DNA from: Bacteroidaceae bacterium
GTDB lineage: Bacteria > Bacteroidota > Bacteroidia > Bacteroidales > Bacteroidaceae
Assembly: GCA_017483605.1 (NCBI GenBank)
Contig: JAFUWG010000035.1
Coordinates: forward strand, 1-64,000
Direction: 5' to 3'
Length of the DNA stretch: 64,000 bases
This document shows, in pieces, positions 1 to 64,000 of the stretch. The notes under the pieces are model-generated. The model worked only from the letters and a program-made list of their open reading frames with translations, made no database searches and was not told the DNA's origin. The position numbers and the translations under genes are program-made. The number at the start of each line of letters is the position of its first letter. Positions within the stretch are counted from its first letter, which is position 1.

Positions 1-60
1 GAATGTCCCGAAGGGACTACAGAACACAGACAGGCGGTGGTCTTATCAGGCCTTCGGCCT
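1..60. repeat. Truncated copy of a palindromic interspersed element
   Basis: The first bases hold a short palindrome (GTCCCGAAGGGAC) and text such as CAGAACACAGACAGG. These resemble the inner part of the two complete palindromic elements at 26678-26940 and 28515-28794. The element is cut by the window edge, so no terminal repeat can be seen. Assignment rests on resemblance by eye. Confidence 0.45.
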
Positions 61-96
61 TTCTACGTAAACAATTATTATTAGACACTCATATAG

Positions 97-1194
97 TTAC
101 TGCAACGGCTTGTCCATCCGCTCAGCCTCATTGTCTAAGAAGTTGCTCAGGCATTTAGCCACTTCTGGATAGAAGCTGTTGAGCGTGGGGTATTGGTCGC
201 GGTTACTGGCATAATGGCGAAGGGCTGTGACCAGTTCTGGCATCCAACGGAAGTCACGGCAGACTTGGTCGAACATCTCTTGCCGAAGCTGCTCGGCAGA
301 ATAGCCATTGTCAAGCATATAAATGATGACCGCTGCGCGAACGACGCTCTCATTGAGCACGATGTTCCACTGTGCATAGTTCTGTCGTTTCATGCCTATG
401 GGTGAAAGCATCAGCAGGTTCCGACCGATGTCTTTCAGCATTGAGGCGTTCGCTTCACTTTCTTCAATCAGTGGGTTGACGAACGAATGGTTAAACTCGT
501 GAATGAGCGTTGAGGCGTAGCTCATTCCGTCCTCGTAGGCTTTGCTCGTTTGCGGGTCGACGTAATAGCCGGCAATGGCAAATACCTCTCTGGGCTGTCC
601 CGTCAATTGGCGGCTTGGGCCGTAGTTACCGCCGCCGTTGGTGAAGCCGATAACGACGCGGAACTTCTCCGTTGGCTCCGTACCATAGAAACGGGCGTAC
701 CAGTCCTGATGGAAATGCTGCATCACATTGGCCTCGTAGGTGCGCATGACTTCCTCGTAGAACGGTTGGTGCTGCTTGTAGAAGTCATGGAATCGGGTGT
801 CGGCATAGAACTGATTGAGCCGGACGACGAAAGAATCGACATCCACACTCCTCCAACGGTCCAATGAGCCTGCCTCATCGGCCATCATCTTCAACTTGCC
901 GCCATCAATGGCAAGGTGGATAGCCATCGTCATCACTGCATCATGGCTGATGCCGTATTTGGTCCTGAGGTCTTGGTAGTATTTGACGATGGAGTGGCTT
1001 TTATATGGGGCAAACCAAGCCTCTATATCTTTAGTGTATTGTCCGCCCATGTCCATGCAGTATTCCTGAAAGCCCGCCATGCGCGAGAGGATGCCCATCA
1101 GTTCGACGGTCTCGGAAACTTCCACTTTGATTTGTGCTGATGTCCCCAGTGTCAGGATGGCGAGCAGTGCGGTGATGATTGTTTTCTTGTTCAT
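97..1194 (-). CDS. DUF4932 family secreted protein, possible metalloprotease
   Basis: A protein of about 365 residues starting with a signal peptide (MNKKTIITALLAILTLGTSA) and therefore probably exported. I chose the start at 1194 because the reading frame upstream of it runs into the preceding GNAT gene and lacks a signal sequence. Near the middle lies HEFNHSF, an HExxH-like motif that suggests a zinc-dependent peptidase. This fits the Bacteroidetes family DUF4932, whose function is not established. The gene begins 11 bases after the stop of the GNAT gene and is probably cotranscribed with it. Protease activity is inferred from the motif alone. Confidence 0.75.
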   Translation of the reverse strand: MNKKTIITALLAILTLGTSAQIKVEVSETVELMGILSRMAGFQEYCMDMGGQYTKDIEAWFAPYKSHSIVKYYQDLRTKYGISHDAVMTMAIHLAIDGGKLKMMADEAGSLDRWRSVDVDSFVVRLNQFYADTRFHDFYKQHQPFYEEVMRTYEANVMQHFHQDWYARFYGTEPTEKFRVVIGFTNGGGNYGPSRQLTGQPREVFAIAGYYVDPQTSKAYEDGMSYASTLIHEFNHSFVNPLIEESEANASMLKDIGRNLLMLSPIGMKRQNYAQWNIVLNESVVRAAVIIYMLDNGYSAEQLRQEMFDQVCRDFRWMPELVTALRHYASNRDQYPTLNSFYPEVAKCLSNFLDNEAERMDKPLQ

Positions 1195-1205
1195 GATTTC
1201 TCTGT

Positions 1206-1697
1206 TTATGATAATAAGCGGAAAGAGCCGTTGCGTTGGTAGAACTCCAGCAGGTGCGGCTCGTCGTAGGCATCGACAATGAGGTGGCGGCAACCGGACT
1301 TGTTGTCGGGCGAAGTGAACCACTGCATAACGAAGTCGATAATCTGCTGGCCAAGATGCGAACCCTTGTACTTCAAGTCAACGCCCAACTGAGCAAGCAG
1401 GATGGAGGGGTAATTGATAAGTCCCTTATCGTGGTGTACCTCTCGGCCAATCTTCTTCTGGCGGGCATTGGGCAAGCGCTTGGTGAAGATGCTGGCATTG
1501 GCAACAGTAAAACCAGCGACCACCTCCGTTGGGCGGTCGCGATGTACCCAGTAGTAAGTCTTGCCAAACAACTCGTCTTGATAATCCAGCGCTTCTTCAC
1601 GGAAGAATTTGTTGACAGACTTCCGACCGCAGTCAAAAGATTTCAAGTCAAGTTCTGCTGTGCCTTGTGGTGAAAATATAAGATCTGCGAGTGTCAT
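1206..1697 (-). CDS. GNAT family N-acetyltransferase, probable toxin
   Basis: A 163-residue GNAT-fold protein. YKGSHLGQQIIDF fits the acetyl-CoA pyrophosphate-binding loop (R/QxxGxG/A), and LIVDAYDEP followed by FYQRNG matches the end of the fold as seen in TacT/AtaT-like acetyltransferase toxins, which acetylate charged tRNAs. Its ATG overlaps the stop of the small upstream gene by four bases (ATGA), the usual arrangement of an antitoxin-toxin pair. The protein stops only six residues after FYQRNG. Homologues usually carry a longer tail, so the C-terminus may have been shortened; the adjacent frame continues open through this point. The target is unknown. Confidence 0.75.
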   Translation of the reverse strand: MTLADLIFSPQGTAELDLKSFDCGRKSVNKFFREEALDYQDELFGKTYYWVHRDRPTEVVAGFTVANASIFTKRLPNARQKKIGREVHHDKGLINYPSILLAQLGVDLKYKGSHLGQQIIDFVMQWFTSPDNKSGCRHLIVDAYDEPHLLEFYQRNGSFRLLS

Positions 1698-1891
1698 TTC
1701 TGCGACATTTTGCGTTGAAATTCAAGGGAACGTTCCATGATTCCATTGAACCAGTCCTCTTTCTCCTGACTCCACTCCGAACCCGCAAGATGCTGGGCGT
1801 TGTACTCGCACTGCTCGATGAAGCGTTCTGCCACCTCACCCGTCAGCACTGGAATGTTTGTTACCGGTATTGCCATGATTCTGTCTCCCAT
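1694..1891 (-). CDS. Small protein upstream of GNAT toxin, probable antitoxin
   Basis: Sixty-five residues, overlapping the GNAT gene start by ATGA. The sequence is acidic and helical in character (GEVAERFIEQ, EWSQEKEDWF), with no DNA-binding domain that I recognise. Position, size and translational coupling argue for an antitoxin. An internal ATG at 1876 (MAIPVTN) is an alternative start. A -7 promoter box lies just upstream at 1912-1919. Confidence 0.6.
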   Translation of the reverse strand: MGDRIMAIPVTNIPVLTGEVAERFIEQCEYNAQHLAGSEWSQEKEDWFNGIMERSLEFQRKMSQK

Positions 1892-1911
1892 TTATTATAT
1901 GTTTACGGCGA

Positions 1912-1919
1912 CAAAGTTA
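1912..1919 (-). promoter_or_regulatory. Bacteroidetes -7 box for the GNAT TA operon
   Basis: TAACTTTG on the minus strand fits TAnnTTTG. It lies about 20 bases upstream of the antitoxin ATG. Confidence 0.6.
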
Positions 1920-2076
1920 CACAATTTTTCTGAGTTACAAGACAATAGGGATAAAAAAACTGAAAAAATCGGTTTTTTCAAGAAAAGAGCGAAGAGGAAC
2001 GCAGAAAAAAGAAGAAGTTCTGAAAGATGGAGAACAGGGGGAATCTATTTCTTCTTGTATTTCTTGCTGAACAGGT

Positions 2077-2389
2077 TTATTTCGTCTGTTTGGCTTGAGC
2101 CTTTGGTTCGCGTCTGGTGTCCCAGAAAGCGGCAATGTGAATCGTATCGTCCTTGACATAATAGACAACCTTGTTGAGCCGACGGACGATAATACTGCGG
2201 TAGGTTTGCTTGCGATGAGCGAAAAGAGGATCTATCTTACCCATCCGTAGGCATGTCGGCCAGAGAAAGCGTAGCCTGTTCCACCTCGTCCATGAATTCC
2301 TGTCGGATGCGTTCGCCAAAATCTCGCAAGACGTATTCCTCTACCTGATGCAACTGGGCGGCAGCCCGCTTGTGCCAGTGTATCTTCAT
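2077..2389 (-). pseudogene. ParE/RelE-family toxin, frameshifted
   Basis: From ATG at 2389 the frame reads MKIHWHKRAAAQLHQVEEYV and runs 50 codons to a TAA after MPTDG. The protein then continues in a shifted frame as MGKIDPLFAHRKQTYRSIIV to a stop at 2077, including the typical ParE end (VYYVKDDTIHIAAFWDTRRE). The span is 313 bases, one more than a multiple of three, so a single-base insertion near 2270-2280 (around ACGGATGGG) explains the break. The start overlaps the antitoxin stop by ATGA. As written it encodes no full toxin; a sequencing error is the alternative. Confidence 0.8.
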
Positions 2390-2628
2390 ACGGCAACTTT
2401 TTCCTTGTGGTGGAACACTTCGTCGTTGGTCAGGCAGTCGCCTGCCTCAAAGGCGGCTTCTGCCTCGTCGAGCATATCGTCAATCTCCTGCATGGTGTAG
2501 GGGCGCAACCGCTCGCTTTCTTCCTTCTTGCTGTACTCAATCAGGTGCTCACCCACCCAGCGCATATTGCTTGGCGAGAGAGTGCCATAGAGATAGTCGA
2601 GAAGACTTGTCAGTGTTGCTGTACTCAT
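2386..2628 (-). CDS. Antitoxin of the ParE-like pair
   Basis: An 80-residue acidic protein (MSTATLTSLLDYLYGTLSPS...). It resembles the short Bacteroidetes antitoxins that open with a helix containing SLLDYLYGTLS and NMRWVGEHL. The small protein at 11955-12242 begins in a similar way (NNLWSYLQGLSLTASNQRWL), so the two are probably members of one antitoxin family paired with different toxins. I took the ATG at 2628 rather than the longer frame because a -7 box lies at 2656-2663. Its toxin partner is frameshifted, so this may be an orphan antitoxin now. Confidence 0.7.
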   Translation of the reverse strand: MSTATLTSLLDYLYGTLSPSNMRWVGEHLIEYSKKEESERLRPYTMQEIDDMLDEAEAAFEAGDCLTNDEVFHHKEKVAV

Positions 2629-2655
2629 AATTTTCCTTTTTGGGGGTTCACGCTG

Positions 2656-2663
2656 CAAAGATA
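2656..2663 (-). promoter_or_regulatory. -7 box for the ParE-type antitoxin
   Basis: TATCTTTG on the minus strand (TAnnTTTG), 28 bases before the antitoxin ATG. Confidence 0.55.
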
Positions 2664-2727
2664 CACAAATCGGGCGAAACCGCAAAGGAAAAAACATTTT
2701 TCTTTGTTCTTTTGTGAGGGAGGTTGG

Positions 2728-3714
2728 TTAATGCCCCCAAAAAGAATGAAGACGCAGGAGGAAGTTCTGAAAGGTGGAGAACAGGGAGTAGTTGCGGAAA
2801 GGGTAATAGCCGGGCTTGAGTTTGAGTTGCCAGGGGAGGCGGTGAGGCTCGATGGTGGGGAGCATCTGAGCAAAGAGGTGCTGGATTTGCTGGTGCTCTT
2901 CTGCCGAGAAAGCGGAGAGGTGCTGACGGTAGTAGCGATAGAGACCGAGGAGGTTGAGCCAGCGGTGGTGCTCGTAGAGGGTGAGCAGTTCCTCGCGGTT
3001 GGGGAGGGAGAGCCCTGTGAGTTGCCGCTTCATGGAGAGGTTGGCAAGCAGGTGGTCGAAACGCCGGATGGAACAGGCGTTGGTGAGGGAAGCGGCGTGC
3101 TTGCGATAGTAGTATCGCCCTTGGCAGAGGACGACGAGAGAGGAATGGAGGTAGTGCAGACGGGTGGTGTTGTCGTCGCTGTAAAGGCGGCTGGAGGCAT
3201 CGAAGGGGAAACGCTTGTGGATGGCGGTTTCGACCACATAGAGTCCGTGGAGCGACCAGTCGAGGCTGAGGCGGAATGCCTCTTCCCCACTCCATTGGGT
3301 TGCGATGCTCCGGATGGGATAGAGCACTTCGGTGCCATCGGCTTCGTAGTGCTGAACGAGTTGCAGGACGGCACACTGGGCATGGGTCTGCCGAAGGGTC
3401 GTGTAGGCTTGCTCCAAGGTGTCGGGGGCAAACCAGTCGTCGGCATCGAGCATGGCGACGTACTCCCCTCGGGCAAACTGGAGTCCGAGGTTTCGGGCGA
3501 TGGCTTGACCGCTGTTGACGGGGGTGTGGAGCACCTGAAAGCGGGGGTCGGCGGCGGCATACTCCTGCAAAATGGCAGGGGACGCGTCGGTGGAGCAGTC
3601 GTCGATGCAGATGAACTGGCAGTCGGCAAGGGTCTGTCCGCGAAGGGAGTCGAGGCACTGCCGCAGGTAGCGTTCGGCGTTGTACACCGCCGTGAGGACT
3701 GTCACTTTCGCCAT
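2728..3714 (-). CDS. Glycosyltransferase family 2
   Basis: A 328-residue protein with a GT-A fold at the N-terminus: VTVLTAVYNAERYLRQCLDS, then CIDDCSTDAS, then the metal-binding VAMLDADDWF (DxD type). It transfers a sugar from a nucleotide donor to a surface polysaccharide or glycolipid; donor and acceptor cannot be read from sequence. Its start overlaps the end of the flippase gene by 13 bases, so the two form one operon and probably serve the same glycan pathway. The last ~20 residues are encoded by DNA that partly recurs in the non-coding stretch near 2014-2038. Confidence 0.9.
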   Translation of the reverse strand: MAKVTVLTAVYNAERYLRQCLDSLRGQTLADCQFICIDDCSTDASPAILQEYAAADPRFQVLHTPVNSGQAIARNLGLQFARGEYVAMLDADDWFAPDTLEQAYTTLRQTHAQCAVLQLVQHYEADGTEVLYPIRSIATQWSGEEAFRLSLDWSLHGLYVVETAIHKRFPFDASSRLYSDDNTTRLHYLHSSLVVLCQGRYYYRKHAASLTNACSIRRFDHLLANLSMKRQLTGLSLPNREELLTLYEHHRWLNLLGLYRYYRQHLSAFSAEEHQQIQHLFAQMLPTIEPHRLPWQLKLKPGYYPFRNYSLFSTFQNFLLRLHSFWGH

Positions 3715-5216
3715 AGCCGCTTTTTCAGTTTAGGAAGGATGGTCGTTTCGCGTTTCAGCACGTAGAAGGACAGCAGCACGGACACCACGAGCATGGCTGC
3801 CGTGACGAGTTTCAGCCAGGGGTTCTCGTGCAGTGCCGCCATCACCGAGACGGCGAAACACAGGAACTGCACGGCGTAGAGTTTCATCTTGCCGAAGTCG
3901 AAACGATAATGGTAACGCACGCGATAGATCAGATGGATGAGCAGCATGTCGAGCAGTCCGCCAGCCGAGAGTGCCCAACCGGCTCCGGAGAGTCCCCAGA
4001 ACTTGAAGGCGTAGGGGATGGCGAAGGCGATGAAGATGTCGTAGATGAGTTCGGTCACCATGTACATGCGTGAGTCGCCCTTTGCCAAGGCGAGGTAGGC
4101 AACGGGGAGGGTCAACGCCTTGAAGAACATATAGAAGGACGCACAAATCGCCATCGGCACGGCTGCCACAAACTTGGACGAGAAGAGCAAGGGCACGATG
4201 ACGGGCATGGCAAGCACCACGAAGATGAGGATGGGTGCCATGAGGAGCACGCCCACCGCTATCTGCTGATTGACGGTCTGATTCTGCCGCTGCACATTGT
4301 GCTGGGAGGCGGAAAGCCGAGGGAAATAATCTGCCTCGAAAGCGATGAAGACGATGTTGGCGTAGGTGACTGCCAAGACGTAGCCGCTGTTGTAGAGTCC
4401 CACATCCGCCAGTTCGCCAAAACGCATGATGAGGGTGCGGATGAGGTATTCGGCACCCTGACCGAAGATGCCGGCAATGATGTACCCCACGCCGAGTTTG
4501 AGCATGGGAAGTCCGTTGTCGTACTCTGCCTTGGAGAACAGCGACGTGGACCACGGCACCGCCTTGGTGGAGAAATAAAGATGAATGGAAAGGATGACAG
4601 CGTTGCAGAGGACGAGCGAGGGAATGATGCCTCGTGTCCGCATGAAGAAATAGATGGGTGTGCAGATGAGCAGCGTGGCAATGGCTCCGAAGACGGAGAT
4701 GAGTGCCACCTTCTTCAACTGCTTCATGCCTTTCAGAATCGCCATCTCGCCACCCTGCACCGCCATCATGCCGACCACCAGCGAGAGAAGGGCGAAGTGG
4801 CGGGTGTAGGCAACGCTCTCGAAGGTCCAGAGGCTGAGTTGCTGACTCAGCATCAGGCACACCAGCAAACCCAACAGACCCGTGAAGACGCTCCATGTAC
4901 GCACGGTGCGGACAAAGCGACGGATGTCCTCGTCAGAGCCCGTGTCGAACAGTTCTGCCACGTGCTTGACGGCACTGAAGGAGAGGCCGAAGTTGGTGGA
5001 CTGATTGACCAGTTTGGTCACATTGTTGAAGAGATTGATGAGGGCAAGTCCGTCGGGACCCAGCAACACCGACACAATCTTGTTCCTGATGACAGAAACA
5101 AGCATCGTGATGCCCTGCACACCACCAAACAGCCCCGTGTATTTTATCACGTGGTCGTAGGTAGCATCGCTGTCTGGGGCATCGTCTGTCGCTATAATCG
5201 GTGTATTTTCTTCCAT
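3702..5216 (-). CDS. Polysaccharide flippase (Wzx/MATE-like O-antigen translocase)
   Basis: A 504-residue integral membrane protein with about twelve to fourteen hydrophobic segments. It belongs to the polysaccharide transport branch of the MVF/MATE superfamily, which flips lipid-linked oligosaccharides across the inner membrane. The frame stays open further upstream, but the ATG at 5216 is preferred because a -7 box (TAACTTTG) lies at 5235-5242 and the longer version would run into the divergent gene. It is followed directly by the glycosyltransferase. The N-terminal ~20 residues are acidic and soluble (MEENTPIIATDDAPDSDA). Confidence 0.87.
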   Translation of the reverse strand: MEENTPIIATDDAPDSDATYDHVIKYTGLFGGVQGITMLVSVIRNKIVSVLLGPDGLALINLFNNVTKLVNQSTNFGLSFSAVKHVAELFDTGSDEDIRRFVRTVRTWSVFTGLLGLLVCLMLSQQLSLWTFESVAYTRHFALLSLVVGMMAVQGGEMAILKGMKQLKKVALISVFGAIATLLICTPIYFFMRTRGIIPSLVLCNAVILSIHLYFSTKAVPWSTSLFSKAEYDNGLPMLKLGVGYIIAGIFGQGAEYLIRTLIMRFGELADVGLYNSGYVLAVTYANIVFIAFEADYFPRLSASQHNVQRQNQTVNQQIAVGVLLMAPILIFVVLAMPVIVPLLFSSKFVAAVPMAICASFYMFFKALTLPVAYLALAKGDSRMYMVTELIYDIFIAFAIPYAFKFWGLSGAGWALSAGGLLDMLLIHLIYRVRYHYRFDFGKMKLYAVQFLCFAVSVMAALHENPWLKLVTAAMLVVSVLLSFYVLKRETTILPKLKKRLWRK

Positions 5217-5234
5217 TCTTGAAAAAATATCGTG

Positions 5235-5272
5235 CAAAGTTAAGACTTTTTTCTCAAAATTCAGTAATTTTG
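5235..5272. promoter_or_regulatory. Divergent promoters between flippase and dehydrogenase
   Basis: Two -7 boxes sit back to back: TAACTTTG on the minus strand (5235-5242, for the flippase) and TAATTTTG on the plus strand (5265-5272, for the dehydrogenase). The second is 18 bases upstream of the ATG at 5291. Confidence 0.65.
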
Positions 5273-5290
5273 CACAGAAATAATCAGAAT

Positions 5291-6244
5291 ATGAAAATCG
5301 TAATACTTGACGCATATACGGTTGACCAAGGAGAATTGACTTGGGAGGGACTGAAAGAACTGGCGGAGGTGGAGGCGTATGAACGCACTGCCCCCGAGGA
5401 TGTGGTGGCTCGATGCAAGGGTGCCGAGATGGTGCTGACGAACAAGGTGGTGCTGGATGCCTCGGTGCTGAACATGCTGCCACGCCTGCAATACATCGGT
5501 GTGCTCGCCACGGGCTACAACGTGGTGGACCTCGAAGTGGCAAGCCGGCAGAACATCGTGGTGACCAACATCCCCGCCTACTCCACCGAGAGCGTGGCAC
5601 AGATGGTGTTCAGCCATCTGCTCAACATCGTGGGACGCACCGACCACTATGCCCGCGAAAACCGACTGGGCAAATGGACGGCATCGCCCGACTTCTGCTA
5701 TCTCGACCACAACCTTGTCGAACTGAACGGCAAGCGGATGGGTATCGTGGGCCTGGGCAACATCGGCATGGCTGTGGCTCGCATTGCCACGGCATTCGGA
5801 ATGCAGGTGCTGGCTTACACCTCGAAGGACGAGGAAGACCTGCCCTACGGCATCAAGAAGGTGGACATGGACACCCTCTTCGAGCAGTCGGACATCGTGT
5901 CGCTGCACTGTCCGCTCACCGTGGAAACACATTTTCTGGTGGACAAGGAGCGACTGGCAACGATGAAGCCGACCGCCATCCTCATCAACACAGGCAGAGG
6001 GCCGCTCGTGGACGATGCCGCCGTGGCGGAAGCACTGAACAACGGCGACCTTGCCGCCTACGCTGCCGACGTGCTGACCACCGAACCTGCTCCGGCTGAC
6101 AATCCGCTCCTCACCGCCAAAAACAGTTATCTCACCCCTCACATCGCTTGGGCGACACGCGAGGCGAGACAACGTCTCATCAATATCTGCACAGAAAATG
6201 TTCGGGCTTATCTGGACGGAGAGCCCGTGAATCAGGTGAACTAA
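5291..6244 (+). CDS. D-2-hydroxyacid dehydrogenase (glycerate dehydrogenase-like)
   Basis: A 317-residue NAD-dependent dehydrogenase. The Rossmann motif is IVGLGNIGMAVARIATAFG (about residues 150-170), followed by the substrate-binding NTGRGPLVDD and the catalytic region around TPHIAWATREARQR. The length fits the D-isomer-specific 2-hydroxyacid dehydrogenase family. It is closest in feel to glycerate/hydroxypyruvate reductases of Bacteroidales, but the exact 2-oxoacid is not certain. The start at 5291 (MKIVILDAYTVDQG) is chosen over an earlier in-frame ATG because the -7 box lies between them. Confidence 0.88.
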   Translation: MKIVILDAYTVDQGELTWEGLKELAEVEAYERTAPEDVVARCKGAEMVLTNKVVLDASVLNMLPRLQYIGVLATGYNVVDLEVASRQNIVVTNIPAYSTESVAQMVFSHLLNIVGRTDHYARENRLGKWTASPDFCYLDHNLVELNGKRMGIVGLGNIGMAVARIATAFGMQVLAYTSKDEEDLPYGIKKVDMDTLFEQSDIVSLHCPLTVETHFLVDKERLATMKPTAILINTGRGPLVDDAAVAEALNNGDLAAYAADVLTTEPAPADNPLLTAKNSYLTPHIAWATREARQRLINICTENVRAYLDGEPVNQVN

Positions 6245-6265
6245 AATCGCCTTAACAAAGATGGG

Positions 6266-6339
6266 AAAAATGAAAAAGATGGACTGAAGCGATGTTTGCC
6301 AACATACCGCATGGCATCTTTTCCATCTTTTTCATTTTT
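6266..6339. terminator. Bidirectional terminator hairpin
   Basis: An 18-bp perfect inverted repeat (AAAAATGAAAAAGATGGA at 6266-6283, complement at 6322-6339) separates the convergent dehydrogenase and RCC1 genes. A/T runs on both outer edges fit termination from both sides. Confidence 0.7.
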
Positions 6340-6415
6340 GTGAACTTTTTGTTTGGTAAGCCAAAGTATAAACTTTTTTGTTTACTTACTTTTATAATTT
6401 GTCAGTCTTACCTTC

Positions 6416-8449
6416 TCATTTTACCAATATTTTTTTACCATTAATAATATTAAGACCCTTCTTCGGTGCAGCCAAATTCTGACCTGAAAGGTTATATATG
6501 ATTGTCTTGCCATCTTCCCTAATGAATGTGTTTCTTATAGACGAAGATGGTTCTGGCTCTGAAATCTGTATAGGAACACTTTTGTTCATAGTTGTTCCAT
6601 CGCACAACTGACCATAATCATTACTACCACATGCCCACAGTGTGCCATCTGTTTTTAATACCATAGAGTATACAGAACCAGCAAAAACATCTGCTACGTT
6701 ATCCATCACCTTCATTGGTGTGGCCTTGTCTGTTGTTGTTCCATCGCACAACTGACCATAATAATTACTACCACATGCCCACAGTGTGCCATCGGTCTTT
6801 ATTACCATTGTATGAGAATTGCCACAAGAAACAGTTGCTACGCCATCCATCACCTCTATTGGCGTGACCCTTTTTGCTGTTGTTCCATCGCACAACTGAT
6901 TGTGATTATTATATCCACAAGCCCACAGTGAACCATCAGTTTTTAATATCATGGTATAAGAAGCGCCTACTGAAACAGAAGCAACACCTTCCATTATCTT
7001 TACTGGTGTGGCCTTGTTTGCTGTTGTTCCGTCACCTAACTCTCCTACAGAATTCCACCCACAAGCCCACAGCGAGCCATCGATCTTCAATATCATAGTA
7101 CTATGACCTGTTAAACCTGTAGATACCGAGGCTACACCTTCCATTATTTTTACTGGTGTGGTCTTGTTTGTTGTTGTTCCGTCACCTAATTGACCATAAA
7201 AATTATACCCACAGGCCCACAGTGAGCCATCAGTCTTCAATATCATGGAATGAAAAGAACCTGCTGATACAGAAGCAACACCTTCCATTATCTTTACTGG
7301 TGTAGTTTTGCCTGCTGTTGTTCCATCGCACAATTGACCATAATAATTCCCCCCACAGGCCCATAGTGTGCCATCGGCCTTTAATATCATGGTATGATTA
7401 GAGCCTGCTGATACAGAAGCAACACCTTCCATTATCTTTATTGGTGTGGCCTTGTTTGCTGTTGTTCCGTCACCTAATTGACCATAAAAATTAGACCCAC
7501 AGGCATACAGTGAGCCGTTTGATAGTAATATCATCGTATGGGATTGACTTGTTGCGATTTGCTCAACATTCCATTTTTGTAATCCTGATACCGTACCATT
7601 AACCGTAATGCTACAAAAAGCCTCAAATCCACCGTCTTTTGTCTTACATGAAATCAAGGTCTCTCCTTTACCTATTGCTTTTACTATACCAGAGTTGGTA
7701 ATAGAAACAATGTCATTATCATACGACGACCAAATGACACTCTTTTCTGTTGCATCTGCTGGATATACCGTTGCTGTCAATTGTCGTGTATCTCCTATGT
7801 TCATGGTCAGAGAATAGATATCAAGTACAACATCTATAACAGAAATATAGGAAGCCTTGACTGCAACATAACATTGACCTTTTTTGCCATTTGAAGCAGT
7901 CGCAGTAATTATGGCTTCACCTACTGATTTTGCCGTAACCTGCCCATTGCTGTTTACTAAAGCAATGGTGTTGTCAGATGTGCTCCATTCTACCGTTTGG
8001 TCAGCAGATGATGGAGAAACTTGTGCCCTCAAGTTATATGTATCTCCAGGATTTAGTTCAAGGTTTGAAGGATAGACAGAAACACCTTCAGCTCCATCGT
8101 CTTTTATAAAGAAATAAAAATCTTTATAACTTGAACGCAGATAAGTATACCTCCCAGTTGTTGGGTCTAAATCATAATAATAGTATTGACAATGAATTGT
8201 TACAGGTGTCGCATAAGAAGGCTTTGCGAGAGCTTTAACAGTTACTTCTGTAGAATGGTTTGTTACATTCCCTACAAAATCTAAACACTTATAATCACTG
8301 GTTGTCCACACACATTCTTTAAAATTTGAGATGTAGCCAAGTGTACATGAATAAGTTTCACCAATGTTAAGATTAACGGATGCCTTTATCGGCAAAAAGT
8401 TCACGCATAAACAAATGAACAATAATAATAATTTGTGTTTCATATTCAT
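6416..8449 (-). CDS. Secreted RCC1-repeat protein with two Ig-like (BIG2) domains
   Basis: A 677-residue exported protein. A signal peptide (LLLLFICLCVNFLPIKA) is followed by an unassigned stretch, then two bacterial Ig-like group 2 domains at about residues 130-290 (VEWSTSDNTIALVNSNGQVT and a second copy), then seven RCC1 repeats of about 50 residues, each centred on WACGxNxYGQLxDGTT. Seven repeats can close one beta-propeller. The C-terminus ends GLNIINGKKILVK, the same tail type as the proteins at 43932 and 50145, and probably an export or anchoring signal. The repeats are also similar at DNA level (~150-bp units), so copy number could change by recombination. The start may be 8449 or 8443. 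Confidence 0.85.
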   Translation of the reverse strand: MNMKHKLLLLFICLCVNFLPIKASVNLNIGETYSCTLGYISNFKECVWTTSDYKCLDFVGNVTNHSTEVTVKALAKPSYATPVTIHCQYYYYDLDPTTGRYTYLRSSYKDFYFFIKDDGAEGVSVYPSNLELNPGDTYNLRAQVSPSSADQTVEWSTSDNTIALVNSNGQVTAKSVGEAIITATASNGKKGQCYVAVKASYISVIDVVLDIYSLTMNIGDTRQLTATVYPADATEKSVIWSSYDNDIVSITNSGIVKAIGKGETLISCKTKDGGFEAFCSITVNGTVSGLQKWNVEQIATSQSHTMILLSNGSLYACGSNFYGQLGDGTTANKATPIKIMEGVASVSAGSNHTMILKADGTLWACGGNYYGQLCDGTTAGKTTPVKIMEGVASVSAGSFHSMILKTDGSLWACGYNFYGQLGDGTTTNKTTPVKIMEGVASVSTGLTGHSTMILKIDGSLWACGWNSVGELGDGTTANKATPVKIMEGVASVSVGASYTMILKTDGSLWACGYNNHNQLCDGTTAKRVTPIEVMDGVATVSCGNSHTMVIKTDGTLWACGSNYYGQLCDGTTTDKATPMKVMDNVADVFAGSVYSMVLKTDGTLWACGSNDYGQLCDGTTMNKSVPIQISEPEPSSSIRNTFIREDGKTIIYNLSGQNLAAPKKGLNIINGKKILVK

Positions 8450-8516
8450 TTAATATTTAATAATGATTACTTAAGTCAGCACTAAGATTCTTTCTTACAG
8501 TCGGCACTAACTTCGC

Positions 8517-8672
8517 AAAAGAGCAAAAGAAAAGCGCAGACTCTCGCCATACGCCTTTCGGGTCTTCCACAACCCACACTTACTACGGAAAAGTCTGCGC
8601 ACATAAGTGCACATACTCCTTAGTAAGTGTTATTGCTCTTTTTCGTTTTCGGATGTGGAAGTTTGAAAGGCG
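8517..8672 (-). ncRNA. Structured leader or small RNA with interleaved inverted repeats
   Basis: Four complementary pairs lie in 156 bases. Pair A is 8517-8526 with 8633-8642 (10 bp). Pair B is 8534-8542 with 8592-8600 (9 bp, GCGCAGACT). Pair C is 8552-8559 with 8665-8672 plus 8564-8570 with 8655-8661 (15 bp). Pair D is 8576-8585 with 8621-8630 (10 bp, ACACTTACTA). C encloses D and A encloses B, but the two sets cross, so they either exclude each other or form a pseudoknot. Read on the minus strand, helix B is followed by TTTTCTTTT, like a terminator. The RNA would lie in the 5' leader of the RCC1 gene. Biological role is inferred. Confidence 0.6.
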
Positions 8673-8714
8673 ATTTGAGCAAATAAAATGTCTATGTTCC
8701 GAAGAACACGGTTG

Positions 8715-8746
8715 CAAATTAACGACTTTTTTTGTTTTTATCCAAA
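8715..8746 (-). promoter_or_regulatory. Possible promoter for the structured leader
   Basis: On the minus strand, TTTG (8743-8746) and TTAATTTG (8715-8722) are separated by 20 bases. This matches the -33/-7 spacing of Bacteroidetes promoters with one mismatch in the -7 box. Transcription would begin near 8708 and cross the structured element. The remaining bases of this gap (8747-8878) show no gene. Confidence 0.4.
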
Positions 8747-8878
8747 CAAAAGGGAAAGTTTTTTGGAGAAGATGTCAAAAAATAGGGTATCGGGAAGTCG
8801 CAAACCTCCCAAAAAGATTTTTGATTGTTTTTTGACAATAATGGCTACTCCATGCGATAAGGGTACCGCCTCGGAATC

Positions 8879-9760
8879 TCAATACTTGATTTTGAAATAG
8901 TCGAGCAGGGCTTTATAATGGCCTTGTGCGGTGAGACAAGTGTCGGTGAGGAAACCGTTGACATTGCCCCACTCCTGTATGCCACGATAATAATACAAAC
9001 GCAAGTCCTCTGTGACGATAAACGGCACGATACCAGCCTGGAGACATTGCCAAAACATCACGAGTCGCCCCACTCGCCCATTACCATCTTGGAAGGGGTG
9101 GATTCGCTCAAACTGCACATGAAAATGAAGGATATCGGCAAACCCCACTTTCTCCAGAGCATTATACTCCTTTAGCAAGTTCTTGATGCATTTATGTACA
9201 TCCTGAGGCTGCACGGTTTCTTCGCCACCCACCTCATTTGCCAAACGCTTATAATCCCCCACCGCAAACCACCGTTTTTGGCTGTCAGAGGTATTCGTCT
9301 TAAGAATCTGGTGCAGTTGTTTGATATGTGCTTCTGTGAGTCGGTCGGTGGCGTGGTCGATGATGTAATCAATGCAGCGGAAGTGATTGACGGTCTCCAT
9401 GATGTCGTCAATGCGTGTACTCTCGGTGGTGATGCCCAGTGTGTTGGTTTCAAAAATGTGGCGAGTCTGCTCCTTGGTCAATCGGCTGCCCTCAATGTGG
9501 TTGGAGTTGTAGGTCAGGTCAATCTGTGTGCGATGGTAGATGCCACCTCTCAGTTGCATCTCTTTCTCTTCACGCAAACGAGCGAGCAAGGGAGAGAGTT
9601 TCTTCTTCCCCCTTTGTGGCAATGCGGCATCGGCGGGGATGTTCCATGTCTTCCCTGTGAGGAAAGCCCCATCGATTTTCCCTGAGGCACAGTAGTTTCT
9701 GGCTGTTCGTTCGCTGATGCCGTGCTTTTCGGCAAATTGAATGACGGAGATGTATTCCAT
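8879..9760 (-). CDS. Fic/DOC family protein with N-terminal HTH
   Basis: A 293-residue protein. The Fic core motif HPFQDGNGRVGR (about residues 217-228) contains the catalytic His and the nucleotide-binding loop, so it probably transfers AMP or another nucleotide moiety to a target hydroxyl. Upstream, SNHIEG fits the [S/T]xxxE[G/N] inhibitory helix, so the enzyme is likely autoinhibited. The first ~50 residues (VIQFAEKHGISERTARNYCA) look like a helix-turn-helix of the MerR/excisionase type. A perfect inverted repeat flanks its promoter, which suggests autoregulation. The cellular target is unknown. Confidence 0.88.
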   Translation of the reverse strand: MEYISVIQFAEKHGISERTARNYCASGKIDGAFLTGKTWNIPADAALPQRGKKKLSPLLARLREEKEMQLRGGIYHRTQIDLTYNSNHIEGSRLTKEQTRHIFETNTLGITTESTRIDDIMETVNHFRCIDYIIDHATDRLTEAHIKQLHQILKTNTSDSQKRWFAVGDYKRLANEVGGEETVQPQDVHKCIKNLLKEYNALEKVGFADILHFHVQFERIHPFQDGNGRVGRLVMFWQCLQAGIVPFIVTEDLRLYYYRGIQEWGNVNGFLTDTCLTAQGHYKALLDYFKIKY

Positions 9761-9765
9761 ATTAT

Positions 9766-9824
9766 CGGCAAGTTTTCGCTGAAAAAGATGCTACAAAGGT
9801 ACAAAAACTTGCCGACATCGGCAA
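9766..9824 (-). promoter_or_regulatory. Fic promoter with flanking operator repeats
   Basis: The -7 box TACCTTTG (9794-9801, minus strand) is framed by an 11-bp perfect inverted repeat: CGGCAAGTTTT at 9766-9776 and its complement at 9804-9814. A further half-site ATCGGCAA lies at 9817-9824. The placement suits repression by the HTH domain of the Fic protein. This is inference. Confidence 0.55.
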
Positions 9825-9862
9825 ATCTTTCGAGAGAAGTCCTCGCTCAAAGCCGCATTTTG

Positions 9863-10468
9863 TCATTTCAGGTCTGCCTCTGTCACCTGCGACCTCACGC
9901 GGCTCAGCGTCTCCGGTGTCATCTGGAGGAAGGACGCCACGTGGTGCAGGGGGGCGCGACGGATGATTTCGGGGTTCTCACGCATGGTGCGGATGTAGCG
10001 TTCCTTTGCCGTCTCGAAGCGAATCACATCGGCTTTTCGCTGCGAGATGATGAGCGAACGCTGATAGAAAGCGAAAATCAGTTTGCAAAGTTCAAAGGAG
10101 CGGCTGGCGATGGCTTCCAACTCGTCGTGGGGGATGCCATAGACAACGCCCGGTTCCAGCATGGTGGCGACGATGTGGGAGGGTTCGCGGAGGAAGAAAC
10201 TCTCGATGCAAATCACCATGTCCCCCTCGTGGCTGATGTGTTCGGTCACGGTGACGTTGTTCTTGGTGTAATATTGAAGAACCATGCCCCGCTCCACGAA
10301 GTACATGCAGTTGCACACTTCGCCCTCGTTGACCAGATTGTGCCCTCTCAGCAGTTTCTGGGGTTGCAGAATGTTCATAAAGGCATGGAGGGCGTCCACA
10401 CTCAGTGTCACCCCATAACTTCGGCAAATCTCTCTTGCCACGTCGCGTCGTTGTTCGTTTAGATTCAT
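9863..10468 (-). CDS. Crp/Fnr family transcriptional regulator
   Basis: A 201-residue protein with an N-terminal cyclic-nucleotide-binding-type beta barrel (about residues 30-125, KLLRGHNLVNEGEVCNCMYF) and a C-terminal winged helix (VASFLQMTPETLSRVRSQV) with the Crp/Fnr recognition helix. No Fe-S cysteine cluster like that of FNR is evident, and the effector is unknown. Bacteroidetes carry many such regulators. It stands apart from the Fic gene and about 50 bases downstream of yggS in the same direction. Confidence 0.88.
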   Translation of the reverse strand: MNLNEQRRDVAREICRSYGVTLSVDALHAFMNILQPQKLLRGHNLVNEGEVCNCMYFVERGMVLQYYTKNNVTVTEHISHEGDMVICIESFFLREPSHIVATMLEPGVVYGIPHDELEAIASRSFELCKLIFAFYQRSLIISQRKADVIRFETAKERYIRTMRENPEIIRRAPLHHVASFLQMTPETLSRVRSQVTEADLK

Positions 10469-10516
10469 AGTATTTCAGTTAGTAAATGTGATTGTGAAAT
10501 GAAAAAATAGTAGTTG

Positions 10517-11188
10517 TCAATGGCTGTAGTCTCTTTCGCCAAATATCATGCTGCCCACTCGCACCATGGTGCTGCCGTGCTCCTGGGCAATCAGATAGTC
10601 GCCGCTCATGCCCATCGAGATGTCCTTAAATTCTGCCTTGTCTGAAAAGTAATGCTCTTTCAGCCGCTCAAACAACGCCCTCACCTGTTCAAACTCGCCG
10701 GCAATCTGCTCCTCGTCGTCGGTGTTGGTCGCCATCGCCATCAAACCCACAATCCGCACATTCAGCAGTTCCTTCCATTCGCCGCCATCCAGCATCTCCA
10801 CCACCTCGTCGGGCGAAAAGCCGAACTTGGTTTCCTCGGCAGCAACATGCAACTGCAGCAGCACGTCCACCACCCTGTTTGCCTTCTGTGCCTGTTTATT
10901 GATTTCCTTTAATAATTTAACAGAATCGACTGAATGTATGAGACTTACGAACGGAGCCATATACTTGACTTTGTTCGTCTGCAAGTGTCCGATGAAGTGC
11001 CACTGGATATCCTCGGGCAGTGCGTCGTGCTTCGCCACCAGTTCCTGCACGTGGCTCTCGCCAAACACACGCTGACCTGCGTCGTAAGCCTCCTGCAGTG
11101 CCTCCACAGGATGATACTTCGACACAGCCACCAGCCGCACGCCCGGCTTCAACGTCGCCTTGACCCGATGTAGATTCTCCGCTATCAT
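10517..11188 (-). CDS. yggS: YggS/PLPBP family pyridoxal-phosphate homeostasis protein
   Basis: A 223-residue alanine-racemase-fold protein that binds pyridoxal 5'-phosphate and buffers PLP and amino/keto-acid pools; no racemase activity is known for the family. Lys24 in VAVSKYHPVE is the PLP-binding lysine, and HFIGHLQTNKVKY and GDYLIAQEHGSTMVRVGSMI (substrate and phosphate site) are family signatures. The length is normal. It follows the DUF4494 gene by nine bases, so the two form an operon. Confidence 0.93.
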   Translation of the reverse strand: MIAENLHRVKATLKPGVRLVAVSKYHPVEALQEAYDAGQRVFGESHVQELVAKHDALPEDIQWHFIGHLQTNKVKYMAPFVSLIHSVDSVKLLKEINKQAQKANRVVDVLLQLHVAAEETKFGFSPDEVVEMLDGGEWKELLNVRIVGLMAMATNTDDEEQIAGEFEQVRALFERLKEHYFSDKAEFKDISMGMSGDYLIAQEHGSTMVRVGSMIFGERDYSH

Positions 11189-11197
11189 GGTGTTCGC

Positions 11198-11680
11198 TTA
11201 GGCTTCGTATTCGGGCTTCTCAGCCTCTTCCTTCTTGGTGTGGACGGCATAGCGGAACACGTCCATGATTTTCGTCTCCGCCAGGTTGGCGATGCGGTAA
11301 TCCATCAGCGAGCCCTTCATGCCGTTGTCGAAGTTCTTCACCGCCTCGTGGAACGTGCCAGCCTGCACCAGCATATTGTTGGCAATCTCCTTCTCCGTCT
11401 GTGTCTTCTCGTCGATGGTGATGAAGAGGCAACGCACCTTATACCACTTGTCAGCCACATCGCTGTCGCTGGCAAAAATCTCGGCATACTTCACCCGCTT
11501 GATGTCCGTCACGTCCAGGTTGCCGCTCGTGTAAGGCTTCACCTCCTCGATGATTCTCGACTCCGCCTCGGTAAAGTTCAGCGCATCCACCAGATAGGTG
11601 AAGGTCTCCGGCTTCGTCGTACCGTCATCCTTCATCACGTCCATCTTCACCTTACACTCAAACCAACTGTTGATTTCCAT
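11198..11680 (-). CDS. DUF4494 domain protein
   Basis: A 160-residue protein matching the Bacteroidetes family DUF4494 (WFECKVKM at the start; KYAEIF and KWYKVRCLFIT in the middle). No signal peptide or membrane segment is visible, so it is probably cytosolic. Function is unknown. It lies directly upstream of yggS, as in other Bacteroidales, which hints at a shared role but does not show one. A -7 box lies at 11732-11739. Confidence 0.85.
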   Translation of the reverse strand: MEINSWFECKVKMDVMKDDGTTKPETFTYLVDALNFTEAESRIIEEVKPYTSGNLDVTDIKRVKYAEIFASDSDVADKWYKVRCLFITIDEKTQTEKEIANNMLVQAGTFHEAVKNFDNGMKGSLMDYRIANLAETKIMDVFRYAVHTKKEEAEKPEYEA

Positions 11681-11731
11681 AGTTTCTTATCGTTTTTTTA
11701 CATGAATATTCTTTTTATCACATTTAAGCCA

Positions 11732-11739
11732 CAAAATTA
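11732..11739 (-). promoter_or_regulatory. -7 box for DUF4494-yggS operon
   Basis: TAATTTTG on the minus strand fits TAnnTTTG and lies about 50 bases upstream of the DUF4494 ATG. Confidence 0.55.
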
Positions 11740-11849
11740 CACTTTTTCCTCAAAACGGCAAAAGAAAACCGCACTTTTTCTCAAAAATGCGGCAGAAAAA
11801 CATAGGATTCGTCCTCTTCCTCCTCCAAATCGTCACCATCCCAACCTCT

Positions 11850-11926
11850 TTTCCATTAAAATCACACAAAATTTAGCACTTTTTCATATAAAGCGGTGGA
11901 AATGCGGAGATTTTTGACTACTTTTG
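11850..11926 (+). promoter_or_regulatory. Promoter of the VapBC-like operon, paralogous to the 6S promoter
   Basis: The -7 box TACTTTTG lies at 11919-11926, 28 bases before the antitoxin ATG. The upstream text, including TTAGCACTTTTTCATAT, recurs almost unchanged at the same distance from the -7 box of the 6S RNA gene (12795-12875). Confidence 0.6.
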
Positions 11927-11954
11927 CAAACGTAAATACATCAATCGTCAAGTT

Positions 11955-12242
11955 ATGAATACAATATCACTCAACAATCTGTGGAGTTATCTGCAAGGAC
12001 TTTCGCTCACGGCAAGCAATCAACGCTGGCTGGCCAACCATCTGATGGAGGCGGCGGAACGCACAGAGAACAGGAGCAAAAAAGCGGTGAGCACCAGTTC
12101 TCAGAAGGAACTCGTATTTCCGAAGATACCCAAGGACTACAAGCCGTCGCCAAGGGTGATGGCAATGACGTGCGGTCCACTGCCGAAAGACTTCGATTTG
12201 GACAAAGAACTTAATGAGATGTGGGAGGAGAGAACACGATGA
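11955..12242 (+). CDS. Antitoxin of PIN-domain toxin pair
   Basis: Ninety-five residues. The N-terminal third (NNLWSYLQGLSLTASNQRWL) resembles that of the antitoxin at 2386-2628. The C-terminal part is acidic and proline-containing (FPKIPKDYKPSP, then KDFDLDKELNEMWEER), typical of a toxin-wrapping tail. Its stop overlaps the toxin start by ATGA. I expect it to neutralise the PIN-domain nuclease and to repress its own promoter. The DNA-binding part is not one I can name with certainty. Confidence 0.75.
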   Translation: MNTISLNNLWSYLQGLSLTASNQRWLANHLMEAAERTENRSKKAVSTSSQKELVFPKIPKDYKPSPRVMAMTCGPLPKDFDLDKELNEMWEERTR

Positions 12243-12655
12243 ATGTATTTCTCGACACCAATGTCGTCATTGATTTCATGGGTGAACGCGAAGGCTTTTT
12301 TGAAGACGCCGCTTCGATCTTCGCCATGATTGAAGACAAAAAAATCAACGCCTCAGCCTCGGCACTGACCATCGTCAATTGTGCATATATATTGAAGAAA
12401 GCCTTCAACTCAGACATTATGCTCAATAAGGTTGAAGCATTATGTCAGATGCTTGATGTCACGCCGATAGACCGAAACCAACTTATGAATGCCGTACAGA
12501 TCCGTCCCTACGACTATGAAGATGCCGTGCAATTTCTTTCGGCACAACCATATCATCCAGACGTGATTATCACCCGTGACAAGAAAGGATTCAAAGACTT
12601 CGACATTCTGGTGATGACTCCCGCCGAGTTCGTCAATAAAGCAAAGCAACAATAG
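12239..12655 (+). CDS. PIN-domain toxin (VapC-like ribonuclease)
   Basis: A 138-residue PIN-domain protein. The acidic active-site positions are Asp6 in NVFLDTNVVIDFM, an Asp in YEDAVQF and the Asp in ITRDKKGF near the C-terminus. At the second acidic position the sequence is TIVNCAYIL, without the usual Glu, as in some Bacteroidetes members. VapC-type toxins cleave tRNA or rRNA; this target is unknown. I use the ATG at 12239 rather than an earlier in-frame start because it overlaps the antitoxin stop. A terminator hairpin follows at 12678. Confidence 0.85.
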   Translation: MNVFLDTNVVIDFMGEREGFFEDAASIFAMIEDKKINASASALTIVNCAYILKKAFNSDIMLNKVEALCQMLDVTPIDRNQLMNAVQIRPYDYEDAVQFLSAQPYHPDVIITRDKKGFKDFDILVMTPAEFVNKAKQQ

Positions 12656-12677
12656 TCTGAAATATTGATTTTTCATA

Positions 12678-12714
12678 ACGGCAGTTCTGATGCAGGACTG
12701 CCGTTTTTATTTTT
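12678..12714 (+). terminator. Rho-independent terminator after the toxin gene
   Basis: ACGGCAGT (12678-12685) pairs with ACTGCCGT (12697-12704), followed by TTTTATTTTT. Confidence 0.8.
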
Positions 12715-12794
12715 CATTGAAACCATCCCACATCGTTTCAGCGTTTTTCAATCGCAATATCACGAATAAGAATCCTATTCATAGCCATCATGAA

Positions 12795-12875
12795 CATTTT
12801 TCCGCTAAAATCACATGAATTTTAGCACTTTTTCATATTAGGTGATGGTTAAACGACAAAAAATGACTACTTTTG
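12795..12875 (+). promoter_or_regulatory. Promoter of the 6S RNA gene
   Basis: The -7 box TACTTTTG lies at 12868-12875, about 7-10 bases before the proposed RNA 5' end. The preceding ~70 bases are similar to those of the VapBC-like operon (11850-11926), including TTAGCACTTTTTCATAT. Confidence 0.6.
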
Positions 12876-12881
12876 TAACCG

Positions 12882-13056
12882 CATTCTGCAAAGAGTGCAA
12901 AGACATATTGCTCAATACTCTCTCAATCACCACCGCGAGAAACGAGCAAACTCTTAATATTGGGACTGTACCCTGTTATGGGCACAGATTTCCCATATTT
13001 AAGAGTGGCTTGTGGTGAGCCGAGAGAGGTATGGCGAATGTCTGTGCCTTTTTTTG
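12882..13056 (+). ncRNA. ssrS: 6S RNA (Bacteroidales type)
   Basis: The sequence folds into one long hairpin with an internal bubble, the hallmark of 6S RNA. Closing stem: 12897-12911 with 13034-13047 (AGACAT with ATGTCT, TTGC with GCGA). Middle stem: 12918-12924 with 13022-13028 (CTCTCTC) and 12928-12933 with 13012-13017 (CACCAC). Central bubble: about 12934-12949 opposite 13007-13011. Apical stem: 12950-12957 with 12999-13006, 12961-12965 with 12991-12995, and 12966-12973 with 12980-12987. A T-run follows at 13049-13055. 6S RNA mimics an open promoter and binds RNA polymerase. The ends are approximate. Confidence 0.75.
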
Positions 13057-13089
13057 TTCACTATTGTTTCATCTAAAATTATAAAAATT

Positions 13090-13938
13090 ATGAAAAATTT
13101 GGTCTGTTATGCAACATTGTTGCTCGCTCTGTTTACTTCATGTGCAAAAGAGAAGTATTACTATCAAGTTTATGAGGTAAAATCGCAAGATGTTTCTCAA
13201 AAGGAAAATGCGTTAAGCTACGAAAATGCTGATTGCCGTATTACTTACAACCTCTGGTCTGAAGGTGGAAACCTTAGTTTCCTGATTCATAACAAGACAG
13301 ACAAAAATCTGTATGTTGTCATGCCACAATCATTTTTCATTCTTAACGGAGTCGCCAACGACTACTACTCTGAATCATCCTATAGTCATTCTGTCACTAA
13401 TTCTGCGGCATTGGCAGCCTCAAGGCAATTATCTATTAGCGGATTTCTGACGGATGGCTATTATTGGTATCCATCAAGATTGTCTCGACAGTTGGGAGCG
13501 TCTGTTGGAATGTCAACGACAGAAACTATAGAGACGAAGGAAGCCGCTTTTGTCTGTGTTCCTCCTAAATCAGCCAAGTTCGTAAGAGGCTTTAACTTGT
13601 CTGACCATATTTACAAAGATTGTAATAATAGTAGCGAGAATTATCCAAAGAACACGTCTTCGGTAGTACGCTATACTCAAGGTGACACGCCACTTTCATT
13701 TAGGAATCGCATTGCTTACACTTTTAACGAGCAATCTTCTGAAATAAATTATATAGAACATCTATTCTGGCTTTCATCACTTCAGAATTACTCTGAAAAA
13801 GCAGCCATTTCAATGCAGAAGATCGAAGAATGCGAGACTAAAGCACGAAAAGTACAGCGTAGTTTCAATATGTACTCACCCAGCAAGTTTTACAATCGTT
13901 ATATCATGAATCCTGCACTAAAAAACTCTATATGGTGA
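13090..13938 (+). CDS. Predicted lipoprotein of unknown function
   Basis: A 282-residue protein with a lipoprotein signal (hydrophobic run then LFTSC, acylated Cys18), so probably anchored to a membrane. The mature part has no domain I can name. It contains aromatic stretches (EKYYYQVYEV, GYYWYPSRLSRQLG) and a central region with NLSFLIHNKTDKNLYVVMPQ, reminiscent of small beta-sandwich domains. I chose the ATG at 13090 over 13012 because the earlier one lies inside the 6S RNA. Two terminator hairpins follow. It could be read from the 6S promoter by readthrough or from its own unseen promoter. Confidence 0.75.
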   Translation: MKNLVCYATLLLALFTSCAKEKYYYQVYEVKSQDVSQKENALSYENADCRITYNLWSEGGNLSFLIHNKTDKNLYVVMPQSFFILNGVANDYYSESSYSHSVTNSAALAASRQLSISGFLTDGYYWYPSRLSRQLGASVGMSTTETIETKEAAFVCVPPKSAKFVRGFNLSDHIYKDCNNSSENYPKNTSSVVRYTQGDTPLSFRNRIAYTFNEQSSEINYIEHLFWLSSLQNYSEKAAISMQKIEECETKARKVQRSFNMYSPSKFYNRYIMNPALKNSIW

Positions 13939-14011
13939 TAAGTTTCTAATACTCTTTAGGCTCTGTAGAATTCGGCATTTCGGAAAAACAAAACCTATCA
14001 ATAAAAACGAA

Positions 14012-14101
14012 CGGGAAACCGTACCGACATCCTCGGCAAACGGTTTCCCGCTTTTTGTTTTTCCACTTAAATTATAAGGCCGTCCGTCAGGGCGGCCTTT
14101 T
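14012..14101 (+). terminator. Two consecutive terminator hairpins
   Basis: The first is CGGGAAACCG (14012-14021) with CGGTTTCCCG (14041-14050), then CTTTTTGTTTTT. The second is AAGGCCG (14076-14082) with CGGCCTT (14093-14099), then TTG. The pair closes the lipoprotein transcript and may also work in reverse for the convergent gene. Confidence 0.75.
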
Positions 14102-14151
14102 GTGTAAAACTCAAAAATGCGGCAGAAAAAGTGTTTATCCGTTGGCTTCTT

Positions 14152-14613
14152 CTATTTGTTGAAGAAGAAAAAGAAGAAGCAGGCGGCTGCGACCTCGTCG
14201 TTGCTGGAGGAGCCTTTCATGTAGCCGACGGTGGAGTGGCTGCGGTTCTCGAAGGTGCCGTTGCGGATGTAGCCGACGGTGGAGTGGCTGCGGTCTTCGA
14301 ATGTGCCGTTGCGGATGTAACCGATGGTGGAATGGCTGCGGTCTTCCACGGTGCCGCTGCGGACGTAGCCGATGGTGGAGTGGCTGCGGTCTTCCACAGT
14401 GCCGTTGCGGATGTAGCCGATGGTGGAGTGGCTGCGGTCTTCCACCACACCGTCACGCACATAACCGATGGTGGAGTGGCTGCGGTCTTCGATGGTCCAC
14501 TGTCCGCTCTGCATCATTGTTGTCACATTGGTGTTCTCTTCGGTTCTGACTGAAGCGAACAGCACCACTGGCAATACGGCTGCCAACAGTGCAAGGAGCA
14601 TTCTTTTCTTCAT
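14152..14613 (-). CDS. Five-fold beta-flower repeat protein
   Basis: A 153-residue exported protein. A signal peptide of about 20 residues (MKKRMLLALLAAVLPVVLFA) is followed by tandem 16-residue repeats, EDRSHSTIGYIRNGTV and variants, about six complete copies plus partial ends. These form the short beta-strands of the Bacteroidetes beta-flower fold. The tail is hydrophobic (AAACFFFFFFNK), also usual for this family. Function is unknown; a surface or periplasmic role is inferred from the signal peptide. Confidence 0.8.
   Translation of the reverse strand: MKKRMLLALLAAVLPVVLFASVRTEENTNVTTMMQSGQWTIEDRSHSTIGYVRDGVVEDRSHSTIGYIRNGTVEDRSHSTIGYVRSGTVEDRSHSTIGYIRNGTFEDRSHSTVGYIRNGTFENRSHSTVGYMKGSSSNDEVAAACFFFFFFNK
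14217..14490 (-). repeat. 48-bp tandem repeats within the beta-flower gene
   Basis: About six units of 48 bp, nearly identical around GTGGAGTGGCTGCGGTCTTC. They encode the 16-residue protein repeats and could expand or contract by slippage or recombination. Confidence 0.85.
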
Positions 14614-14754
14614 TTTTTCTGAGAGGTTTTATGGGTCGTAAAAAAAGTGCCACAAATATACTCGTTTTTTCTGATGCTACCAAATGTTTGGCGAGAAATC
14701 AGCAACATTTTGTTCGGAGCCAAGGGAAATCTGGCTCAAAGCGGTAGCCGCAAG

Positions 14755-14826
14755 TGCCTGTGAGCCTATGCGGGGAAGGCTCGCGAGGGTTAGCCGCAGA
14801 GGCTCGTGAGCATAGGCGGGGAGAGG
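14755..14826. repeat. GC-rich dispersed repeat
   Basis: Contains GAGCCTATGCGGGGAAGGCT and a near-inverted GAGGCTCGTGAGCATAGGCG. The same words recur near 31073-31125 and 43848-43915. No gene is seen in 14614-15001. Confidence 0.55.
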
Positions 14827-14879
14827 AAGAAGGGGGTGCGGGGAAAGGGAGACTGGAATTGCCCACAAATAATAATTCA

Positions 14880-14972
14880 TGAAAAATTCATGGCTAATTT
14901 GTGATAATTTATGTTTAAGATAAAACACGAATTACCATGAATTAACCATGAATTGATCATGAATGAATTTTC
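14880..14972. repeat. Dispersed repeat, inverted copy at 28425-28495
   Basis: Positions 14897-14932 (36 bp) are the exact reverse complement of 28460-28495. The flank with three CATGAATT-type direct repeats (14936-14965) also matches the other copy imperfectly. It lies between the beta-flower gene and rnfA and contains no gene. Confidence 0.8.
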
Positions 14973-15001
14973 TTCGCGATGATTGATGCGAAGGGGGGCT
15001 G

Positions 15002-15616
15002 TTATTGCAAGCCGAAGAGTATCTTCAAGCCGCCATCAACGCCGCTGAAGCCCATGAATGCCATTGCCAGGAGAGAGGCGGTGACGAGGGCGATGGGCAC
15101 GCCGCGGAAGGACTTGGGCACATCGACCAGGTCGAGTTGCTCGCGGAGTCCGGCGAAGAGCACCATGGCGAGGAGGAAGCCGAGGCCTGTGGAGAGGGCG
15201 TAGATGACGCCTTCGAGCAGGTCGTAGTCCTTCTGGATGACGAGGATGGCAACGCCGAGGATGCAGCAGTTGGTGGTGATGAGGGGGAGGAACACGCCGA
15301 GTGCCTGATAGAGCGCGGGCATGGTCTTCTTGAGGATGATTTCAATCATCTGCACAAGGGCTGCAATGACGAGGATGAACGCGATGGTCTGGAGGTATTC
15401 GAGACCGAAGGCGTTGAGCACATACACCTGAATGAGATAGGTGACGATGGTGGCTACGACGAGCACGGCGGTCACTGCCATGCCCATGCCGGAGGCGGTG
15501 TCAACCTTCTTGGACACGCCGAGGAACGGACAGATGCCCAGGAACTGTGCCAAAACGACGTTATTGACGAATATCGCCGTGATAACAATCAATATGAGAC
15601 TTAATACGTAATCCAT
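15002..15616 (-). CDS. rnfA: Rnf electron transport complex subunit A
   Basis: A 204-residue membrane protein with about six transmembrane helices, starting MDYVLSLILIVITAIFVNNV. It is homologous to RnfE in the same operon, and both belong to the NqrD/NqrE family whose two inverted halves form part of the ion path. NVVLAQFLGICPFLGVS and TTNCCILG carry the conserved cysteines that ligate the membrane Fe-S centre. It is the last gene of rseC-rnfBCDGEA, eight bases after rnfE. Confidence 0.95.
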   Translation of the reverse strand: MDYVLSLILIVITAIFVNNVVLAQFLGICPFLGVSKKVDTASGMGMAVTAVLVVATIVTYLIQVYVLNAFGLEYLQTIAFILVIAALVQMIEIILKKTMPALYQALGVFLPLITTNCCILGVAILVIQKDYDLLEGVIYALSTGLGFLLAMVLFAGLREQLDLVDVPKSFRGVPIALVTASLLAMAFMGFSGVDGGLKILFGLQ

Positions 15617-15625
15617 CTTTTTTTA

Positions 15626-16213
15626 CTATGCTTTCTTGATGTACTTGTTAAACAATACGATGAGGTAGGCAAGCACGAGGAATGCACCGGGTGCGAGGAC
15701 AAACATGAGCATACCGTAGGTCTCGCCCCAGAGGGTGACACCGAAGATGGCGCCTGTGCCGAGCAATTCGCGAACGGCACCCAGACAGGTGAGGGCGATG
15801 GTGAAGCCGAGACCGATGCCGATGCCGTCGAAGATGGAGGCGATGGCTCCGTTCTTGGCGGCGAAGGACTCTGCACGGCCGAGGATGATACAGTTCACCA
15901 CGATGAGGGGGATGAAGAGTCCGAGGCTCTTATCCACCTCGGGTGCGTATGCCTTGATGACCATCTGCAGCACCGTCACGAGGCTGGCGATGACCACGAT
16001 GTAGGACGGAATGCGTACTGCATCGGGGATGAGGTTCTTGATGAGTGCAATGATGAAGTTGCTGAGGATGAGCACGCACATGGTGGCGAGACCCATCGAC
16101 ATGCCGTTGAAGGCAGATGAGGTGGTACCGAGGGTTGGACACATACCCAAAAGAAGGACGAACGTCGGATTCTCCTTGATGATACCATTCACCAATACTT
16201 TGAGGTTATTCAT
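15626..16213 (-). CDS. rnfE: Rnf electron transport complex subunit E
   Basis: A 195-residue membrane protein of the NqrD/RnfE family with about six helices. PTFVLLLGMCPTLGTTSSA and VNCIILGRAE hold the conserved Cys motifs. The start at 16213 (MNNLKVLVNG) is chosen because a purine-rich AAAGGAAAAG lies just upstream and because the longer frame would begin inside rnfG. It pairs with RnfA in the complex, which couples ferredoxin:NAD+ electron transfer to Na+ or H+ movement. Confidence 0.94.
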   Translation of the reverse strand: MNNLKVLVNGIIKENPTFVLLLGMCPTLGTTSSAFNGMSMGLATMCVLILSNFIIALIKNLIPDAVRIPSYIVVIASLVTVLQMVIKAYAPEVDKSLGLFIPLIVVNCIILGRAESFAAKNGAIASIFDGIGIGLGFTIALTCLGAVRELLGTGAIFGVTLWGETYGMLMFVLAPGAFLVLAYLIVLFNKYIKKA

Positions 16214-16238
16214 AATTCTTTTCCTTTCTTTTGGGGAG

Positions 16239-16946
16239 TTATTCAATCACTTCGGGCGTCTCAATGTCACAAGCAGTCACCTCTTTCTCGCAATGGCAGT
16301 CACCATCGCAACCGGCAGAGTTTTCTGCCTTGCAACAACCGTTCTTACCGTCGCAAGGGGCTTTCTCGCCAGCCTGCTTGGTGGCACCAGAGGCTGCATC
16401 GGGAGCGGCAGCCACCTTGTCGTAGGCGTTCTGGATGGCTTTGAGGAAGGCGCGGCTGGTGATGGTGGAGGCGGTGATGGCATCCACTTCGCCACCGTCT
16501 TTGCTCACGGTGAAGTTGTTCTTGCCGGGGTTCATGCCGATAATCTTATCCTGAAACCACTCGCCAGCCTTGGCACCGAGACCCGGGGTCTCAGCGTGTT
16601 CCAGCACGGTGTAGCCGAGGATGTCACCTTCGGTGCTGAAACCGACCAGCACTTTCAGCGGACCTCCGAAGCCGTTCTCGGTCGTGACGACGGCTTTGCC
16701 CAGGGCGTTGCCGTCCTTGTCGCAAATGCCATAGACGGTGAAGGCATCCACCTCCTGTGGGTCAGCCACCTGAATGTCGTCGCTGCCCATCACCGCCTTG
16801 ATGCCGGCGGCAAGGTTGTCTGCATTGATTTTCTCTATCTGAGGAGCCGTGACTGCATTGACTGAAGCCAGCACTCCTGCTGCAACGATGGCGATGACTG
16901 TGAGCACCACCAACATATTGGTTAATGAAGACTTTAACTTTTCCAT
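16239..16946 (-). CDS. rnfG: Rnf subunit G, with Cys-rich C-terminal tail
   Basis: A 235-residue protein with one N-terminal membrane segment (MLVVLTVIAIVAAGVLASVN) and an FMN_bind domain. The flavin-attachment region is DAITASTITSRAF, where a Thr receives covalent FMN. The last 38 residues (198-235) are unusual: seven cysteines at about 198, 204, 205, 213, 217, 219 and 226, in a Gly/Asp/Glu-rich context. Typical RnfG ends soon after the FMN domain. The tail could bind a metal or cluster, which is inference. Gene order and spacing (7 bp after rnfD) are normal. Confidence 0.93.
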   Translation of the reverse strand: MEKLKSSLTNMLVVLTVIAIVAAGVLASVNAVTAPQIEKINADNLAAGIKAVMGSDDIQVADPQEVDAFTVYGICDKDGNALGKAVVTTENGFGGPLKVLVGFSTEGDILGYTVLEHAETPGLGAKAGEWFQDKIIGMNPGKNNFTVSKDGGEVDAITASTITSRAFLKAIQNAYDKVAAAPDAASGATKQAGEKAPCDGKNGCCKAENSAGCDGDCHCEKEVTACDIETPEVIE

Positions 16947-16952
16947 ACGCTC

Positions 16953-17948
16953 TTACTTCTTTGCAGGCACCTCACCGAAGCGCTTTGGTTTGAACTTATT
17001 GTTGATGAGTGGCACAAAGGCGTTCATGATGAGGATGGCGAACGACATACCCTCGGGGTAGGCACCGTAGGTACGGATGATGACCGTGAGGAAGCCGATG
17101 GCGACACCATACACCAACTGACCGTTCTTGCTCATAGGCGAAGTGACATAGTCGGTTGCCATGAAGATTGCACCCAAAAGAAGACCACCGCTCATCAGTT
17201 CTGCCAACGGATTGGCATACACTGGGTTGGCGAGGTTGAGAAGACCTGAGAACACAGCCACGGTGGCAAGGATGCTCACAGGGATGTGCCAAGTGATGAC
17301 TTTCTTCCACAAGAGAATGATGAAGCCGAGAATGAGGGCAGCCGCACACACCTCGCCGAGACAGCCGCCGGTGTTGCCGAGCAGCATACTCTGGAACGAA
17401 GGAAGTTGGTCGAGCACGCTGGCATCGCCACTCTTGAAGGCGGTCTTCATGATGGCAAGCGGAGTGGCACCCGTCTCAGCGTCGAGGTAAGTGCCGAAGC
17501 CCTGACCAGGCACTGGCCAAGTGGTCATATCCACAGGGAACGAGATGAGCAGGAAGGCACGACCGGCAAGGGCGGGGTTGAAGAGGTTGCAACCCAGGCC
17601 GCCGAAGGTCATCTTCACAACGCCGATGGCGAACAACGCACCCACGATGATGATCCAAGGCTGGATGTTGCTGGGCATGTTGAACGCGAGGAGAATACCC
17701 GTCAGCACGGCAGAGCCATCGGTGACGGTACACTTGGGGTTCTTCAGCATGAACTTGTTGATTGCCCACTCGAAGAACACACAGGCAGCCACGCTGATGG
17801 CTGTCGTTATGATTGCACCCACGCCGAAACTGATGAACGAGCACAGAAGAGCAGGCACCAGGGCGATGCACACCCAGTACATATTCTTCTGGATGGAGTC
17901 ACCGCTATGCACGTGTGGTGAAAGTGATACTACTAATTTATTTGCCAT
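16953..17948 (-). CDS. rnfD: Rnf electron transport complex subunit D
   Basis: A 331-residue membrane protein of the NqrB/RnfD family with about nine helices. The covalent FMN site is ETGATPLAIM (SGAT-type), with the flavin on Thr. FNPALAGRAFLLISFP and GGLLLGAIFMATDYVTSPMS are family signatures. It forms the core ion-translocating subunit with RnfA and RnfE and lies five bases after rnfC. Confidence 0.95.
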   Translation of the reverse strand: MANKLVVSLSPHVHSGDSIQKNMYWVCIALVPALLCSFISFGVGAIITTAISVAACVFFEWAINKFMLKNPKCTVTDGSAVLTGILLAFNMPSNIQPWIIIVGALFAIGVVKMTFGGLGCNLFNPALAGRAFLLISFPVDMTTWPVPGQGFGTYLDAETGATPLAIMKTAFKSGDASVLDQLPSFQSMLLGNTGGCLGEVCAAALILGFIILLWKKVITWHIPVSILATVAVFSGLLNLANPVYANPLAELMSGGLLLGAIFMATDYVTSPMSKNGQLVYGVAIGFLTVIIRTYGAYPEGMSFAILIMNAFVPLINNKFKPKRFGEVPAKK

Positions 17949-17953
17949 AATTC

Positions 17954-19312
17954 TTATTTTTTAGCCGCCATCTGACGAGCACGAATATTAGTCATAACGG
18001 TTTGTTTACCCATGCGGATGAGGTCGAGCAGCGGACGGTTGGACGGACAGGTGAACTGGCACGAGCCGCACTCGATGCAACTGGTGATGTCCTCGCCTTC
18101 CACTTTGTCCCACATCTTCTTGCCCGAGCAAGTGGCGAGCAGATAAGGCTCCAGACCCATCGGGCAGGCGCTGACGCACTTGGCACAACGGATGCAGGGC
18201 TGCTCTTCGCCACGGCGAGCCTCGTCGCCGCTCATGATGAGCACACCAGAGGAACCCTTGCAGATGGGCACATCGGTGTTGACCAACGCCTTGCCCATCA
18301 TCGGGCCACCGCCAATCACCTTGGCATCGCCGTCGGGCAGACCGCCACAAGCCTCAATCAACTGGCTCATAGGCGTACCCATACGAGTGAGGAAGTTGCT
18401 GGGCTGCTTGAGTTGCTTACCCGTCACGGTCACGATGCGTTCGAAGAGCGGCTTGTTCTTCATCACTGCCTCATAGACAGCGAACGCCGTGCCCACATTC
18501 TGGATGATGGCACCGACAGACACCGGCAGTGCTGGAGGTGCTGGCACCTGACGACGCACCACGGCATCGATGAGTTGCTTCTCACCACCCTGCGGATACT
18601 TGGTCTTCAGAGGAACCACCTCGATGTTGGGGTGCCCTGCGGCACACTTCTCCGAGAGGAGTTTGATGGCATCAGGCTTGTTCTCCTCGATGCCGATGAA
18701 GCCCTTCGTCACCTTGGCAGCCTTCATCAGCAACTCAACGCCGACGAGCACTTCGTCAGCCTTTTCGAGCATGAGACGATGGTCGGCTGTGAGATATGGC
18801 TCACACTCCACCGCGTTGATGATGACCCACTGGGGCTTGAACTGTGGAGGGGGCATCAACTTCACATGCGTGGGGAAACAAGCGCCACCCATGCCGACGA
18901 TGCCGGCGTTCTTGACTTTCTCGATGATTTCTTCGGGCGTGAGTTCGGGCTTATCCTTCAGCGTAACGAGCGTGTCGCTACGGTCGATGCTTTCCTCCCA
19001 CTCGTCGCCTTCCACCGTGATGTACACAGCAGGCTTCTTGTAACCGCTGGCTTCCACCACCGTGTCCACCTTCAGCACCGTGCCGCTGACAGACGAGAAG
19101 ATGGATGTGGAGAGCGCCTTTTCCATGGGTTTGGCAATCTGCGTGCCCACTTTCACCTTGTCGCCCTTCTGCACGATAGGCACAGCAGGCGCACCGATGT
19201 GCTGTCCCATGGGGAACACAGCGATCTTTGGCAACTCTGCCACCTTGATTGGTTCAGCAGCAGAAAGTTTGTTCTCTGCCGGATGAACACCACCTATTCT
19301 AAATGTTTTCAT
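17954..19312 (-). CDS. rnfC: Rnf electron transport complex subunit C
   Basis: A 452-residue peripheral subunit related to the NuoF/NqrA fold. It has an N-terminal barrel-sandwich domain, then an NADH/FMN-binding SLBB-type region (GMGGACFPTHVKL, NAVECEPYLTADHRLM), and near the C-terminus two 4Fe-4S motifs: CIRCAKCVSACP and CIECGSCQFTCP. It passes electrons to or from NAD+. Length is normal for Bacteroidales. It lies 12 bases after rnfB. Confidence 0.95.
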   Translation of the reverse strand: MKTFRIGGVHPAENKLSAAEPIKVAELPKIAVFPMGQHIGAPAVPIVQKGDKVKVGTQIAKPMEKALSTSIFSSVSGTVLKVDTVVEASGYKKPAVYITVEGDEWEESIDRSDTLVTLKDKPELTPEEIIEKVKNAGIVGMGGACFPTHVKLMPPPQFKPQWVIINAVECEPYLTADHRLMLEKADEVLVGVELLMKAAKVTKGFIGIEENKPDAIKLLSEKCAAGHPNIEVVPLKTKYPQGGEKQLIDAVVRRQVPAPPALPVSVGAIIQNVGTAFAVYEAVMKNKPLFERIVTVTGKQLKQPSNFLTRMGTPMSQLIEACGGLPDGDAKVIGGGPMMGKALVNTDVPICKGSSGVLIMSGDEARRGEEQPCIRCAKCVSACPMGLEPYLLATCSGKKMWDKVEGEDITSCIECGSCQFTCPSNRPLLDLIRMGKQTVMTNIRARQMAAKK

Positions 19313-19324
19313 TGCGTTTTCCTT

Positions 19325-20458
19325 TTATTTAAGTCCAAGCAGAATCAACTGGCTTGGTGGAAGTGGAGCGTCGGTACGCTTATCTTCAAATTTAACTTCT
19401 TTTGCTGCCGGAGCAGGATTGCTGATGTCCTTCGGACCTGCCAACAGAATCTGCTGGCTCGGCATGAGCGGAGCATCATACTTGACTTCGATGGGCTTCC
19501 ATTCCTTGGCTGGCTTGGCAGGAGCAGCGGGAGCCGCAGCACCAGCACCAGCAAGTGCGGCAGGCTTGGCAGCAGGTTTCGCACCAGCCGCCTTAGGCAT
19601 GGTGGCAATCACCTTACGCTCGATGCCCTTCACGCTGAGAGAAGCGATGGCACCGCGTGGACAAGCCTCGAAACAAGCACCGCAGAGCACACACGCCTCG
19701 GGGTTGATGTAAGCCACATTGTTGCCCACATGCACAGCGTCGCTGCCGCAGGCATTCTGACACTTCTTGCAGGCAATGCAGGAACTGCCACAAATCTTCA
19801 TGGCATCGGCACCCTTGTCCATGTTCATACAGGTCACCACGAAGGCATCCTTGTTCTCGCCACTCACGTTGCGAATCTCGATGATGCCGCGAGGACAAGC
19901 CTTCGCACAGGCACCACAAGCCGTACACTTCGTGGCATCCACCTCCGGAATGCCCGTCTTGGGGTTCATGTGGATGGCGTCGAACTGACACGCTGCCACA
20001 CAGTCGCCACAACCCAGACAGCCATAGGAGCACTGAGTCTCACCCATGCAGGTGGAGTTGGCAATGCGGCAACTCTTCACACCGTCGTAGGTGGTCACCC
20101 TCGGACGAACCTCGCAGGTTCCGTTGCATCGCACGATGGCGAGTTTAGGAGTTGCAGCAGCAGCCTCCATACCCAGGATACCCGCCACCTTCTCCATGCA
20201 AGGAGCACCGCCCACAGGGCAGTTCAGGTCGCCCAGCGAGCCAGCATCAGCAGCCTTCACACAAGCCGCAGCCATACCGCCACAACCAGGGAATCCGCAG
20301 CCGCCACAGTTGGCTCCAGGCAACGCCTCCAGCACTTGACCGATTCGCGGGTCTTCCTTCACAGCGAACCGCTTCGACACCACATAGAGGAGCAACGCCA
20401 AGACGAAGCCCAGCACGGCCAAAGCGACCACTGCAATCAGAATTACTTGAGAATCCAT
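19325..20458 (-). CDS. rnfB: Rnf subunit B, with extended C-terminus
   Basis: A 377-residue ferredoxin-like subunit that receives electrons from ferredoxin. It has one N-terminal membrane helix, the Fe-S domain motif CGGCGFPGCGG at about residue 50, and then cysteine clusters CLGCGDCVAAC, CTACGACAKACP, CIACKKCQNAC and CVLCGACFEACP. After residue ~285 comes a long Ala/Pro/Lys linker and two copies of a short motif, DAPLMPSQQILL and DAPLPPSQLILL, the second at the very end. That tail is absent from textbook RnfB and may be a docking sequence (inference). Confidence 0.94.
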   Translation of the reverse strand: MDSQVILIAVVALAVLGFVLALLLYVVSKRFAVKEDPRIGQVLEALPGANCGGCGFPGCGGMAAACVKAADAGSLGDLNCPVGGAPCMEKVAGILGMEAAAATPKLAIVRCNGTCEVRPRVTTYDGVKSCRIANSTCMGETQCSYGCLGCGDCVAACQFDAIHMNPKTGIPEVDATKCTACGACAKACPRGIIEIRNVSGENKDAFVVTCMNMDKGADAMKICGSSCIACKKCQNACGSDAVHVGNNVAYINPEACVLCGACFEACPRGAIASLSVKGIERKVIATMPKAAGAKPAAKPAALAGAGAAAPAAPAKPAKEWKPIEVKYDAPLMPSQQILLAGPKDISNPAPAAKEVKFEDKRTDAPLPPSQLILLGLK

Positions 20459-20502
20459 AAAATGTTATTATTTAGTTAGTATTAAAATATCTCCGGGTCG
20501 AG

Positions 20503-20922
20503 TCAGTTTTCTATCCAGAAGGCAAACCGCTTCGCCATCCGGTCCCTATTTAAATATAAGATGTAGAAATACACCGCAAGGATGGCGGCGAGAATGCCCA
20601 CCGACATCAGTTCGCCCAGCCGCATCCACACCATCGCCACCAGCAGCCACACCGCAATCAGCAGCAGCGGCACGCCAAACGCCAACCGCACAGCCTGCTT
20701 GCCCATGCTCAACGCACCACACACGTTCACCTGCTCGCCCACTCGGTACTTCTGCTCGGCTCCCATCTCATAGACATCAATGATTTTCTCCTTGCTCTCG
20801 CTCGAAGCACACATCGACCGCGCCTTGCAACCGCTGCACGCCGCCAACTGGACGATGTTCACACTCACGTGGTCGCCGTCAATGCTTTCAATCACACCCT
20901 GATGCTCTATCTTGTCTTTCAT
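20503..20922 (-). CDS. rseC: RseC/MucC family protein
   Basis: A 139-residue inner-membrane protein. The N-terminal soluble part carries CSGCKARSMCASS, the Cys-rich signature of RseC/MucC; two membrane helices follow (FGVPLLLIAVWLLVAMVWM and a second). RseC-type proteins lead rnf operons in Bacteroidetes and may help insert or maintain the complex's Fe-S clusters; their role here is not proven. The start at 20922 is preferred over 21003 because the -7 box lies at 21006-21013 and the longer leader is not membrane- or domain-like. Confidence 0.88.
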   Translation of the reverse strand: MKDKIEHQGVIESIDGDHVSVNIVQLAACSGCKARSMCASSESKEKIIDVYEMGAEQKYRVGEQVNVCGALSMGKQAVRLAFGVPLLLIAVWLLVAMVWMRLGELMSVGILAAILAVYFYILYLNRDRMAKRFAFWIEN

Positions 20923-21005
20923 TCTGATAGCCTTTTTTGCATTTCTGTCACCAGTTTGCAGTTTTTCATGACAAATTGCAAAGTGCAGATTACAACTTAA
21001 CATTG

Positions 21006-21013
21006 CAAATGTA
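21006..21013 (-). promoter_or_regulatory. -7 box for the rseC-rnf operon
   Basis: TACATTTG on the minus strand, about 85 bases upstream of rseC; fits TAnnTTTG. The gap to the divergent rpsP promoter is about 95 bases. Confidence 0.5.
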
Positions 21014-21108
21014 CTAAAATAAAAGATATAAATAAAAAGAAAACCGTAAAAATCTTTATAAAACGTAAAAGTTTTTGATTTTTCATTAAAAATGAAAGAA
21101 AAAAGCCG

Positions 21109-21167
21109 TAACTTTGCACCGTCGTTACGAGATAGCGACAGAGTTCACGTCGTCACGAGTTGGCGAC
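21109..21167 (+). promoter_or_regulatory. rpsP promoter and twin leader hairpins
   Basis: The -7 box TAACTTTG (21109-21116) is followed by two 19-nt hairpins at 21121-21139 and 21149-21167, 28 nt apart. Both have the form GTCG-T-NN-CGAGW-NN-G-CGAC. The inner pairs differ in a compensating way: TA with TA in the first, CA with TG in the second. They lie 36 bases before the rpsP ATG and could bind a ribosomal protein or serve as a leader control site. Confidence 0.6.
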
Positions 21168-21202
21168 ACAATCATTAACAATTAAACACTTTTTATTGCA
21201 AA

Positions 21203-21730
21203 ATGGCAACAAGAATTCGTTTGCAGCGTCACGGTCGCAAGAACTACGCTTTCTACAGCATCGTGGCTGCTGATGCAAGGGCACCACGTGATGGTCGCTT
21301 CATCGAGAAAATCGGTACTTACAACCCCAACACCGATCCTGCAACAATTGATTTGAACTTTGAGCGTGCACTCTACTGGGTGCTCGTAGGTGCTCAGCCA
21401 ACAGACACTGTTCACAGCATCCTCTCCAAAGAAGGCGTTTACATGAAGAAGCACCTCCTCGGTGGTGTGAAGAAGGGCGCGTTCGACGAGGCTACAGCCG
21501 AGGCTAAGTTCAACGCCTGGAAACAGGAGAAGGACGCCAAGGCTCAGAAGGCTGCTGACAAGAAGGCTGCCGACAACAAGGCTGCCCAGAAGGCACGTCT
21601 CGACGCCGAGAAGAAGGTGAACGAGGCTGTCGCTGCTAAGATTGCAGAGAAGAAGGCTGCCGCCGCTGCTGCTCAGGCAGAGGCTCAGGCCGAGGCCGCT
21701 CCTGCAGAAGAAGCACCAGCAGAGGCTTAA
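21203..21730 (+). CDS. rpsP: 30S ribosomal protein S16
   Basis: A 175-residue protein. The first ~85 residues are the S16 core ([20 protein letters not shown], then [14 protein letters not shown]), which binds 16S rRNA in the 30S body. The remainder is a low-complexity Ala/Lys/Glu/Gln tail, common in Bacteroidetes S16 and about as long as the core. It is transcribed alone, with its own promoter, two leader hairpins and a terminator at 21777. Confidence 0.97.
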
Positions 21731-21776
21731 TCGCCACAGGCCGTTTGATGAGCCAAAATCATCAAATTCAACGAAA

Positions 21777-21811
21777 AAAGGTGAATCCGTCCAGGTTCAC
21801 CTTTCTTTTTG
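21777..21811 (+). terminator. rpsP terminator
   Basis: AAAGGTGAA (21777-21785) pairs with TTCACCTTT (21796-21804), then CTTTTTG. Confidence 0.85.
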
Positions 21812-21850
21812 TTCTCTGTTCAACTTTCTGGAATAGAGCACGGCAGGCTC

Positions 21851-23176
21851 TTATTCCTTCCGAACTTTCTTCTTCAGCCGCCAATGGCCAGCGTGCATAC
21901 CGACTTTCAGTTCGAGGGCGTAGGCCTTGCCGAGATTTGCCTTCACGTTGTAGCCGAGGTAGAAGGGCTTGAAGAACTTGGGATAGTAGCGGAGACCGAC
22001 GGTCTCGACCAGTGGGGGCTCGTAGAAGTCGCCCACCCAGCCGTGCTGGCGGAACAGGTAGGTGCCTACCGACATGGCGAGGGAGAGTTGCTTGTAATAG
22101 ACTTCGTGGTGGGCGGAGATGTAGAGCGTGTGCTTGCTGTGGCGGTAGTTCTTCTCCACCCTACACTGCTTCTCAATCACGGCAGAGCGATTCACATAGC
22201 CGCCGAAGGAGTATTCCAGTCCCAAGCCCGAGGCATGAACCTGGTTGTATCGCACCATCGGCGTGAGGCCTGTGCTCCACACGGTGTGGAGCCCCAGTTT
22301 GTTGTTGTCGGCAATTCGTTCCTCGGTGGTCAGGTAGTCGCGGTGCAAGAGCCATTCCTCATACAGCGTGCGGAATCCCACCGTCGCGTCGATGTCGAGA
22401 TAGAGGTAGGTGTCGTAGGGTCCTTTGCGGAACTTCTCCAGTTGAGCCAGCCGCTGCCGATAGGTCAAGCCCTTGTCTTCCTCCGGACGGTTGAGGTCGC
22501 AGCGGGCACGGAGCGTCAGCCCGTAGGAGTTGGAGCCCTTGTTGGGTCGGTCGGTCGCACTGTTCGAGTTGTGCTTGTACTCAAATCCCAGGCTCAGTTC
22601 CGTCTGGGGCGTGACCCGATAACTGCCAAAGACGCCGAAGCCGAAGTAGAGCGAGAGGTGCTGACCAATCAGGTCGTTGTCGCCGTTGCCCACGGGGTTG
22701 TAGGGTCGGGAGCAGTAGGAGAGCCCGTTTTCCAGCCCATAGCCGAAGGACCACTTGCGGTTGCGGTAGATGTCGCGGCGGAAACCGATGTAGGCAGCCC
22801 ACACGTAGCCCAGACGCGACATATAGGGCGTGTCCTCGGTTTGCATCCGTGCGTGGCTGTAGTCGAGCAGTTGCACACCTGCCTCCAGCGTGGGGAATCC
22901 GAACACACGGTCATAGACGCTGATGGCGGAGTCGAGCGGATTCGCCTGCGAGTTCATGAAGAGGGAATAGTTGGCACCCCACCCTCGCTTCACCAGTTTT
23001 TCTCCACGCATCTTGATGTTGAGCAGGTGGTTCATGCCGCCTGAGCCGCCGATGGAGTAGAGGAACTTGGGGATGGTGTCAACCACAACAGAATCAGCGT
23101 CTTCTGCACCACGCATCGGGGCAAAAGACACTGACACAAGGACGAGCAGCAATATGTTTCTGTACAGATGAACCAT
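21851..23176 (-). CDS. Acyloxyacyl hydrolase / PagL-like lipid A deacylase
   Basis: About 441 residues, with a signal peptide and many alternating hydrophobic beta-strands, so probably an outer-membrane protein. The strongest clue is EYKHNSNSATDRPNKGSN, which resembles the PagL active-site region (catalytic His-Ser with the Asn-rich loop). PagL removes a 3-O acyl chain from lipid A. The N-terminal half has no counterpart in classical PagL, so this is the longer Bacteroidetes form. I prefer the ATG at 23176 (MVHLYRN); an in-frame GTG at 23188 would abut the manC stop. It lies directly downstream of manC. Confidence 0.72.
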   Translation of the reverse strand: MVHLYRNILLLVLVSVSFAPMRGAEDADSVVVDTIPKFLYSIGGSGGMNHLLNIKMRGEKLVKRGWGANYSLFMNSQANPLDSAISVYDRVFGFPTLEAGVQLLDYSHARMQTEDTPYMSRLGYVWAAYIGFRRDIYRNRKWSFGYGLENGLSYCSRPYNPVGNGDNDLIGQHLSLYFGFGVFGSYRVTPQTELSLGFEYKHNSNSATDRPNKGSNSYGLTLRARCDLNRPEEDKGLTYRQRLAQLEKFRKGPYDTYLYLDIDATVGFRTLYEEWLLHRDYLTTEERIADNNKLGLHTVWSTGLTPMVRYNQVHASGLGLEYSFGGYVNRSAVIEKQCRVEKNYRHSKHTLYISAHHEVYYKQLSLAMSVGTYLFRQHGWVGDFYEPPLVETVGLRYYPKFFKPFYLGYNVKANLGKAYALELKVGMHAGHWRLKKKVRKE

Positions 23177-23188
23177 CCGTGCGTCCAC

Positions 23189-24262
23189 TTATTCTGCGGA
23201 GAAATCTTTAATTCGCTGTTCTTCAGCCAATTTGCACACCAGCAGGGTGTTGTTCTTCTCTGCCACGATGTAGCCGTCCAGTCCCTGCACGACCACTCGC
23301 CGCTCCTCGGTGGTGTGAACCACACAGTTCTTCGAGTCGTAGAACTTCACGTTCTCGCCGATGGCGGAGTTGCCGTTGGCATCCTTCTCTGCCAGCGTGT
23401 GGAGCGAGCCCCAGGTGCCCACGTCGCTCCAGCCGAAGTCGGCAGGGAAGACGAAAATTTCGTCGGCACGTTCCATCACGGCATAGTCGATGGAGATGCT
23501 CGGGCAGAGCGGGAACTTCAGGTTGATCATCTTCTGCTCCTGGTCGGTACCATAGACGGGCAGGAGGTCTTCGAAGATGTTGGAAATCTCGGGCTCATAG
23601 ATGCGGAGCGAGTTGACGATGGTGCTCACGTTCCAGATGAAGATGCCGGAGTTCCAGAAGAAGTCCTTGCTCTTCAGATACTCCTGTGCCGTGGCGAGGT
23701 CGGGCTTCTCCTTGAAGGAATCGACGCGGAAAATCTCGCGGTTGCGGAGCGAAGGCTCCTGCATGTCAGCCTGGATGTAGCCGTAGCCCGTCTCGGGACG
23801 CGTGGGGTGCATACCCAGCGTGACGATGGCGTCGGTCTCGGCGGTGAACTTGAGGGCTGAAGAGATGACACGCTGAAACTCCACCACGTCCGTCACCAGA
23901 TGGTCGGCAGGTGTGACCACCAGGTTCGCCTTCGGATTCTTCGCCTTGATTCGCCAACTCACGTAGGCAATGCACGGAGCGGTGTTGCGGCGGCAGGGTT
24001 CCAGCAGGATGTTTCCCTTCGGCATGTCGGGCAGTTGCTCTGCCACGATGCCTGCGTATTTTTGTGAGGTGACCACCCACACGTTCTCAGGGGCGACCAA
24101 GCCCTTGAAACGGTCGTAGGTCATCTGAATGAATGTGCGTCCTGTCCCAAAAACATCAATGAACTGCTTCGGGCACTCTTCTGTGCTCATAGGCCAAAAG
24201 CGGCTCCCCACGCCGCCTGCCATAATCACCAAATGGTTGTTAGGGTTCATCTGCGTACTCAT
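23189..24262 (-). CDS. manC: Mannose-1-phosphate guanylyltransferase
   Basis: A 357-residue nucleotidyltransferase that makes GDP-mannose from mannose-1-phosphate and GTP. The signature is VIMAGGVGSRFWPMST (about residues 12-27), with ECPKQFIDV for product binding and EPCRRNTAPCIAY for the sugar-phosphate site. The length matches the single-domain form without the isomerase half. It supplies GDP-mannose/GDP-fucose pathways for surface glycans. A second in-frame ATG at 24250 is possible. Confidence 0.93.
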   Translation of the reverse strand: MSTQMNPNNHLVIMAGGVGSRFWPMSTEECPKQFIDVFGTGRTFIQMTYDRFKGLVAPENVWVVTSQKYAGIVAEQLPDMPKGNILLEPCRRNTAPCIAYVSWRIKAKNPKANLVVTPADHLVTDVVEFQRVISSALKFTAETDAIVTLGMHPTRPETGYGYIQADMQEPSLRNREIFRVDSFKEKPDLATAQEYLKSKDFFWNSGIFIWNVSTIVNSLRIYEPEISNIFEDLLPVYGTDQEQKMINLKFPLCPSISIDYAVMERADEIFVFPADFGWSDVGTWGSLHTLAEKDANGNSAIGENVKFYDSKNCVVHTTEERRVVVQGLDGYIVAEKNNTLLVCKLAEEQRIKDFSAE

Positions 24263-24317
24263 AAAATAACGAAGTTAGTTTTTTGTATTTTTACCTTAAA
24301 TGCCATAAAAGAAAGTG

Positions 24318-24407
24318 CAAAGATAGCCAATTTTTCAAAAATATGACGCTCTTTTTGCAAAAAAATCAAAAAAAACATGCCTTTCAAACCATAAAGCCCT
24401 AAATTTG
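24318..24407. promoter_or_regulatory. Divergent promoters of manC and the GlcNAc-kinase-like gene
   Basis: TATCTTTG on the minus strand (24318-24325) precedes manC; TAAATTTG on the plus strand (24400-24407) lies 17 bases before the kinase ATG. Confidence 0.6.
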
Positions 24408-24424
24408 CGGAAAAATCAATCGAC

Positions 24425-25354
24425 ATGACCCTCATTGCAGACAGCGGCTCGACCAAAACGGCGTGGTGCGTCGTCGAAGGCAGCCACAACATCATCTACA
24501 CACAAGGCATCAACCCCTTCCAGCAGAACGAGGAGGAAATCTGCGCCGTGCTTCGTCACGAACTGCTGCCATCCCTACAGACCCTCTGCCATCTACACCA
24601 AGATCCCTCCAAAACGATGGTCCACCCACCCCTTGCCTCGACGGAGGCAGGGGAGAGGGTCTTCTTCTACGGTGCCGGATGCACCCCCGAGAAAGCCCCC
24701 ATCGTGGCACAGGCACTCCGTCAGGTGCTCGGCCAGACGGTTCGCATCAGCGTGGAGAGCGACATGCTGGGCGCCGCCCGAGGTCTGTGCGGCAGACAGC
24801 CTGGCATCGTCGCCATCCTCGGCACGGGCAGCAACTCCTGCTTCTACGACGGCCGCCATCTCCACACCAGCAATCCCGCCCTCGGCTACATTCTGGGCGA
24901 CGAAGGCAGCGGTGCCTACATCGGCAAGCGGCTGGTGGGCGACATCCTGAAGCGTCAACTGCCCGACGACGTGTGCCAACTCTTCTTCGACGAGACCCAC
25001 GAGACGCAGGCATCCATCATCCAGAAGGTCTATCGCGCCCCGCTGCCCAACCGCTTCCTCGCCTCGCTCAGCCCATTCTGCATCAGGCATCGGCAACATC
25101 CTGCCATTCATGCCTTTATCGTCGATTGCTTCGAGCAATTCTTCAACCGAAACATTCGCCCTGCCCTGCTCCGCTGGAGAGACATCACGCCCGATGCCTC
25201 CACGCTGAGCGGCGAGCCACAGGTCCACTTCGTCGGCAGCATTGCCCACTTCTACCGCCCCGAACTAACGGAAGCGGCTGCACAATGCGGCTACCAAGTA
25301 GGCCACATCATGCAGTCGCCATTAGAGGGGCTGGTGGAGTTCCACAAGCAGTAG
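24425..25354 (+). CDS. BadF/BadG-type ATPase, N-acetylglucosamine-kinase-like
   Basis: A 309-residue ASKHA-fold kinase. The phosphate-1 loop is ADSGSTKTAWCVV, the second phosphate region LGTGSNSCFYDG, and the adenosine motif LGDEGSGAYIGKRL. Bacteroidales members phosphorylate amino sugars such as GlcNAc or muramic derivatives; the substrate is not certain here. Residues ~72-83 (HPPLASTEAGER), just before FFYGAGCTPEK, are encoded by a REP-like palindrome (24639-24672) and look like an in-frame insertion. Confidence 0.85.
   Translation: MTLIADSGSTKTAWCVVEGSHNIIYTQGINPFQQNEEEICAVLRHELLPSLQTLCHLHQDPSKTMVHPPLASTEAGERVFFYGAGCTPEKAPIVAQALRQVLGQTVRISVESDMLGAARGLCGRQPGIVAILGTGSNSCFYDGRHLHTSNPALGYILGDEGSGAYIGKRLVGDILKRQLPDDVCQLFFDETHETQASIIQKVYRAPLPNRFLASLSPFCIRHRQHPAIHAFIVDCFEQFFNRNIRPALLRWRDITPDASTLSGEPQVHFVGSIAHFYRPELTEAAAQCGYQVGHIMQSPLEGLVEFHKQ
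24639..24672. repeat. REP-like palindrome inside the kinase gene
   Basis: CCCCTTGCCTC...GAGGCAGGGGAG forms an imperfect hairpin around CGACG. Its reverse complement resembles the elements at 34681-34717 and 50204-50236. It is read in frame as about 11 residues. Confidence 0.55.
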
Positions 25355-25364
25355 GTTTTTTAAC

Positions 25365-25560
25365 AACGAATTTCACGAATTAAACGAATTTTTTTTTGCA
25401 AATGTCGCCGAGCGACAACGAATTTCCACGAATAGAGCCTTGCTCGGCTCTCCCATGCGGCTTGCACGGCGGTAGCCTCGTCGCTTGCGACGATATTCGT
25501 TTCCATTCGTCGCCGCTTGTGGCATTCAAAATAAAATTCGTCTCATTCGTTCCATTCGTT
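25365..25560. repeat. ACGAAT-rich palindromic repeat cluster
   Basis: The gap contains many ACGAAT/ATTCGT words. One ~33-bp stretch (25495-25527) recurs in inverted form at 56774-56805, and a ~55-bp stretch with CCATGCGGC near 25430-25485 recurs inverted at about 43710-43775. No gene is seen. Confidence 0.7.
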
Positions 25561-25562
25561 GT

Positions 25563-26006
25563 TTAAGGCTCCGGTTCTGGTTCAGGCTCCGGTGCTGGCT
25601 CATCGCCCTTCACGTTCAACGCCTCGCTGCCCTGAGTGATGGTGAGTTCGGTGAGCATGTCCTTGAAGGCCTTGCCGGGATAGAACTGCACCTTCTTCAC
25701 CTTCACGGTGCTGGCATCAGCCTCTTCGAGCGTCTGAGCCACCTTGCAGGTGAACGTGGGTTTGAACGAGCCGAAGTCGCCCATGCGGACGCCGTGGCCA
25801 ATCTCCATATAGTGGACGAGGCGGTTGATGAGCGCCTCAATCACACCCTTCGTCTGCGAGCGGTTCACGCCGCAAGACTCGCTGCACTCTTTCACCAGTT
25901 GAGCAAACGTCACCTGAGGGAACGTCAACTGCTGAATCTTGAACACCTCAGGCTTCTCATCCAAGAAACCGAGTTTCACTTTGGTCTTTCTGTACTGAAG
26001 TCCCAT
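25563..26006 (-). CDS. HU-like DNA-binding protein with Pro/Glu tail
   Basis: A 147-residue member of the HU/IHF-related group of Bacteroidetes. After a ~35-residue extension comes an HU-type core (TFAQLVKECSESCGVNRSQT, then GHGVRMGDFGSFKPTF) and an acidic tail (EPAPEPEPEPEP). It probably bends or coats DNA. It lies 21 bases downstream of the DUF5675-like gene and, with the primase and helicase genes upstream in the same direction, belongs to a mobile-element-type cassette. Confidence 0.8.
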   Translation of the reverse strand: MGLQYRKTKVKLGFLDEKPEVFKIQQLTFPQVTFAQLVKECSESCGVNRSQTKGVIEALINRLVHYMEIGHGVRMGDFGSFKPTFTCKVAQTLEEADASTVKVKKVQFYPGKAFKDMLTELTITQGSEALNVKGDEPAPEPEPEPEP

Positions 26007-26027
26007 AATAAATTAAGCATTAAAAAG

Positions 26028-26507
26028 TTAAACAATATCGGCTTTCGCCTTTTCTACATCCAACAATACTAAGTTCGTCACCTCCAGCGTCATCGCCTCC
26101 CCTCTCACATACGCCGCATACACCAGGCTCTCCAGCCGGCGGAACGTCTCCTCCTGATTCACCAGGTTGCGATACTCAGGCAGGTCATACCCGTCCGACT
26201 CGCCCACCAGCACACGGTTCGCCTTCACCTGAGCCACGTCGTCATAGCCGATGCGGCAGCACCTGTGCCCGGGACTCTTCACCACCGTCAGCGTCATCGG
26301 GCTCAACTCCGTAGCCACCACCTTCAGGCCAAACACACCCTCCGCCAGACAGCACTGCGAGCATCCGTGAAACGCCTCCGTGTACTGGGCATAGCGAGGC
26401 TCCCTCGCTTCACAGCGAAGCAGCACCCTGCCCTCTTCCGACTCCACACGCATCAACGCCTTCGTCGTGCGCCAGTCGCCATAATACCTTTCCAGAATGA
26501 TTCTCAT
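26028..26507 (-). CDS. DUF5675-like protein
   Basis: A 159-residue protein. The start MRIILERYYGDWRTTKALM and the following CEAREPRY and CLAEGVFGLKV segments resemble the opening of DUF5675, a family found in phages and Bacteroidetes elements near lysis or peptidoglycan genes. It has five cysteines, two adjacent pairs among them (SQCCLAE, HRCCRIG). No signal peptide or membrane helix. The family assignment is tentative and the function unknown. Confidence 0.5.
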   Translation of the reverse strand: MRIILERYYGDWRTTKALMRVESEEGRVLLRCEAREPRYAQYTEAFHGCSQCCLAEGVFGLKVVATELSPMTLTVVKSPGHRCCRIGYDDVAQVKANRVLVGESDGYDLPEYRNLVNQEETFRRLESLVYAAYVRGEAMTLEVTNLVLLDVEKAKADIV

Positions 26508-26601
26508 AACGGTTCACTGTTTTTTTTGAATGGTTCATAACAAATATTATCCCAAAAGAACAACCTTTTCACCCCAACTTTTCTCCCTTTCTTTTACGCT
26601 A

Positions 26602-26609
26602 CAAAGTTA
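26602..26609 (-). promoter_or_regulatory. -7 box for the DUF5675-like and HU-like genes
   Basis: TAACTTTG on the minus strand, about 95 bases upstream of the gene at 26507. The gap 26508-26677 is otherwise AT-rich with no gene. Confidence 0.5.
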
Positions 26610-26677
26610 CGAAAAATCAACGAATTACACAAGTTTTTTCATCACTTTTTTCAAAAAAATCATCCATAAAAAAATGA

Positions 26678-26940
26678 TTATCCGCAATCGTACCACCCAA
26701 AGCCCCGAAGGGGCGGCAGACCACAGGCAGGGCGTGAAGTGAACGCAGTGAACGAAACCCCTGCTAAGGGCACACCATCCAACCAAGCCCCGAAGGGGCG
26801 GCAGACCCTCATGCTGCTCCGTCACCCTTTCAGGGTTCCATCCGGGGCGTGTCTCACAGCAGGGGTTCCGTCCTTTCAGGACTCCACCGCCTGCCTGTGG
26901 TCTGTCAGCCCTTCGGGCTTTGGTGGTACGATGGTGGATA
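26678..26940. repeat. Palindromic MITE-like element, copy 1
   Basis: About 263 bp, bounded by inverted ends: TATCCGCAATCGTACCACC on the left, and on the right a version matching 17 of 19. Inside are repeated CCCCGAAGGGGC palindromes and text such as GGGTTCCGTCCTTTCAGGAC, shared with copy 2 at 28515-28794. It encodes no transposase. Its right part carries the last codons and stop of the primase gene. Confidence 0.8.
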
Positions 26941-28039
26941 GAAACTGCTCCACCACAAAGTCGGCAATGTCGTATTTCGTATCGCCCTCGGCGGCATGAC
27001 GCTCGCAGAAATCCGACACGGTGAAGGTGGCGATGTCACGCATCCCGTGCAGCCGCTCCGTCCACTCGGCGATGGCATCGCGGTCGGGGAAGACCACCAC
27101 CTGACGCCCCCGCAGACGCTCCATGAGCGGACGCTTCAGCATCGACTTGCTGCCCGTCGCAATCCACAGATACTCGGGTTGCACCGCCGCACCGACGAGG
27201 GCGTTCTTGGGCGACTCCACCAGTGCCACCGTCGTCCGAGGATAGCGACGCAGCAGATGCTCGCCGAAGAGGCAGTCGTTGTCGAGCACCACTGGCAGAG
27301 GCTGCCCGTCCTCGCCGAGCGGAGGCGTGACCACCCCCTCACGCACCAGCGTCGTGCCCAGCCAGTAGCAGCACCCCTTGTCGCCGTGGGCAAACCGAGG
27401 CGAGGCAGGGTCGGTGCAATAGTGCTGCACCTTCACGTTGTGCAGCCGTCCCTCCCTGTCGATGCTGGGGAAGAGCACACAGTCGTCGTAGCGGCCATTG
27501 TCGTAGCAGCCCAGGCGATACTCCTCCGTGAGATGCTCCACCAGATGGCGGTCGAACATCTGCAAGAGGCAGCGGCAGAAAGAGTTCTCCACCGACACGA
27601 GCGGCTGAAGCCAAGAGAGCGGGATGTAGGAGGGCTCAGGCTCGGCAGAAGGACGGGAAGAACTAGTTGAACTAGAAAAACTAGTTGAACTAGTTAAACC
27701 AGAAAACCTAGAAAAACTAGAAACCCCAGAAGGGCGACAAGCCTCCCTCTCCCCCACTCCAAACGCTCTCCCCAGCAACTCGCACGCCCCCTTGAAGTCC
27801 ACCCCTTCGCGTGCCATCACATAGTCAATCACGCTGCCGCCCCGTCCGCAGGCGAAGCAATGGCAACGGTTCTCCCCGCCCGCCTCATAGAGCGTGAGCG
27901 ACGGGTGCTCATCGTTGTGCCACGGGCAGTTCGTCACCTGCCGCACCCCGCTCCTGTGCAGCCGTCCGCCCCAACGCTCCACCACCCTGTGCATCGGAAT
28001 GGCACGAAGCCGCTCAATATCATACTTTTTCGCTGTCAT
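26876..28039 (-). CDS. CHC2 zinc-finger / Toprim primase-like protein
   Basis: A 387-residue DNA-primase-like protein. The N-terminal CHC2 zinc finger is CPWHNDEHPS ... CHCFACGRGGSVIDYV (about residues 38-75). A Ser/Phe/Pro-rich linker at about residues 105-135 is followed by a Toprim-type region (YLWIATGSKSMLKR, then VVVFPDRDAI). Such proteins prime replication of plasmids and integrated elements. The last ~20 residues (IVPPKPEGLTDHRQAVES) are encoded by the right end of the palindromic element, so the original C-terminus has been replaced. It works next to the SF3 helicase upstream. Confidence 0.85.
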   Translation of the reverse strand: MTAKKYDIERLRAIPMHRVVERWGGRLHRSGVRQVTNCPWHNDEHPSLTLYEAGGENRCHCFACGRGGSVIDYVMAREGVDFKGACELLGRAFGVGEREACRPSGVSSFSRFSGLTSSTSFSSSTSSSRPSAEPEPSYIPLSWLQPLVSVENSFCRCLLQMFDRHLVEHLTEEYRLGCYDNGRYDDCVLFPSIDREGRLHNVKVQHYCTDPASPRFAHGDKGCCYWLGTTLVREGVVTPPLGEDGQPLPVVLDNDCLFGEHLLRRYPRTTVALVESPKNALVGAAVQPEYLWIATGSKSMLKRPLMERLRGRQVVVFPDRDAIAEWTERLHGMRDIATFTVSDFCERHAAEGDTKYDIADFVVEQFLSTIVPPKPEGLTDHRQAVES

Positions 28040-28083
28040 ATTTTCTTGTTTTTTGTCATAAAAGACTTATTTTAGGTGAAATC

Positions 28084-28395
28084 AGGGAGTTTTGAGGGAG
28101 GTTTAAGGGAGGTTTGGCATCAAAACTCCCTTAGTCAACCATTTGTTCCACAGCAACTTACCTAAAAATCAGGGAGAAAAGGGAGGTTTTGACCTAAAAA
28201 GTCTATAGAAAAATTTTTCCTTAGAAGTTTTTACCCTCAAAACTCCCTATTCTCCCTAAGTATCATTTATGCCTAATTGATAATCAACAACTTGTAACAC
28301 TTCTTTTAATGTATCACTTCTCCCCTAAACCTCCCCTAAACCTCCCCTAAACCTCCCTTAAACCTCCCTCAAACCTCCCTCAAACCTCCCTTTTC
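28084..28395. other. Iteron-like array, candidate replication origin
   Basis: Three direct 11-bp units AGGGAGKTTTR lie at 28084-28116. Inverted units CAAAACTCCCT are at 28121-28131 and 28238-28248, and single units near 28171-28191. Then seven direct 11-bp units of the opposite orientation, CCTCCCNNAAA, fill 28319-28395. The 11-bp period equals about one helical turn. An AT-rich stretch (28261-28318) lies between. Position between primase and helicase genes suggests an origin or an operator array. Confidence 0.6.
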
Positions 28396-28424
28396 ACTGT
28401 CAACTCGCAGAATCCGAACATCAA

Positions 28425-28495
28425 TAAATTCATGATTAATTCATGGCTAATTCATGGTCATTCGTGTTTTATCTTAAACATAAATTATCACAAAT
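28425..28495. repeat. Dispersed repeat, inverted copy of 14897-14972
   Basis: Positions 28460-28495 are the exact reverse complement of 14897-14932. The left flank has ATTCATG-type direct repeats, as in the other copy. Confidence 0.8.
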
Positions 28496-28514
28496 CAACC
28501 ATCAATTTTAATGA

Positions 28515-28794
28515 TTATCCGCAATCGTACCACCAAAGCCCCGAAGGGGCAACAGACCACAGGCAGGAGGTGGAGAGAACGAAGTGAACGGAACCCCTGT
28601 TAAGGGGTATCACATCCATCCAAGCCCTGAAGGGGCGACGGAGTTCTCCACCAGAAGGCACACAACCCTTTCCGTCACCCCTTCGGGGTTCCCGTGGGGG
28701 TGTCCACATGGCAGGGGTTCCGTCCTTTCAGGACTCCACACCCTGCCTGTGTTCTTTCGTCCCTTCGGGACTTGGGTGGTACGATTGCGGATAA
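28515..28794. repeat. Palindromic MITE-like element, copy 2
   Basis: A 280-bp element with perfect 20-bp terminal inverted repeats (TTATCCGCAATCGTACCACC and its complement). The interior resembles copy 1, with CCCCGAAGGGGC and GTCCCTTCGGGAC palindromes. AACCATCAATTTT occurs at 28497-28509 and again at 28793-28805, which could be a target duplication or coincidence. No transposase is encoded. Confidence 0.82.
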
Positions 28795-28849
28795 CCATCA
28801 ATTTTTCATGAATTTTAGGCATTGAATTCCTGCTTGCTCCAGAGCCACC

Positions 28850-30325
28850 TTAAAGGAGATGCAAGCGGAAGCAATTCTGGTGATTTCTCATGCAGTGCTG
28901 CACATTCAGCCCCTTCAGCCGTTCATAGAAACGTCTCGATGACAGGCGGGAAATCAACGCATTCTCTTGGCAGAACTGACCGAAACGGTTGAACAGATTC
29001 GTGCCCGTTTCCCACTTGTCAGCCCGCTGGCAGCACTCCTCCACAAACCAATAGACCAAGTCCGTCATGCCACGATAGTTCTGCAACTCCCCATCGCACA
29101 CCTCGCAGGACGACAACTTCTTCCGCCTGAGCAACTCCGGAAGCCCCTGCAAGAACCAGTTCAGGATGCCCGCCAACTGCCCCTTCAGTTTCTCCGCCAG
29201 TTCGGGGTCAGCCTCCTCGTGCGAGATGGTCACGTCGAACGGCAGAATCTTCAGTCGGCGGAAGAACGCATTCGTCGCCTCCGCACGAGGCATCTCGTTC
29301 ACCGCCGCAATCAGGTAGCCATAGTCCTCCATCTCGTAAGTGTTCCGATAGAGCCACTTCACCGTCACAGGCTCATGGCTCGTCAACTGCTTCAACACCG
29401 CCGCATTCCACTTCGACTCGCTCTCGCTGCTGGTGTTCAGCAACTTATGCTCAAATCCGTGACGCACCTGCATGTCGTTCGTCAGGTCGCTCAGCGAGAT
29501 GTTCGACACGTTCTCCCTGCCCGCCAAGGCACCCAGCACATCCAGCAGCACGCTCTTGCCGTTCGAACCACTACCCTTCAGCAGCAGCATCACGTCCAAC
29601 TTCACCGCACCGCCCACCAGAGCGTTCGCCACAAACTCCTGCAACACACGCTGACACCCCGCGTCGGGCAGCACACGGTCGAGAAAATCCTGCCACAAGG
29701 GACACTCAGCCCCCTCCTCGTAGGAAAACGGCAGACAGTTCACAAAGTAGTCCTCCTTCCGTTGCTCACGCAGACGGGGCACACCACTGCCGTCCACCAC
29801 CAGCGTGCCGTTCTGCAGGTTCAGCCACGCCTCGCCCTCAGGACGCACAGGCACCTCCCAGCAGCGTGCCACACGAGCCGCCACCGCACAATACACCTCG
29901 TTCATGAACGCCGGGCTGTTCACCTTCTCCTTCGGCACCCCCATGCGGCGGCAGCACTCCTTCACCATCTGGAAGAAACGCTCGCTCGGCACCCGCCTCC
30001 AGTGCGTGCCCACAAACAGGAACACCTCCTGCCCCGTCTTCGCCTCAGGATTGTAGTGCGGCACCGACAGGCATCCCTCCGCCACACGCTCCATCTCCTC
30101 GCCAATCAGGTCCAGCAGCAACTCCCGCTTTCCCTTGGCAGCCCCCGCCAGAATCTCCATGATGGCACCGCGGCAGTCCGCCACACGCTCCGCCATCACC
30201 TCCAGCACCACACGCACGACATCCCTCGCCCTGGCATCCCTCGCCACAGCCCTCTGCTGCTTCCGCAACTCATCGGCAAGCGTGGACACACCATCCTTGC
30301 CTTTGTTCAAATTGTTTTTTGTCAT
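28850..30325 (-). CDS. SF3 helicase, phage/plasmid primase P4-type C-terminal region
   Basis: A 491-residue protein. The D5/P4-type N-terminal region precedes a superfamily 3 helicase domain with Walker A LKGSGSNGKSVLLD (about residues 243-256), and further SF3-like features downstream (LNTSSESESKWNAAVLKQLT, then YGYLIAAVNEMPRA as the sensor). A winged-helix-like C-terminus follows. It unwinds DNA at the origin of phage- or plasmid-like elements. The archaeo-eukaryotic primase domain found in some relatives is not evident, and a CHC2/Toprim primase is supplied downstream. No integrase or capsid gene is nearby. Confidence 0.88.
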   Translation of the reverse strand: MTKNNLNKGKDGVSTLADELRKQQRAVARDARARDVVRVVLEVMAERVADCRGAIMEILAGAAKGKRELLLDLIGEEMERVAEGCLSVPHYNPEAKTGQEVFLFVGTHWRRVPSERFFQMVKECCRRMGVPKEKVNSPAFMNEVYCAVAARVARCWEVPVRPEGEAWLNLQNGTLVVDGSGVPRLREQRKEDYFVNCLPFSYEEGAECPLWQDFLDRVLPDAGCQRVLQEFVANALVGGAVKLDVMLLLKGSGSNGKSVLLDVLGALAGRENVSNISLSDLTNDMQVRHGFEHKLLNTSSESESKWNAAVLKQLTSHEPVTVKWLYRNTYEMEDYGYLIAAVNEMPRAEATNAFFRRLKILPFDVTISHEEADPELAEKLKGQLAGILNWFLQGLPELLRRKKLSSCEVCDGELQNYRGMTDLVYWFVEECCQRADKWETGTNLFNRFGQFCQENALISRLSSRRFYERLKGLNVQHCMRNHQNCFRLHLL

Positions 30326-31228
30326 ATTTCAAAGTTTTTTATAAAGTTCTTAAATTATAAATTCAACCCTTCTTTTCATCTTTCACAACTTGCGAGAAGC
30401 AAAATCTGCAAGACGCGAATAAAAACGAAATTTCTCCAATTAATCCTGGCATTTCAGTTTTTTACTCTTCTACCGTTCTCTGATTTCTTCTTTGCTTATT
30501 CTCTCAAGAGTGTGTCACCACCAATGTTTCTTATTGCCATAGTGATTTTAATCGGTTAGTGTAAGCCGTCCTGTATTAAAACTGTGACATAAAACTCATA
30601 GTGTTAGCCAAAAATCTTATAATTCAAGTAACAACATAACAAACTTTGATAGTCCGAAATGCGATGTTACCGACATCAAAAAAAACAATGGTTCCTCTTC
30701 TTCTTTTATCTTTTATCTTTCAATCTTCCTTTTCATTACTTTAATCTCAAATTTCCATACTCTAAAAACACGTCATCCCCTATTCTCCAAACATCTCGGA
30801 AAAGCCACCCAAAGCCAACTTTTCCCCACTAGTCCCTCGCTCGGAACCCATTTCACTTTCATACCGCAAAGTTACAACATTTTTCCCACACCACCAAACA
30901 TTTTCCCCACAAATTTCACCTCCTCCGCCAAAATCATCTCCACACCCCAACCTCCCCAACCGACACTCCCCCGCAACCCCTATTTCCACACCCCCGCAAT
31001 CCCTATTTCCACACCCTCGCAACCCTATTTCCACACCCTCGCAATCCTATTTCCACACCCTCGCAATCCTCACGAGCCTTCCCCGCCTACCCCCACGAGC
31101 CTCCACGGCTCAGGCTCACAGGGGAATGCGGCTGAGGCTTTAACCTGCCCAATGCCTGACAAGATGAACCGCCTGTCATAACATCTAAAAATAGCCCCTC
31201 TATTTTTTGTTATATAAAGAAAAATGTG
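30326..31228. other. Gene-free stretch with tandem repeats
   Basis: No convincing gene in this ~900-bp gap. Positions ~30960-31066 hold about five units of a 22-23-bp repeat (CTATTTCCACACCCTCGCAA and variants). At 31073-31125 the GC-rich dispersed repeat (GAGCCTTCCCCGCCTACCCC) recurs, as at 14755 and 43848. The rest is AT-rich. Confidence 0.6.
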
Positions 31229-31236
31229 TACCTTTG
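31229..31236 (+). promoter_or_regulatory. -7 box before the broken restriction gene
   Basis: TACCTTTG, 22 bases before the ATG at 31258. The promoter appears intact although the gene is not. Confidence 0.5.
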
Positions 31237-31257
31237 TGGGCGAAAAAGAAAAAAGAC

Positions 31258-31410
31258 ATGGCACAAGGTAGTCAAGTAAAAAATGGAAAGGCTTTTGAAT
31301 ATGCCATCGCAAAGGTGTATTGCGAGCATATTGTCCAGCAGGGTGTAAATGCTGTGCTGGTGGAGAACGAGGCATGTGTGCAGGCAAGAGGGTATTATGA
31401 GGGATGCTAA
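31258..31410 (+). pseudogene. N-terminal fragment, type II restriction endonuclease-like
   Basis: Fifty residues starting MAQGSQVKNGKAFEYAIAKV. The GKAFEYA motif near the start is typical of the N-termini of HaeIII-type restriction enzymes. The frame ends after ARGYYEGC, far short of a nuclease domain. I read it as the remnant of a deleted or truncated gene in a decaying island; no cognate methylase is present. Family assignment rests on one short motif. Confidence 0.5.
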
Positions 31411-31430
31411 ACAGAAAATATCTGGTAGTA

Positions 31431-31691
31431 ATGGAAACATTTGACTTTTATACGATGCAGATAAATTGGCGGGGGGAACAGTACCCCTTTCGGGAGGTAA
31501 TCATAGCAGATGAACAATTTCATGTGTTGGTGAGTGTTGTGGATTTGGAAAGAGTGTTGTTGGACGTAGATGGCACTCCTGTTGACAGAAGTGCGGAGTG
31601 GGTAGATAGCAGAATTGCCTACTATGTGGATTCGGGGGAGTGTTTGCTTCTGAATGATAAAGTTTTACAGAATATGATCTATAGACAATGA
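31431..31691 (+). CDS. Small hypothetical protein
   Basis: Eighty-six residues (METFDFYTMQINWRGEQYPF...), probably cytosolic and acidic. An earlier in-frame ATG at 31404 overlaps the preceding fragment; I prefer 31431. The pattern YPFREVIIAD ... LERVLLDVDG suggests a small beta-rich domain I cannot name. Its stop overlaps the start of the next gene by ATGA, so the two are translationally coupled. Confidence 0.55.
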   Translation: METFDFYTMQINWRGEQYPFREVIIADEQFHVLVSVVDLERVLLDVDGTPVDRSAEWVDSRIAYYVDSGECLLLNDKVLQNMIYRQ

Positions 31692-32194
31692 TACGCTATC
31701 AATTTTTCCCTCGTTCAAGAGGTGTGACGGATGAAATACAGAAAGTCATCAACTGCTTTAAGGTAGTGGAGAATGAGATTGATTCGAGTTGCAAGGAATT
31801 ACAGTCAAATCCAGTTTTGGCAAAAGTAAGACCTTATCTCGAGCAGGAGGGGTTTTCTGTGGAAACAAGTAAACGCAGTGGTGAAAGAATAGACGTGCCT
31901 GTTTTGTTTGGGAATGACAACAGGATTGACAAGTTTTTCAATGCTGATGCTTTAAGCAGTGACGGAAAGATCGTGATAGAGGTGGAGGCAGGAAGGGCGA
32001 CGGAGAACAATCAGTTTTTGAAAGACATCTTCGAGGCAAGCATGATGTTTGATGTAGAGTATCTAGTACTTGCTGTGAGGAATACATATCGAACACACAA
32101 GGATTTCGACATCATATATAACTTCTTGGAGACATTGTACATTTCGAACAGGTTGCATCTGCCACTGAAAGGGGTGTTGTTAATCGGATATTAG
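31688..32194 (+). CDS. Hypothetical protein, possible PD-(D/E)XK-type nuclease fold
   Basis: A 168-residue protein coupled to the gene before it. The central segment DKFFNADALSSDGKIVIEVE followed by AGRATENNQFLKDIFEA has the spacing of a restriction-endonuclease-like core (Asp, then E-x-E in place of E-x-K, then a helix). A role in restriction or defence fits the neighbouring fragment, but the Lys is missing and the call is tentative. The C-terminus (LKGVLLIGY) looks complete. Confidence 0.5.
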   Translation: MIRYQFFPRSRGVTDEIQKVINCFKVVENEIDSSCKELQSNPVLAKVRPYLEQEGFSVETSKRSGERIDVPVLFGNDNRIDKFFNADALSSDGKIVIEVEAGRATENNQFLKDIFEASMMFDVEYLVLAVRNTYRTHKDFDIIYNFLETLYISNRLHLPLKGVLLIGY

Positions 32195-32297
32195 AACCTC
32201 TGAAAAAGATTCCCATTATTCCTCGATTCTCATTTAAATTCCCAATAATTCCTATGCAAATAACTCATTCCTGCCTGCACGAGGCGACTACAAGAAG

Positions 32298-32915
32298 TTG
32301 GTGGCATTTCAGAAGGCTGAGTGCATCTATGACATGACCTGCTACTTCATCGAGCACTATCTGCCACCGATGGGCGACCGCACAGTCGACCAGATGAAGC
32401 AGGCGGCACGTTCGGGTAAGCAGAACATTGCCGAGGGGAATGAGGCTTGTGCCACGTCGATGGAAACAGGCATCAAGTTGATGAACGTAGCGAAGGCGAG
32501 CCTGAAGGAGTTGCAGGAGGATTATGAGGACTATCTGCGGACGCATGGGATGCGGATTTGGGAAGGGAATGAGCCTCGATGCAGGGTGGCACGGGATTGG
32601 TGTAAGTCGCATTCTCAGACGGCAGACTACATGAGGGTGTGCCGGTTGCGAGATGACGAGACGGTGGCGAATGTAGCGCTGATATTGATTCACCAGACGA
32701 TGTATTTGCTACATCGGCTGATTGAAAAATTCAAGCGTGATTTTTTGCAGAATGGTGGTATCAAAGAGCAAATGTCGGCAGCAAGGCGGCAATGGAGGGA
32801 TGAGCATGGGATGGGGTGGATGAATGGGAGGGAATGGAATAAAGGGAAAAAAGAGAATAATGAGAATAATGGGAAGGCGAAAGGTTGTGAGCAAGAGGAA
32901 CCTCCCAAGACATAA
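32298..32915 (+). CDS. Four-helix-bundle protein (23S rRNA IVS / Avd-like family)
   Basis: A 205-residue protein by TTG start. The helical core (VAFQKAECIYDMTCYFIEHY ... QMKQAARSGKQNIAEGNEAC) is the four-helix-bundle family found in 23S rRNA intervening sequences and beside diversity-generating elements. The frame is open further upstream and reads NNSFLPARGDYKK, which looks like native protein. An ATG exists at 32254 but one base out of frame (CCTATGCAAAT), so a one-base deletion may have destroyed the true start. The tail (GKKENNENNGKAK) is low complexity. An 11-bp inverted repeat frames the gene (32210-32220 and 32865-32875). Confidence 0.75.
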   Translation: MVAFQKAECIYDMTCYFIEHYLPPMGDRTVDQMKQAARSGKQNIAEGNEACATSMETGIKLMNVAKASLKELQEDYEDYLRTHGMRIWEGNEPRCRVARDWCKSHSQTADYMRVCRLRDDETVANVALILIHQTMYLLHRLIEKFKRDFLQNGGIKEQMSAARRQWRDEHGMGWMNGREWNKGKKENNENNGKAKGCEQEEPPKT

Positions 32916-33145
32916 AAGAGCAAGGTATTCGCGACCTCTATTTGATTAAGATTGCACGTGTGGGCACGAAGAAGGAGGTACATCCAGAATGCGATGACAA
33001 CGATTTCCGACTGGTGTTCGAGATTGAGTTCATAAAGCAATTGTTTGATGATTACAAGCCTGTAGAGTTGAAGATTTGGCACACTTTTACCGACACGACG
33101 ATGGAGAAACTGGAGACCTCTGTACAGAATGAACCCAGAGAATAA
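32891..33145 (+). pseudogene. C-terminal fragment of an unidentified protein
   Basis: The frame is open from 32891 with no ATG and reads DIKEQGIRDLYLIKIARVGT ... FEIEFIKQLFDDYKPVELKI to a stop at 33145. It has the look of the end of a larger protein. A TTG at 32942 could start a 67-residue protein. Its beginning coincides with the right edge of the four-helix-bundle element, so that element may have interrupted the parent gene. The family is not recognised. Confidence 0.5.
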
Positions 33146-33172
33146 TGAAGAAGAACATTGACAGAAAAAAGC

Positions 33173-33210
33173 AGGCGGGAAGCATGATGCTTCCCGCCTG
33201 GCTTTTTGAG
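33173..33210. terminator. Strong bidirectional terminator
   Basis: A 12-bp perfect stem, AGGCGGGAAGCA (33173-33184) with TGCTTCCCGCCT (33188-33199). T-runs lie on both sides (CTTTTTG on plus, CTTTTTTC on minus). It closes the GH57 operon and the plus-strand island. Confidence 0.85.
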
Positions 33211-33224
33211 GGGGTTGGTTGGGG

Positions 33225-34679
33225 TTATTTCTTGGCAGCCTTTTTGGCTGGGGCTTTCTTGGCAGGGGCGGGCTTGGGAGCCTCGGCTTTCACTGCGGGT
33301 TTGGGAGCGGCCTCTTTCTTGGTGGCTGCCTTGGGTGCTGCTTTGGGGGCAGACTTTGGAGCGGCTTTGGGGGCTGCTTTCTTGACGGGTTTCTTGTCCT
33401 CCAACTCGGTGGGGTTGTACTTTTCGAGTTTCTTGCGGAGGCGTTCGATTTCCTTGTCCTTGGCAGTGATTTCGTCCTGCTGGTTCTTGATCATGGTGAT
33501 GAGTCCGTCGATTTCTTCGTTGTCGGCACCGCCGTAGAGGCTGTTGACGCGGGCAATGAAGTCGCCGAGGATGTTCATGTAGTTGGTGAACGCATCGTAG
33601 GGGCTGTCGTAGATGCCTCGATAGACGTAACTGGGCTTGGTGGTCATGAAGCGGAAGTTGTTCGATGCCTGCAGGCTGTCCCAGTCCATCTGGATGCGGC
33701 GGTCGCCGCTGACGCGGACGCGGTCTGCCACGCTGTAGAGTTTCTGGAATGCTTCACGCTGCATGACGTTGCCGAGCCAGCAGGAGGTGTCTCGCTCTTC
33801 GTCCACCCAGGAGATGTTGTAGGGCACTTCGAGCGCACCGACGCTGGGCTGTTCGCAGAATTCTGACGGAAGGGCGAAGCCGATGTTGCGTTCGCGTGCG
33901 AGCACGGGGATTGCCTTGAGGAACTCGAGGATGCCGCTGGAGAGTGGGTGGAAGATGCCGAAGGTGACGAGTTCGCCGAAGATGTTGATGACTTCCTCTT
34001 CTGCCGGTGTGGAGGCAATCCAGTCGAGCCACTGGTCTGCCATGAGCGGATGTGAGGTGAATCGCTCGGTGATGTCTTCGGAGAGGTTGATGTCACGCAG
34101 AAGGAGTTTCAGGCGTGGGTCGGTGGCACAATGGTAGATGTAGTGTGGCGATTTCCAGCCGAGCACCTGCTTGGCTCCTTCGGTGAGCATACCCTTGAAT
34201 CCGAGGGCTGCCACCTGTGCGCCGATGTCGTCGTTGTAGATGAGGGATGAGTTGCGGAACACCTTCGGACGCTTGCCGAAGAGTTCTTTGATGCGGTTGC
34301 TCATTCGCTTCACTTCGGCGGCGAAACTCTCTTCGTTGGCGAGGGATGCCAGACCGTGGCTGTAGGGCTCGCAGAGGAATTCGACCTGACCTGTGGCGTT
34401 GATTTCTTGCAGGAGGTCGATGACCTGTGGTGCGTGGAACTCGAGTTGCTCAAGACCGCAGCCCGAGAGTGAGAAGGCAACTCGGAATTCTGGGTTGTCT
34501 TTGCACATCTGGATGAGGGTCTGGAGTGCCGGCACGTAACTGCGCTCGGCGATGTCGGTGATGGAGCGTTCGTTCTCGTAGTCGTCGTAGTAGTAGTGGT
34601 CACGGCCGATGTCGAAGAAGCGGTAACGCTTGAGATGGATTATCTGGTGAATCTCAAAATAAAGACAAATCTTTTTCAT
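33225..34679 (-). CDS. Glycoside hydrolase family 57 alpha-amylase-like, with basic Ala/Pro/Lys tail
   Basis: A 484-residue protein. The first ~400 residues are the GH57 domain (ICLYFEIHQIIHLKRYRFFD, then FSLSGCGLEQLEFH and FLCEPYSHGLASL), which acts on alpha-glucans by a retaining mechanism. A coiled coil (NQQDEITAKDKEIERLRKKL) follows. The last ~55 residues are Lys/Ala/Pro repeats (KAAPKAAPKSAPKAAPKAAT) like histone H1 tails, not part of GH57. It is the last gene of the glycogen operon, about 125 bases after the GT4 gene. Confidence 0.9.
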   Translation of the reverse strand: MKKICLYFEIHQIIHLKRYRFFDIGRDHYYYDDYENERSITDIAERSYVPALQTLIQMCKDNPEFRVAFSLSGCGLEQLEFHAPQVIDLLQEINATGQVEFLCEPYSHGLASLANEESFAAEVKRMSNRIKELFGKRPKVFRNSSLIYNDDIGAQVAALGFKGMLTEGAKQVLGWKSPHYIYHCATDPRLKLLLRDINLSEDITERFTSHPLMADQWLDWIASTPAEEEVINIFGELVTFGIFHPLSSGILEFLKAIPVLARERNIGFALPSEFCEQPSVGALEVPYNISWVDEERDTSCWLGNVMQREAFQKLYSVADRVRVSGDRRIQMDWDSLQASNNFRFMTTKPSYVYRGIYDSPYDAFTNYMNILGDFIARVNSLYGGADNEEIDGLITMIKNQQDEITAKDKEIERLRKKLEKYNPTELEDKKPVKKAAPKAAPKSAPKAAPKAATKKEAAPKPAVKAEAPKPAPAKKAPAKKAAKK

Positions 34680-34680
34680 A

Positions 34681-34717
34681 AAGACCCCCTCCCCGCTCCC
34701 CCTGTCGAGGGGGAGAG
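34681..34717. repeat. REP-like palindrome upstream of GH57
   Basis: CTCCCCCTGTCGAGGGGGAG forms a hairpin. With its left part AAGACCCCCTCC it closely matches 50204-50236. It sits two bases from the GH57 ATG, where it could affect translation. Confidence 0.65.
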
Positions 34718-34804
34718 TAGAATGATTGTGGGGAGGAATTCTACTTGCTGTTTTTTATATATTCTTTTTTTTATTTTTAATATGGAATGTGCGAACGGGG
34801 TGTG

Positions 34805-36082
34805 TTAATGCAGGAACCCTCCGTTGTAGATGCACTCGTCGTAGAGTTTGCGGATGCGGTGGCCGACTTTCACCCAGGTGATTTCGGCTACTTCCTTCAA
34901 GCCCTCGTCACGCAGGTAGGTGTGGAGACCCTCGTTGGTGCAGAGCGAGTAGATGGCGTCTGCCATGGCGTTGATGTCCCAGTAATCGACCTTGATGACT
35001 TTGTCGAGAATCTCGCCGCAGCCTGACTGCTTGGAGATGATGGACGGGGTGCCGCACTGCATGGCTTCGAGCGGTGCAATGCCGAAGGGTTCTGACACGG
35101 ACGGCATGACGAAGACGTCGCTCGCCTTGTAGCATTCGTAAACCTCTTTACCTCGCTGGAAACCAGGGAAATGTACTCGGTCGGCGATGCCTTTGGCAGC
35201 GGCGAGGTCAACCATCTCCCAATACTTGTCGCCCGAACCTGCAAAGCAGAAGCGGATGTTCTTGGAACGCTGACAAACGAGGTCGGCTGCCTCGATGAAG
35301 TATTCGGGGCCCTTCTGCATGGTGATACGTCCGAGGAAGGTGACGACCTTCTCCTTACCGTGATCCACACGTGGGATGTCGAGATACTCCTGTGGCAGCG
35401 GATAGACGGCGTTGTGCATGGCGAAGCACTTGCGTGGGTCCTGATGATACTCGCGGATGACGGTCTGACGGGTCAGTTCCGACACGCACATGATGCAGTC
35501 GGCATAGTCCATGCCGTTCTTCTCGATGGAATAGACCGTGGGGTTCACCTTGCCGCGTGAGCGGTCGAAGTCGGTGGCGTGTACGTGGATGCAGAGCGGT
35601 TTTCCGCTGACCATCTTGGCGTGTACACCAGCGGGATAGGTGAGCCAGTCGTGGGCGTGGATGATGTCGAACTGCTCTGAGCGAGCCACCACGCCGGCGA
35701 TGATGGAGAAGTTGTTGATTTCGTCGTGCAGATTGCCCGGATAGCCACCGGCGAACTCCATACAGCCCATGTCGTTGACGTTCATGTAGGAGAAGTCGGC
35801 GTAGATGTGATTGCGGAAGTTGTAGTAGTCCTCAGGGCTCATGTAACTCGGCACGCGGCTCTTCACATACTCGTAGTCGTGGTCGCGATAGACGATGGGC
35901 ACCTGGTTCATGCCAATGATACGCAGGAACTTTTCTTCCTCTCCGCAAGGCTTAGGAAGGCAGAAGGTAATCTCAGCATCTGGCTGACCTTCAACCATTC
36001 CCTTGGTGATACCGTAGGAAGCAACTGCCAGTCCGCCGTAAATCTTAGGTGGAAATTCCCAACCGAACATTAAAACTTTCAT
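34805..36082 (-). CDS. GT4/GT5-type glycogen synthase-like glycosyltransferase
   Basis: A 425-residue glycosyltransferase of GT-B fold. The N-terminal motif MFGWEFPPKIYGGLAVASYG holds the K-x-G-G loop typical of starch/glycogen synthases. IIHAHDWLTYPAGVHAKM is the donor-site region, and PSVSEPFGIAPLEAMQCGTP is the C-terminal E-x7-E motif. The most likely role is alpha-1,4-glucan chain extension from a nucleotide-glucose. It lies between the debranching enzyme and GH57, 20 bases after the former, in a glycogen operon common in Bacteroidales. Confidence 0.9.
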   Translation of the reverse strand: MKVLMFGWEFPPKIYGGLAVASYGITKGMVEGQPDAEITFCLPKPCGEEEKFLRIIGMNQVPIVYRDHDYEYVKSRVPSYMSPEDYYNFRNHIYADFSYMNVNDMGCMEFAGGYPGNLHDEINNFSIIAGVVARSEQFDIIHAHDWLTYPAGVHAKMVSGKPLCIHVHATDFDRSRGKVNPTVYSIEKNGMDYADCIMCVSELTRQTVIREYHQDPRKCFAMHNAVYPLPQEYLDIPRVDHGKEKVVTFLGRITMQKGPEYFIEAADLVCQRSKNIRFCFAGSGDKYWEMVDLAAAKGIADRVHFPGFQRGKEVYECYKASDVFVMPSVSEPFGIAPLEAMQCGTPSIISKQSGCGEILDKVIKVDYWDINAMADAIYSLCTNEGLHTYLRDEGLKEVAEITWVKVGHRIRKLYDECIYNGGFLH

Positions 36083-36102
36083 ATCCTTTTGTCCTCCTTC
36101 TG

Positions 36103-38046
36103 TTAATAGTTATAGAATTTAGAGAGCACTCTGTTGACACGGAGCACGGCTGCCACATTCATGGCGAACGAGAGGGCTCCGCGGCCGCTGAATGGCGGGT
36201 TGCCGTCGAAGAGTTCGGGAAGAGTGCCGATGCAGTGGTAGAACATCTCCTCTTCCAGACCGACGAAGCAACGGTCCACCCACGAGAGTCCGCTACGCTT
36301 ATAGACCTTCAGGCAGGTTTCGAGATAGAAGCCTGAGAGCCAAGGCCACACGGTGCCCTGGTGATAGGCTGAGTCGCGCTGCACCTGTCCGCCGGCATAG
36401 ATGGGGTTGTAGCCACCCGACTTGGGCGAGAGGCTGCGCATTCCCTTCGGGGTGAGCAGTTCCTTGGTGCAGATGTCGAAAATCCGCTTCTTCTCGGGCG
36501 TGGTCAGTGGGCTGTACTCCAGCGAGGAAGCGATGAGCATATTGGGTCGGACGGACCAAGAGATGAATCCATCGTCCACATAGTCAAGCAGATAGCCGTG
36601 CTGATTGAGGAAGGTGTCCTTGAACGACTTGCCGGTCAGTTCTGCCAGACGGGTGTAGTCGCCTGCCTCGGCGGTCTGGCCAGAAGCCATCAGCATCTCG
36701 GCATTGAACAGCAGGGCGTTGTACCACAGGGCATTGATTTCCACCACATAGCCCGAACGCGGCACGACGGGATGACCGTTCACCTCGGAGTTCATCCATG
36801 TGACGGCGTGGTCGCGGCCGTTCGTGTAGAGAAGACCATTGTCGTGCAGCAGCAGGTTTTCGTGCTTGCCCTGCTTGATGAAGCCGACAATCTGGTTGAC
36901 CAGCCTGCCATACTTCTCGCGGGCGGCATCGGCACTGACCAGCCGCGAATACTGCTGGATGCACCACACTGCCCAGAGGAGCACATCGGGCTTCTCCATC
37001 TCGTATATCTTGATGTCCGACTTCTTGCCTGCCATGAAGTCCTGAATCGCCTTTTCGGCAGTCTTCATCGCCCGCTCGTAGTAGTCCACCTCGTCGATGG
37101 CGAGGGTGAGTCCCGGCAGGGATACGAACATATCGCGGGCACGGCACTTGAACCACGGATAGCCGGCGATGATGTAGTTCTCGCCGTCCTTCTCGTAGTG
37201 GAACTGATGGGCCGCATTGACCAGACAAGACTGGAAGTTGGTGCGTGGCACGTGTACCTCATACTCGTGGTCGAAGACCTTCTTCAACTGGCTGGACTTC
37301 ACTTCGCTCAGTCCGGCGGCGAAGACCACGCTCTCGCCCTTCTTGATGTTGAACTCGAAGTAGCCTGGCACGTAGAGGTCCTCGGTGTAGTCATAGCCCA
37401 TCTCCTGCTCCTTGTAGTATTCGATGCCGCGATACCAGTTGGGCTCGAAGACGAACTCGTTCTTCTTGTTGAGTTGCATCATCAGTTCTGGATAGCCCGG
37501 GTACATACGAGTCTTGATGCCGTTGTCGATGAGTTGGTACTCGCGGCTGGCACGTGAGTTCTCGTGTGTACACTCGCCCACACTGCGGAAGGCGAGGAAC
37601 GGACGCAGACGAAGGGTTGTGACGGAGTGGGCATCGAGCAGCGTGTAGCGGATGAGGAAGCGGTTCTCGAAGTGCTGGAACACACGCTCCTTCTTCAGTA
37701 TCACACCACCCACACGGTAGATGGTTGTCGGCAGTTTTTCCCATTCGCACGAACGGATGTACTTGTGTCCGTTGGGACTGTACACGTTGCCCGAATACTT
37801 GTGCAGACCCAGATTGAACTGAGCACCGTGCTGGATGACGGTCTCGTCGAGCGACGACAGGAGCACATGGTTCTCATCGCCCAGTTCTGGGACAGGAACA
37901 ACCAACAAACCGTGATATTTACGCGTATTGCAATCCACAATGGATGAGCACGAATACGCACCTGACCTGTTTGTACGCAGAATCTCCTTTGGCATCGATT
38001 CCTGCAGGTTAGTCATCAGGGTTTTGTCGAAACGTAAATAACTCAT
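36103..38046 (-). CDS. Glycogen debranching enzyme (amylo-alpha-1,6-glucosidase)
   Basis: A 647-residue protein. The N-terminal domain (KEILRTNRSGAYSCSSIVDC NTRKYHGLLV region) fits the bacterial/archaeal debranching N-terminal domain. The C-terminal (alpha/alpha)6 barrel has GYPWFKCRARDMFVSLPGLT, QRDSAYHQGTVWPWLSGFYL and related motifs of GH133-type enzymes. It removes alpha-1,6 branches from glycogen. It is first in the operon, with a -7 box at 38109-38116. Confidence 0.93.
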   Translation of the reverse strand: MSYLRFDKTLMTNLQESMPKEILRTNRSGAYSCSSIVDCNTRKYHGLLVVPVPELGDENHVLLSSLDETVIQHGAQFNLGLHKYSGNVYSPNGHKYIRSCEWEKLPTTIYRVGGVILKKERVFQHFENRFLIRYTLLDAHSVTTLRLRPFLAFRSVGECTHENSRASREYQLIDNGIKTRMYPGYPELMMQLNKKNEFVFEPNWYRGIEYYKEQEMGYDYTEDLYVPGYFEFNIKKGESVVFAAGLSEVKSSQLKKVFDHEYEVHVPRTNFQSCLVNAAHQFHYEKDGENYIIAGYPWFKCRARDMFVSLPGLTLAIDEVDYYERAMKTAEKAIQDFMAGKKSDIKIYEMEKPDVLLWAVWCIQQYSRLVSADAAREKYGRLVNQIVGFIKQGKHENLLLHDNGLLYTNGRDHAVTWMNSEVNGHPVVPRSGYVVEINALWYNALLFNAEMLMASGQTAEAGDYTRLAELTGKSFKDTFLNQHGYLLDYVDDGFISWSVRPNMLIASSLEYSPLTTPEKKRIFDICTKELLTPKGMRSLSPKSGGYNPIYAGGQVQRDSAYHQGTVWPWLSGFYLETCLKVYKRSGLSWVDRCFVGLEEEMFYHCIGTLPELFDGNPPFSGRGALSFAMNVAAVLRVNRVLSKFYNY

Positions 38047-38108
38047 AGAGGTTGTAGTATTTTAAGGTATTATTAGTTTTTTGCGGTTAGCACGCTCATT
38101 AAATTTGT

Positions 38109-38116
38109 CAAATTTA
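38109..38116 (-). promoter_or_regulatory. -7 box for the glycogen operon
   Basis: TAAATTTG on the minus strand, 63 bases before the debranching enzyme ATG. Confidence 0.5.
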
Positions 38117-38252
38117 GGGATTATTTTTCTTGTGTACAACCTTTCTTCGATTTTTTTCAGAAAAAAATTCACATCCGCCCTCAAAAAACGTCAAAAAGAT
38201 GTTGAAAAGCAGAAAATCGCAGAAAAGTTTTGTTTAATTTGCAACTTGTGTG

Positions 38253-38260
38253 TAACTTTG
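38253..38260 (+). promoter_or_regulatory. -7 box for the Crp/Fnr gene at 38284
   Basis: TAACTTTG (TAnnTTTG), 24 bases before the ATG. Confidence 0.6.
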
Positions 38261-38283
38261 CATTGCAAAACTCAATAAGGTTA

Positions 38284-38988
38284 ATGAAAAAGAAATATTC
38301 CAGGATATTGGCAGAGACGGTGGAGAGTCTTCAGGACATCACGCAACTCCTCACCGACGAAGAGAAAGAGGAACTGAAGGATAACATTTCCGTGCAGCAA
38401 TTCAAGAAGAACGAAGTGCTTTACCAGGAGGGTGAAGTGCCTCAGTTGTTCCACTGCCTCATCAGCGGCAAGGTGAAAATCTACAAGGACGGCGTGGGCG
38501 GCAGAACCCAGATCATCCGAGTGGTCAAGCCTGTGGAGTATTTCGGCTATCGTGCCTATTTTGCCAACCAGAACTACGTGACCGCCGCCGCCACGCTGGA
38601 GGCGAGCACCATCTGCTTCATCCCGAACGAACTGATGGAGAAGTGGCTGATGGAAAACAACCGCCTTGCCCTCTACTTCATCCGCAGATTGGCGGTGGAG
38701 GTGGGCAACTCCGACCAGCGGATGGTGAACCTCACCCAGAAGCACATCCGCGGACGCCTGGCAGAGTCGCTGCTCTTCCTGCGTGACAACTACGGGCTGG
38801 AGGAGGACGGTGCCACCCTGTCCATCTACCTTTCTCGCGAAGACCTTGCCAACATGTCGAACATGACGACTTCCAACGCCATTCGCACCCTCTCCACTTT
38901 CGCACAGGAAAAAATTATCGCCATCGATGGGAAGAAAATCAAAATCATCGACGGCGAAAGTCTGGAGAAAATCAATAAGATTGGGTGA
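38284..38988 (+). CDS. Crp/Fnr family transcriptional regulator
   Basis: A 234-residue regulator. The N-terminal beta-barrel sensor (KNEVLYQEGEVPQLFHCLIS, then YFGYRAYFANQNYVTAAATL) and the C-terminal winged helix (YLSREDLANMSNMTTSNAIR with LSTFAQEKII) are clear. The start at 38284 is preferred over 38230 because the -7 box at 38253 would lie inside the longer version. Effector unknown. It diverges from the glycogen operon and could regulate it, which is only positional inference. Confidence 0.9.
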   Translation: MKKKYSRILAETVESLQDITQLLTDEEKEELKDNISVQQFKKNEVLYQEGEVPQLFHCLISGKVKIYKDGVGGRTQIIRVVKPVEYFGYRAYFANQNYVTAAATLEASTICFIPNELMEKWLMENNRLALYFIRRLAVEVGNSDQRMVNLTQKHIRGRLAESLLFLRDNYGLEEDGATLSIYLSREDLANMSNMTTSNAIRTLSTFAQEKIIAIDGKKIKIIDGESLEKINKIG

Positions 38989-39054
38989 TTTTGCCCGCAT
39001 CGCAGAGGGCTTTCCCTTTTTTGAGCGGCCTCTTCCTTGCGTGGGCTTTTTCTT

Positions 39055-39993
39055 CTATTCCACCAGTGGCACAATAAAATTCAACGCATCTTTTTCGAGG
39101 CTGATACGCAGCGGCTCCGGCTGCTTGGTGGTCAGCACCAGGCCGTCGAACGACACGAGCGCCTTGTCCACCCGATTGACCGTCACCTGCTGGGCACGGT
39201 AGGGATGCACATTCTTGTAGTTGAGGAACCGACCCTTGCCCAACAGCCAGAACCCCTCGAAGAGTTGCCACCACTTCGGACGGGTAATCAGCGAGATGTC
39301 CAGCATTCCGTTGTAGGGCACCGCATTGGGTGTCTGCCCGTAGCCGTGGCAGTTGCCGATGCACACCGACATATAGTTCTCCTCAATCGTCTCCGTCTCA
39401 ATCTGCAACGCCATGTTGAACTGCTTCCGCTCGAAGATGCGGCTGATGAGGGCAGGAATGACCGAGAGCCTGCGGGAGCCGATAATCTGCACCGCGTCGT
39501 TGGTCGTCTTGATGAGCCGGGCACCCAGACCGATGTTCACACAGTTGAGGAAGTAGCGACGCTGCGGAATGCCGTCGTCCTGATAGATGCAGCAGCCCAC
39601 ATCCACCTTCCGCACATGGCGGGCGATGATGCTGTCCACCACCCTCTTGTAGTCGTCCACCGTCACCCCCCAGAATCGGGAGAAGTCGTTGCCGATGCCA
39701 TTCGGAATCACGGCAAAGGCAAAATCCTCGGGCAGCGACTCCCGCTGCTTCATGATGGCATTCACGGCACTGTTCAGCGAGCCGTCGCCACCCACCACGA
39801 CCACCGTCCGGTAGCCGTTTTCGCAAAGCATCCCCACCAGTCGTCCCACCGAACTGAAGGTCTCCGACTGCAAAAAGTCATACTGCACACCCTTCTGCTC
39901 CAGATACTTGCGGATGAGCACCCATCGTTTCTGCGAGCGGTCCAGACCTGCGTGCGGACTGTAAACTACACCTATGCGGTTTGCGTCAACCAT
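39055..39993 (-). CDS. Diacylglycerol kinase family lipid kinase (YegS/DagK type)
   Basis: A 312-residue protein of the DAGK catalytic family. The nucleotide-binding loop is VVVGGDGSLNSAVNAI and the following conserved stretch is AVIPNGIGNDFSRFWGV. It phosphorylates diacylglycerol or a related membrane lipid such as a sphingoid base; which one cannot be told. Its start overlaps the miaA stop region by 22 bases, so it is coexpressed with miaA and probably pfkA. Confidence 0.9.
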   Translation of the reverse strand: MVDANRIGVVYSPHAGLDRSQKRWVLIRKYLEQKGVQYDFLQSETFSSVGRLVGMLCENGYRTVVVVGGDGSLNSAVNAIMKQRESLPEDFAFAVIPNGIGNDFSRFWGVTVDDYKRVVDSIIARHVRKVDVGCCIYQDDGIPQRRYFLNCVNIGLGARLIKTTNDAVQIIGSRRLSVIPALISRIFERKQFNMALQIETETIEENYMSVCIGNCHGYGQTPNAVPYNGMLDISLITRPKWWQLFEGFWLLGKGRFLNYKNVHPYRAQQVTVNRVDKALVSFDGLVLTTKQPEPLRISLEKDALNFIVPLVE

Positions 39994-40721
39994 AATGCTT
40001 CTACTTGCTTTATACGTTCTTCAATGGGCGTCTCGACGCTGAGCCAGTGAATCTTGATGCCCCGCCGCTCCTCCATGCCACGAAACCAGGTCATCTGCCG
40101 CTTGGCAAACTGGTGGATGGCGATTTCGAGCAGCGACACCATCTCGTCATACTGCAACTGCCCCAGCAGATAGAGCGTCACGAACTTGTACTCCAGTCCG
40201 TAGCGGATGAGCCTTTCGGCGGGCACTCCCCTATCCAGCAGCCCTTTTATCTCGTCCACCATCCCCTCTTCCAGTCGGGCATGGAGACGCTTGGTGATTT
40301 TTGCCCTCCGCTCCTCGCGGCTGATGTCCAGCCCGACGATGAGCGAACGGAACTCGGGAAACTCCCTGCCGTCAAACTCGTATGCCTTGACCACGCTCTC
40401 GATGTACATGCCCGTGCCGCCACACAGGATGGGCAGTTTGCCACGGGCGGTGATGTCGTCGTAGGCATCGAGGAATCCCTGCTGCCACTCATACACATTG
40501 TACCTCGTGCCCGCCTCGGCAATGTCGATGAGGTGATACGGGATGTCCTTCCCCTCCACGCGGTAGTCCGCCAGGTCCTTCCCCGTGCCGATGTCCATGC
40601 CGCGATACACCTGCCGGCTGTCGGCACTGATGATTTCCCCGTCCATGTCATACGCCAAGCGTGCCGCAAAAGTAGTCTTGCCGCACGCCGTAGGTCCTAA
40701 TATGATGAGCAGGTTCTTCAA
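39972..40721 (-). CDS. miaA: tRNA dimethylallyltransferase
   Basis: A 249-residue protein that prenylates A37 of tRNAs reading UNN codons. The P-loop is GPTACGKTT (residues 9-17), and SADSRQVYRGMDIGTGK and GGTGMYIESVVK are MiaA signatures. It is shorter than the usual ~300 residues and seems to lack part of the insertion domain, as in the compact Bacteroidales form. It starts just after pfkA ends (one base between), so pfkA-miaA-lipid kinase form one unit. Confidence 0.9.
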   Translation of the reverse strand: MKNLLIILGPTACGKTTFAARLAYDMDGEIISADSRQVYRGMDIGTGKDLADYRVEGKDIPYHLIDIAEAGTRYNVYEWQQGFLDAYDDITARGKLPILCGGTGMYIESVVKAYEFDGREFPEFRSLIVGLDISREERRAKITKRLHARLEEGMVDEIKGLLDRGVPAERLIRYGLEYKFVTLYLLGQLQYDEMVSLLEIAIHQFAKRQMTWFRGMEERRGIKIHWLSVETPIEERIKQVEALWLTQTA

Positions 40722-40722
40722 A

Positions 40723-41700
40723 CTAAATCGAGAGTTCGTCCAGCACTCGTATGAGCGTCTTGTTCATTGCCTTGTCCGAGCGGATGGCATCGGTGAAAGG
40801 CACATACACCACCTCGTCGTTGCGGATGCCAATCATCACATTGCGCTGACCGTCGAGAATGGCATCGATGGCACCGGCACCCAGACGGCTTGCCAAGATG
40901 CGGTCGCGAGCCGATGGAGAACCGCCACGCTGCAAGTGTCCGAGGATGGACACACGCACGTCATACTGCGGATATTCCTTCTTCACCCTGTCGGCATAGA
41001 ACATCGCACCGCACTTGGGGCTTTCGCTCACGATGACGATGCTCGAGTTCTTGCTCTTGCGGATGCCTCGGCCGATGAAGTGCTCCAACTGGTCAGCATC
41101 CGTGCTGTCCTCGGGAATGATGGCAGCCTCGGCACCGCTGGCGATGGCACTGTTCTGCGCCAGGAAGCCCGCGTCGCGACCCATCACCTCCACAAAGAAG
41201 ATGCGTTCGTGCGAGTTGGCGGTGTCGCGAATCTTATCCACACAGTCCACGATGGTGTTCAGCGTCGTGTCGTAGCCGATGGTCAGGTCCGTTCCGTAGA
41301 GGTCGTTGTCAATCGTGCCGGGCAGACCGATGCACGGCACGTCATATTCCTGTGCAAAGATGCGGGCACCGGTGAGCGAGCCGTTTCCGCCAATCACCAC
41401 CAGCGAATCGATACCCTCCCGCTGCATCGTCTCGTAAGCCTTCTTCCGTCCCTCGGGCGTCATGAAGTCCTTGCTGCGGGCACTCTTCAGGATGGTTCCG
41501 CCCCTCGACACGATGTTGCTCACGCTCTCGGTGGTGAACGTCTTGATTTCGCCCGTCATCAGGCCCTCATAGCCTCGATAGATGCCCTTCACCGTGAAGC
41601 CCTTGCAGATGGCGCTGCGGGTGATGGCACGGATGGCCGCATTCATGCCCGGCGAGTCACCACCCGATGTGAGAATACCAATACAATTAATCTTTGCCAT
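40723..41700 (-). CDS. pfkA: ATP-dependent 6-phosphofructokinase
   Basis: A 325-residue enzyme of the PfkA family, the committed step of glycolysis. Motifs: [16 protein letters not shown] (ATP site), [10 protein letters not shown] (catalytic Asp), [12 protein letters not shown] and [16 protein letters not shown]. Gly is at the nucleotide-selecting positions of ATP-type enzymes ([15 protein letters not shown]), so ATP rather than pyrophosphate use is likely. Length is normal. It opens the pfkA-miaA-lipid kinase unit. Confidence 0.95.
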
Positions 41701-41734
41701 ATCGTCTTACTGTTTGATTCAAGTTTCTCTTTTT

Positions 41735-41852
41735 TGTAGTTAAGGAGTTAAGTAGTTATCGCTACGCTCAGTAGTTAAGCCATTACCTTGCATCTGCCTG
41801 AGTATCGGCTTAACTACTTAACTACCGAATACTTAACTACCGACTATTAACC
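41735..41852. repeat. Short inverted/direct repeats between pfkA and nhaD
   Basis: Words AGTTAAGTAGTT and TTAACTACTTAACTACCG recur on both strands, with a third TTAACTACCGA. These can fold into a hairpin with arms around 41738-41750 and 41813-41825. It may act as a terminator or be simple-repeat drift. Confidence 0.55.
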
Positions 41853-41857
41853 ACCTC

Positions 41858-43240
41858 CTAATGCGTTAGCCAGAACACGCCGATGCCGACCAGCCATGCC
41901 AGCAGCGCCCGCCACAGATAGTGACGGATGTACCACTTGAAGCGGATGCGTTCCACCTCCAGCACCGCCTGACCTGCCAGCGTGCCGATGAACAGCAGAC
42001 AGCCGCCACACGCACAGCAGAAGGACAGCAACTGCCAGTAGATGCCGTTCTGCACAAACGGAGACGTGGAGCCCGCCACCTCGTCGAGCGAGAACAGATT
42101 CATGCCCGTCATCATCAGCGGCACATTGTCCATCACCGCCGACAGCACACCCACGATGCCGCCGTAGATGTACACATTGCTCACATTCCGCTCCAGCCAC
42201 GTGCCCACATAGTCGAGCGCACCGCACTCTGCCAGGGCGCCGATACACAGCGTGATGCCCAGGAAGTAGAGGATGAGCCGCATACCGATGAACTCCGTCG
42301 TGCGGAAGTAGTGACGCTGCACCATCAGCACATTGCCGTTACGCTCCAGGTTGCACAGCCCTTCCACCGCCCACACCAGCGCCAGCACCGACAGTGCCCC
42401 GAGGAATGGCGGCAGTTTCGTAATCACATGGAACGAGGGGATGAACCACAAGCCCGCGATGCCCAGCACCAGCAGCAGCACCTTCTGCCATGCCGCCAGC
42501 GAAGAGTCGTCGCCGTTGTAGCGAGAGAGCACCGAGAAGAGTTCCACCCTTCCGTGCAACTTCTGTGCAATCAGCAGATTGAACACACACGTGCTGGAGA
42601 ACGCCGGCAGGAAGAGCCCCGCCGCGTATGCAGACGGCGTAATCACCCCACGCACCCACAGCATCACCGACGTCATGTCGCCAATCGCCGTGAAGCAGCC
42701 GCCCATGCAGGCGGCAATCATGATGGTGCAGGCGTAGATGACCCGCTGGTGGTGGTTACGCACAATCTGCGTGATGATGCTCATCATCAGCACCACCGTC
42801 GTGAAGTTGTCCACATTGGCAGAGATGGCAAACGTCAGCAGCGAGATGACCCACAGGAACGTGCGGCTGTTCCGCATCCTGAGCCAGTCAATCAGCGAGT
42901 CGAACACCCCGTTGTTGTGCAGCACCTCCACAATCGTGTTCGTAGCAATCAAAAAAAGAATGACCGAACACGCCTCCCCGATGTATCGGGTGATGACATG
43001 CTCCGCCACAAACGTCTTCAGGCTCGCACTCGTCGATGCAGCCCCGTTCAGAAACTCCAGATACTCCCCGCTGTGCATCAACTGCACATACTCCTGACCC
43101 CTCAGCAGGTAGATGACCCACACAATCACGCCACACACCATCGCCACAGCAGCACGGTTGACGTGATGCAACTGCTCTGTGCTCATCAGCAGGAAACCGC
43201 TGACCAGCACAGCAACGATTATCAATGTCATCAATAGCAT
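41858..43240 (-). CDS. NhaD-type Na+/H+ antiporter
   Basis: A 460-residue membrane protein with about twelve to thirteen helices, of the ion transporter superfamily that includes ArsB and NhaD. The stretch FAISANVDNFTTVVLMMSII and, near the C-terminus, SAVMDNVPLMMTGMNLFSL carry the paired conserved Asp-Asn motifs of NhaD. It likely exchanges Na+ (or Li+) for H+ across the inner membrane, which suits a cell with an Rnf pump. It seems to be transcribed alone. Confidence 0.85.
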   Translation of the reverse strand: MLLMTLIIVAVLVSGFLLMSTEQLHHVNRAAVAMVCGVIVWVIYLLRGQEYVQLMHSGEYLEFLNGAASTSASLKTFVAEHVITRYIGEACSVILFLIATNTIVEVLHNNGVFDSLIDWLRMRNSRTFLWVISLLTFAISANVDNFTTVVLMMSIITQIVRNHHQRVIYACTIMIAACMGGCFTAIGDMTSVMLWVRGVITPSAYAAGLFLPAFSSTCVFNLLIAQKLHGRVELFSVLSRYNGDDSSLAAWQKVLLLVLGIAGLWFIPSFHVITKLPPFLGALSVLALVWAVEGLCNLERNGNVLMVQRHYFRTTEFIGMRLILYFLGITLCIGALAECGALDYVGTWLERNVSNVYIYGGIVGVLSAVMDNVPLMMTGMNLFSLDEVAGSTSPFVQNGIYWQLLSFCCACGGCLLFIGTLAGQAVLEVERIRFKWYIRHYLWRALLAWLVGIGVFWLTH

Positions 43241-43243
43241 AGT

Positions 43244-43467
43244 GGTGAGTTTTTAGGTTCTTAAGTTTTTAAGTTTTTGAGTTTTTGGGTTTTGGGGTTC
43301 TTAAGTTTTTAAGTTTTTGAGTTTTTAGGTTTTTGAGTTTTTGGGTTTTTGAGTTTTTTGGGGGGTGGCACTTTGTCTTTTTGAGAACAAACACCCCGGA
43401 TGGCAAACTTAAAAACTTAAAAACTCAAAAACTTAAAAACCTAAAAACTTAAAAACTCAAAAAACTA
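43244..43467. repeat. Facing arrays of an 8-bp repeat
   Basis: About thirteen units of GTTTTTNN (GTTTTTAA, GTTTTTGA, GTTTTTGG) run from 43247 to 43360. Seven units of the complement (CTTAAAAA, CTCAAAAA, CCTAAAAA) run from 43410 to 43466. The arrays can pair into a long AT-rich hairpin between the antiporter gene and the tRNA. No gene lies here. Confidence 0.75.
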
Positions 43468-43475
43468 TCACTTTG

Positions 43476-43548
43476 AGCGGTAGACGGGACTCGAACCCGC
43501 GACCCTCGGCTTGGGAAGCCAATGCTCTACCAACTGAGCCACTACCGC
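43476..43548 (-). tRNA. tRNA-Gly (anticodon CCC)
   Basis: A 73-nt cloverleaf on the minus strand. Acceptor stem GCGGTAG/CTACCGC with discriminator T; D-arm GCTC/GAGC; anticodon stem TTGGC/GCCGA with loop TTCCCAA, giving CCC for GGG codons; T-arm GCGGG/CCCGT around TTCGAGT. CCA is not encoded. One TG wobble is visible in the anticodon stem. Confidence 0.93.
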
Positions 43549-43659
43549 ATCGTTTTCGTTTGCAAAAGTAGTAATTTCTTCTGACATAGCAAGTCTTTTC
43601 GGGAAAAAATCGACGAGAAACATGAATTAAATGCAAAATAACGGCTGACAGTTTATTTT

Positions 43660-43915
43660 TTCGTCGGCGAATTTTGATGTTTTTGTCGGCGAATTTTCCG
43701 AATGAAACGAATCTTATCGTCTCAGCGACGATGGCTGCCGCCCTGCACGCCGCATGGCAGAGCCGTCCCACGGCTCATTCGTTTCATTCGTATCATTCGC
43801 CGACAACAAAAAACGCTGTTCCGCCGTCAGCCCTGCCCGCATTCCCCTTCGAGCCTTCCCCGCCTACCCTCACGAGCCATGCCCGCGTAGGCTCGTGAGC
43901 ATACGCGGGCATGGC
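43660..43915. repeat. Mixed dispersed-repeat block downstream of the large secreted protein
   Basis: About 43660-43800 carries ATTCGT/ACGAAT words and an inverted ~55-bp match to the cluster at 25365-25560. 43848-43915 carries the GAGCCTTCCCCGCCTACC repeat and a palindrome around CGCGTAGGCTCGTGAGCATACGCG, also found at 14755 and 31073. No gene lies between the tRNA and 43931. Confidence 0.7.
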
Positions 43916-43931
43916 AAACAGAAAAAACACG

Positions 43932-46900
43932 TTACTTCAGAACGACTTTCTTTCCGTTCAGAATATACACACCCTTCGCCGTTGGCTTCGTGGCGAGTCG
44001 CACACCGCCCACGGTGTACCACACCTCAGCCTCTTCCGTGGCTGCGGCGTCGCTGATGCCCACAGGGTCGTAGATGCCATAGTTGAACGTCACCACGCGG
44101 CTCGCGTCGTCACCCTTCACGGCGTAGGCTCGGATGGTGACCGCCTTCGTGATGCTGATGGGCGACGTATATTTCACCCGTGTGCCGTTCTCGTCGCATG
44201 GGCAGGTTCCGTCCGTCGTGTACCAGATGGTGGCGTCCTTCGTTTCGCACGACAAGGTCACCGCCTCGCCCTCCTTCACGTAGGTGCCGCTGATGTGCGA
44301 TGCCGTCGGTGCATACACGGGCAGCATCTTCGGGTCTTCCACCATGATGACCGACTGAGCCGTCACCTTCGAGTTCTCCAGACTCAGCACGAGCACCGTC
44401 TGTCCGCCCACCTTGCCCGTCACGGTCAGGTGCGCCTCGCCGCTGGCGTCGAACGTTGCCTCGTCCGTCACGGTAGCGATGGTGCCGATGATGCTCCGTG
44501 CCGTCACCTTCATGCCCTGTGCAGCCTCAGCCGGGAAGGCACGCACGGTGATGGTGCGTTCGCCGCCCTTTGCCACCTCCACGATGGAGTCGGTGCCGAT
44601 GGCATACACCTCACGCACCACGGTGAACTCCTGCTGATAGTCCTTCTGCATCTGCAAGCCGTTGTATGCCTCCACCTGACGGCGCACGGTGAGTTGCACC
44701 TTGCTGCCGTTGGCGAGCGGACTTTCCGCCCTCACCTTCACACGCGACGCATACACCGCCTTCTTGTCGTAAGACTGGCTTCTGTCCTGCTGCTCGATGC
44801 GGCATGGCACCTGCTCGCCGTTCTGCGAGAGGATGAGCCGCTCGGTGGTCAGCGACTGCGGACGCATGTACTCGTTGAAGGTCACCTCCACGCCGTCCTC
44901 GTAGGCACGAGCCGTCTGCACGTCGGGCAGGGTGTTACGCACCAGCGGGATGTTGATGTCCAACTGTGGAGGAGGCACAGGCAGCCAGTCGGAGTAAGCC
45001 GTCTCGTAGCCCTCCTTCTCTATCTTCACCTGCCACAAGCCCTGCGGCACGTCCCAGGCGTACTTGCCCTCGGCGTCGGTCATCTGCGGATTCTCCTGTC
45101 GGAACTCTTCGGCGTTCCACTTCACCACCTCGTCGTGCAGGTCGCCATACTCGTCCTCACCCGTCTGCTTGAAGTAGATGGTTGCCTTGGCATTCTCCAC
45201 GCGGTTGTCCGCCACGGCTTCATAGACATAGCCAGAGGGGTCAACGGCTACACGAACCTTGCGATGGGCACGGTTGTAAGCCTGTCTCTTCTCTGCCAGA
45301 TACTGAGCACGAATACGTTTCTTAGTCATCTCGTGGTCACAATCCAGATTATTCAGTCTGTAGTTGTATTTCTGGTATTGGTCTGTATAAATCTGGCTGT
45401 TCAACCAGTTTGCACCTATCTTGATGAGCGTGGTTGCCACTCCACCCATCATGGTGCTGAGTCCCACTCCAAATGGAGGAATCGGAATAGCCAATACACC
45501 CTTGTTCATGGCTTCTGTACCAGTCAAATCAGCGGTAGCCAATACTCCGAACCAGAAAATTTCTTTCACAGCAAATTCGGCTATATCATCCTTCAGTGTG
45601 CTTGCCCCTTCATAATCATTGGTACAGGCGTATGGATTGGGAACTAAGTTGTACAACTGCATCAGACGGGTTACCTTGGTGGTGCCTTCCACAAGGTCGT
45701 TCACCACCGTGACATACGACAGCGCTGTTCCAAGTCCCTTCAACGCATTTAACGATGATTTGACCGTATTGGAGATTGCAGTATTGGCAGGAGATTTGGA
45801 GAACAGTTCCAGTGCCTGTTTCGGGTCAAGTCCATATTGCTTGACACAGAACAAGATTTTGTCTGCACCATCCAATATCCATTTCGTCACACCGAGTGCT
45901 CCAACAGCCGACTGTTCTGCGGCTGTCAATGCTCTTCCTCCTTCTGCGGTTGCCTCCAATGCCTTCAGGCTCCTATTCGTCTCTGTCAATATAGGAATAA
46001 TAAGTTTTTGTGCACCTGCGGCAGAACCTTTCAGGATTTCAACACCCTGGTTGAACAAGGTAATCCATGTGTTCATGGAAGACACAAAGTCGTTTACTGC
46101 TTCTGCGATGTCAACTAACTTTGTGGCATTTCTGATTTTAGCCAGCAAGGCAGCCTGTTCGCCAGTCACCTCGATGCAGACATCGTTTTGGAAATCGACA
46201 AACACGGTGCGGTCTTCTGCTACAAGTTGGTAGCAAATATGTCCGTCGGTATTTTCAATTTCTTCATAACCTTCAGCCAACAAGTCGGCAACATTCAGTC
46301 CTGCGGCATGGGTGATGTGCATGTTCTCCCCGAAGTCAACATCATAGAGGCTTGCCCCGCCTATCAAATCTCCTCCAATTTGCAACGCATCGACTGTCGC
46401 CTGTGCCTGTGCCAATGCTTCATCAAATGTCATATCCGCAGGCACTTCCCCTTCAACTTGAGATGCATCGAAGCCTACCAAGTTCAAGAACTCGCGGAAC
46501 AATTCATAACGCTTTGTGGCATTGCCCTCTTTGCCCATCTTTTCCAGCAATCCCATCGCTTCGTTCTTAAAAGCCTGAATGTTGTCGTTGAGGGCTTCAA
46601 TGATGTTTGCATTCGCGTTCAATATATTAGAATCTATTTGATGAGTCTCTTCTGTCAAGTAACCCACATCCACGCTGCTCACCGCATCATTCTGCAAGTT
46701 GACGCTGCACATCCAGTGTCCTGTGGTGCCATCATACTCCGCCTCAAGGTAATCAACCTCGCCATTGACGGTTGTGTATTCAAGGGTGACGTTCTTCACC
46801 TTGGTCGAATCCGTTGTGTTGAAGATAATCTCGAAGAGGAACGGTTGGCTCGTGTGGACGTATGCCGAATACCACTGCTCGTCCAGTTTCTTAGGATTCT

Positions 46901-49900
46901 CGTAGTCGAAGTCAATGCACAGTTTTTCAGCATCGGAGATGAGTTTGCCATAGCCACTCCGATCGCCCTCATCACTCCAAAGTGGAGGGAACATCAGCAC
47001 GTGCAATGGACGAATCATGTTCTGGTCGTAGGTCACGTTCACCGTCTCGGTCTTTGCTTCCCGTCCCTGCTTGGTCGTGATGACGGCATACACAGGAATG
47101 GTTGACAAGTTAGGACAGTCGGACAGTTCCACGTGTATGTCCCAACTGCCGTCTGCCAACGACTGCGTTTCGCCCACCAAGATGTCGTTGCCGGCATACA
47201 CCCTGACAGGGCTGAATGCCGGGGCTGTGCCATAAACCGGGAAGGAGAGTTTGTAAATCGCTTCGGGTGCCACAATCGTCATGTACTTCACATCGCAGGA
47301 AGCAGTACCGATGGGTTGTGTCACCGTTCTGCCGTCAATGTCGAACTGCACCTTTGCCGATGCCATCAGTGTGCCTTGGTCGATGGCGGTGAGGATGAAG
47401 CGGGCCGGCTCATCTAAGTAGTCCTTCTCCACAGGGATGCTGAGGTGTCCGTCCTCCATCGTGGCACGCACCATCTTGGTGCCCGTCATCGAGGAGCCTT
47501 CCACAAACTCTGCCATGCCTGTCGGATAGTCCACCAGCAGACGCACGTTGCTCACACGCTCCTTGATGCTCTCCTTGAAGCCGATTTCGGCACGCAGCGT
47601 CACGTTGCAACTGGTGCTCACCTCCGTCTTGTTCGACATGAAGAGCGTCTTGGCATCGTCGGTGTAGTAGAACGGGGCGGCATACAGCGTCGGAATCAGG
47701 TCGTTCGTCACCTCGCTGATGATGCCGCTCTCCACCTTCACCTTGTTGCTCACATAGTCCTTGTCGGCCTCCATGCCCACGGCGGTGTAGTCGCTCAGGT
47801 AGAGCATCTTGCTCAGCAGCGGGTCGCTGCCCATGGTCACCACGGTGTAGTCGCCATCCTTCAGTCCCGTGAGGGTGAGGCTCGCCTCGGCGAAGGTCTC
47901 CTGCTGGCACAGCAGTCCGTCAGCGTCGTAGAGGGCTGCCGTCACTGCCTGGTTGCCCGTCCGCAGGAACGACACCTCCACACCGCCCAACTCCTTCAGG
48001 GCGAAGGTGACGGAATCAGCCTTCTCTTCCTCCTCATCAGTGAGGGTCACAGTCACCTCCACCGGCATGAAAGCATCCTTCAGGCTCGATGCCGTCAGGC
48101 GGATACGGTCACCCGCCTTGGCTCCATCCAACAGTTGCACCTCGGGGTACTGCACCATGAGGCTGTCCAGCGCCTCACCCGTCGTCTCGTTGTAGGCAGC
48201 GACGACAACATTCTGGTAGTCGCTGTAGTAAGGCAGCGTGGTGGCTTCCTCATCAGCGGTGGTGGCGGCAGTGTAGGTGAAGTCGTAGTGGATGGTGGGG
48301 CCTGAGAGGGGAGCAAGTTGGATGGGGGCGATGTCGGTGGAGGAACCACCGACCACACTGAAGGCACGTCTCGCTGCCACATAGCCGCTGGCGCTGGCAC
48401 TCAGGGTGAGGTCGCCAGTCAGGGCGGTCAGTTCATAGCGTCCCAGAGCGTTGGTGGTGGCAGTGAAGACCTTGCCCACGGTGCCGTTCATCATCAGGGA
48501 GGCGGTGACGTTTGCCATGGCGATGGGGTTGCCGTCGGGGTCGGTCACCTTGCCGCTCAGGGTGATGGAGTCGGGCTGACTGAGGGTGAGGACAGTCTGT
48601 GCCGTCGCTTCCTTCACCAGCAGTTCCGTGCGTGGCGGCACACCGTAGCGGGCTGCCAAGTCGGTAGGCAAGGTGATGCCGTAGAGCAGTCGGGTGCCCT
48701 CCACCTGTCGGGCGAGGGTGCTGCCTGTGCCGATGCGGTTGCCCATGGCATCCATCCAGACGATGGTGGTCTGGTCGGTCACGTCGGTGGGGGTGCCGCC
48801 CTCCTCTTCGGCAGGGGTCTGGATGGTCAGTTGCACGGTGTGCATGGGCTGAACCATCTTGAAGGTCATCTCCATCGGCTGCCCGCTCAGGGTGAGGGTG
48901 TCGGTGGAGGCAATCAGCACGCCCTGCGGACTCAGCAGTTGGGCGGTGTAAGGCTCCTCGTTGGTCTGTGCGTAGAAGATGTAGGAAGGGCGTTCATCGA
49001 CGATGTACTTAGTCTGTTCGCCAGTCCGTGCGTTGCAGAGCAGGAGCGACATGCCCTCGTAGCGTCCGTCCGTAAAGTTGTCGGGCAGGTCAACGGTGAT
49101 GTCCTCCGCCTCACCCTCGGGAATGGGGAGGATGTCGGCGAAGCGGTTGCTCCAAAGCGTGTCTGCCTTGTAGGCAGCAACAGACTGCTCAGGCACGTAA
49201 AGAACGCAAGATTCAGGGATTCTTCCGAACCCAGCAAGCCACTGCCTCCTAAATTCGTAATCGGACTGATTCCTGTCTGGTGGCACTGGGGCATAAAGCG
49301 TGATGGACTCCAACCCCTTCTCTTGAGGCAAACCCCACCATCCGATATGTTCTATGTTAGACGGAAGAATCAGTTGTTTCAGATTGGGCATTCCGCCGAC
49401 TTCAATTTCCAGCACGTTTTCGTATATAAACCCATTACCATCATAATGAGGTGTAGCCGAAGAAGAGACATAGCCGTAAGTGTGGCGGAGGTCTAACTTC
49501 TCTGCGTTCGGAAATTGATTGTAATTGCTCAGGCTTAGGACACCATTGAAAGGGTGGAGGTATGAATCACCTGCCTCACCCACAACTGTGATGGTTTTCA
49601 CATCGGTAGATTGAATGCCGTTCAGCCTCATATAGTCCCATAGATTGAAATCGAAATAGTTGACGAACAACTCGCCTGTCGCGGTGTTCCAACTGTTGGT
49701 GCCGGGACTTTTGGGATTCTCCAATCCACTTTCATCTTTTGGGTCTTCGGGGTCGAACTCAGCGTAGGCGTAAATGGTGGCATCGTGGTCGGGCATGATG
49801 AAGACGCAGCCAAAAGAAGAGCCATCTTCTTCGTATATTTTCTTCCCTTCATATTCCATGTGGGTATAAACCCAACCACAACGAGACACTGCCATAACGT

Positions 49901-50135
49901 TAATCAACACGCTGTCGCCAGTTGCCAACTCGCAACTGGCACTATCGTACTCGTTGTATGCCACCTTACCGCTGGCATAATTCCAGCCACTAGTATTCTC
50001 GTAATGACTGTAGAGATTGATGGACAAACCACTCCCGACGGTGGAGACAACCGTCAGTTTGTGGGTTTGTGCCTGTGCCGAAACTGCTGTAAGCATCAAC
50101 AGCAGGGCGGCTAAATATCTTTGTATAGTTCTCAT
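43932..50135 (-). CDS. 2067-residue secreted multidomain surface protein
   Basis: A very large exported protein. Signal peptide ends near SAQAQ (residue 23). A repeat-like beta domain with GCVFIMPDHDATIYAYAEF follows (about 100-130). Then comes a leucine-rich/BspA-like part (about 190-330, LEIEVGGMPNLKQLILPSN, YVPEQSVAAYKAD), carboxypeptidase regulatory-like folds (VTDPDGNPIAMANVTASLMM near 540), many sandwich-type segments and a helical stretch near 1230-1450. Near the end is a chitobiase/Fn3-associated domain (ATIWYTTDGTCPCDENG). The tail GVYILNGKKVVLK matches those at 6416 and 50145. A surface structure or adhesin is likely; ligand unknown. Confidence 0.8.
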   Translation of the reverse strand: MRTIQRYLAALLLMLTAVSAQAQTHKLTVVSTVGSGLSINLYSHYENTSGWNYASGKVAYNEYDSASCELATGDSVLINVMAVSRCGWVYTHMEYEGKKIYEEDGSSFGCVFIMPDHDATIYAYAEFDPEDPKDESGLENPKSPGTNSWNTATGELFVNYFDFNLWDYMRLNGIQSTDVKTITVVGEAGDSYLHPFNGVLSLSNYNQFPNAEKLDLRHTYGYVSSSATPHYDGNGFIYENVLEIEVGGMPNLKQLILPSNIEHIGWWGLPQEKGLESITLYAPVPPDRNQSDYEFRRQWLAGFGRIPESCVLYVPEQSVAAYKADTLWSNRFADILPIPEGEAEDITVDLPDNFTDGRYEGMSLLLCNARTGEQTKYIVDERPSYIFYAQTNEEPYTAQLLSPQGVLIASTDTLTLSGQPMEMTFKMVQPMHTVQLTIQTPAEEEGGTPTDVTDQTTIVWMDAMGNRIGTGSTLARQVEGTRLLYGITLPTDLAARYGVPPRTELLVKEATAQTVLTLSQPDSITLSGKVTDPDGNPIAMANVTASLMMNGTVGKVFTATTNALGRYELTALTGDLTLSASASGYVAARRAFSVVGGSSTDIAPIQLAPLSGPTIHYDFTYTAATTADEEATTLPYYSDYQNVVVAAYNETTGEALDSLMVQYPEVQLLDGAKAGDRIRLTASSLKDAFMPVEVTVTLTDEEEEKADSVTFALKELGGVEVSFLRTGNQAVTAALYDADGLLCQQETFAEASLTLTGLKDGDYTVVTMGSDPLLSKMLYLSDYTAVGMEADKDYVSNKVKVESGIISEVTNDLIPTLYAAPFYYTDDAKTLFMSNKTEVSTSCNVTLRAEIGFKESIKERVSNVRLLVDYPTGMAEFVEGSSMTGTKMVRATMEDGHLSIPVEKDYLDEPARFILTAIDQGTLMASAKVQFDIDGRTVTQPIGTASCDVKYMTIVAPEAIYKLSFPVYGTAPAFSPVRVYAGNDILVGETQSLADGSWDIHVELSDCPNLSTIPVYAVITTKQGREAKTETVNVTYDQNMIRPLHVLMFPPLWSDEGDRSGYGKLISDAEKLCIDFDYENPKKLDEQWYSAYVHTSQPFLFEIIFNTTDSTKVKNVTLEYTTVNGEVDYLEAEYDGTTGHWMCSVNLQNDAVSSVDVGYLTEETHQIDSNILNANANIIEALNDNIQAFKNEAMGLLEKMGKEGNATKRYELFREFLNLVGFDASQVEGEVPADMTFDEALAQAQATVDALQIGGDLIGGASLYDVDFGENMHITHAAGLNVADLLAEGYEEIENTDGHICYQLVAEDRTVFVDFQNDVCIEVTGEQAALLAKIRNATKLVDIAEAVNDFVSSMNTWITLFNQGVEILKGSAAGAQKLIIPILTETNRSLKALEATAEGGRALTAAEQSAVGALGVTKWILDGADKILFCVKQYGLDPKQALELFSKSPANTAISNTVKSSLNALKGLGTALSYVTVVNDLVEGTTKVTRLMQLYNLVPNPYACTNDYEGASTLKDDIAEFAVKEIFWFGVLATADLTGTEAMNKGVLAIPIPPFGVGLSTMMGGVATTLIKIGANWLNSQIYTDQYQKYNYRLNNLDCDHEMTKKRIRAQYLAEKRQAYNRAHRKVRVAVDPSGYVYEAVADNRVENAKATIYFKQTGEDEYGDLHDEVVKWNAEEFRQENPQMTDAEGKYAWDVPQGLWQVKIEKEGYETAYSDWLPVPPPQLDINIPLVRNTLPDVQTARAYEDGVEVTFNEYMRPQSLTTERLILSQNGEQVPCRIEQQDRSQSYDKKAVYASRVKVRAESPLANGSKVQLTVRRQVEAYNGLQMQKDYQQEFTVVREVYAIGTDSIVEVAKGGERTITVRAFPAEAAQGMKVTARSIIGTIATVTDEATFDASGEAHLTVTGKVGGQTVLVLSLENSKVTAQSVIMVEDPKMLPVYAPTASHISGTYVKEGEAVTLSCETKDATIWYTTDGTCPCDENGTRVKYTSPISITKAVTIRAYAVKGDDASRVVTFNYGIYDPVGISDAAATEEAEVWYTVGGVRLATKPTAKGVYILNGKKVVLK

Positions 50136-50144
50136 AGTATGTCG

Positions 50145-52469
50145 TTATTTGATGATGACTTTCTTTCCGTTCTTGATGTAGATGCCAGGACGTAGGGCGC
50201 CAAGACCCCCTCCGTCTCCCCCTGTACGGGGAGTGACGAGACGACCTTGGAGGTCGTAGGTCTGTCCGCTTTGTTGCGACACCGTCGCAACAAAGGAGAC
50301 CCCAGTGGCTTCGCTGCTGTAAGTGAGGGCAAAGCGGGTGGTTGTCTCTCCTGCCTGGGTGGTGAAGGTGTAAGGTTCGGTGGCAAGTTGGGTGATGCCT
50401 GTCTCGTAGTCGATGAGCATCACCTTGCCGTCCAAGTCGGGATAGTCGGTCTTGAAGTTGGCTTGCAGCGTGTAAGTGCCCGCTGTGGGGAACTTGGCAC
50501 CCACGCTGACTTCATCCCCTTCAGTGAAAGGCTGTTCGCTGATGGCATAGTGGGTCTCGTCCGTACCTATTATATATAATAATGTGGAATTGCCGGTGAG
50601 GTCGGGGAACTTGGTGGCATCGCAAGCGGCTTCGTAGCCAGTGGTAGCATCGGGGTTGCCCACCAGACGGGTGCGGTCGAGTTGGATGCCATCGGCATTC
50701 TGCAACACGAGGTTGATGACACGGCGGTTCTCCATCGTGCCCACAGGTGGACGGGGTGCGGCTGCACGGCGATGGTTGACTTCGTCTTCCTCCTTCGCAC
50801 CTCGGCCATCCATGCGAGCATGATGGCTCTCGGTTTGGCGTCGGTTGACCTGACTGTAATCCACGTCGGAGGTCAGGTCGGCATAGAAGTCCTCATACTC
50901 GTTGACGGTGGCAAAACGTCCGTACTCAGGGAGGTTCAGGGCATCGTAACCCAACGGACGCTGCACAAAGAAACCTTGGAAAGGATGCAGCACATAGTTG
51001 TCGTCAATGGGACTGTAGGTGACATAGCCCTCGGGATAAGTCGTCACGGTCGTTCCCCAAGGCAAAGGATAGGAGAAAGGCTCCTTTCTTCCATAGACCA
51101 CGAACGGCATGGAAGGCTCGAAGTACTTGGTGCTGTAGAAGCAAGGATAGGGGTTGCCAATGAAGTTCCAAGAGCGGTCACACGCAGCCGAGGCGGTGTA
51201 TTGTTGCAAGGGGATGCTGACGTCCTCGGTGGTGAAAAGGTTGTTCTTGTTGGCATTGTTGATGGCAGGCAGTTCAATGGTGATGTCGGGCGTGATGTAC
51301 TCGTTCCATCCGCAGGTAAAGATGAAGCCTTCGCCCGCATGGAGGATGCTATCGGCGGTCTGCTTTACCCACACCTCATCGAACTTGGCATCGGCGCGCA
51401 TCTGCCCCGAGTATTTCCGAATGGCCCACTGGAAATAGTTGTCCTTTTCGAGAATGCGCAGGTCACTCAGACGGCAGTCGAACGGCAGCGACATAAATAT
51501 CCAGTCTCCACTCGTGAATTTCTTGCTGCTCAGCCGCAGGGTGGTCTTCACCTCGTCAGCGCGCATGGGCGACTCGGTGTAGAGCGTCGGCCAGCAGTTG
51601 TCGAGGGTGGTGGTGGTTATGGTGTTCTTTGCGAGGATGCGGATGGCATTCTCGTAGGCATCCTGCTCGATGTTGAATGTGCCGACGGAGAGGGTGCCGT
51701 CTGCCACATGGGTCAAGTGCCCCGCATAGTAGAGGCTGTTTTCGTTGTCCATGCTGACAGCAAGGGTCAGGTCGGGCTTATTGGTTGGCAGGTTCTGATA
51801 GAGCGTGAAGTCTTTGCATACACGCAACTCGTCAGGCCAACTGATGTCGAGCGGCTTGAACGCAGGGAAGTGGTTCCAACCCGACTCCAGTTCGTAGGGG
51901 GTGCAGGCAGGATGAGAAAGCGTGTGGTCACGCATCTTGTAGTTGAGATAGACCACCTGGTCGTAGGGATAGACATTATCCCGGATAGTGTGCTTGCTGT
52001 CGGTGTCGTAAGCGTAGAGACCAAAATCCTTGGAGGGTTCCTTGCGGTTGTAGGTCGTGCTGTAATAGACATACCTCGTCTGGACGTTATAAAAGCCATA
52101 TTCACCCTTGCGATAGTAGGTGGGATCGGGCACGAGAGTGGGCGGCACGATGCCCCGGCAGGTGACATCCTTCAGGCTGTCGCAAGAACGGAATGCATTC
52201 GCGGCACGAATCAGCGTGGAGGGCAACACCACCTTCCGCAAGTTCTTGCACCCTTGAAAGGCATCTCCTTCGATGACTTCCACTCCCTCGGGAATGGTGA
52301 CTTCAACCAAGTCTTCACGGTTCTGAAACGCGTACTTGGGAATGATTTTTGTTCCAGCCGGTAACTGCTCAGGCGTGATGCCCTCGTAGTCAATCTGGTT
52401 CTGTGCCCGTATGGGCACAATCCAACTTGCCAATAAAAGCAAGAGAATGGGGGGGGTAAATTTTTTCAT
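50145..52469 (-). CDS. BspA-like leucine-rich secreted protein
   Basis: A 774-residue exported protein. After the signal peptide (LLLLLASWIVPIRA) come BspA-type leucine-rich repeats (KIIPKYAFQNREDLVEVTIP, VIEGDAFQGCKNLRKVVLPS). A long region of unassigned beta-rich sequence follows, and the tail PGIYIKNGKKVIIK. Residues ~745-755 (TPRTGGDGGGLG) split the otherwise continuous tail motif and are encoded by the REP-like palindrome at 50204-50236. It lies nine bases upstream of the giant gene, so both are probably one operon. Surface binding is inferred. Confidence 0.8.
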   Translation of the reverse strand: MKKFTPPILLLLLASWIVPIRAQNQIDYEGITPEQLPAGTKIIPKYAFQNREDLVEVTIPEGVEVIEGDAFQGCKNLRKVVLPSTLIRAANAFRSCDSLKDVTCRGIVPPTLVPDPTYYRKGEYGFYNVQTRYVYYSTTYNRKEPSKDFGLYAYDTDSKHTIRDNVYPYDQVVYLNYKMRDHTLSHPACTPYELESGWNHFPAFKPLDISWPDELRVCKDFTLYQNLPTNKPDLTLAVSMDNENSLYYAGHLTHVADGTLSVGTFNIEQDAYENAIRILAKNTITTTTLDNCWPTLYTESPMRADEVKTTLRLSSKKFTSGDWIFMSLPFDCRLSDLRILEKDNYFQWAIRKYSGQMRADAKFDEVWVKQTADSILHAGEGFIFTCGWNEYITPDITIELPAINNANKNNLFTTEDVSIPLQQYTASAACDRSWNFIGNPYPCFYSTKYFEPSMPFVVYGRKEPFSYPLPWGTTVTTYPEGYVTYSPIDDNYVLHPFQGFFVQRPLGYDALNLPEYGRFATVNEYEDFYADLTSDVDYSQVNRRQTESHHARMDGRGAKEEDEVNHRRAAAPRPPVGTMENRRVINLVLQNADGIQLDRTRLVGNPDATTGYEAACDATKFPDLTGNSTLLYIIGTDETHYAISEQPFTEGDEVSVGAKFPTAGTYTLQANFKTDYPDLDGKVMLIDYETGITQLATEPYTFTTQAGETTTRFALTYSSEATGVSFVATVSQQSGQTYDLQGRLVTPRTGGDGGGLGALRPGIYIKNGKKVIIK
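50204..50236. repeat. REP-like palindrome inside the coding region
   Basis: AAGACCCCCTCCGTCTCCCC and the following TGTACGGGGAG match 34681-34717 closely. It is read in frame near the C-terminus of the BspA-like protein. Confidence 0.65.
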
Positions 52470-52505
52470 GTGCTATAATAGTTTTTGAGTTGTTTTTGTC
52501 GTATG

Positions 52506-52513
52506 CAAAAATA
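52506..52513 (-). promoter_or_regulatory. -7 box for the BspA-like / large secreted operon
   Basis: TATTTTTG on the minus strand, 37 bases before the ATG at 52469. Confidence 0.5.
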
Positions 52514-52651
52514 GAGGATACAAACAAATAAAACTTTCAAAAAAAAGCGGTTTTTGATGAACTACCCCTTTTTTTTGATGGACTCAAGGGAGGTTTGGAC
52601 AATTTTGTTATTTTTCTATATTTTTTGAAGGATTCATTGGCAAAAAATTCG

Positions 52652-52659
52652 TAATTTTG
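52652..52659 (+). promoter_or_regulatory. -7 box directly before the propeller-LytTR gene
   Basis: TAATTTTG ends six bases before the ATG at 52665, so the transcript would start at or within the ATG and have almost no leader. Confidence 0.55.
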
Positions 52660-52664
52660 TCGCC

Positions 52665-55211
52665 ATGAAACTACTGATTGGAAGAAGATGGATGCTGACG
52701 GTGATGGCCATCGTCATGACGGGAATGGTGGCTCTGCCGCTGGCAGCACAGATGAAGAGCAGCCTATCTTTCCGCCGATACACGCCACAAGACGGACTGC
52801 CGCAGATTCAGGCAGAACGGGTGTGGCAAGACTCGCGCGGGTACATATATATAGGTACGTTGTCGGGGCTGGTACGCTTCGACGGAAAGACGTTCACGCC
52901 GTTTCTGAAGGGAAAGCGTTACAACATCGTCGGTTTTGCCGAGGTGGACGGACAAGTGTGGGCTCTGGACTTTCGCCAACGATGGCGGGTGGGACTGGAC
53001 GAGATTGAGATGCAGAAACTGGACGAAGAGGGGAAGTGGCTGCTGAACAACTTCAACAGCGGCGACCTGCCGAACAGGATGGTGCTGATGGAGGACGAAG
53101 AGGAGGCAAACCGATGGATAGGACGGATGGAAGTCCCCTCGGGAGGTGTCCTGTGGCTGGGCAAGAATCGGGACAAGGTGAACATCCGCAGGGTGATGGC
53201 ACACCCGCTGCTGGACAAGATGACACCCGACCGGCGACTGTATGTGGATTCGACCTGGGTCTATATCCCGACGGAACAGGGTTTGCATCGGGTGAAGAAG
53301 GGGTCGGATGTCGCTGTGCGTCTGTCGGAAAATGATTCGTTCTATGCCCTCTGCCGAAAGGGAAAGATGCTGTATGCCTTTGCCCAGGATGGCATCTACA
53401 CGGTGGAGGATGACAGCGTAATCATGCACACGCCCTTCGACGAATGGCAGGCGGGATATGGACTGATTGTGAAGGCAACAAAAACGGAAGTGCTCATTGC
53501 CGATGAACACAGTCTCTACTCCTTCAACGGGCGGAGTGTGAGCAAGTTGCACGGCGGGGCGAACCTCATCAAAGATATGCTCATCGACCGATGGGGACGG
53601 CTCTGGGTGGCAACATATCAGGGTGTCTATTGCTTCTTCGGCCGGCACTTCACGAACTACCAACTGAGCGACGAGAATGACATTGTGCGTGCCGTGGGTG
53701 TGGGTGAGGACGGACACATCGTAATGGGCACGCTGAACGGAAAAATTGAATCCCGCATCCCGCCCCTCTACCGCGACGAGGAGGGAGACCCTGCGACAAG
53801 GATTCGCACCGCTCAACCCTTGACGCTCACCCTCTATGACGACCCCGACAACTTCTTCTGTCCGAGCACGGCACAAATTGGCAGGGGCACGTATCTGGCA
53901 GGAAGGAATGACGTGGCACGGGTGAACGGCAACAGCGTGGAGTGGCTGGGACTGCCGTTTGAACGCTATCAACACGTCAGCGAGGCAAACGAACGGCTCA
54001 TTCTGGTGACTCGGCAGGTGATTGCCGCCTACGACCCGAAGACGGAACGGGTGGATTCGCTCTCGACAGAGGTGCCCCACCCTTGGTGTGCCGCCGCCGA
54101 CGGAGAGGGTCGCCTGTGGGTGGGCAGCACATTTGGACTCTTCTGCATTCAGGACAGCATGAACCACCTTCTGTCAACGGGCGACCATCGACTGTCAACC
54201 ACCAAATATGACTATCCGCAGAAACTGATTATCACCACGATGGAGGCGGACACGCACGGGGCGGTGTTCTTTGCTTCGGGCGATTCGCTCTTCCTGATTC
54301 GCAAAGGCGAAGTGAAGGAACTGAGCAGTCAGATGCCGGAACTGGCGGGGCATGAGGTGCGTTCGCTGCACGTGTCGCCACGGGGCTTTCTGGTGGTGGC
54401 TGCCATCGACGGGCTGTTTGTGTGCCGGGTGAGTGAGGACTATCGGCTGAGTCAGGTGGTGTTCTTCGACCACACGAACGGTTTCACCATGATTGAACCG
54501 CTGAAGACTCGCATGGCGGAGGAAGAGGACGGCACGGTGTGGTTGTGCGGTGTGGAGGAAATGACTTCGTTCAAGCCCGAAGCGTTGATTGCTGACAGTC
54601 AAGCAGATACATTCATCTCACCACCACCGGCATGGTGGCAGCACTGGTGGGTAGGACTGTTGGCAGTGGCAATTCTGGCAGGTGCGGTATGGGCACTGAC
54701 CCGCTGGTATGAGAAACGCCGTGCCCGTCGGAAGTTGGCACGGTTGCAACGTGAAAAGCACGAGAAGGAGCAACTGATACGTGCCATTCGTGAGGAGGCG
54801 ATGAAAGCAGAGAAGACGGAGTTGGCTGAAGACATCGTGAAGATGACAGAGAAGGAGATACCGAAGCAACTGGCATTGCGTTCCATCAACGGGATGCTGA
54901 TGGTGACCGCGGCAGATATTGTCTATCTGAAAGCCGACGGCAACTACACGCAGTTGGTGACGTTCGAGGGTTCAGAATTTATCCTGGCAGGTCTGGGGAC
55001 CGTGAGCAAGATGCTGGACGAGCACATCTTCATCCGTGCCGACCGAAGCACGATGGTGAACATCAGTTATATCCGCCGTCTGAATACGATGGGACGCACC
55101 TGCACCTTCCGTTCACCCGACGGCAAAGAACTGGAAACCTCGCTCCTGACGCCTGCCTTCAAGCGTATCAAGGAAGAGTTGGAAATGCTGGAAAGAAGTG
55201 AGGATGCGTGA
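52665..55211 (+). CDS. Membrane-bound propeller-LytTR one-component regulator
   Basis: An 848-residue protein. After a signal/anchor (MLTVMAIVMTGMVALPLAAQ) comes a two-component-regulator-type beta-propeller (about 30-640; YTPQDGLPQIQAERVWQDSR). One membrane helix follows at about 660-680 (WWQHWWVGLLAVAILAGAVW), then a coiled coil (RRKLARLQREKHEKEQLIRA) and a C-terminal LytTR DNA-binding domain (IVYLKADGNYTQLVTFEGSE). No histidine kinase or receiver lies between, so signal and DNA binding are in one chain. It faces away from the secreted-protein operon, its plausible target. Confidence 0.88.
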   Translation: MKLLIGRRWMLTVMAIVMTGMVALPLAAQMKSSLSFRRYTPQDGLPQIQAERVWQDSRGYIYIGTLSGLVRFDGKTFTPFLKGKRYNIVGFAEVDGQVWALDFRQRWRVGLDEIEMQKLDEEGKWLLNNFNSGDLPNRMVLMEDEEEANRWIGRMEVPSGGVLWLGKNRDKVNIRRVMAHPLLDKMTPDRRLYVDSTWVYIPTEQGLHRVKKGSDVAVRLSENDSFYALCRKGKMLYAFAQDGIYTVEDDSVIMHTPFDEWQAGYGLIVKATKTEVLIADEHSLYSFNGRSVSKLHGGANLIKDMLIDRWGRLWVATYQGVYCFFGRHFTNYQLSDENDIVRAVGVGEDGHIVMGTLNGKIESRIPPLYRDEEGDPATRIRTAQPLTLTLYDDPDNFFCPSTAQIGRGTYLAGRNDVARVNGNSVEWLGLPFERYQHVSEANERLILVTRQVIAAYDPKTERVDSLSTEVPHPWCAAADGEGRLWVGSTFGLFCIQDSMNHLLSTGDHRLSTTKYDYPQKLIITTMEADTHGAVFFASGDSLFLIRKGEVKELSSQMPELAGHEVRSLHVSPRGFLVVAAIDGLFVCRVSEDYRLSQVVFFDHTNGFTMIEPLKTRMAEEEDGTVWLCGVEEMTSFKPEALIADSQADTFISPPPAWWQHWWVGLLAVAILAGAVWALTRWYEKRRARRKLARLQREKHEKEQLIRAIREEAMKAEKTELAEDIVKMTEKEIPKQLALRSINGMLMVTAADIVYLKADGNYTQLVTFEGSEFILAGLGTVSKMLDEHIFIRADRSTMVNISYIRRLNTMGRTCTFRSPDGKELETSLLTPAFKRIKEELEMLERSEDA

Positions 55212-55281
55212 AGATGAGGCTGGAAAGGGCTGGAGGAAAAAGATTTTTGGGGACAGGCTTTGTGGGGTGAAAAATAATGAC

Positions 55282-55289
55282 TACCTTTG
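55282..55289 (+). promoter_or_regulatory. -7 box directly before recF
   Basis: TACCTTTG ends five bases before the recF ATG at 55294, again implying a near-leaderless transcript. It lies in the 82-bp gap after the LytTR gene. Confidence 0.5.
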
Positions 55290-55293
55290 CCAC

Positions 55294-56397
55294 ATGATTC
55301 TGAAACGACTGAACATATTGAACTATCGGAATATCGCCTCGGCAGAACTGGAGTTCTCGCCGAAGGTGAACTGCTTTGTGGGACAGAACGGCGAGGGAAA
55401 GACGAATGTGCTGGATGCCATCTACTTTCTGTCGCTGACGAAAAGCATGACGAACACGGTGGACTCGATGAACGTGCGGCACGGCGAGGAACTGATGATG
55501 GTGCAGGGAACGTATGACCTGAACGGTGTGGAGGAGGACATCTCTCTGGGCATGAAACTGCACCAGAAGAAGCACCTGAAACGGAACCTGAAGGAGTGCC
55601 AACGGCTGGTGGACCACATCGGACTGCTGCCGCTCATCATCGCTTCGCCCAATGACTCTGTCATCATCAGCGGCGGCAGCGAGGAACGGCGTCGGCTGAT
55701 GGATGTGGTGATTTCGCAGTATGACTCGATGTACATGAAGTCGCTGATGAAGTATAACAAGATGCTGAGGAACAGGAACATCGTGCTGAAACTGGACGAG
55801 GACGAGTATCGCGACCATGACGGACTGATGGACACGTTTGATGCCATCATGGCGATGGAGGGTGAGCAAATCTATGCCAAACGGGAGGCGTTCATCAAGG
55901 AGTTTGTCCCTGTGTTTCAGCATTTCTACTCTGTCATCTCGGGCGACAACGAGCGGGTGTCGCTCCGCTATGTGAGCCACTGCCAGCAGGGAGATCTGCA
56001 CGAAACGCTGGTACGCAGCCGAGTGAAAGACCGCATCGTGGGTCATTCGCTGCACGGCATCCACAAGGACGAACTGGAGATGTCGCTGGGCGACTACCCC
56101 ATCAAGCGGGAAGGCTCGCAGGGACAGAACAAGACGTATATGATTTCGCTGAAACTGGCTCAGTTCGACTTTCTGAAACGCACGGGCAGCCAAACGACGC
56201 CCCTGCTCCTGCTGGACGACATCTTCGACAAACTCGACGCTCGGCGTGTGGAGCAGATTGTCAACCTCGTGTCGAGCGACGCTTTCGGGCAAATCTTCAT
56301 TACGGACACGAACCGTGAGAATCTGGACAAAATATTGGAAAGGACTCAGGGTAACTATAAGATTTTCAACGTGAAAGGCGGAGAAATCAGCGACTGA
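55294..56397 (+). CDS. recF: DNA replication and repair protein RecF
   Basis: A 367-residue SMC-like ATPase that loads RecA at gaps together with RecO and RecR. Walker A is GQNGEGKT (residues 30-37), the ABC signature region is REGSQGQNKTYMISLKLAQF, and Walker B is PLLLLDDIFDKLD. The start at 55294 (MILKRLNILNYRNI) is the family's normal N-terminus; the frame is open further upstream without matching sequence. It is followed by a DUF721 gene two bases later. Confidence 0.95.
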   Translation: MILKRLNILNYRNIASAELEFSPKVNCFVGQNGEGKTNVLDAIYFLSLTKSMTNTVDSMNVRHGEELMMVQGTYDLNGVEEDISLGMKLHQKKHLKRNLKECQRLVDHIGLLPLIIASPNDSVIISGGSEERRRLMDVVISQYDSMYMKSLMKYNKMLRNRNIVLKLDEDEYRDHDGLMDTFDAIMAMEGEQIYAKREAFIKEFVPVFQHFYSVISGDNERVSLRYVSHCQQGDLHETLVRSRVKDRIVGHSLHGIHKDELEMSLGDYPIKREGSQGQNKTYMISLKLAQFDFLKRTGSQTTPLLLLDDIFDKLDARRVEQIVNLVSSDAFGQIFITDTNRENLDKILERTQGNYKIFNVKGGEISD

Positions 56398-56399
56398 CC

Positions 56400-56690
56400 A
56401 TGAAACGAAGCAACACGGAACGGATTGGTGATGTCGTCAGACAATTCATGCGACTGAACGGTATTGAAACACCTTACAATCAATACCGTCTGATTGCTGC
56501 TTGGCCCACGGTGATGGGCAAGGTGATTCAACGCTACACGGGCAACATTTTCATCAAGAACCAGACGCTTCACGTGCAAATCACCTCTCCTGCCGTGAAG
56601 CAAAACCTGCTGATGGAGCACCGTGCCCTTGCCCGCAAACTGAATGAGCACGTGGGAGCACAGGTGATTGAAGACATTGTGTTTTATTGA
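56400..56690 (+). CDS. DUF721 (DciA-like) protein
   Basis: A 96-residue protein with the DUF721 pattern (IAAWPTVMGKVIQRYTGNIF, then LHVQITSPAVKQNLLMEHRA). DUF721 includes DciA, which loads the replicative helicase in bacteria lacking DnaC, and Bacteroidetes are among these. The core is short and has no extra domain. It begins two bases after the recF stop, which supports a replication or repair link. Confidence 0.85.
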   Translation: MKRSNTERIGDVVRQFMRLNGIETPYNQYRLIAAWPTVMGKVIQRYTGNIFIKNQTLHVQITSPAVKQNLLMEHRALARKLNEHVGAQVIEDIVFY

Positions 56691-56699
56691 GACAAGGAT

Positions 56700-56806
56700 G
56701 TTTCGGATGATAAAACAACGAATGTTTCGGATAAAGAAACAACGAATGGGACGAATTTAGCGAATGAAGTTTCGATGCCGCAAGCGGCAACGAATGGAAA
56801 CGAATG
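56700..56806. repeat. ACGAAT-type repeat between DUF721 and tcdA
   Basis: Contains several AACGAATG words, GATGCCGCAAGCGGCAACG and a 32-bp inverted match to 25495-25527. Located between convergent genes, it may also act as a terminator. Confidence 0.7.
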
Positions 56807-56811
56807 TCAAA

Positions 56812-57618
56812 TTACTCAGCAATGCTTTGATTATAAATGTGTTGCATCACCATGCCTGCAATCATGAAGCCGAAGATGGCGGTGGTGTGGGCAATGGTGC
56901 CATTGATTTGAGCCTTGGAAGTACACCACTCGTGGTTGAGGAGGTCTGCCCGACCCGGACCGTCGGCAGCCTTGGGACAGAGGCACTGGCTGGTGCCGCA
57001 ACTTTTGTTCTCCCCCCGATTCTTGAGCAGTTCTTCGCTATAGACGCATTTGAATTTCTTGGCAGGGAAGGTTTTGTTGTGCTTGAACTTGCGACGAAGG
57101 GCTGCCGCCAACGGACATCCTTTCACTTTCCAGAACTCGGCAACGCTGATTTTGGTGGGATCCATCTTCAATGCCGCCCCCATCGAAGAGAAAAAGACGG
57201 AATCGGTCTGGGTGGCTCGAAGGATGAGGTATGCCTTATCTTTCAGAGAATCAATGGCATCGATGATGTAGTCGTAGGAAGAAAGGTGGAAAGAATCGGC
57301 AGTTTCGGCACTGTAGATGTCTTGAATGGCGGTGATTTGTGCGGCGGGATTGATGTCGAGCAGTCGCTGTTTGAGGACATCTACTTTCACTTTGCCGACG
57401 GTCTTCATGGTCGCCATGAGTTGGCGGTTGACGTTGGTCATGCAGATGCGGTCTGAATCGACAATGGTCAAATGCTCAATGCCCGAACGCACAAGGCTTT
57501 CGGCACACCACGACCCTACGCCGCCTACACCAAAAATGATGACGCTCTTCGATGCGATGACCTCCATCACATCTGCCCCCAACAACAGTTCTTCCCGTCT
57601 GAATATTCCTTTCGCCAT
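56812..57618 (-). CDS. tcdA: tRNA threonylcarbamoyladenosine dehydratase
   Basis: A 268-residue ThiF/MoeB-fold (E1-like) enzyme that dehydrates t6A37 of tRNA to its cyclic form. The Rossmann nucleotide loop is GVGGVGSWCAESLVRSG (about residues 31-47), followed by the acidic DSDRICMTNVNRQ, and the C-terminal part has the Cys region (CGTSQCLCP, then CTSKAQINGT). Its ATG overlaps the end of the CNNM gene by one base. Confidence 0.93.
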   Translation of the reverse strand: MAKGIFRREELLLGADVMEVIASKSVIIFGVGGVGSWCAESLVRSGIEHLTIVDSDRICMTNVNRQLMATMKTVGKVKVDVLKQRLLDINPAAQITAIQDIYSAETADSFHLSSYDYIIDAIDSLKDKAYLILRATQTDSVFFSSMGAALKMDPTKISVAEFWKVKGCPLAAALRRKFKHNKTFPAKKFKCVYSEELLKNRGENKSCGTSQCLCPKAADGPGRADLLNHEWCTSKAQINGTIAHTTAIFGFMIAGMVMQHIYNQSIAE

Positions 57619-58697
57619 TACTTATGCTGCTCCTTCTGCATCTGCTTCCACTGAGCCTTTGCAAGTTCTTGCATATCAACCACTTCGTCTTTCTCGTCCA
57701 CAATCTCGAAGCCTAACATCGTTTCAATCACGTCTTCGAGCGTGACGATGCCACGGAGGGTTCCGTACTCGTCTATAATAATAGAGATGTGTTCTTTCTT
57801 CTCCAGCAACTTCTCCCAGATGTTGGACACTTCTTCGTCCTCGGAGAACGACAGGATGGGACGTGCCAACTCGCCCAACTTGACATCGAACTTGTCTTCT
57901 GCCAAGCGTTCGAGAATTTCCTGCCGCAACACATAGCCGGTGATGTAGTCGCTCTCCTCATCTTTATAGACAGGGATGCGGGAATACTTCTTGAACTCCT
58001 CGTCGTTGTAGAAATCACGCAAGGTCATCTCCTCTTCTGCCATCGTCACCACCACGCTGGGAGTCATAATCTCGTGTGCCGTGATACTGTCGAGTTTGAG
58101 CAGATGCTGAATCATGCGGTTTTCCTTCTTCTCCAAGACACCCTCTTCGGTGCCGACCGTCACCATCGCCGCCACTTCGTCGCGAGTGACTGACTCCTGA
58201 GAAGAAGTGGAGCCAATGACGTGGGTCAACTTTTCGAGCAGCACAACCACCACGTAGGTGAGCACGACCAGGACGTGGATGAGACTGCTGGCAGGAATGG
58301 CAAGCCGACGCCAATAGGTGGAGCCAATGGTCTTGGGCACAATCTCGGAAAACACCAGAATGAGGAAGGTGAAAATACCAGAAACGAGACCGACAAAGAA
58401 ACTGGTCTCGTTCGTCGCTGAAAAGTGGGTGGTGGCATAATTGGCGGCTTGAGAACCGACCAGGGATGCACCCACCGTATTGGCAATGGTGTTGACAATG
58501 AGAATGGCAGAAATAGGACGGTCGATGTTCGTCTTATACTGCTTGAGCCGCTGCCAGCCCTTGACGTTCTGTGCCTCAAGGGTGGTGACGTATGACATGG
58601 GGGTAGAAAGAATTGTTGCTTCGAGAACAGAACAAATCGCTGAGATAATCAGCGACAGGAGCATATAAGTAATTAAGAGTGATATTTGCGGGTCCAT
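57618..58697 (-). CDS. CNNM/CorC-type hemolysin family protein with CBS domains
   Basis: A 359-residue membrane protein. An N-terminal DUF21/CNNM domain with about four membrane segments (TYMLLSLIISAICSVLEATI, SEIVPKTIGSTYWRRL) is followed by a CBS pair (ITAHEIMTPSVVVTMAEEEM and VSNIWEKLLEKKEHISIIID). Relatives export Mg2+ or Co2+ or respond to Mg2+; transport is inferred. The transporter-associated CorC C-terminal domain seems reduced. Directly upstream of tcdA in an operon. Confidence 0.88.
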   Translation of the reverse strand: MDPQISLLITYMLLSLIISAICSVLEATILSTPMSYVTTLEAQNVKGWQRLKQYKTNIDRPISAILIVNTIANTVGASLVGSQAANYATTHFSATNETSFFVGLVSGIFTFLILVFSEIVPKTIGSTYWRRLAIPASSLIHVLVVLTYVVVVLLEKLTHVIGSTSSQESVTRDEVAAMVTVGTEEGVLEKKENRMIQHLLKLDSITAHEIMTPSVVVTMAEEEMTLRDFYNDEEFKKYSRIPVYKDEESDYITGYVLRQEILERLAEDKFDVKLGELARPILSFSEDEEVSNIWEKLLEKKEHISIIIDEYGTLRGIVTLEDVIETMLGFEIVDEKDEVVDMQELAKAQWKQMQKEQHK

Positions 58698-58719
58698 TCA
58701 GGTTTTACCTTAGTTAATA

Positions 58720-59382
58720 CTATAGTTTGTCGCCGTATGCGAGGTCGCCCGCATCGCCCAGACCTGGCACGATGTAGCAGTGCTCGTTGAGTTCGGGGTC
58801 GATGGCGGCACACCAAAGGGTGACGTTGTCGTAGTCTGCAAATGCCTTCTTGATGTAGTCAACACCCTTCTGTGCCGCAATGACGCTGCACAGGTGAACC
58901 GTGGAGGGCACTCCCTTTGTGCAGAAAGCCTGATAACTCAGTTCGAGACTGCCACCTGTCGCCAACATGGGGTCCACGATGATGAGGGTCTTGCCTGTGA
59001 GGTCGGGCGAAGCGATATACTCAATCTTGATGCCCACCTGCTTGTTGTCGCGGTCTTTATAGTAGCGATAGGCAGAGACAAAGGCATTTCCTGCCTTGTC
59101 GAACACGTCGAGAAATCCCTGATGGAAAGGAAGACCTGCACGGAAAATCGTGGAGAGCACAATCTGGTCGTCTGGCGTGGAAGCCTTTGCCACGGCAAGA
59201 GGAGTCTGAATGTCTTTCTCTGAATAGTGAAGGGTCTTGCTCAACTCATAAGCCATGAACTGACCGATGCGAGCAAGATTGTGACGAAACTTGGCACGGT
59301 CGTTCTGGACATTGACGTCGCGAAGTTCTGCTACATACTGATTGATGACCGTATTTTGCTTTGCAAAGTTGATAACTTTCAT
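58720..59382 (-). CDS. upp: Uracil phosphoribosyltransferase
   Basis: A 220-residue enzyme that salvages uracil with PRPP to UMP. The PRPP-binding loop is IIVDPMLATGGSLELS, the N-terminal segment RDVNVQNDRAKFRHNLARIG and the uracil-site end PGLGDAGDLAYGDKL are typical. The start at 59382 (MKVINFAKQNTV) is chosen over 59406 because the -7 box lies at 59404-59411. Confidence 0.93.
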   Translation of the reverse strand: MKVINFAKQNTVINQYVAELRDVNVQNDRAKFRHNLARIGQFMAYELSKTLHYSEKDIQTPLAVAKASTPDDQIVLSTIFRAGLPFHQGFLDVFDKAGNAFVSAYRYYKDRDNKQVGIKIEYIASPDLTGKTLIIVDPMLATGGSLELSYQAFCTKGVPSTVHLCSVIAAQKGVDYIKKAFADYDNVTLWCAAIDPELNEHCYIVPGLGDAGDLAYGDKL

Positions 59383-59403
59383 TGGTGTGAGAATAATTTG
59401 ATG

Positions 59404-59411
59404 CAAAGATA
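59404..59411 (-). promoter_or_regulatory. -7 box for upp
   Basis: TATCTTTG on the minus strand, 22 bases before the upp ATG. Confidence 0.55.
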
Positions 59412-59537
59412 CAGCAATTCAAACAAAAAACCAAAGGAAAAGTTGTTTTTCTTTCTTTTTCCGTCTGAGCAATCAAGAATAAGACGATGTTAGTCAAAAT
59501 AAAATGTAAAAATGTTTTTGAAGTAAAAAAAATTCTG

Positions 59538-59545
59538 TACCTTTG
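59538..59545 (+). promoter_or_regulatory. -7 box for the glycosylphosphotransferase gene
   Basis: TACCTTTG, about 130 bases before the ATG at 59674. This leaves a long 5' leader in which I see no gene or clear hairpin. Confidence 0.55.
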
Positions 59546-59673
59546 CAAAAAATAGTTGAAGACGGCAAAAAAGAACTGAGCGGAAGCCGGAAAGTGATGA
59601 TTTAGCCGAATAATTGATAATGGAAGTAACCTATCGTAAAAACAGATAGACTCCCAACAAAAGAAATTTCAAA

Positions 59674-61071
59674 ATGGGAACAGATAGAAATATACAAATA
59701 GGCATACTGATAGGAGAGGTTTTGATGCTTTCTCTTTTCATCTATGGATTCTATCATTTGATTTATCTTATTGATCCTCTCTGGGTTTATGGAACAGGGC
59801 GAATGCGGAGACTGCTGATGACATACATCGTAAGTTTCCTTTCCAGTTATTCCTTTTATCCCTCCATCATACAACAACGACTGGTCAAAGGCGAAGAAGT
59901 GGCGAAGCGAGTCATTGCGACATGCTGCTTAATGCTGCTATTCATCGCTTTGATCTCCTTGATTACACGCCCCTACATCCACTTCCCAAGAAAATTCCTC
60001 TGCACTTCAGTCTTTTTCTTTGCCATTCTTCTGTTCATCGAACGTTTCTCTCTCAGACGCTATTTGATGTACATCCGTTCGAACAAAAGGAACCAAAAGA
60101 GAATCGTATTGGTGGGCAACGAGCAAACGGTGTACAGGTTGTATGACATTTTCAGCACACCTGCTTACGGGTATAACATCATCGGCTCGTTTTTTGACGG
60201 AGAATGTCAACATAAAGGCTTGGCTCAATTGAGGCTGGGTGGTATCGGCGACATTTATGGCTGGCTGACAAACCACTCTGATTTTAATGAAATATACGGA
60301 TACTTCCCCAAGGAGCAGCAAGACACCATCAACATGATTAGCAAGTTTTGCGACAATCATCTCATCCGTTTTTTCTACATTCCAGCCATCGATGTGTTCA
60401 ACAGCAACATGACTTGCACATTCATTGAAGGCATCCCTATCATTGCACGGCGCGACGAGCCGATGAGAAACCCCATCAACCAGATTATCAAGCGAGTGTT
60501 CGACATTATTTTCTCTGCACTCGTCCTGATTTTTGTATTCCCGTGGGTGTGGCTGGTTGTTGCCATTATGATTAAGATTCAATCGCCCGGTCCTGTGTTC
60601 TTCGTTCAGGAAAGAACAGGCTTGGACGGTAAGATATTCAAGTGCATTAAGTTCCGTTCCATGAAGGTCAATGACGACGCTGATAAAGTGCAAGCCACGA
60701 AGAATGACCCCAGGAAATTCCCATTCGGAACATTGATGCGTAGGACAAACATTGATGAAATACCACAATTCATCAATGTGTTCATTGGGGATATGTCCGT
60801 TGTCGGTCCACGTCCTCACATGCTGAAACACACTGAAGAATATTCAAGACTCATCAATCGCTTCATGGTTCGCCATTTGGCAAAGCCTGGCATCACGGGC
60901 TTGGCTCAGGTGACAGGATTCCGTGGCGAGACGAAGTACATCGACCAGATGGAAGGACGTGTGAAGAAGGATATCGAATACATCGAGAACTGGACATTCC
61001 TGCTCGACATCAAGATTATCATCAAGACCGTAACCAATATGTTCGGACGCGAGAAAGGGAATGCATATTAA
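59674..61071 (+). CDS. Polyprenyl-phosphate glycosylphosphotransferase (WcaJ/WbaP-like)
   Basis: A 465-residue membrane enzyme that moves a sugar-1-phosphate onto undecaprenyl phosphate, the first step of exopolysaccharide or O-antigen synthesis. Four to five N-terminal helices precede a soluble CoA-binding-like domain (RIVLVGNEQTVYRLYDIFST). The catalytic bacterial sugar transferase domain follows (KRVFDIIFSALVLIFVFPWV; KFRSMKVNDDAD; DEIPQFINVFIGDMSVVGPR PH). Sugar specificity is unknown. A 216-residue hypothetical gene follows within 55 bases. Confidence 0.92.
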   Translation: MGTDRNIQIGILIGEVLMLSLFIYGFYHLIYLIDPLWVYGTGRMRRLLMTYIVSFLSSYSFYPSIIQQRLVKGEEVAKRVIATCCLMLLFIALISLITRPYIHFPRKFLCTSVFFFAILLFIERFSLRRYLMYIRSNKRNQKRIVLVGNEQTVYRLYDIFSTPAYGYNIIGSFFDGECQHKGLAQLRLGGIGDIYGWLTNHSDFNEIYGYFPKEQQDTINMISKFCDNHLIRFFYIPAIDVFNSNMTCTFIEGIPIIARRDEPMRNPINQIIKRVFDIIFSALVLIFVFPWVWLVVAIMIKIQSPGPVFFVQERTGLDGKIFKCIKFRSMKVNDDADKVQATKNDPRKFPFGTLMRRTNIDEIPQFINVFIGDMSVVGPRPHMLKHTEEYSRLINRFMVRHLAKPGITGLAQVTGFRGETKYIDQMEGRVKKDIEYIENWTFLLDIKIIIKTVTNMFGREKGNAY

Positions 61072-61124
61072 CAGACATAACCAATTGAATTACAACGAAT
61101 CAACAAGATAAACATTAAAACGAA

Positions 61125-61775
61125 ATGGCATTTTTAGATATCTTCAAAAAGAAGCGGAAGGAGAATGTTGGCGGGATGGAAGACTTCATGACACTCATAC
61201 GTGTCTACTTCCAGAGTGTGCTGGCAGCCAATCTCGGCATTTCCAATTTGGCGGCACTCCCCGACCTGCTCACTTTCAAACGCACACTGCGTGTCGCCAC
61301 GGTTAACAACCGATTAGGCATCGGAGAGAAAAAAGCCTGTGCAAAAATGCTGAAAGACCTGTATGGCATCAGCGATAACTTTTTCAAGGAAATCGACCAA
61401 AGCATCAAAAAAGGATGTCGCACACAAAATGACGTGAGCCGATACCTGTATCTTTTCCAGGGTTTTAGCCAGGATTTGATGATGCTGATGGGCAACCTGC
61501 TGAAATGGAAATTCCGTATTCCTGGCTTCATGAGAAAAATGATGAAAAAGATTACGGATGCTACGGTACACGACATTCTGACCAAAGACACTTGGGACGA
61601 CAACAGCGTGGTGAAGGCCGTACATTCGGTTCGTCGCTACCAGCAGATGCTCGGATTCAGCGAGGCTTGGATGCAGGAGTATGTGTACAACCTCATCACG
61701 TTGGCAAAGAAAGAACCGAATCCTTCAGAGGAAGAGGTCGCCAAAGCAGAAGCCAAGGCTAAAGCGAGAAAATAA
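61125..61775 (+). CDS. Conserved hypothetical protein
   Basis: A 216-residue, mostly alpha-helical, basic cytosolic protein (LDIFKKKRKENVGGMEDFMT; FQSVLAANLGISNLAALPDL; LLKWKFRIPGFMRKMMKKIT). The charged tail EEEVAKAEAKAKARK is low complexity. No known domain recognised. It lies after the glycosylphosphotransferase and probably shares its transcript, as the next promoter box is only at 61883. Confidence 0.7.
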   Translation: MAFLDIFKKKRKENVGGMEDFMTLIRVYFQSVLAANLGISNLAALPDLLTFKRTLRVATVNNRLGIGEKKACAKMLKDLYGISDNFFKEIDQSIKKGCRTQNDVSRYLYLFQGFSQDLMMLMGNLLKWKFRIPGFMRKMMKKITDATVHDILTKDTWDDNSVVKAVHSVRRYQQMLGFSEAWMQEYVYNLITLAKKEPNPSEEEVAKAEAKAKARK

Positions 61776-61882
61776 ACCGTAAAAGGCTCATCGAGAGAGA
61801 AAAAAGTCTCTCTTTTTAACCTTTTTGATAAACAATCCGAACTTTTTCCACCCAAAAGGTTGGTTAAGTCCGTTGAATTATA

Positions 61883-61890
61883 TAAATTTG
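61883..61890 (+). promoter_or_regulatory. -7 box for the zapA-region genes
   Basis: TAAATTTG, 52 bases before the ATG at 61942. Confidence 0.6.
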
Positions 61891-61941
61891 CATAAAATTG
61901 TTGTATAACATCCACGCTTAACGCACACATCAACAGACAAC

Positions 61942-62265
61942 ATGACAGCAGAAGAAAGACAGTCAATGAAGAAATTTGAAGCGAAAGTACACCAAGTCAT
62001 CGCTCAATTTCGTGTGCTCAAGCAAGAAAATGCCGACCTTTATGCCGAACTGGAAGGCAGGGATGAAGAAATCAAACAACTCAAGGCTGATTTAGCCCAG
62101 AGCCAACGCGATTACAACAATCTGAAATTGGCCAAGATGATTGAAATCAGCGATGCTGACATCAAAGCGTCAAAGACTAAAATCACTCGAATGGTTCGCG
62201 AAATCAACAAATGTATCAGTATTCTATCTACTGGCACCGAAGGTGACGGCAACGATATAGAATAA
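61942..62265 (+). CDS. Coiled-coil protein upstream of zapA
   Basis: A 107-residue protein, almost wholly coiled coil between residues ~10 and 70 (VIAQFRVLKQENADLYAELE). The end resembles a short helix pair (KITRMVREINKCISIL). Position just upstream of zapA and coiled-coil nature recall ZapB-like partners of cell division, though this is not ZapB by sequence. It may bind ZapA or FtsZ. Inference only. Confidence 0.65.
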   Translation: MTAEERQSMKKFEAKVHQVIAQFRVLKQENADLYAELEGRDEEIKQLKADLAQSQRDYNNLKLAKMIEISDADIKASKTKITRMVREINKCISILSTGTEGDGNDIE

Positions 62266-62318
62266 TAAGCAATCGGGATATAAAGAATCCGCTTACTGAT
62301 CAACGATAGTACACCAAC

Positions 62319-62612
62319 ATGGCAAATAAACTGAACATCAAAGTAACCATCGAAGATATTCCGCTTCCTCTTCAGGTTTCATCGCCCGAAGAAGAAAAGG
62401 TGTATCGCGATGCTGCATCAACCATACAGCACCGTATTCAGAGGTTGCGTGATGCCTACCCCAACCTGCCGAACGACAAGTACTATTACGTCATGGCAAT
62501 GCTCAACACTGCTGTGGAGGCCGTCAAGGCTGCCAACAGGATTGACACACAGCCTTACGTGGAAATGATACATGACATTGAGAAAGAAATAGAATCACTT
62601 GGCATCAAGTGA
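62319..62612 (+). CDS. zapA: Cell division protein ZapA
   Basis: A 97-residue ZapA-family protein that bundles FtsZ filaments at midcell. The N-terminal beta part (LNIKVTIEDIPLPLQVSSPE EE region, then KVYRDAASTIQHRIQRLRDA) and helical C-terminal dimer region (KYYYVMAMLNTAVEAVKAAN) match the family. It follows the coiled-coil gene by 53 bases and precedes rny. Confidence 0.9.
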   Translation: MANKLNIKVTIEDIPLPLQVSSPEEEKVYRDAASTIQHRIQRLRDAYPNLPNDKYYYVMAMLNTAVEAVKAANRIDTQPYVEMIHDIEKEIESLGIK

Positions 62613-62684
62613 CTTTCTTGCGGCTACACATTATTTATAATTAAATAAGACAAGAGAAGCCGCACCCATCCAGCGAGCATTCAA

Positions 62685-62746
62685 GGCACAATTTCAGTTC
62701 TTCACATCTGCAAATACGGCATGTGAACGACTTGAATTGTGCTTTT
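62685..62746 (+). terminator. Large hairpin between zapA and rny
   Basis: GCACAATT (62686-62693) pairs with AATTGTGC (62735-62742), and inside it TTCACAT (62701-62707) with ATGTGAA (62721-62727). TTTTA follows. An upstream GCGGCT/AGCCGC pair lies at about 62620-62663. It probably ends the zapA transcript. Confidence 0.65.
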
Positions 62747-62820
62747 ATCGTATAACAAAGAAACAACTTTAGTATCAAATAACATCGTGTAACCTAAAAA
62801 CAAATAAAAAACAACGAACA

Positions 62821-64000
62821 ATGGATATTATATTAGCAATAAGCATTGCGGTTGCTTGTCTGATACTGGGCGGTGTCATAGGTTTCCTCCTATTCCGCTA
62901 TGTCATCAAACAGAAGTACAACCAAATCATTAGTGAAGCAGAAATCGAGGCAGAGGCTCTCAAAGAAAAGAAGCAACTGGAACTCAAAGAAAAGTTTCTG
63001 AATCGGAAGTCTGAATTGGACAAAGAGGCCAATCAGCGTAATCAGAAAATGCAGGCTTACGAAAACAAGTTGAAGCAGAGGGAACTCTCTTTGAATCAAC
63101 GGCATGAAGAACTTCAGAAGAAGAATGGCGAAATCGATTCTCTGAAAGAAAATCTCGCCAAGCAACAGGAAAGACTGGATGTCCGCCAGACAGAGGTTGA
63201 TGCCTTGATTGCTGAACAGCGAGTCAAGTTGGAATCTATATCCGGATTAAGCACAGAGGAGGCTCGTGAATCCCTCATCGAATCGCTGAAAGACGAGGCT
63301 AAGACACAGGCTCAGCAGTACATCAATGAAATTATGGACGAGGCAAAGATGACAGCCAACAAGGAGGCGAAAAAGATTGTCATTCAGTCCATTCAGCGGG
63401 TGGCTTCAGAAACGGCGGTTGAAAATTCCGTCAGCGTGTTCCACATTGATTCTGACGAAGTGAAAGGTCGTGTGATTGGTCGCGAAGGACGCAACATTCG
63501 TGCCCTTGAGGCAGCCACAGGTACAGAAATTGTGGTTGACGACACTCCTGAGGCCATCGTCATCAGTGCATTCGACCCTGTTCGCCGCGAAATCTGCCGC
63601 CTTGCCCTGCACCAACTCGTTGCCGATGGTCGTATCCACCCTGCACGCATCGAGGAAGTGGTGGCAAAGGTGAAGAAACAGGTGGAAGACGAGATTGTCG
63701 AGACCGGAAAGCGTACAGCCATCGACCTCGGCGTTCACGGTCTGCATCCAGAACTTATCCGCATTGTCGGCAAGATGAAATATCGTTCATCCTACGGCCA
63801 GAACCTGTTGCAGCACGCACGCGAGACGGCAAATCTCTGTGCCGTCATGGCTGCAGAGTTAGGACTCAATCCCAAGAAGGCTCGCCGTGCTGGTCTCCTG
63901 CACGACATCGGCAAGGTGCCAGACGAGCAACTTGAAATTCCACACGCTCTCTACGGTGCACAGATTGCTGAGAAATACAAAGAAAAGCCAGATATCTGCA
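62821..64000 (+). CDS. rny: Ribonuclease Y, 5' part (runs off the window)
   Basis: The first 393 codons of RNase Y, an endoribonuclease that starts mRNA decay. An N-terminal membrane anchor ([20 protein letters not shown]) is followed by a long coiled coil (about 40-200). A KH domain follows with [20 protein letters not shown], then the HD domain with GLLHDIGK, and the window ends within it. The start at 62821 (MDIILAI) gives the expected anchor. No frameshift is seen. Confidence 0.95.

Follow-up and report, generated by a model that had tools for sequence, protein, structure and literature searches.

A family of structured leader RNAs with a predicted conditional terminator upstream of exported-protein genes in Bacteroidales

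The window analysed here, a stretch of 64,000 nucleotides of DNA from a Bacteroidaceae bacterium, carries upstream of a gene for an RCC1-repeat protein one member of a large and apparently undescribed family of structured leader RNAs, which is rather likely to act through a conditional intrinsic terminator. Comparison of the copies shows, on the strand of the putative transcript, a promoter motif, the covarying helices H1, E, A, B, C, P, D, and G, with D placed at a U-run, and an open reading frame (ORF) behind them. To our knowledge, few Bacteroidales regulatory RNAs are understood, and this family is large, bistable as judged from covariation, and without a name in the sources searched. It precedes many exported proteins of undescribed role, including accessory and prophage-borne ones. 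Identifying its signal would show under which circumstances gut Bacteroidales use these proteins and might uncover a common signalling input.

The first copy in the window holds the following parts, where R1 and R2 are two covariance models, the second of them built from 104 copies.

8743–8746 or 8747–8750, minus strand: possible −33 motif TTTG
8715–8721, minus strand: promoter −7 motif TAATTTG (consensus TAnnTTTG), 5 nt ahead of H1
8527–8709, minus strand: whole leader element, copy 1 (covariance-model match of 168.5 bits with R1 and 159.2 bits with R2)
8694–8709, minus strand: H1, 5′ hairpin GTGTTC(TTCG)GAACAT at the predicted transcript start (6/6 pairs with two-sided changes in 104 copies)
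8677–8682, minus strand: E 5′ strand, TTGCTC (covariation and swap test)
8665–8672, minus strand: A 5′ strand, pairing with 8552–8559 (8/8 pairs covary, 97.0% of cells paired)
8655–8661, minus strand: B 5′ strand, pairing with 8564–8570 (7/7 pairs covary, 99.7% of cells paired; B, like Q, is biased in the rows from a pattern scan, because the pattern itself selects copies carrying TCACCACC and GGYTTGTGGTGARCC)
8633–8638, minus strand: E 3′ strand, GAGCAA (covariation)
8621–8630, minus strand: C 5′ strand, pairing with 8576–8585 (6/6 modelled pairs covary)
8609–8617, minus strand: P 5′ strand, apical hairpin and candidate antiterminator (8/8 pairs covary, 84.9% of cells paired)
8592–8600, minus strand: shared strand, with either the P 5′ strand or the D 3′ strand as its partner (both covary)
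8584–8588, minus strand: G 5′ strand, CCGTA, overlapping the C 3′ strand by 2 nt in copy 1
8576–8585, minus strand: C 3′ strand (from the sequence)
8560–8575, minus strand: Q, small hairpin GGGT..ACCC with the B 3′ strand (8564–8570) as its loop, read from the sequence (0 two-sided changes in the columns chosen)
8552–8559, minus strand: A 3′ strand (from the sequence)
8547–8551, minus strand: G 3′ strand, TATGG (covariation)
8534–8542, minus strand: D 3′ strand, AGTCTGCGC, candidate terminator stem (8/8 pairs covary, 94.2% of cells paired)
8527–8533, minus strand: U-run TTTTCTT, directly after D
6416–8449, minus strand: ORF of the RCC1-repeat exported protein behind the leader

The initial annotation of this region had proposed four interleaved inverted-repeat helices, described by length without coordinates. 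Matched to the sequence by length and span, all of them are present, and the RNA reading corresponds to the minus strand. The perfect 9-bp helix is D (8534–8542/8592–8600), whose 3′ strand is followed on the minus strand by TTTTCTTTT, as had been noted; the 15-bp helix is A plus B (8552–8559/8665–8672 and 8564–8570/8655–8661; 8 + 7 bp), and one of the two 10-bp helices is C (8576–8585/8621–8630). The apical hairpin is P (8609–8617/8592–8600), which has one mismatch in this copy, but the AGGAG-ATG that had been pointed out in the same apical loop is not supported as a meaningful start; the alignments place it in variable sequence, in the 5′ arm of the hairpin. Regarding the two crossing sets of helices, A/B and C are indeed nested in each other and D crosses both, but the other 10-bp helix (8517–8526/8633–8642) is private to copy 1; it was rejected, as a TTGCTC lies within 35 nt downstream in 1/152 copies, and the conserved partner of GAGCAA (8633–8638) is the upstream TTGCTC (8677–8682). 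The extent first given, 8517–8672, encloses the helices listed there, but the element itself spans 8527–8709, including the 5′ hairpin (8694–8709) and helix G, which had not been listed. Pairing beyond what is expected by chance was borne out: the minus-strand RNA of 8709–8527 folds at −66.2 kcal/mol, compared to −42.1 (sd 4.3) for 200 dinucleotide shuffles (z −5.65), none of which reached this energy (0/200), and compensatory change in homologues, on which the initial annotation had staked its reading beforehand, is present.

A second copy of the element is found on the other strand of the window, with a fold that departs from shuffles by a z of −7.94.

12868–12875, plus strand: promoter −7 motif, TACTTTTG
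12881–13054, plus strand: leader element, copy 2 (74.4 bits with R1, 122.7 bits with R2)
12981–12988/13041–13048, plus strand: helix D
13049–13055, plus strand: unbroken T7 run behind D
13090–13938, plus strand: lipoprotein-like ORF behind the leader

Covariation was examined in two alignments. In the first one (A2; 15 copies aligned with MAFFT without a structure model), H1, A, B, C, and P hold 92.9% standard pairs, compared to 32.6 to 46.4% in slid controls, a comparison that favours this structure because it was taken from one row of the same alignment; 27/35 pairs change on both sides, compared to 16.9 in shuffles. The second one (A6) comprises 104 copies fitted to R1, which models H1, A, B, C, and P and leaves E, D, and G outside, and draws on the first 100 of a list of 122 non-redundant sources. 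Here, all 41 tested pairs of H1, E, A, B, C, and P show two-sided changes, with 93.2% of cells paired and 1003 two-sided cells (279 in shuffles), and D plus G show them in 13/13 pairs, with 88.7% of cells paired and 83 two-sided cells (28 in shuffles; 0/500 shuffles as high), although these cell counts overstate the independent changes, since the copies share ancestry. A swap test, which needs no alignment, showed that a copy's own strands pair better than those taken from other copies in 92 (D), 84 (G), 96 (D plus G), and 80 (E) of 104 copies. Helix Z, formed by the 5′ linker and the D 3′ strand in energy folds, was discarded, with its own strands better in only 44/104. At the A/B junction, GAA and CCUCG are conserved. 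Finally, P and D recur with other letters in 27 divergent copies, some of which are weak matches.

P and D represent mutually exclusive helices of the type expected in an expression platform, as they have a strand in common and both covary. Together with the overlap of E and C, which amounts to 5 nt or more in 26 of the 27 divergent copies, this common strand makes the sets A, B, C, P and E, D, G mutually exclusive, in part or as a whole, which supports the original proposal that a helix set with a U-run behind it is displaced by the other set. Transcription would start at H1. When A, B, C, and P are held, the shared strand (8592–8600) would be occupied in hairpin P, so that the terminator could not form and the polymerase would read through to the gene. 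Alternatively, pairing of the shared strand and CCGTA with AGUCUGCGC and UAUGG (D plus G) would give a long GC-rich stem immediately before the U-run, at which transcription would stop. E, on the 5′ side, would compete with A/B for topological reasons, and with C where the two overlap in distant relatives, and is thus probably part of the terminator state. The balance between both states is expected to be shifted by something that the cell senses, such as a small molecule, a protein, or an ion, and the genes under this control would be mostly those of accessory exported proteins.

Judged from the sequences, the anatomy of the family is that of a transcription attenuator. At least four T are present in the six nucleotides right after D in 100/103 copies, compared to 5/103 at a control position, and D is in these copies a GC-rich stem of the terminator type directly before the U-run, which is often interrupted by a C (TTTTCTT). 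An unlikely explanation of the same helices is a constitutive structured 5′ end, where D, A, B, and C form a permanent pseudoknot that stabilises or processes the mRNA, or is self-cleaving, and where the U-run does not act as a conditional terminator. D may be permanently pseudoknotted. In the near subtype, most of H1, E, A, B, C, and D might be present together as pseudoknots, and the structure without D is very stable. However, the use of one strand by both P and D, each with its own covariation, the use of one strand by E and C in distant relatives (26/27), and the U-run in nearly all copies (100/103) argue against such a fixed fold.

Counting against a conditional terminator, the nested energies favour the antiterminator fold. 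With pseudoknots outside the model, the A/B/C/P fold is preferred over E plus D plus G in 100/104 copies, by a mean of 14.9 kcal/mol, and the minimum-energy fold holds more than 70% of the A/B/C/P pairs in 86/104 copies and of the E/D/G pairs in 0/104. For copy 1 of the window, the minimum-energy fold contains E with C/P, and the centroid contains A, B, C, and P. These energies, from a model that leaves pseudoknots and co-transcriptional order outside, suggest read-through by default. The frequent break in the U-run, the copies lacking an exact promoter motif or carrying it more than 8 nt from the model start, and the divergent ORFs beside some copies, with the counts given below, likewise weigh against the proposal.

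In the 100 nt ahead of the element, 85/103 copies carry the promoter motif, compared to 2/93 control stretches, 57 of these 85 motifs lying within 8 nt of the model start, and the exact motif is absent in 18/103 copies. TAnnTTTG is the −7 consensus of Bacteroidetes promoters as quoted in PMC7366714. On the other side, counting among 152 copies that include duplicates (e.g., L032/L135 and L163/L218), 134 of the 142 whose flanking sequence was long enough have a same-strand ORF (≥50 aa) beginning no more than 150 nt downstream, the median distance being 58.5 nt, and a divergent ORF lies within 150 nt of the opposite side of the element in 41/139. The element is therefore predicted to occupy the 5′ leader position of the mRNA of the gene, in agreement with the cis-regulatory RNA of the initial annotation and at odds with a free-standing small RNA as the main function, which had been offered there as the other option. 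A family of free-standing, trans-acting small RNAs with their own promoter and terminator appears improbable: the promoter motif and the U-run would compose a complete short transcription unit, and many paralogues are present per genome, but the location just upstream of a same-strand ORF speaks against it, and a further TAnnTTTG between the element and the ATG is found in only 4/133 copies, which would leave most downstream genes without a recognisable promoter of this type.

The proteins encoded downstream are diverse, with 136 proteins falling into 87 clusters, 67 of them singletons. A hydrophobic N-terminal stretch, scored with a simple scale as a proxy for the output of a signal-peptide predictor, is present in 68/87 cluster representatives, compared to 97/388 other genes in the same loci. 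Among the 25 of 50 Pfam families listed for 114 of the 120 non-redundant proteins, most occur once (RCC1, subtilase, PAD, M48, DarT, and others), and the remainder include LRR_5 (8), Big_2 (8), LRR_8 (5), OMP_b-brl (3), EcoRI methylase (2), WG repeat (2), and Por secretion tail (2). Genes for EcoRI-type adenine methyltransferases, unlike the exported majority, stand behind the leader in L073, L088, L136, and L161.

Many unrelated downstream genes, and a structure that is kept rather than its sequence, are also features of a processive antitermination signal, in which a folded leader loads a protein on the polymerase, as the put, EAR, and LoaP-type leaders do. This reading is given little chance, with a terminator-like stem inside the element itself standing against it. 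For the conditional terminator, a possible but tentative extension is that the family constitutes a new Bacteroidales riboswitch class, where one common signal (e.g., a nucleotide second messenger or an envelope-related metabolite) acts through one transferable promoter–aptamer–terminator module to switch dozens of unrelated, horizontally acquired exported proteins. An aptamer-like fold of the riboswitch type is supported by covariation in both A2 and A6, and, like riboswitches and orphan candidates with a terminator platform, the family combines a 5′ leader position, a conserved fold, and a strand common to terminator-like and antiterminator-like hairpins. Unlike them, its downstream genes, judged by the Pfam families listed, point to no metabolite, and its copies before unrelated exported proteins can number about twelve in one genome. 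To call it a riboswitch in the strict sense would be bold.

The gene behind copy 1 belongs to an accessory segment. The RCC1 gene has one other match at E ≤ 1e-30 in 45 congeneric genomes, in G013, and is absent from 43/44 others; a copy of the element (G013:C13:108387-108563) lies upstream of this match, which coordinate arithmetic places in the reading frame of the ORF that follows the copy. In 10 of 19 relatives' loci, the dehydrogenase gene (ending at 6244 in the window) is directly followed by the Crp gene (9863–10468), which indicates that the segment between them is an accessory insertion; in the other 9 loci, no Crp gene was found within 1.5 kb.

6245–9862: accessory segment with the RCC1 gene, the leader, and a Fic-like gene

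The diverse accessory cargo of the family, the rarity of the RCC1 gene, and the absence of the segment from those 10 loci would be expected for a mobile DNA element or a recombination site of gene cassettes, whose structure is read in single-stranded DNA. Nevertheless, this is very improbable given the promoter motif, the U-run, and the ORF spacing, the frequent G–U pairs in D, P, and H1, and the position of the element in the interior of the accessory segment.

Searching the genome of the window and 60 relatives at the DNA level retrieved many copies of about 70% identity in the same genus. With R1, and taking covariance-model E-values as rough, the genome of the window has 12 matches at E ≤ 1, 11 of them with E ≤ 6.1e-10 (including 12881–13054), and the genus has 101 matches at E ≤ 0.01 in 29/45 genomes, including this one, and none in the other 16. 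In the order, at least 23/393 genomes hold a match, including this one, and in a sample of the phylum at least 1/296, which is this genome, both being undercounts, since only 6 and 9 candidates, respectively, were scored per genome. R2 detected the family in 11 of the 41 genomes sampled from the order, including this one: 14 copies in the genome of the window, 3 of which are weak (E 1.2e-7 to 3.4e-5), 11 in G052, and one or two in each of five named isolates; only weak matches were obtained in G017 and the second Parabacteroides, and none in G030, G371, and G209.

The pattern scan of named genomes returned at least 118 stretches, 80 of which were analysed. Titles among the matches listed include Prevotella, Bacteroidaceae, Rikenellaceae, Paludibacteraceae, Muribaculaceae, Parabacteroides faecalis, Heminiphilus faecis, and Dysgonomonas, as well as one Clostridiales (L104, a 4-kb MAG contig). 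Cultured carriers among these records include Parabacteroides faecalis AGMB00274, Heminiphilus faecis AM35, and Prevotella sp. AGR2160. R1 matched 89 of the 91 loci searched, the exceptions resembling a remnant (L108) and a chance match (L221). Eleven viral contigs match the pattern, 10 of them also the covariance model, and the copies L218–L220 and L222–L228 lie on contigs classed as viral, perhaps prophages; searches of plasmid and phage records with one copy (L139) gave no match.

The initial annotation recognised no named riboswitch, and no Rfam 15 family matches the element at threshold in the window and 27 loci. At gathering scores, the only Rfam 15 match in the window is a tRNA, and 16 loci yield RNase P and two FopS, none of which overlaps the element; at relaxed E-values, overlapping matches in sets of 6 and 14 loci are at chance level only (Leu_leader with 22.1 bits in L031, RFPL3-AS1_1 with 16.2 in L016, and EGFOA-assoc-1 with 17.4 in L247, all far below threshold). 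No such motif is named in the literature searched, including passages of PMC8040213, PMC2864571, and PMC7366714; supplementary lists of candidate RNAs may hold an unnamed entry. The Bacteroidetes motifs of Rfam (Bacteroidales-1, Bacteroides-1, Bacteroid-trp, and Flavo-1) are likewise structured RNAs of this phylum, but none overlaps the element at threshold in the sequences tried. The paralogous FopS small RNAs (RF04319) are similar in having many paralogues per Bacteroidales genome, according to their Rfam description, but they correspond to a 71-nt model, with separate matches in two loci and no overlap with the element; these FopS genes lie at L107:1344-1412 and L139:5405-5476. Leader-peptide and ribosomal-protein attenuators also hold a conditional terminator in the leader. 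However, the helix sequences of this family vary freely and no conserved reading frame was seen by eye, unlike the former, and no ribosomal protein appears among the 25 of 50 Pfam families listed, unlike the latter.

Further elements were observed near the copies. An additional ORF of the window (14152–14613, minus strand) encodes tandem EDRSHSTIGYxRxGT-like peptide repeats. Between the end of the element and the ATG (e.g., in L082, L119, and L164), GGCAATATTG is found in 18/152 copies and GGCATATAA in 5/152. A possible second regulatory hairpin, F, between the U-run and the ATG appears by eye to be conserved in some copies, and its longest stem, with a mean of 8.1 compared to 6.9 in mononucleotide shuffles (n = 90), is no more than suggestive.
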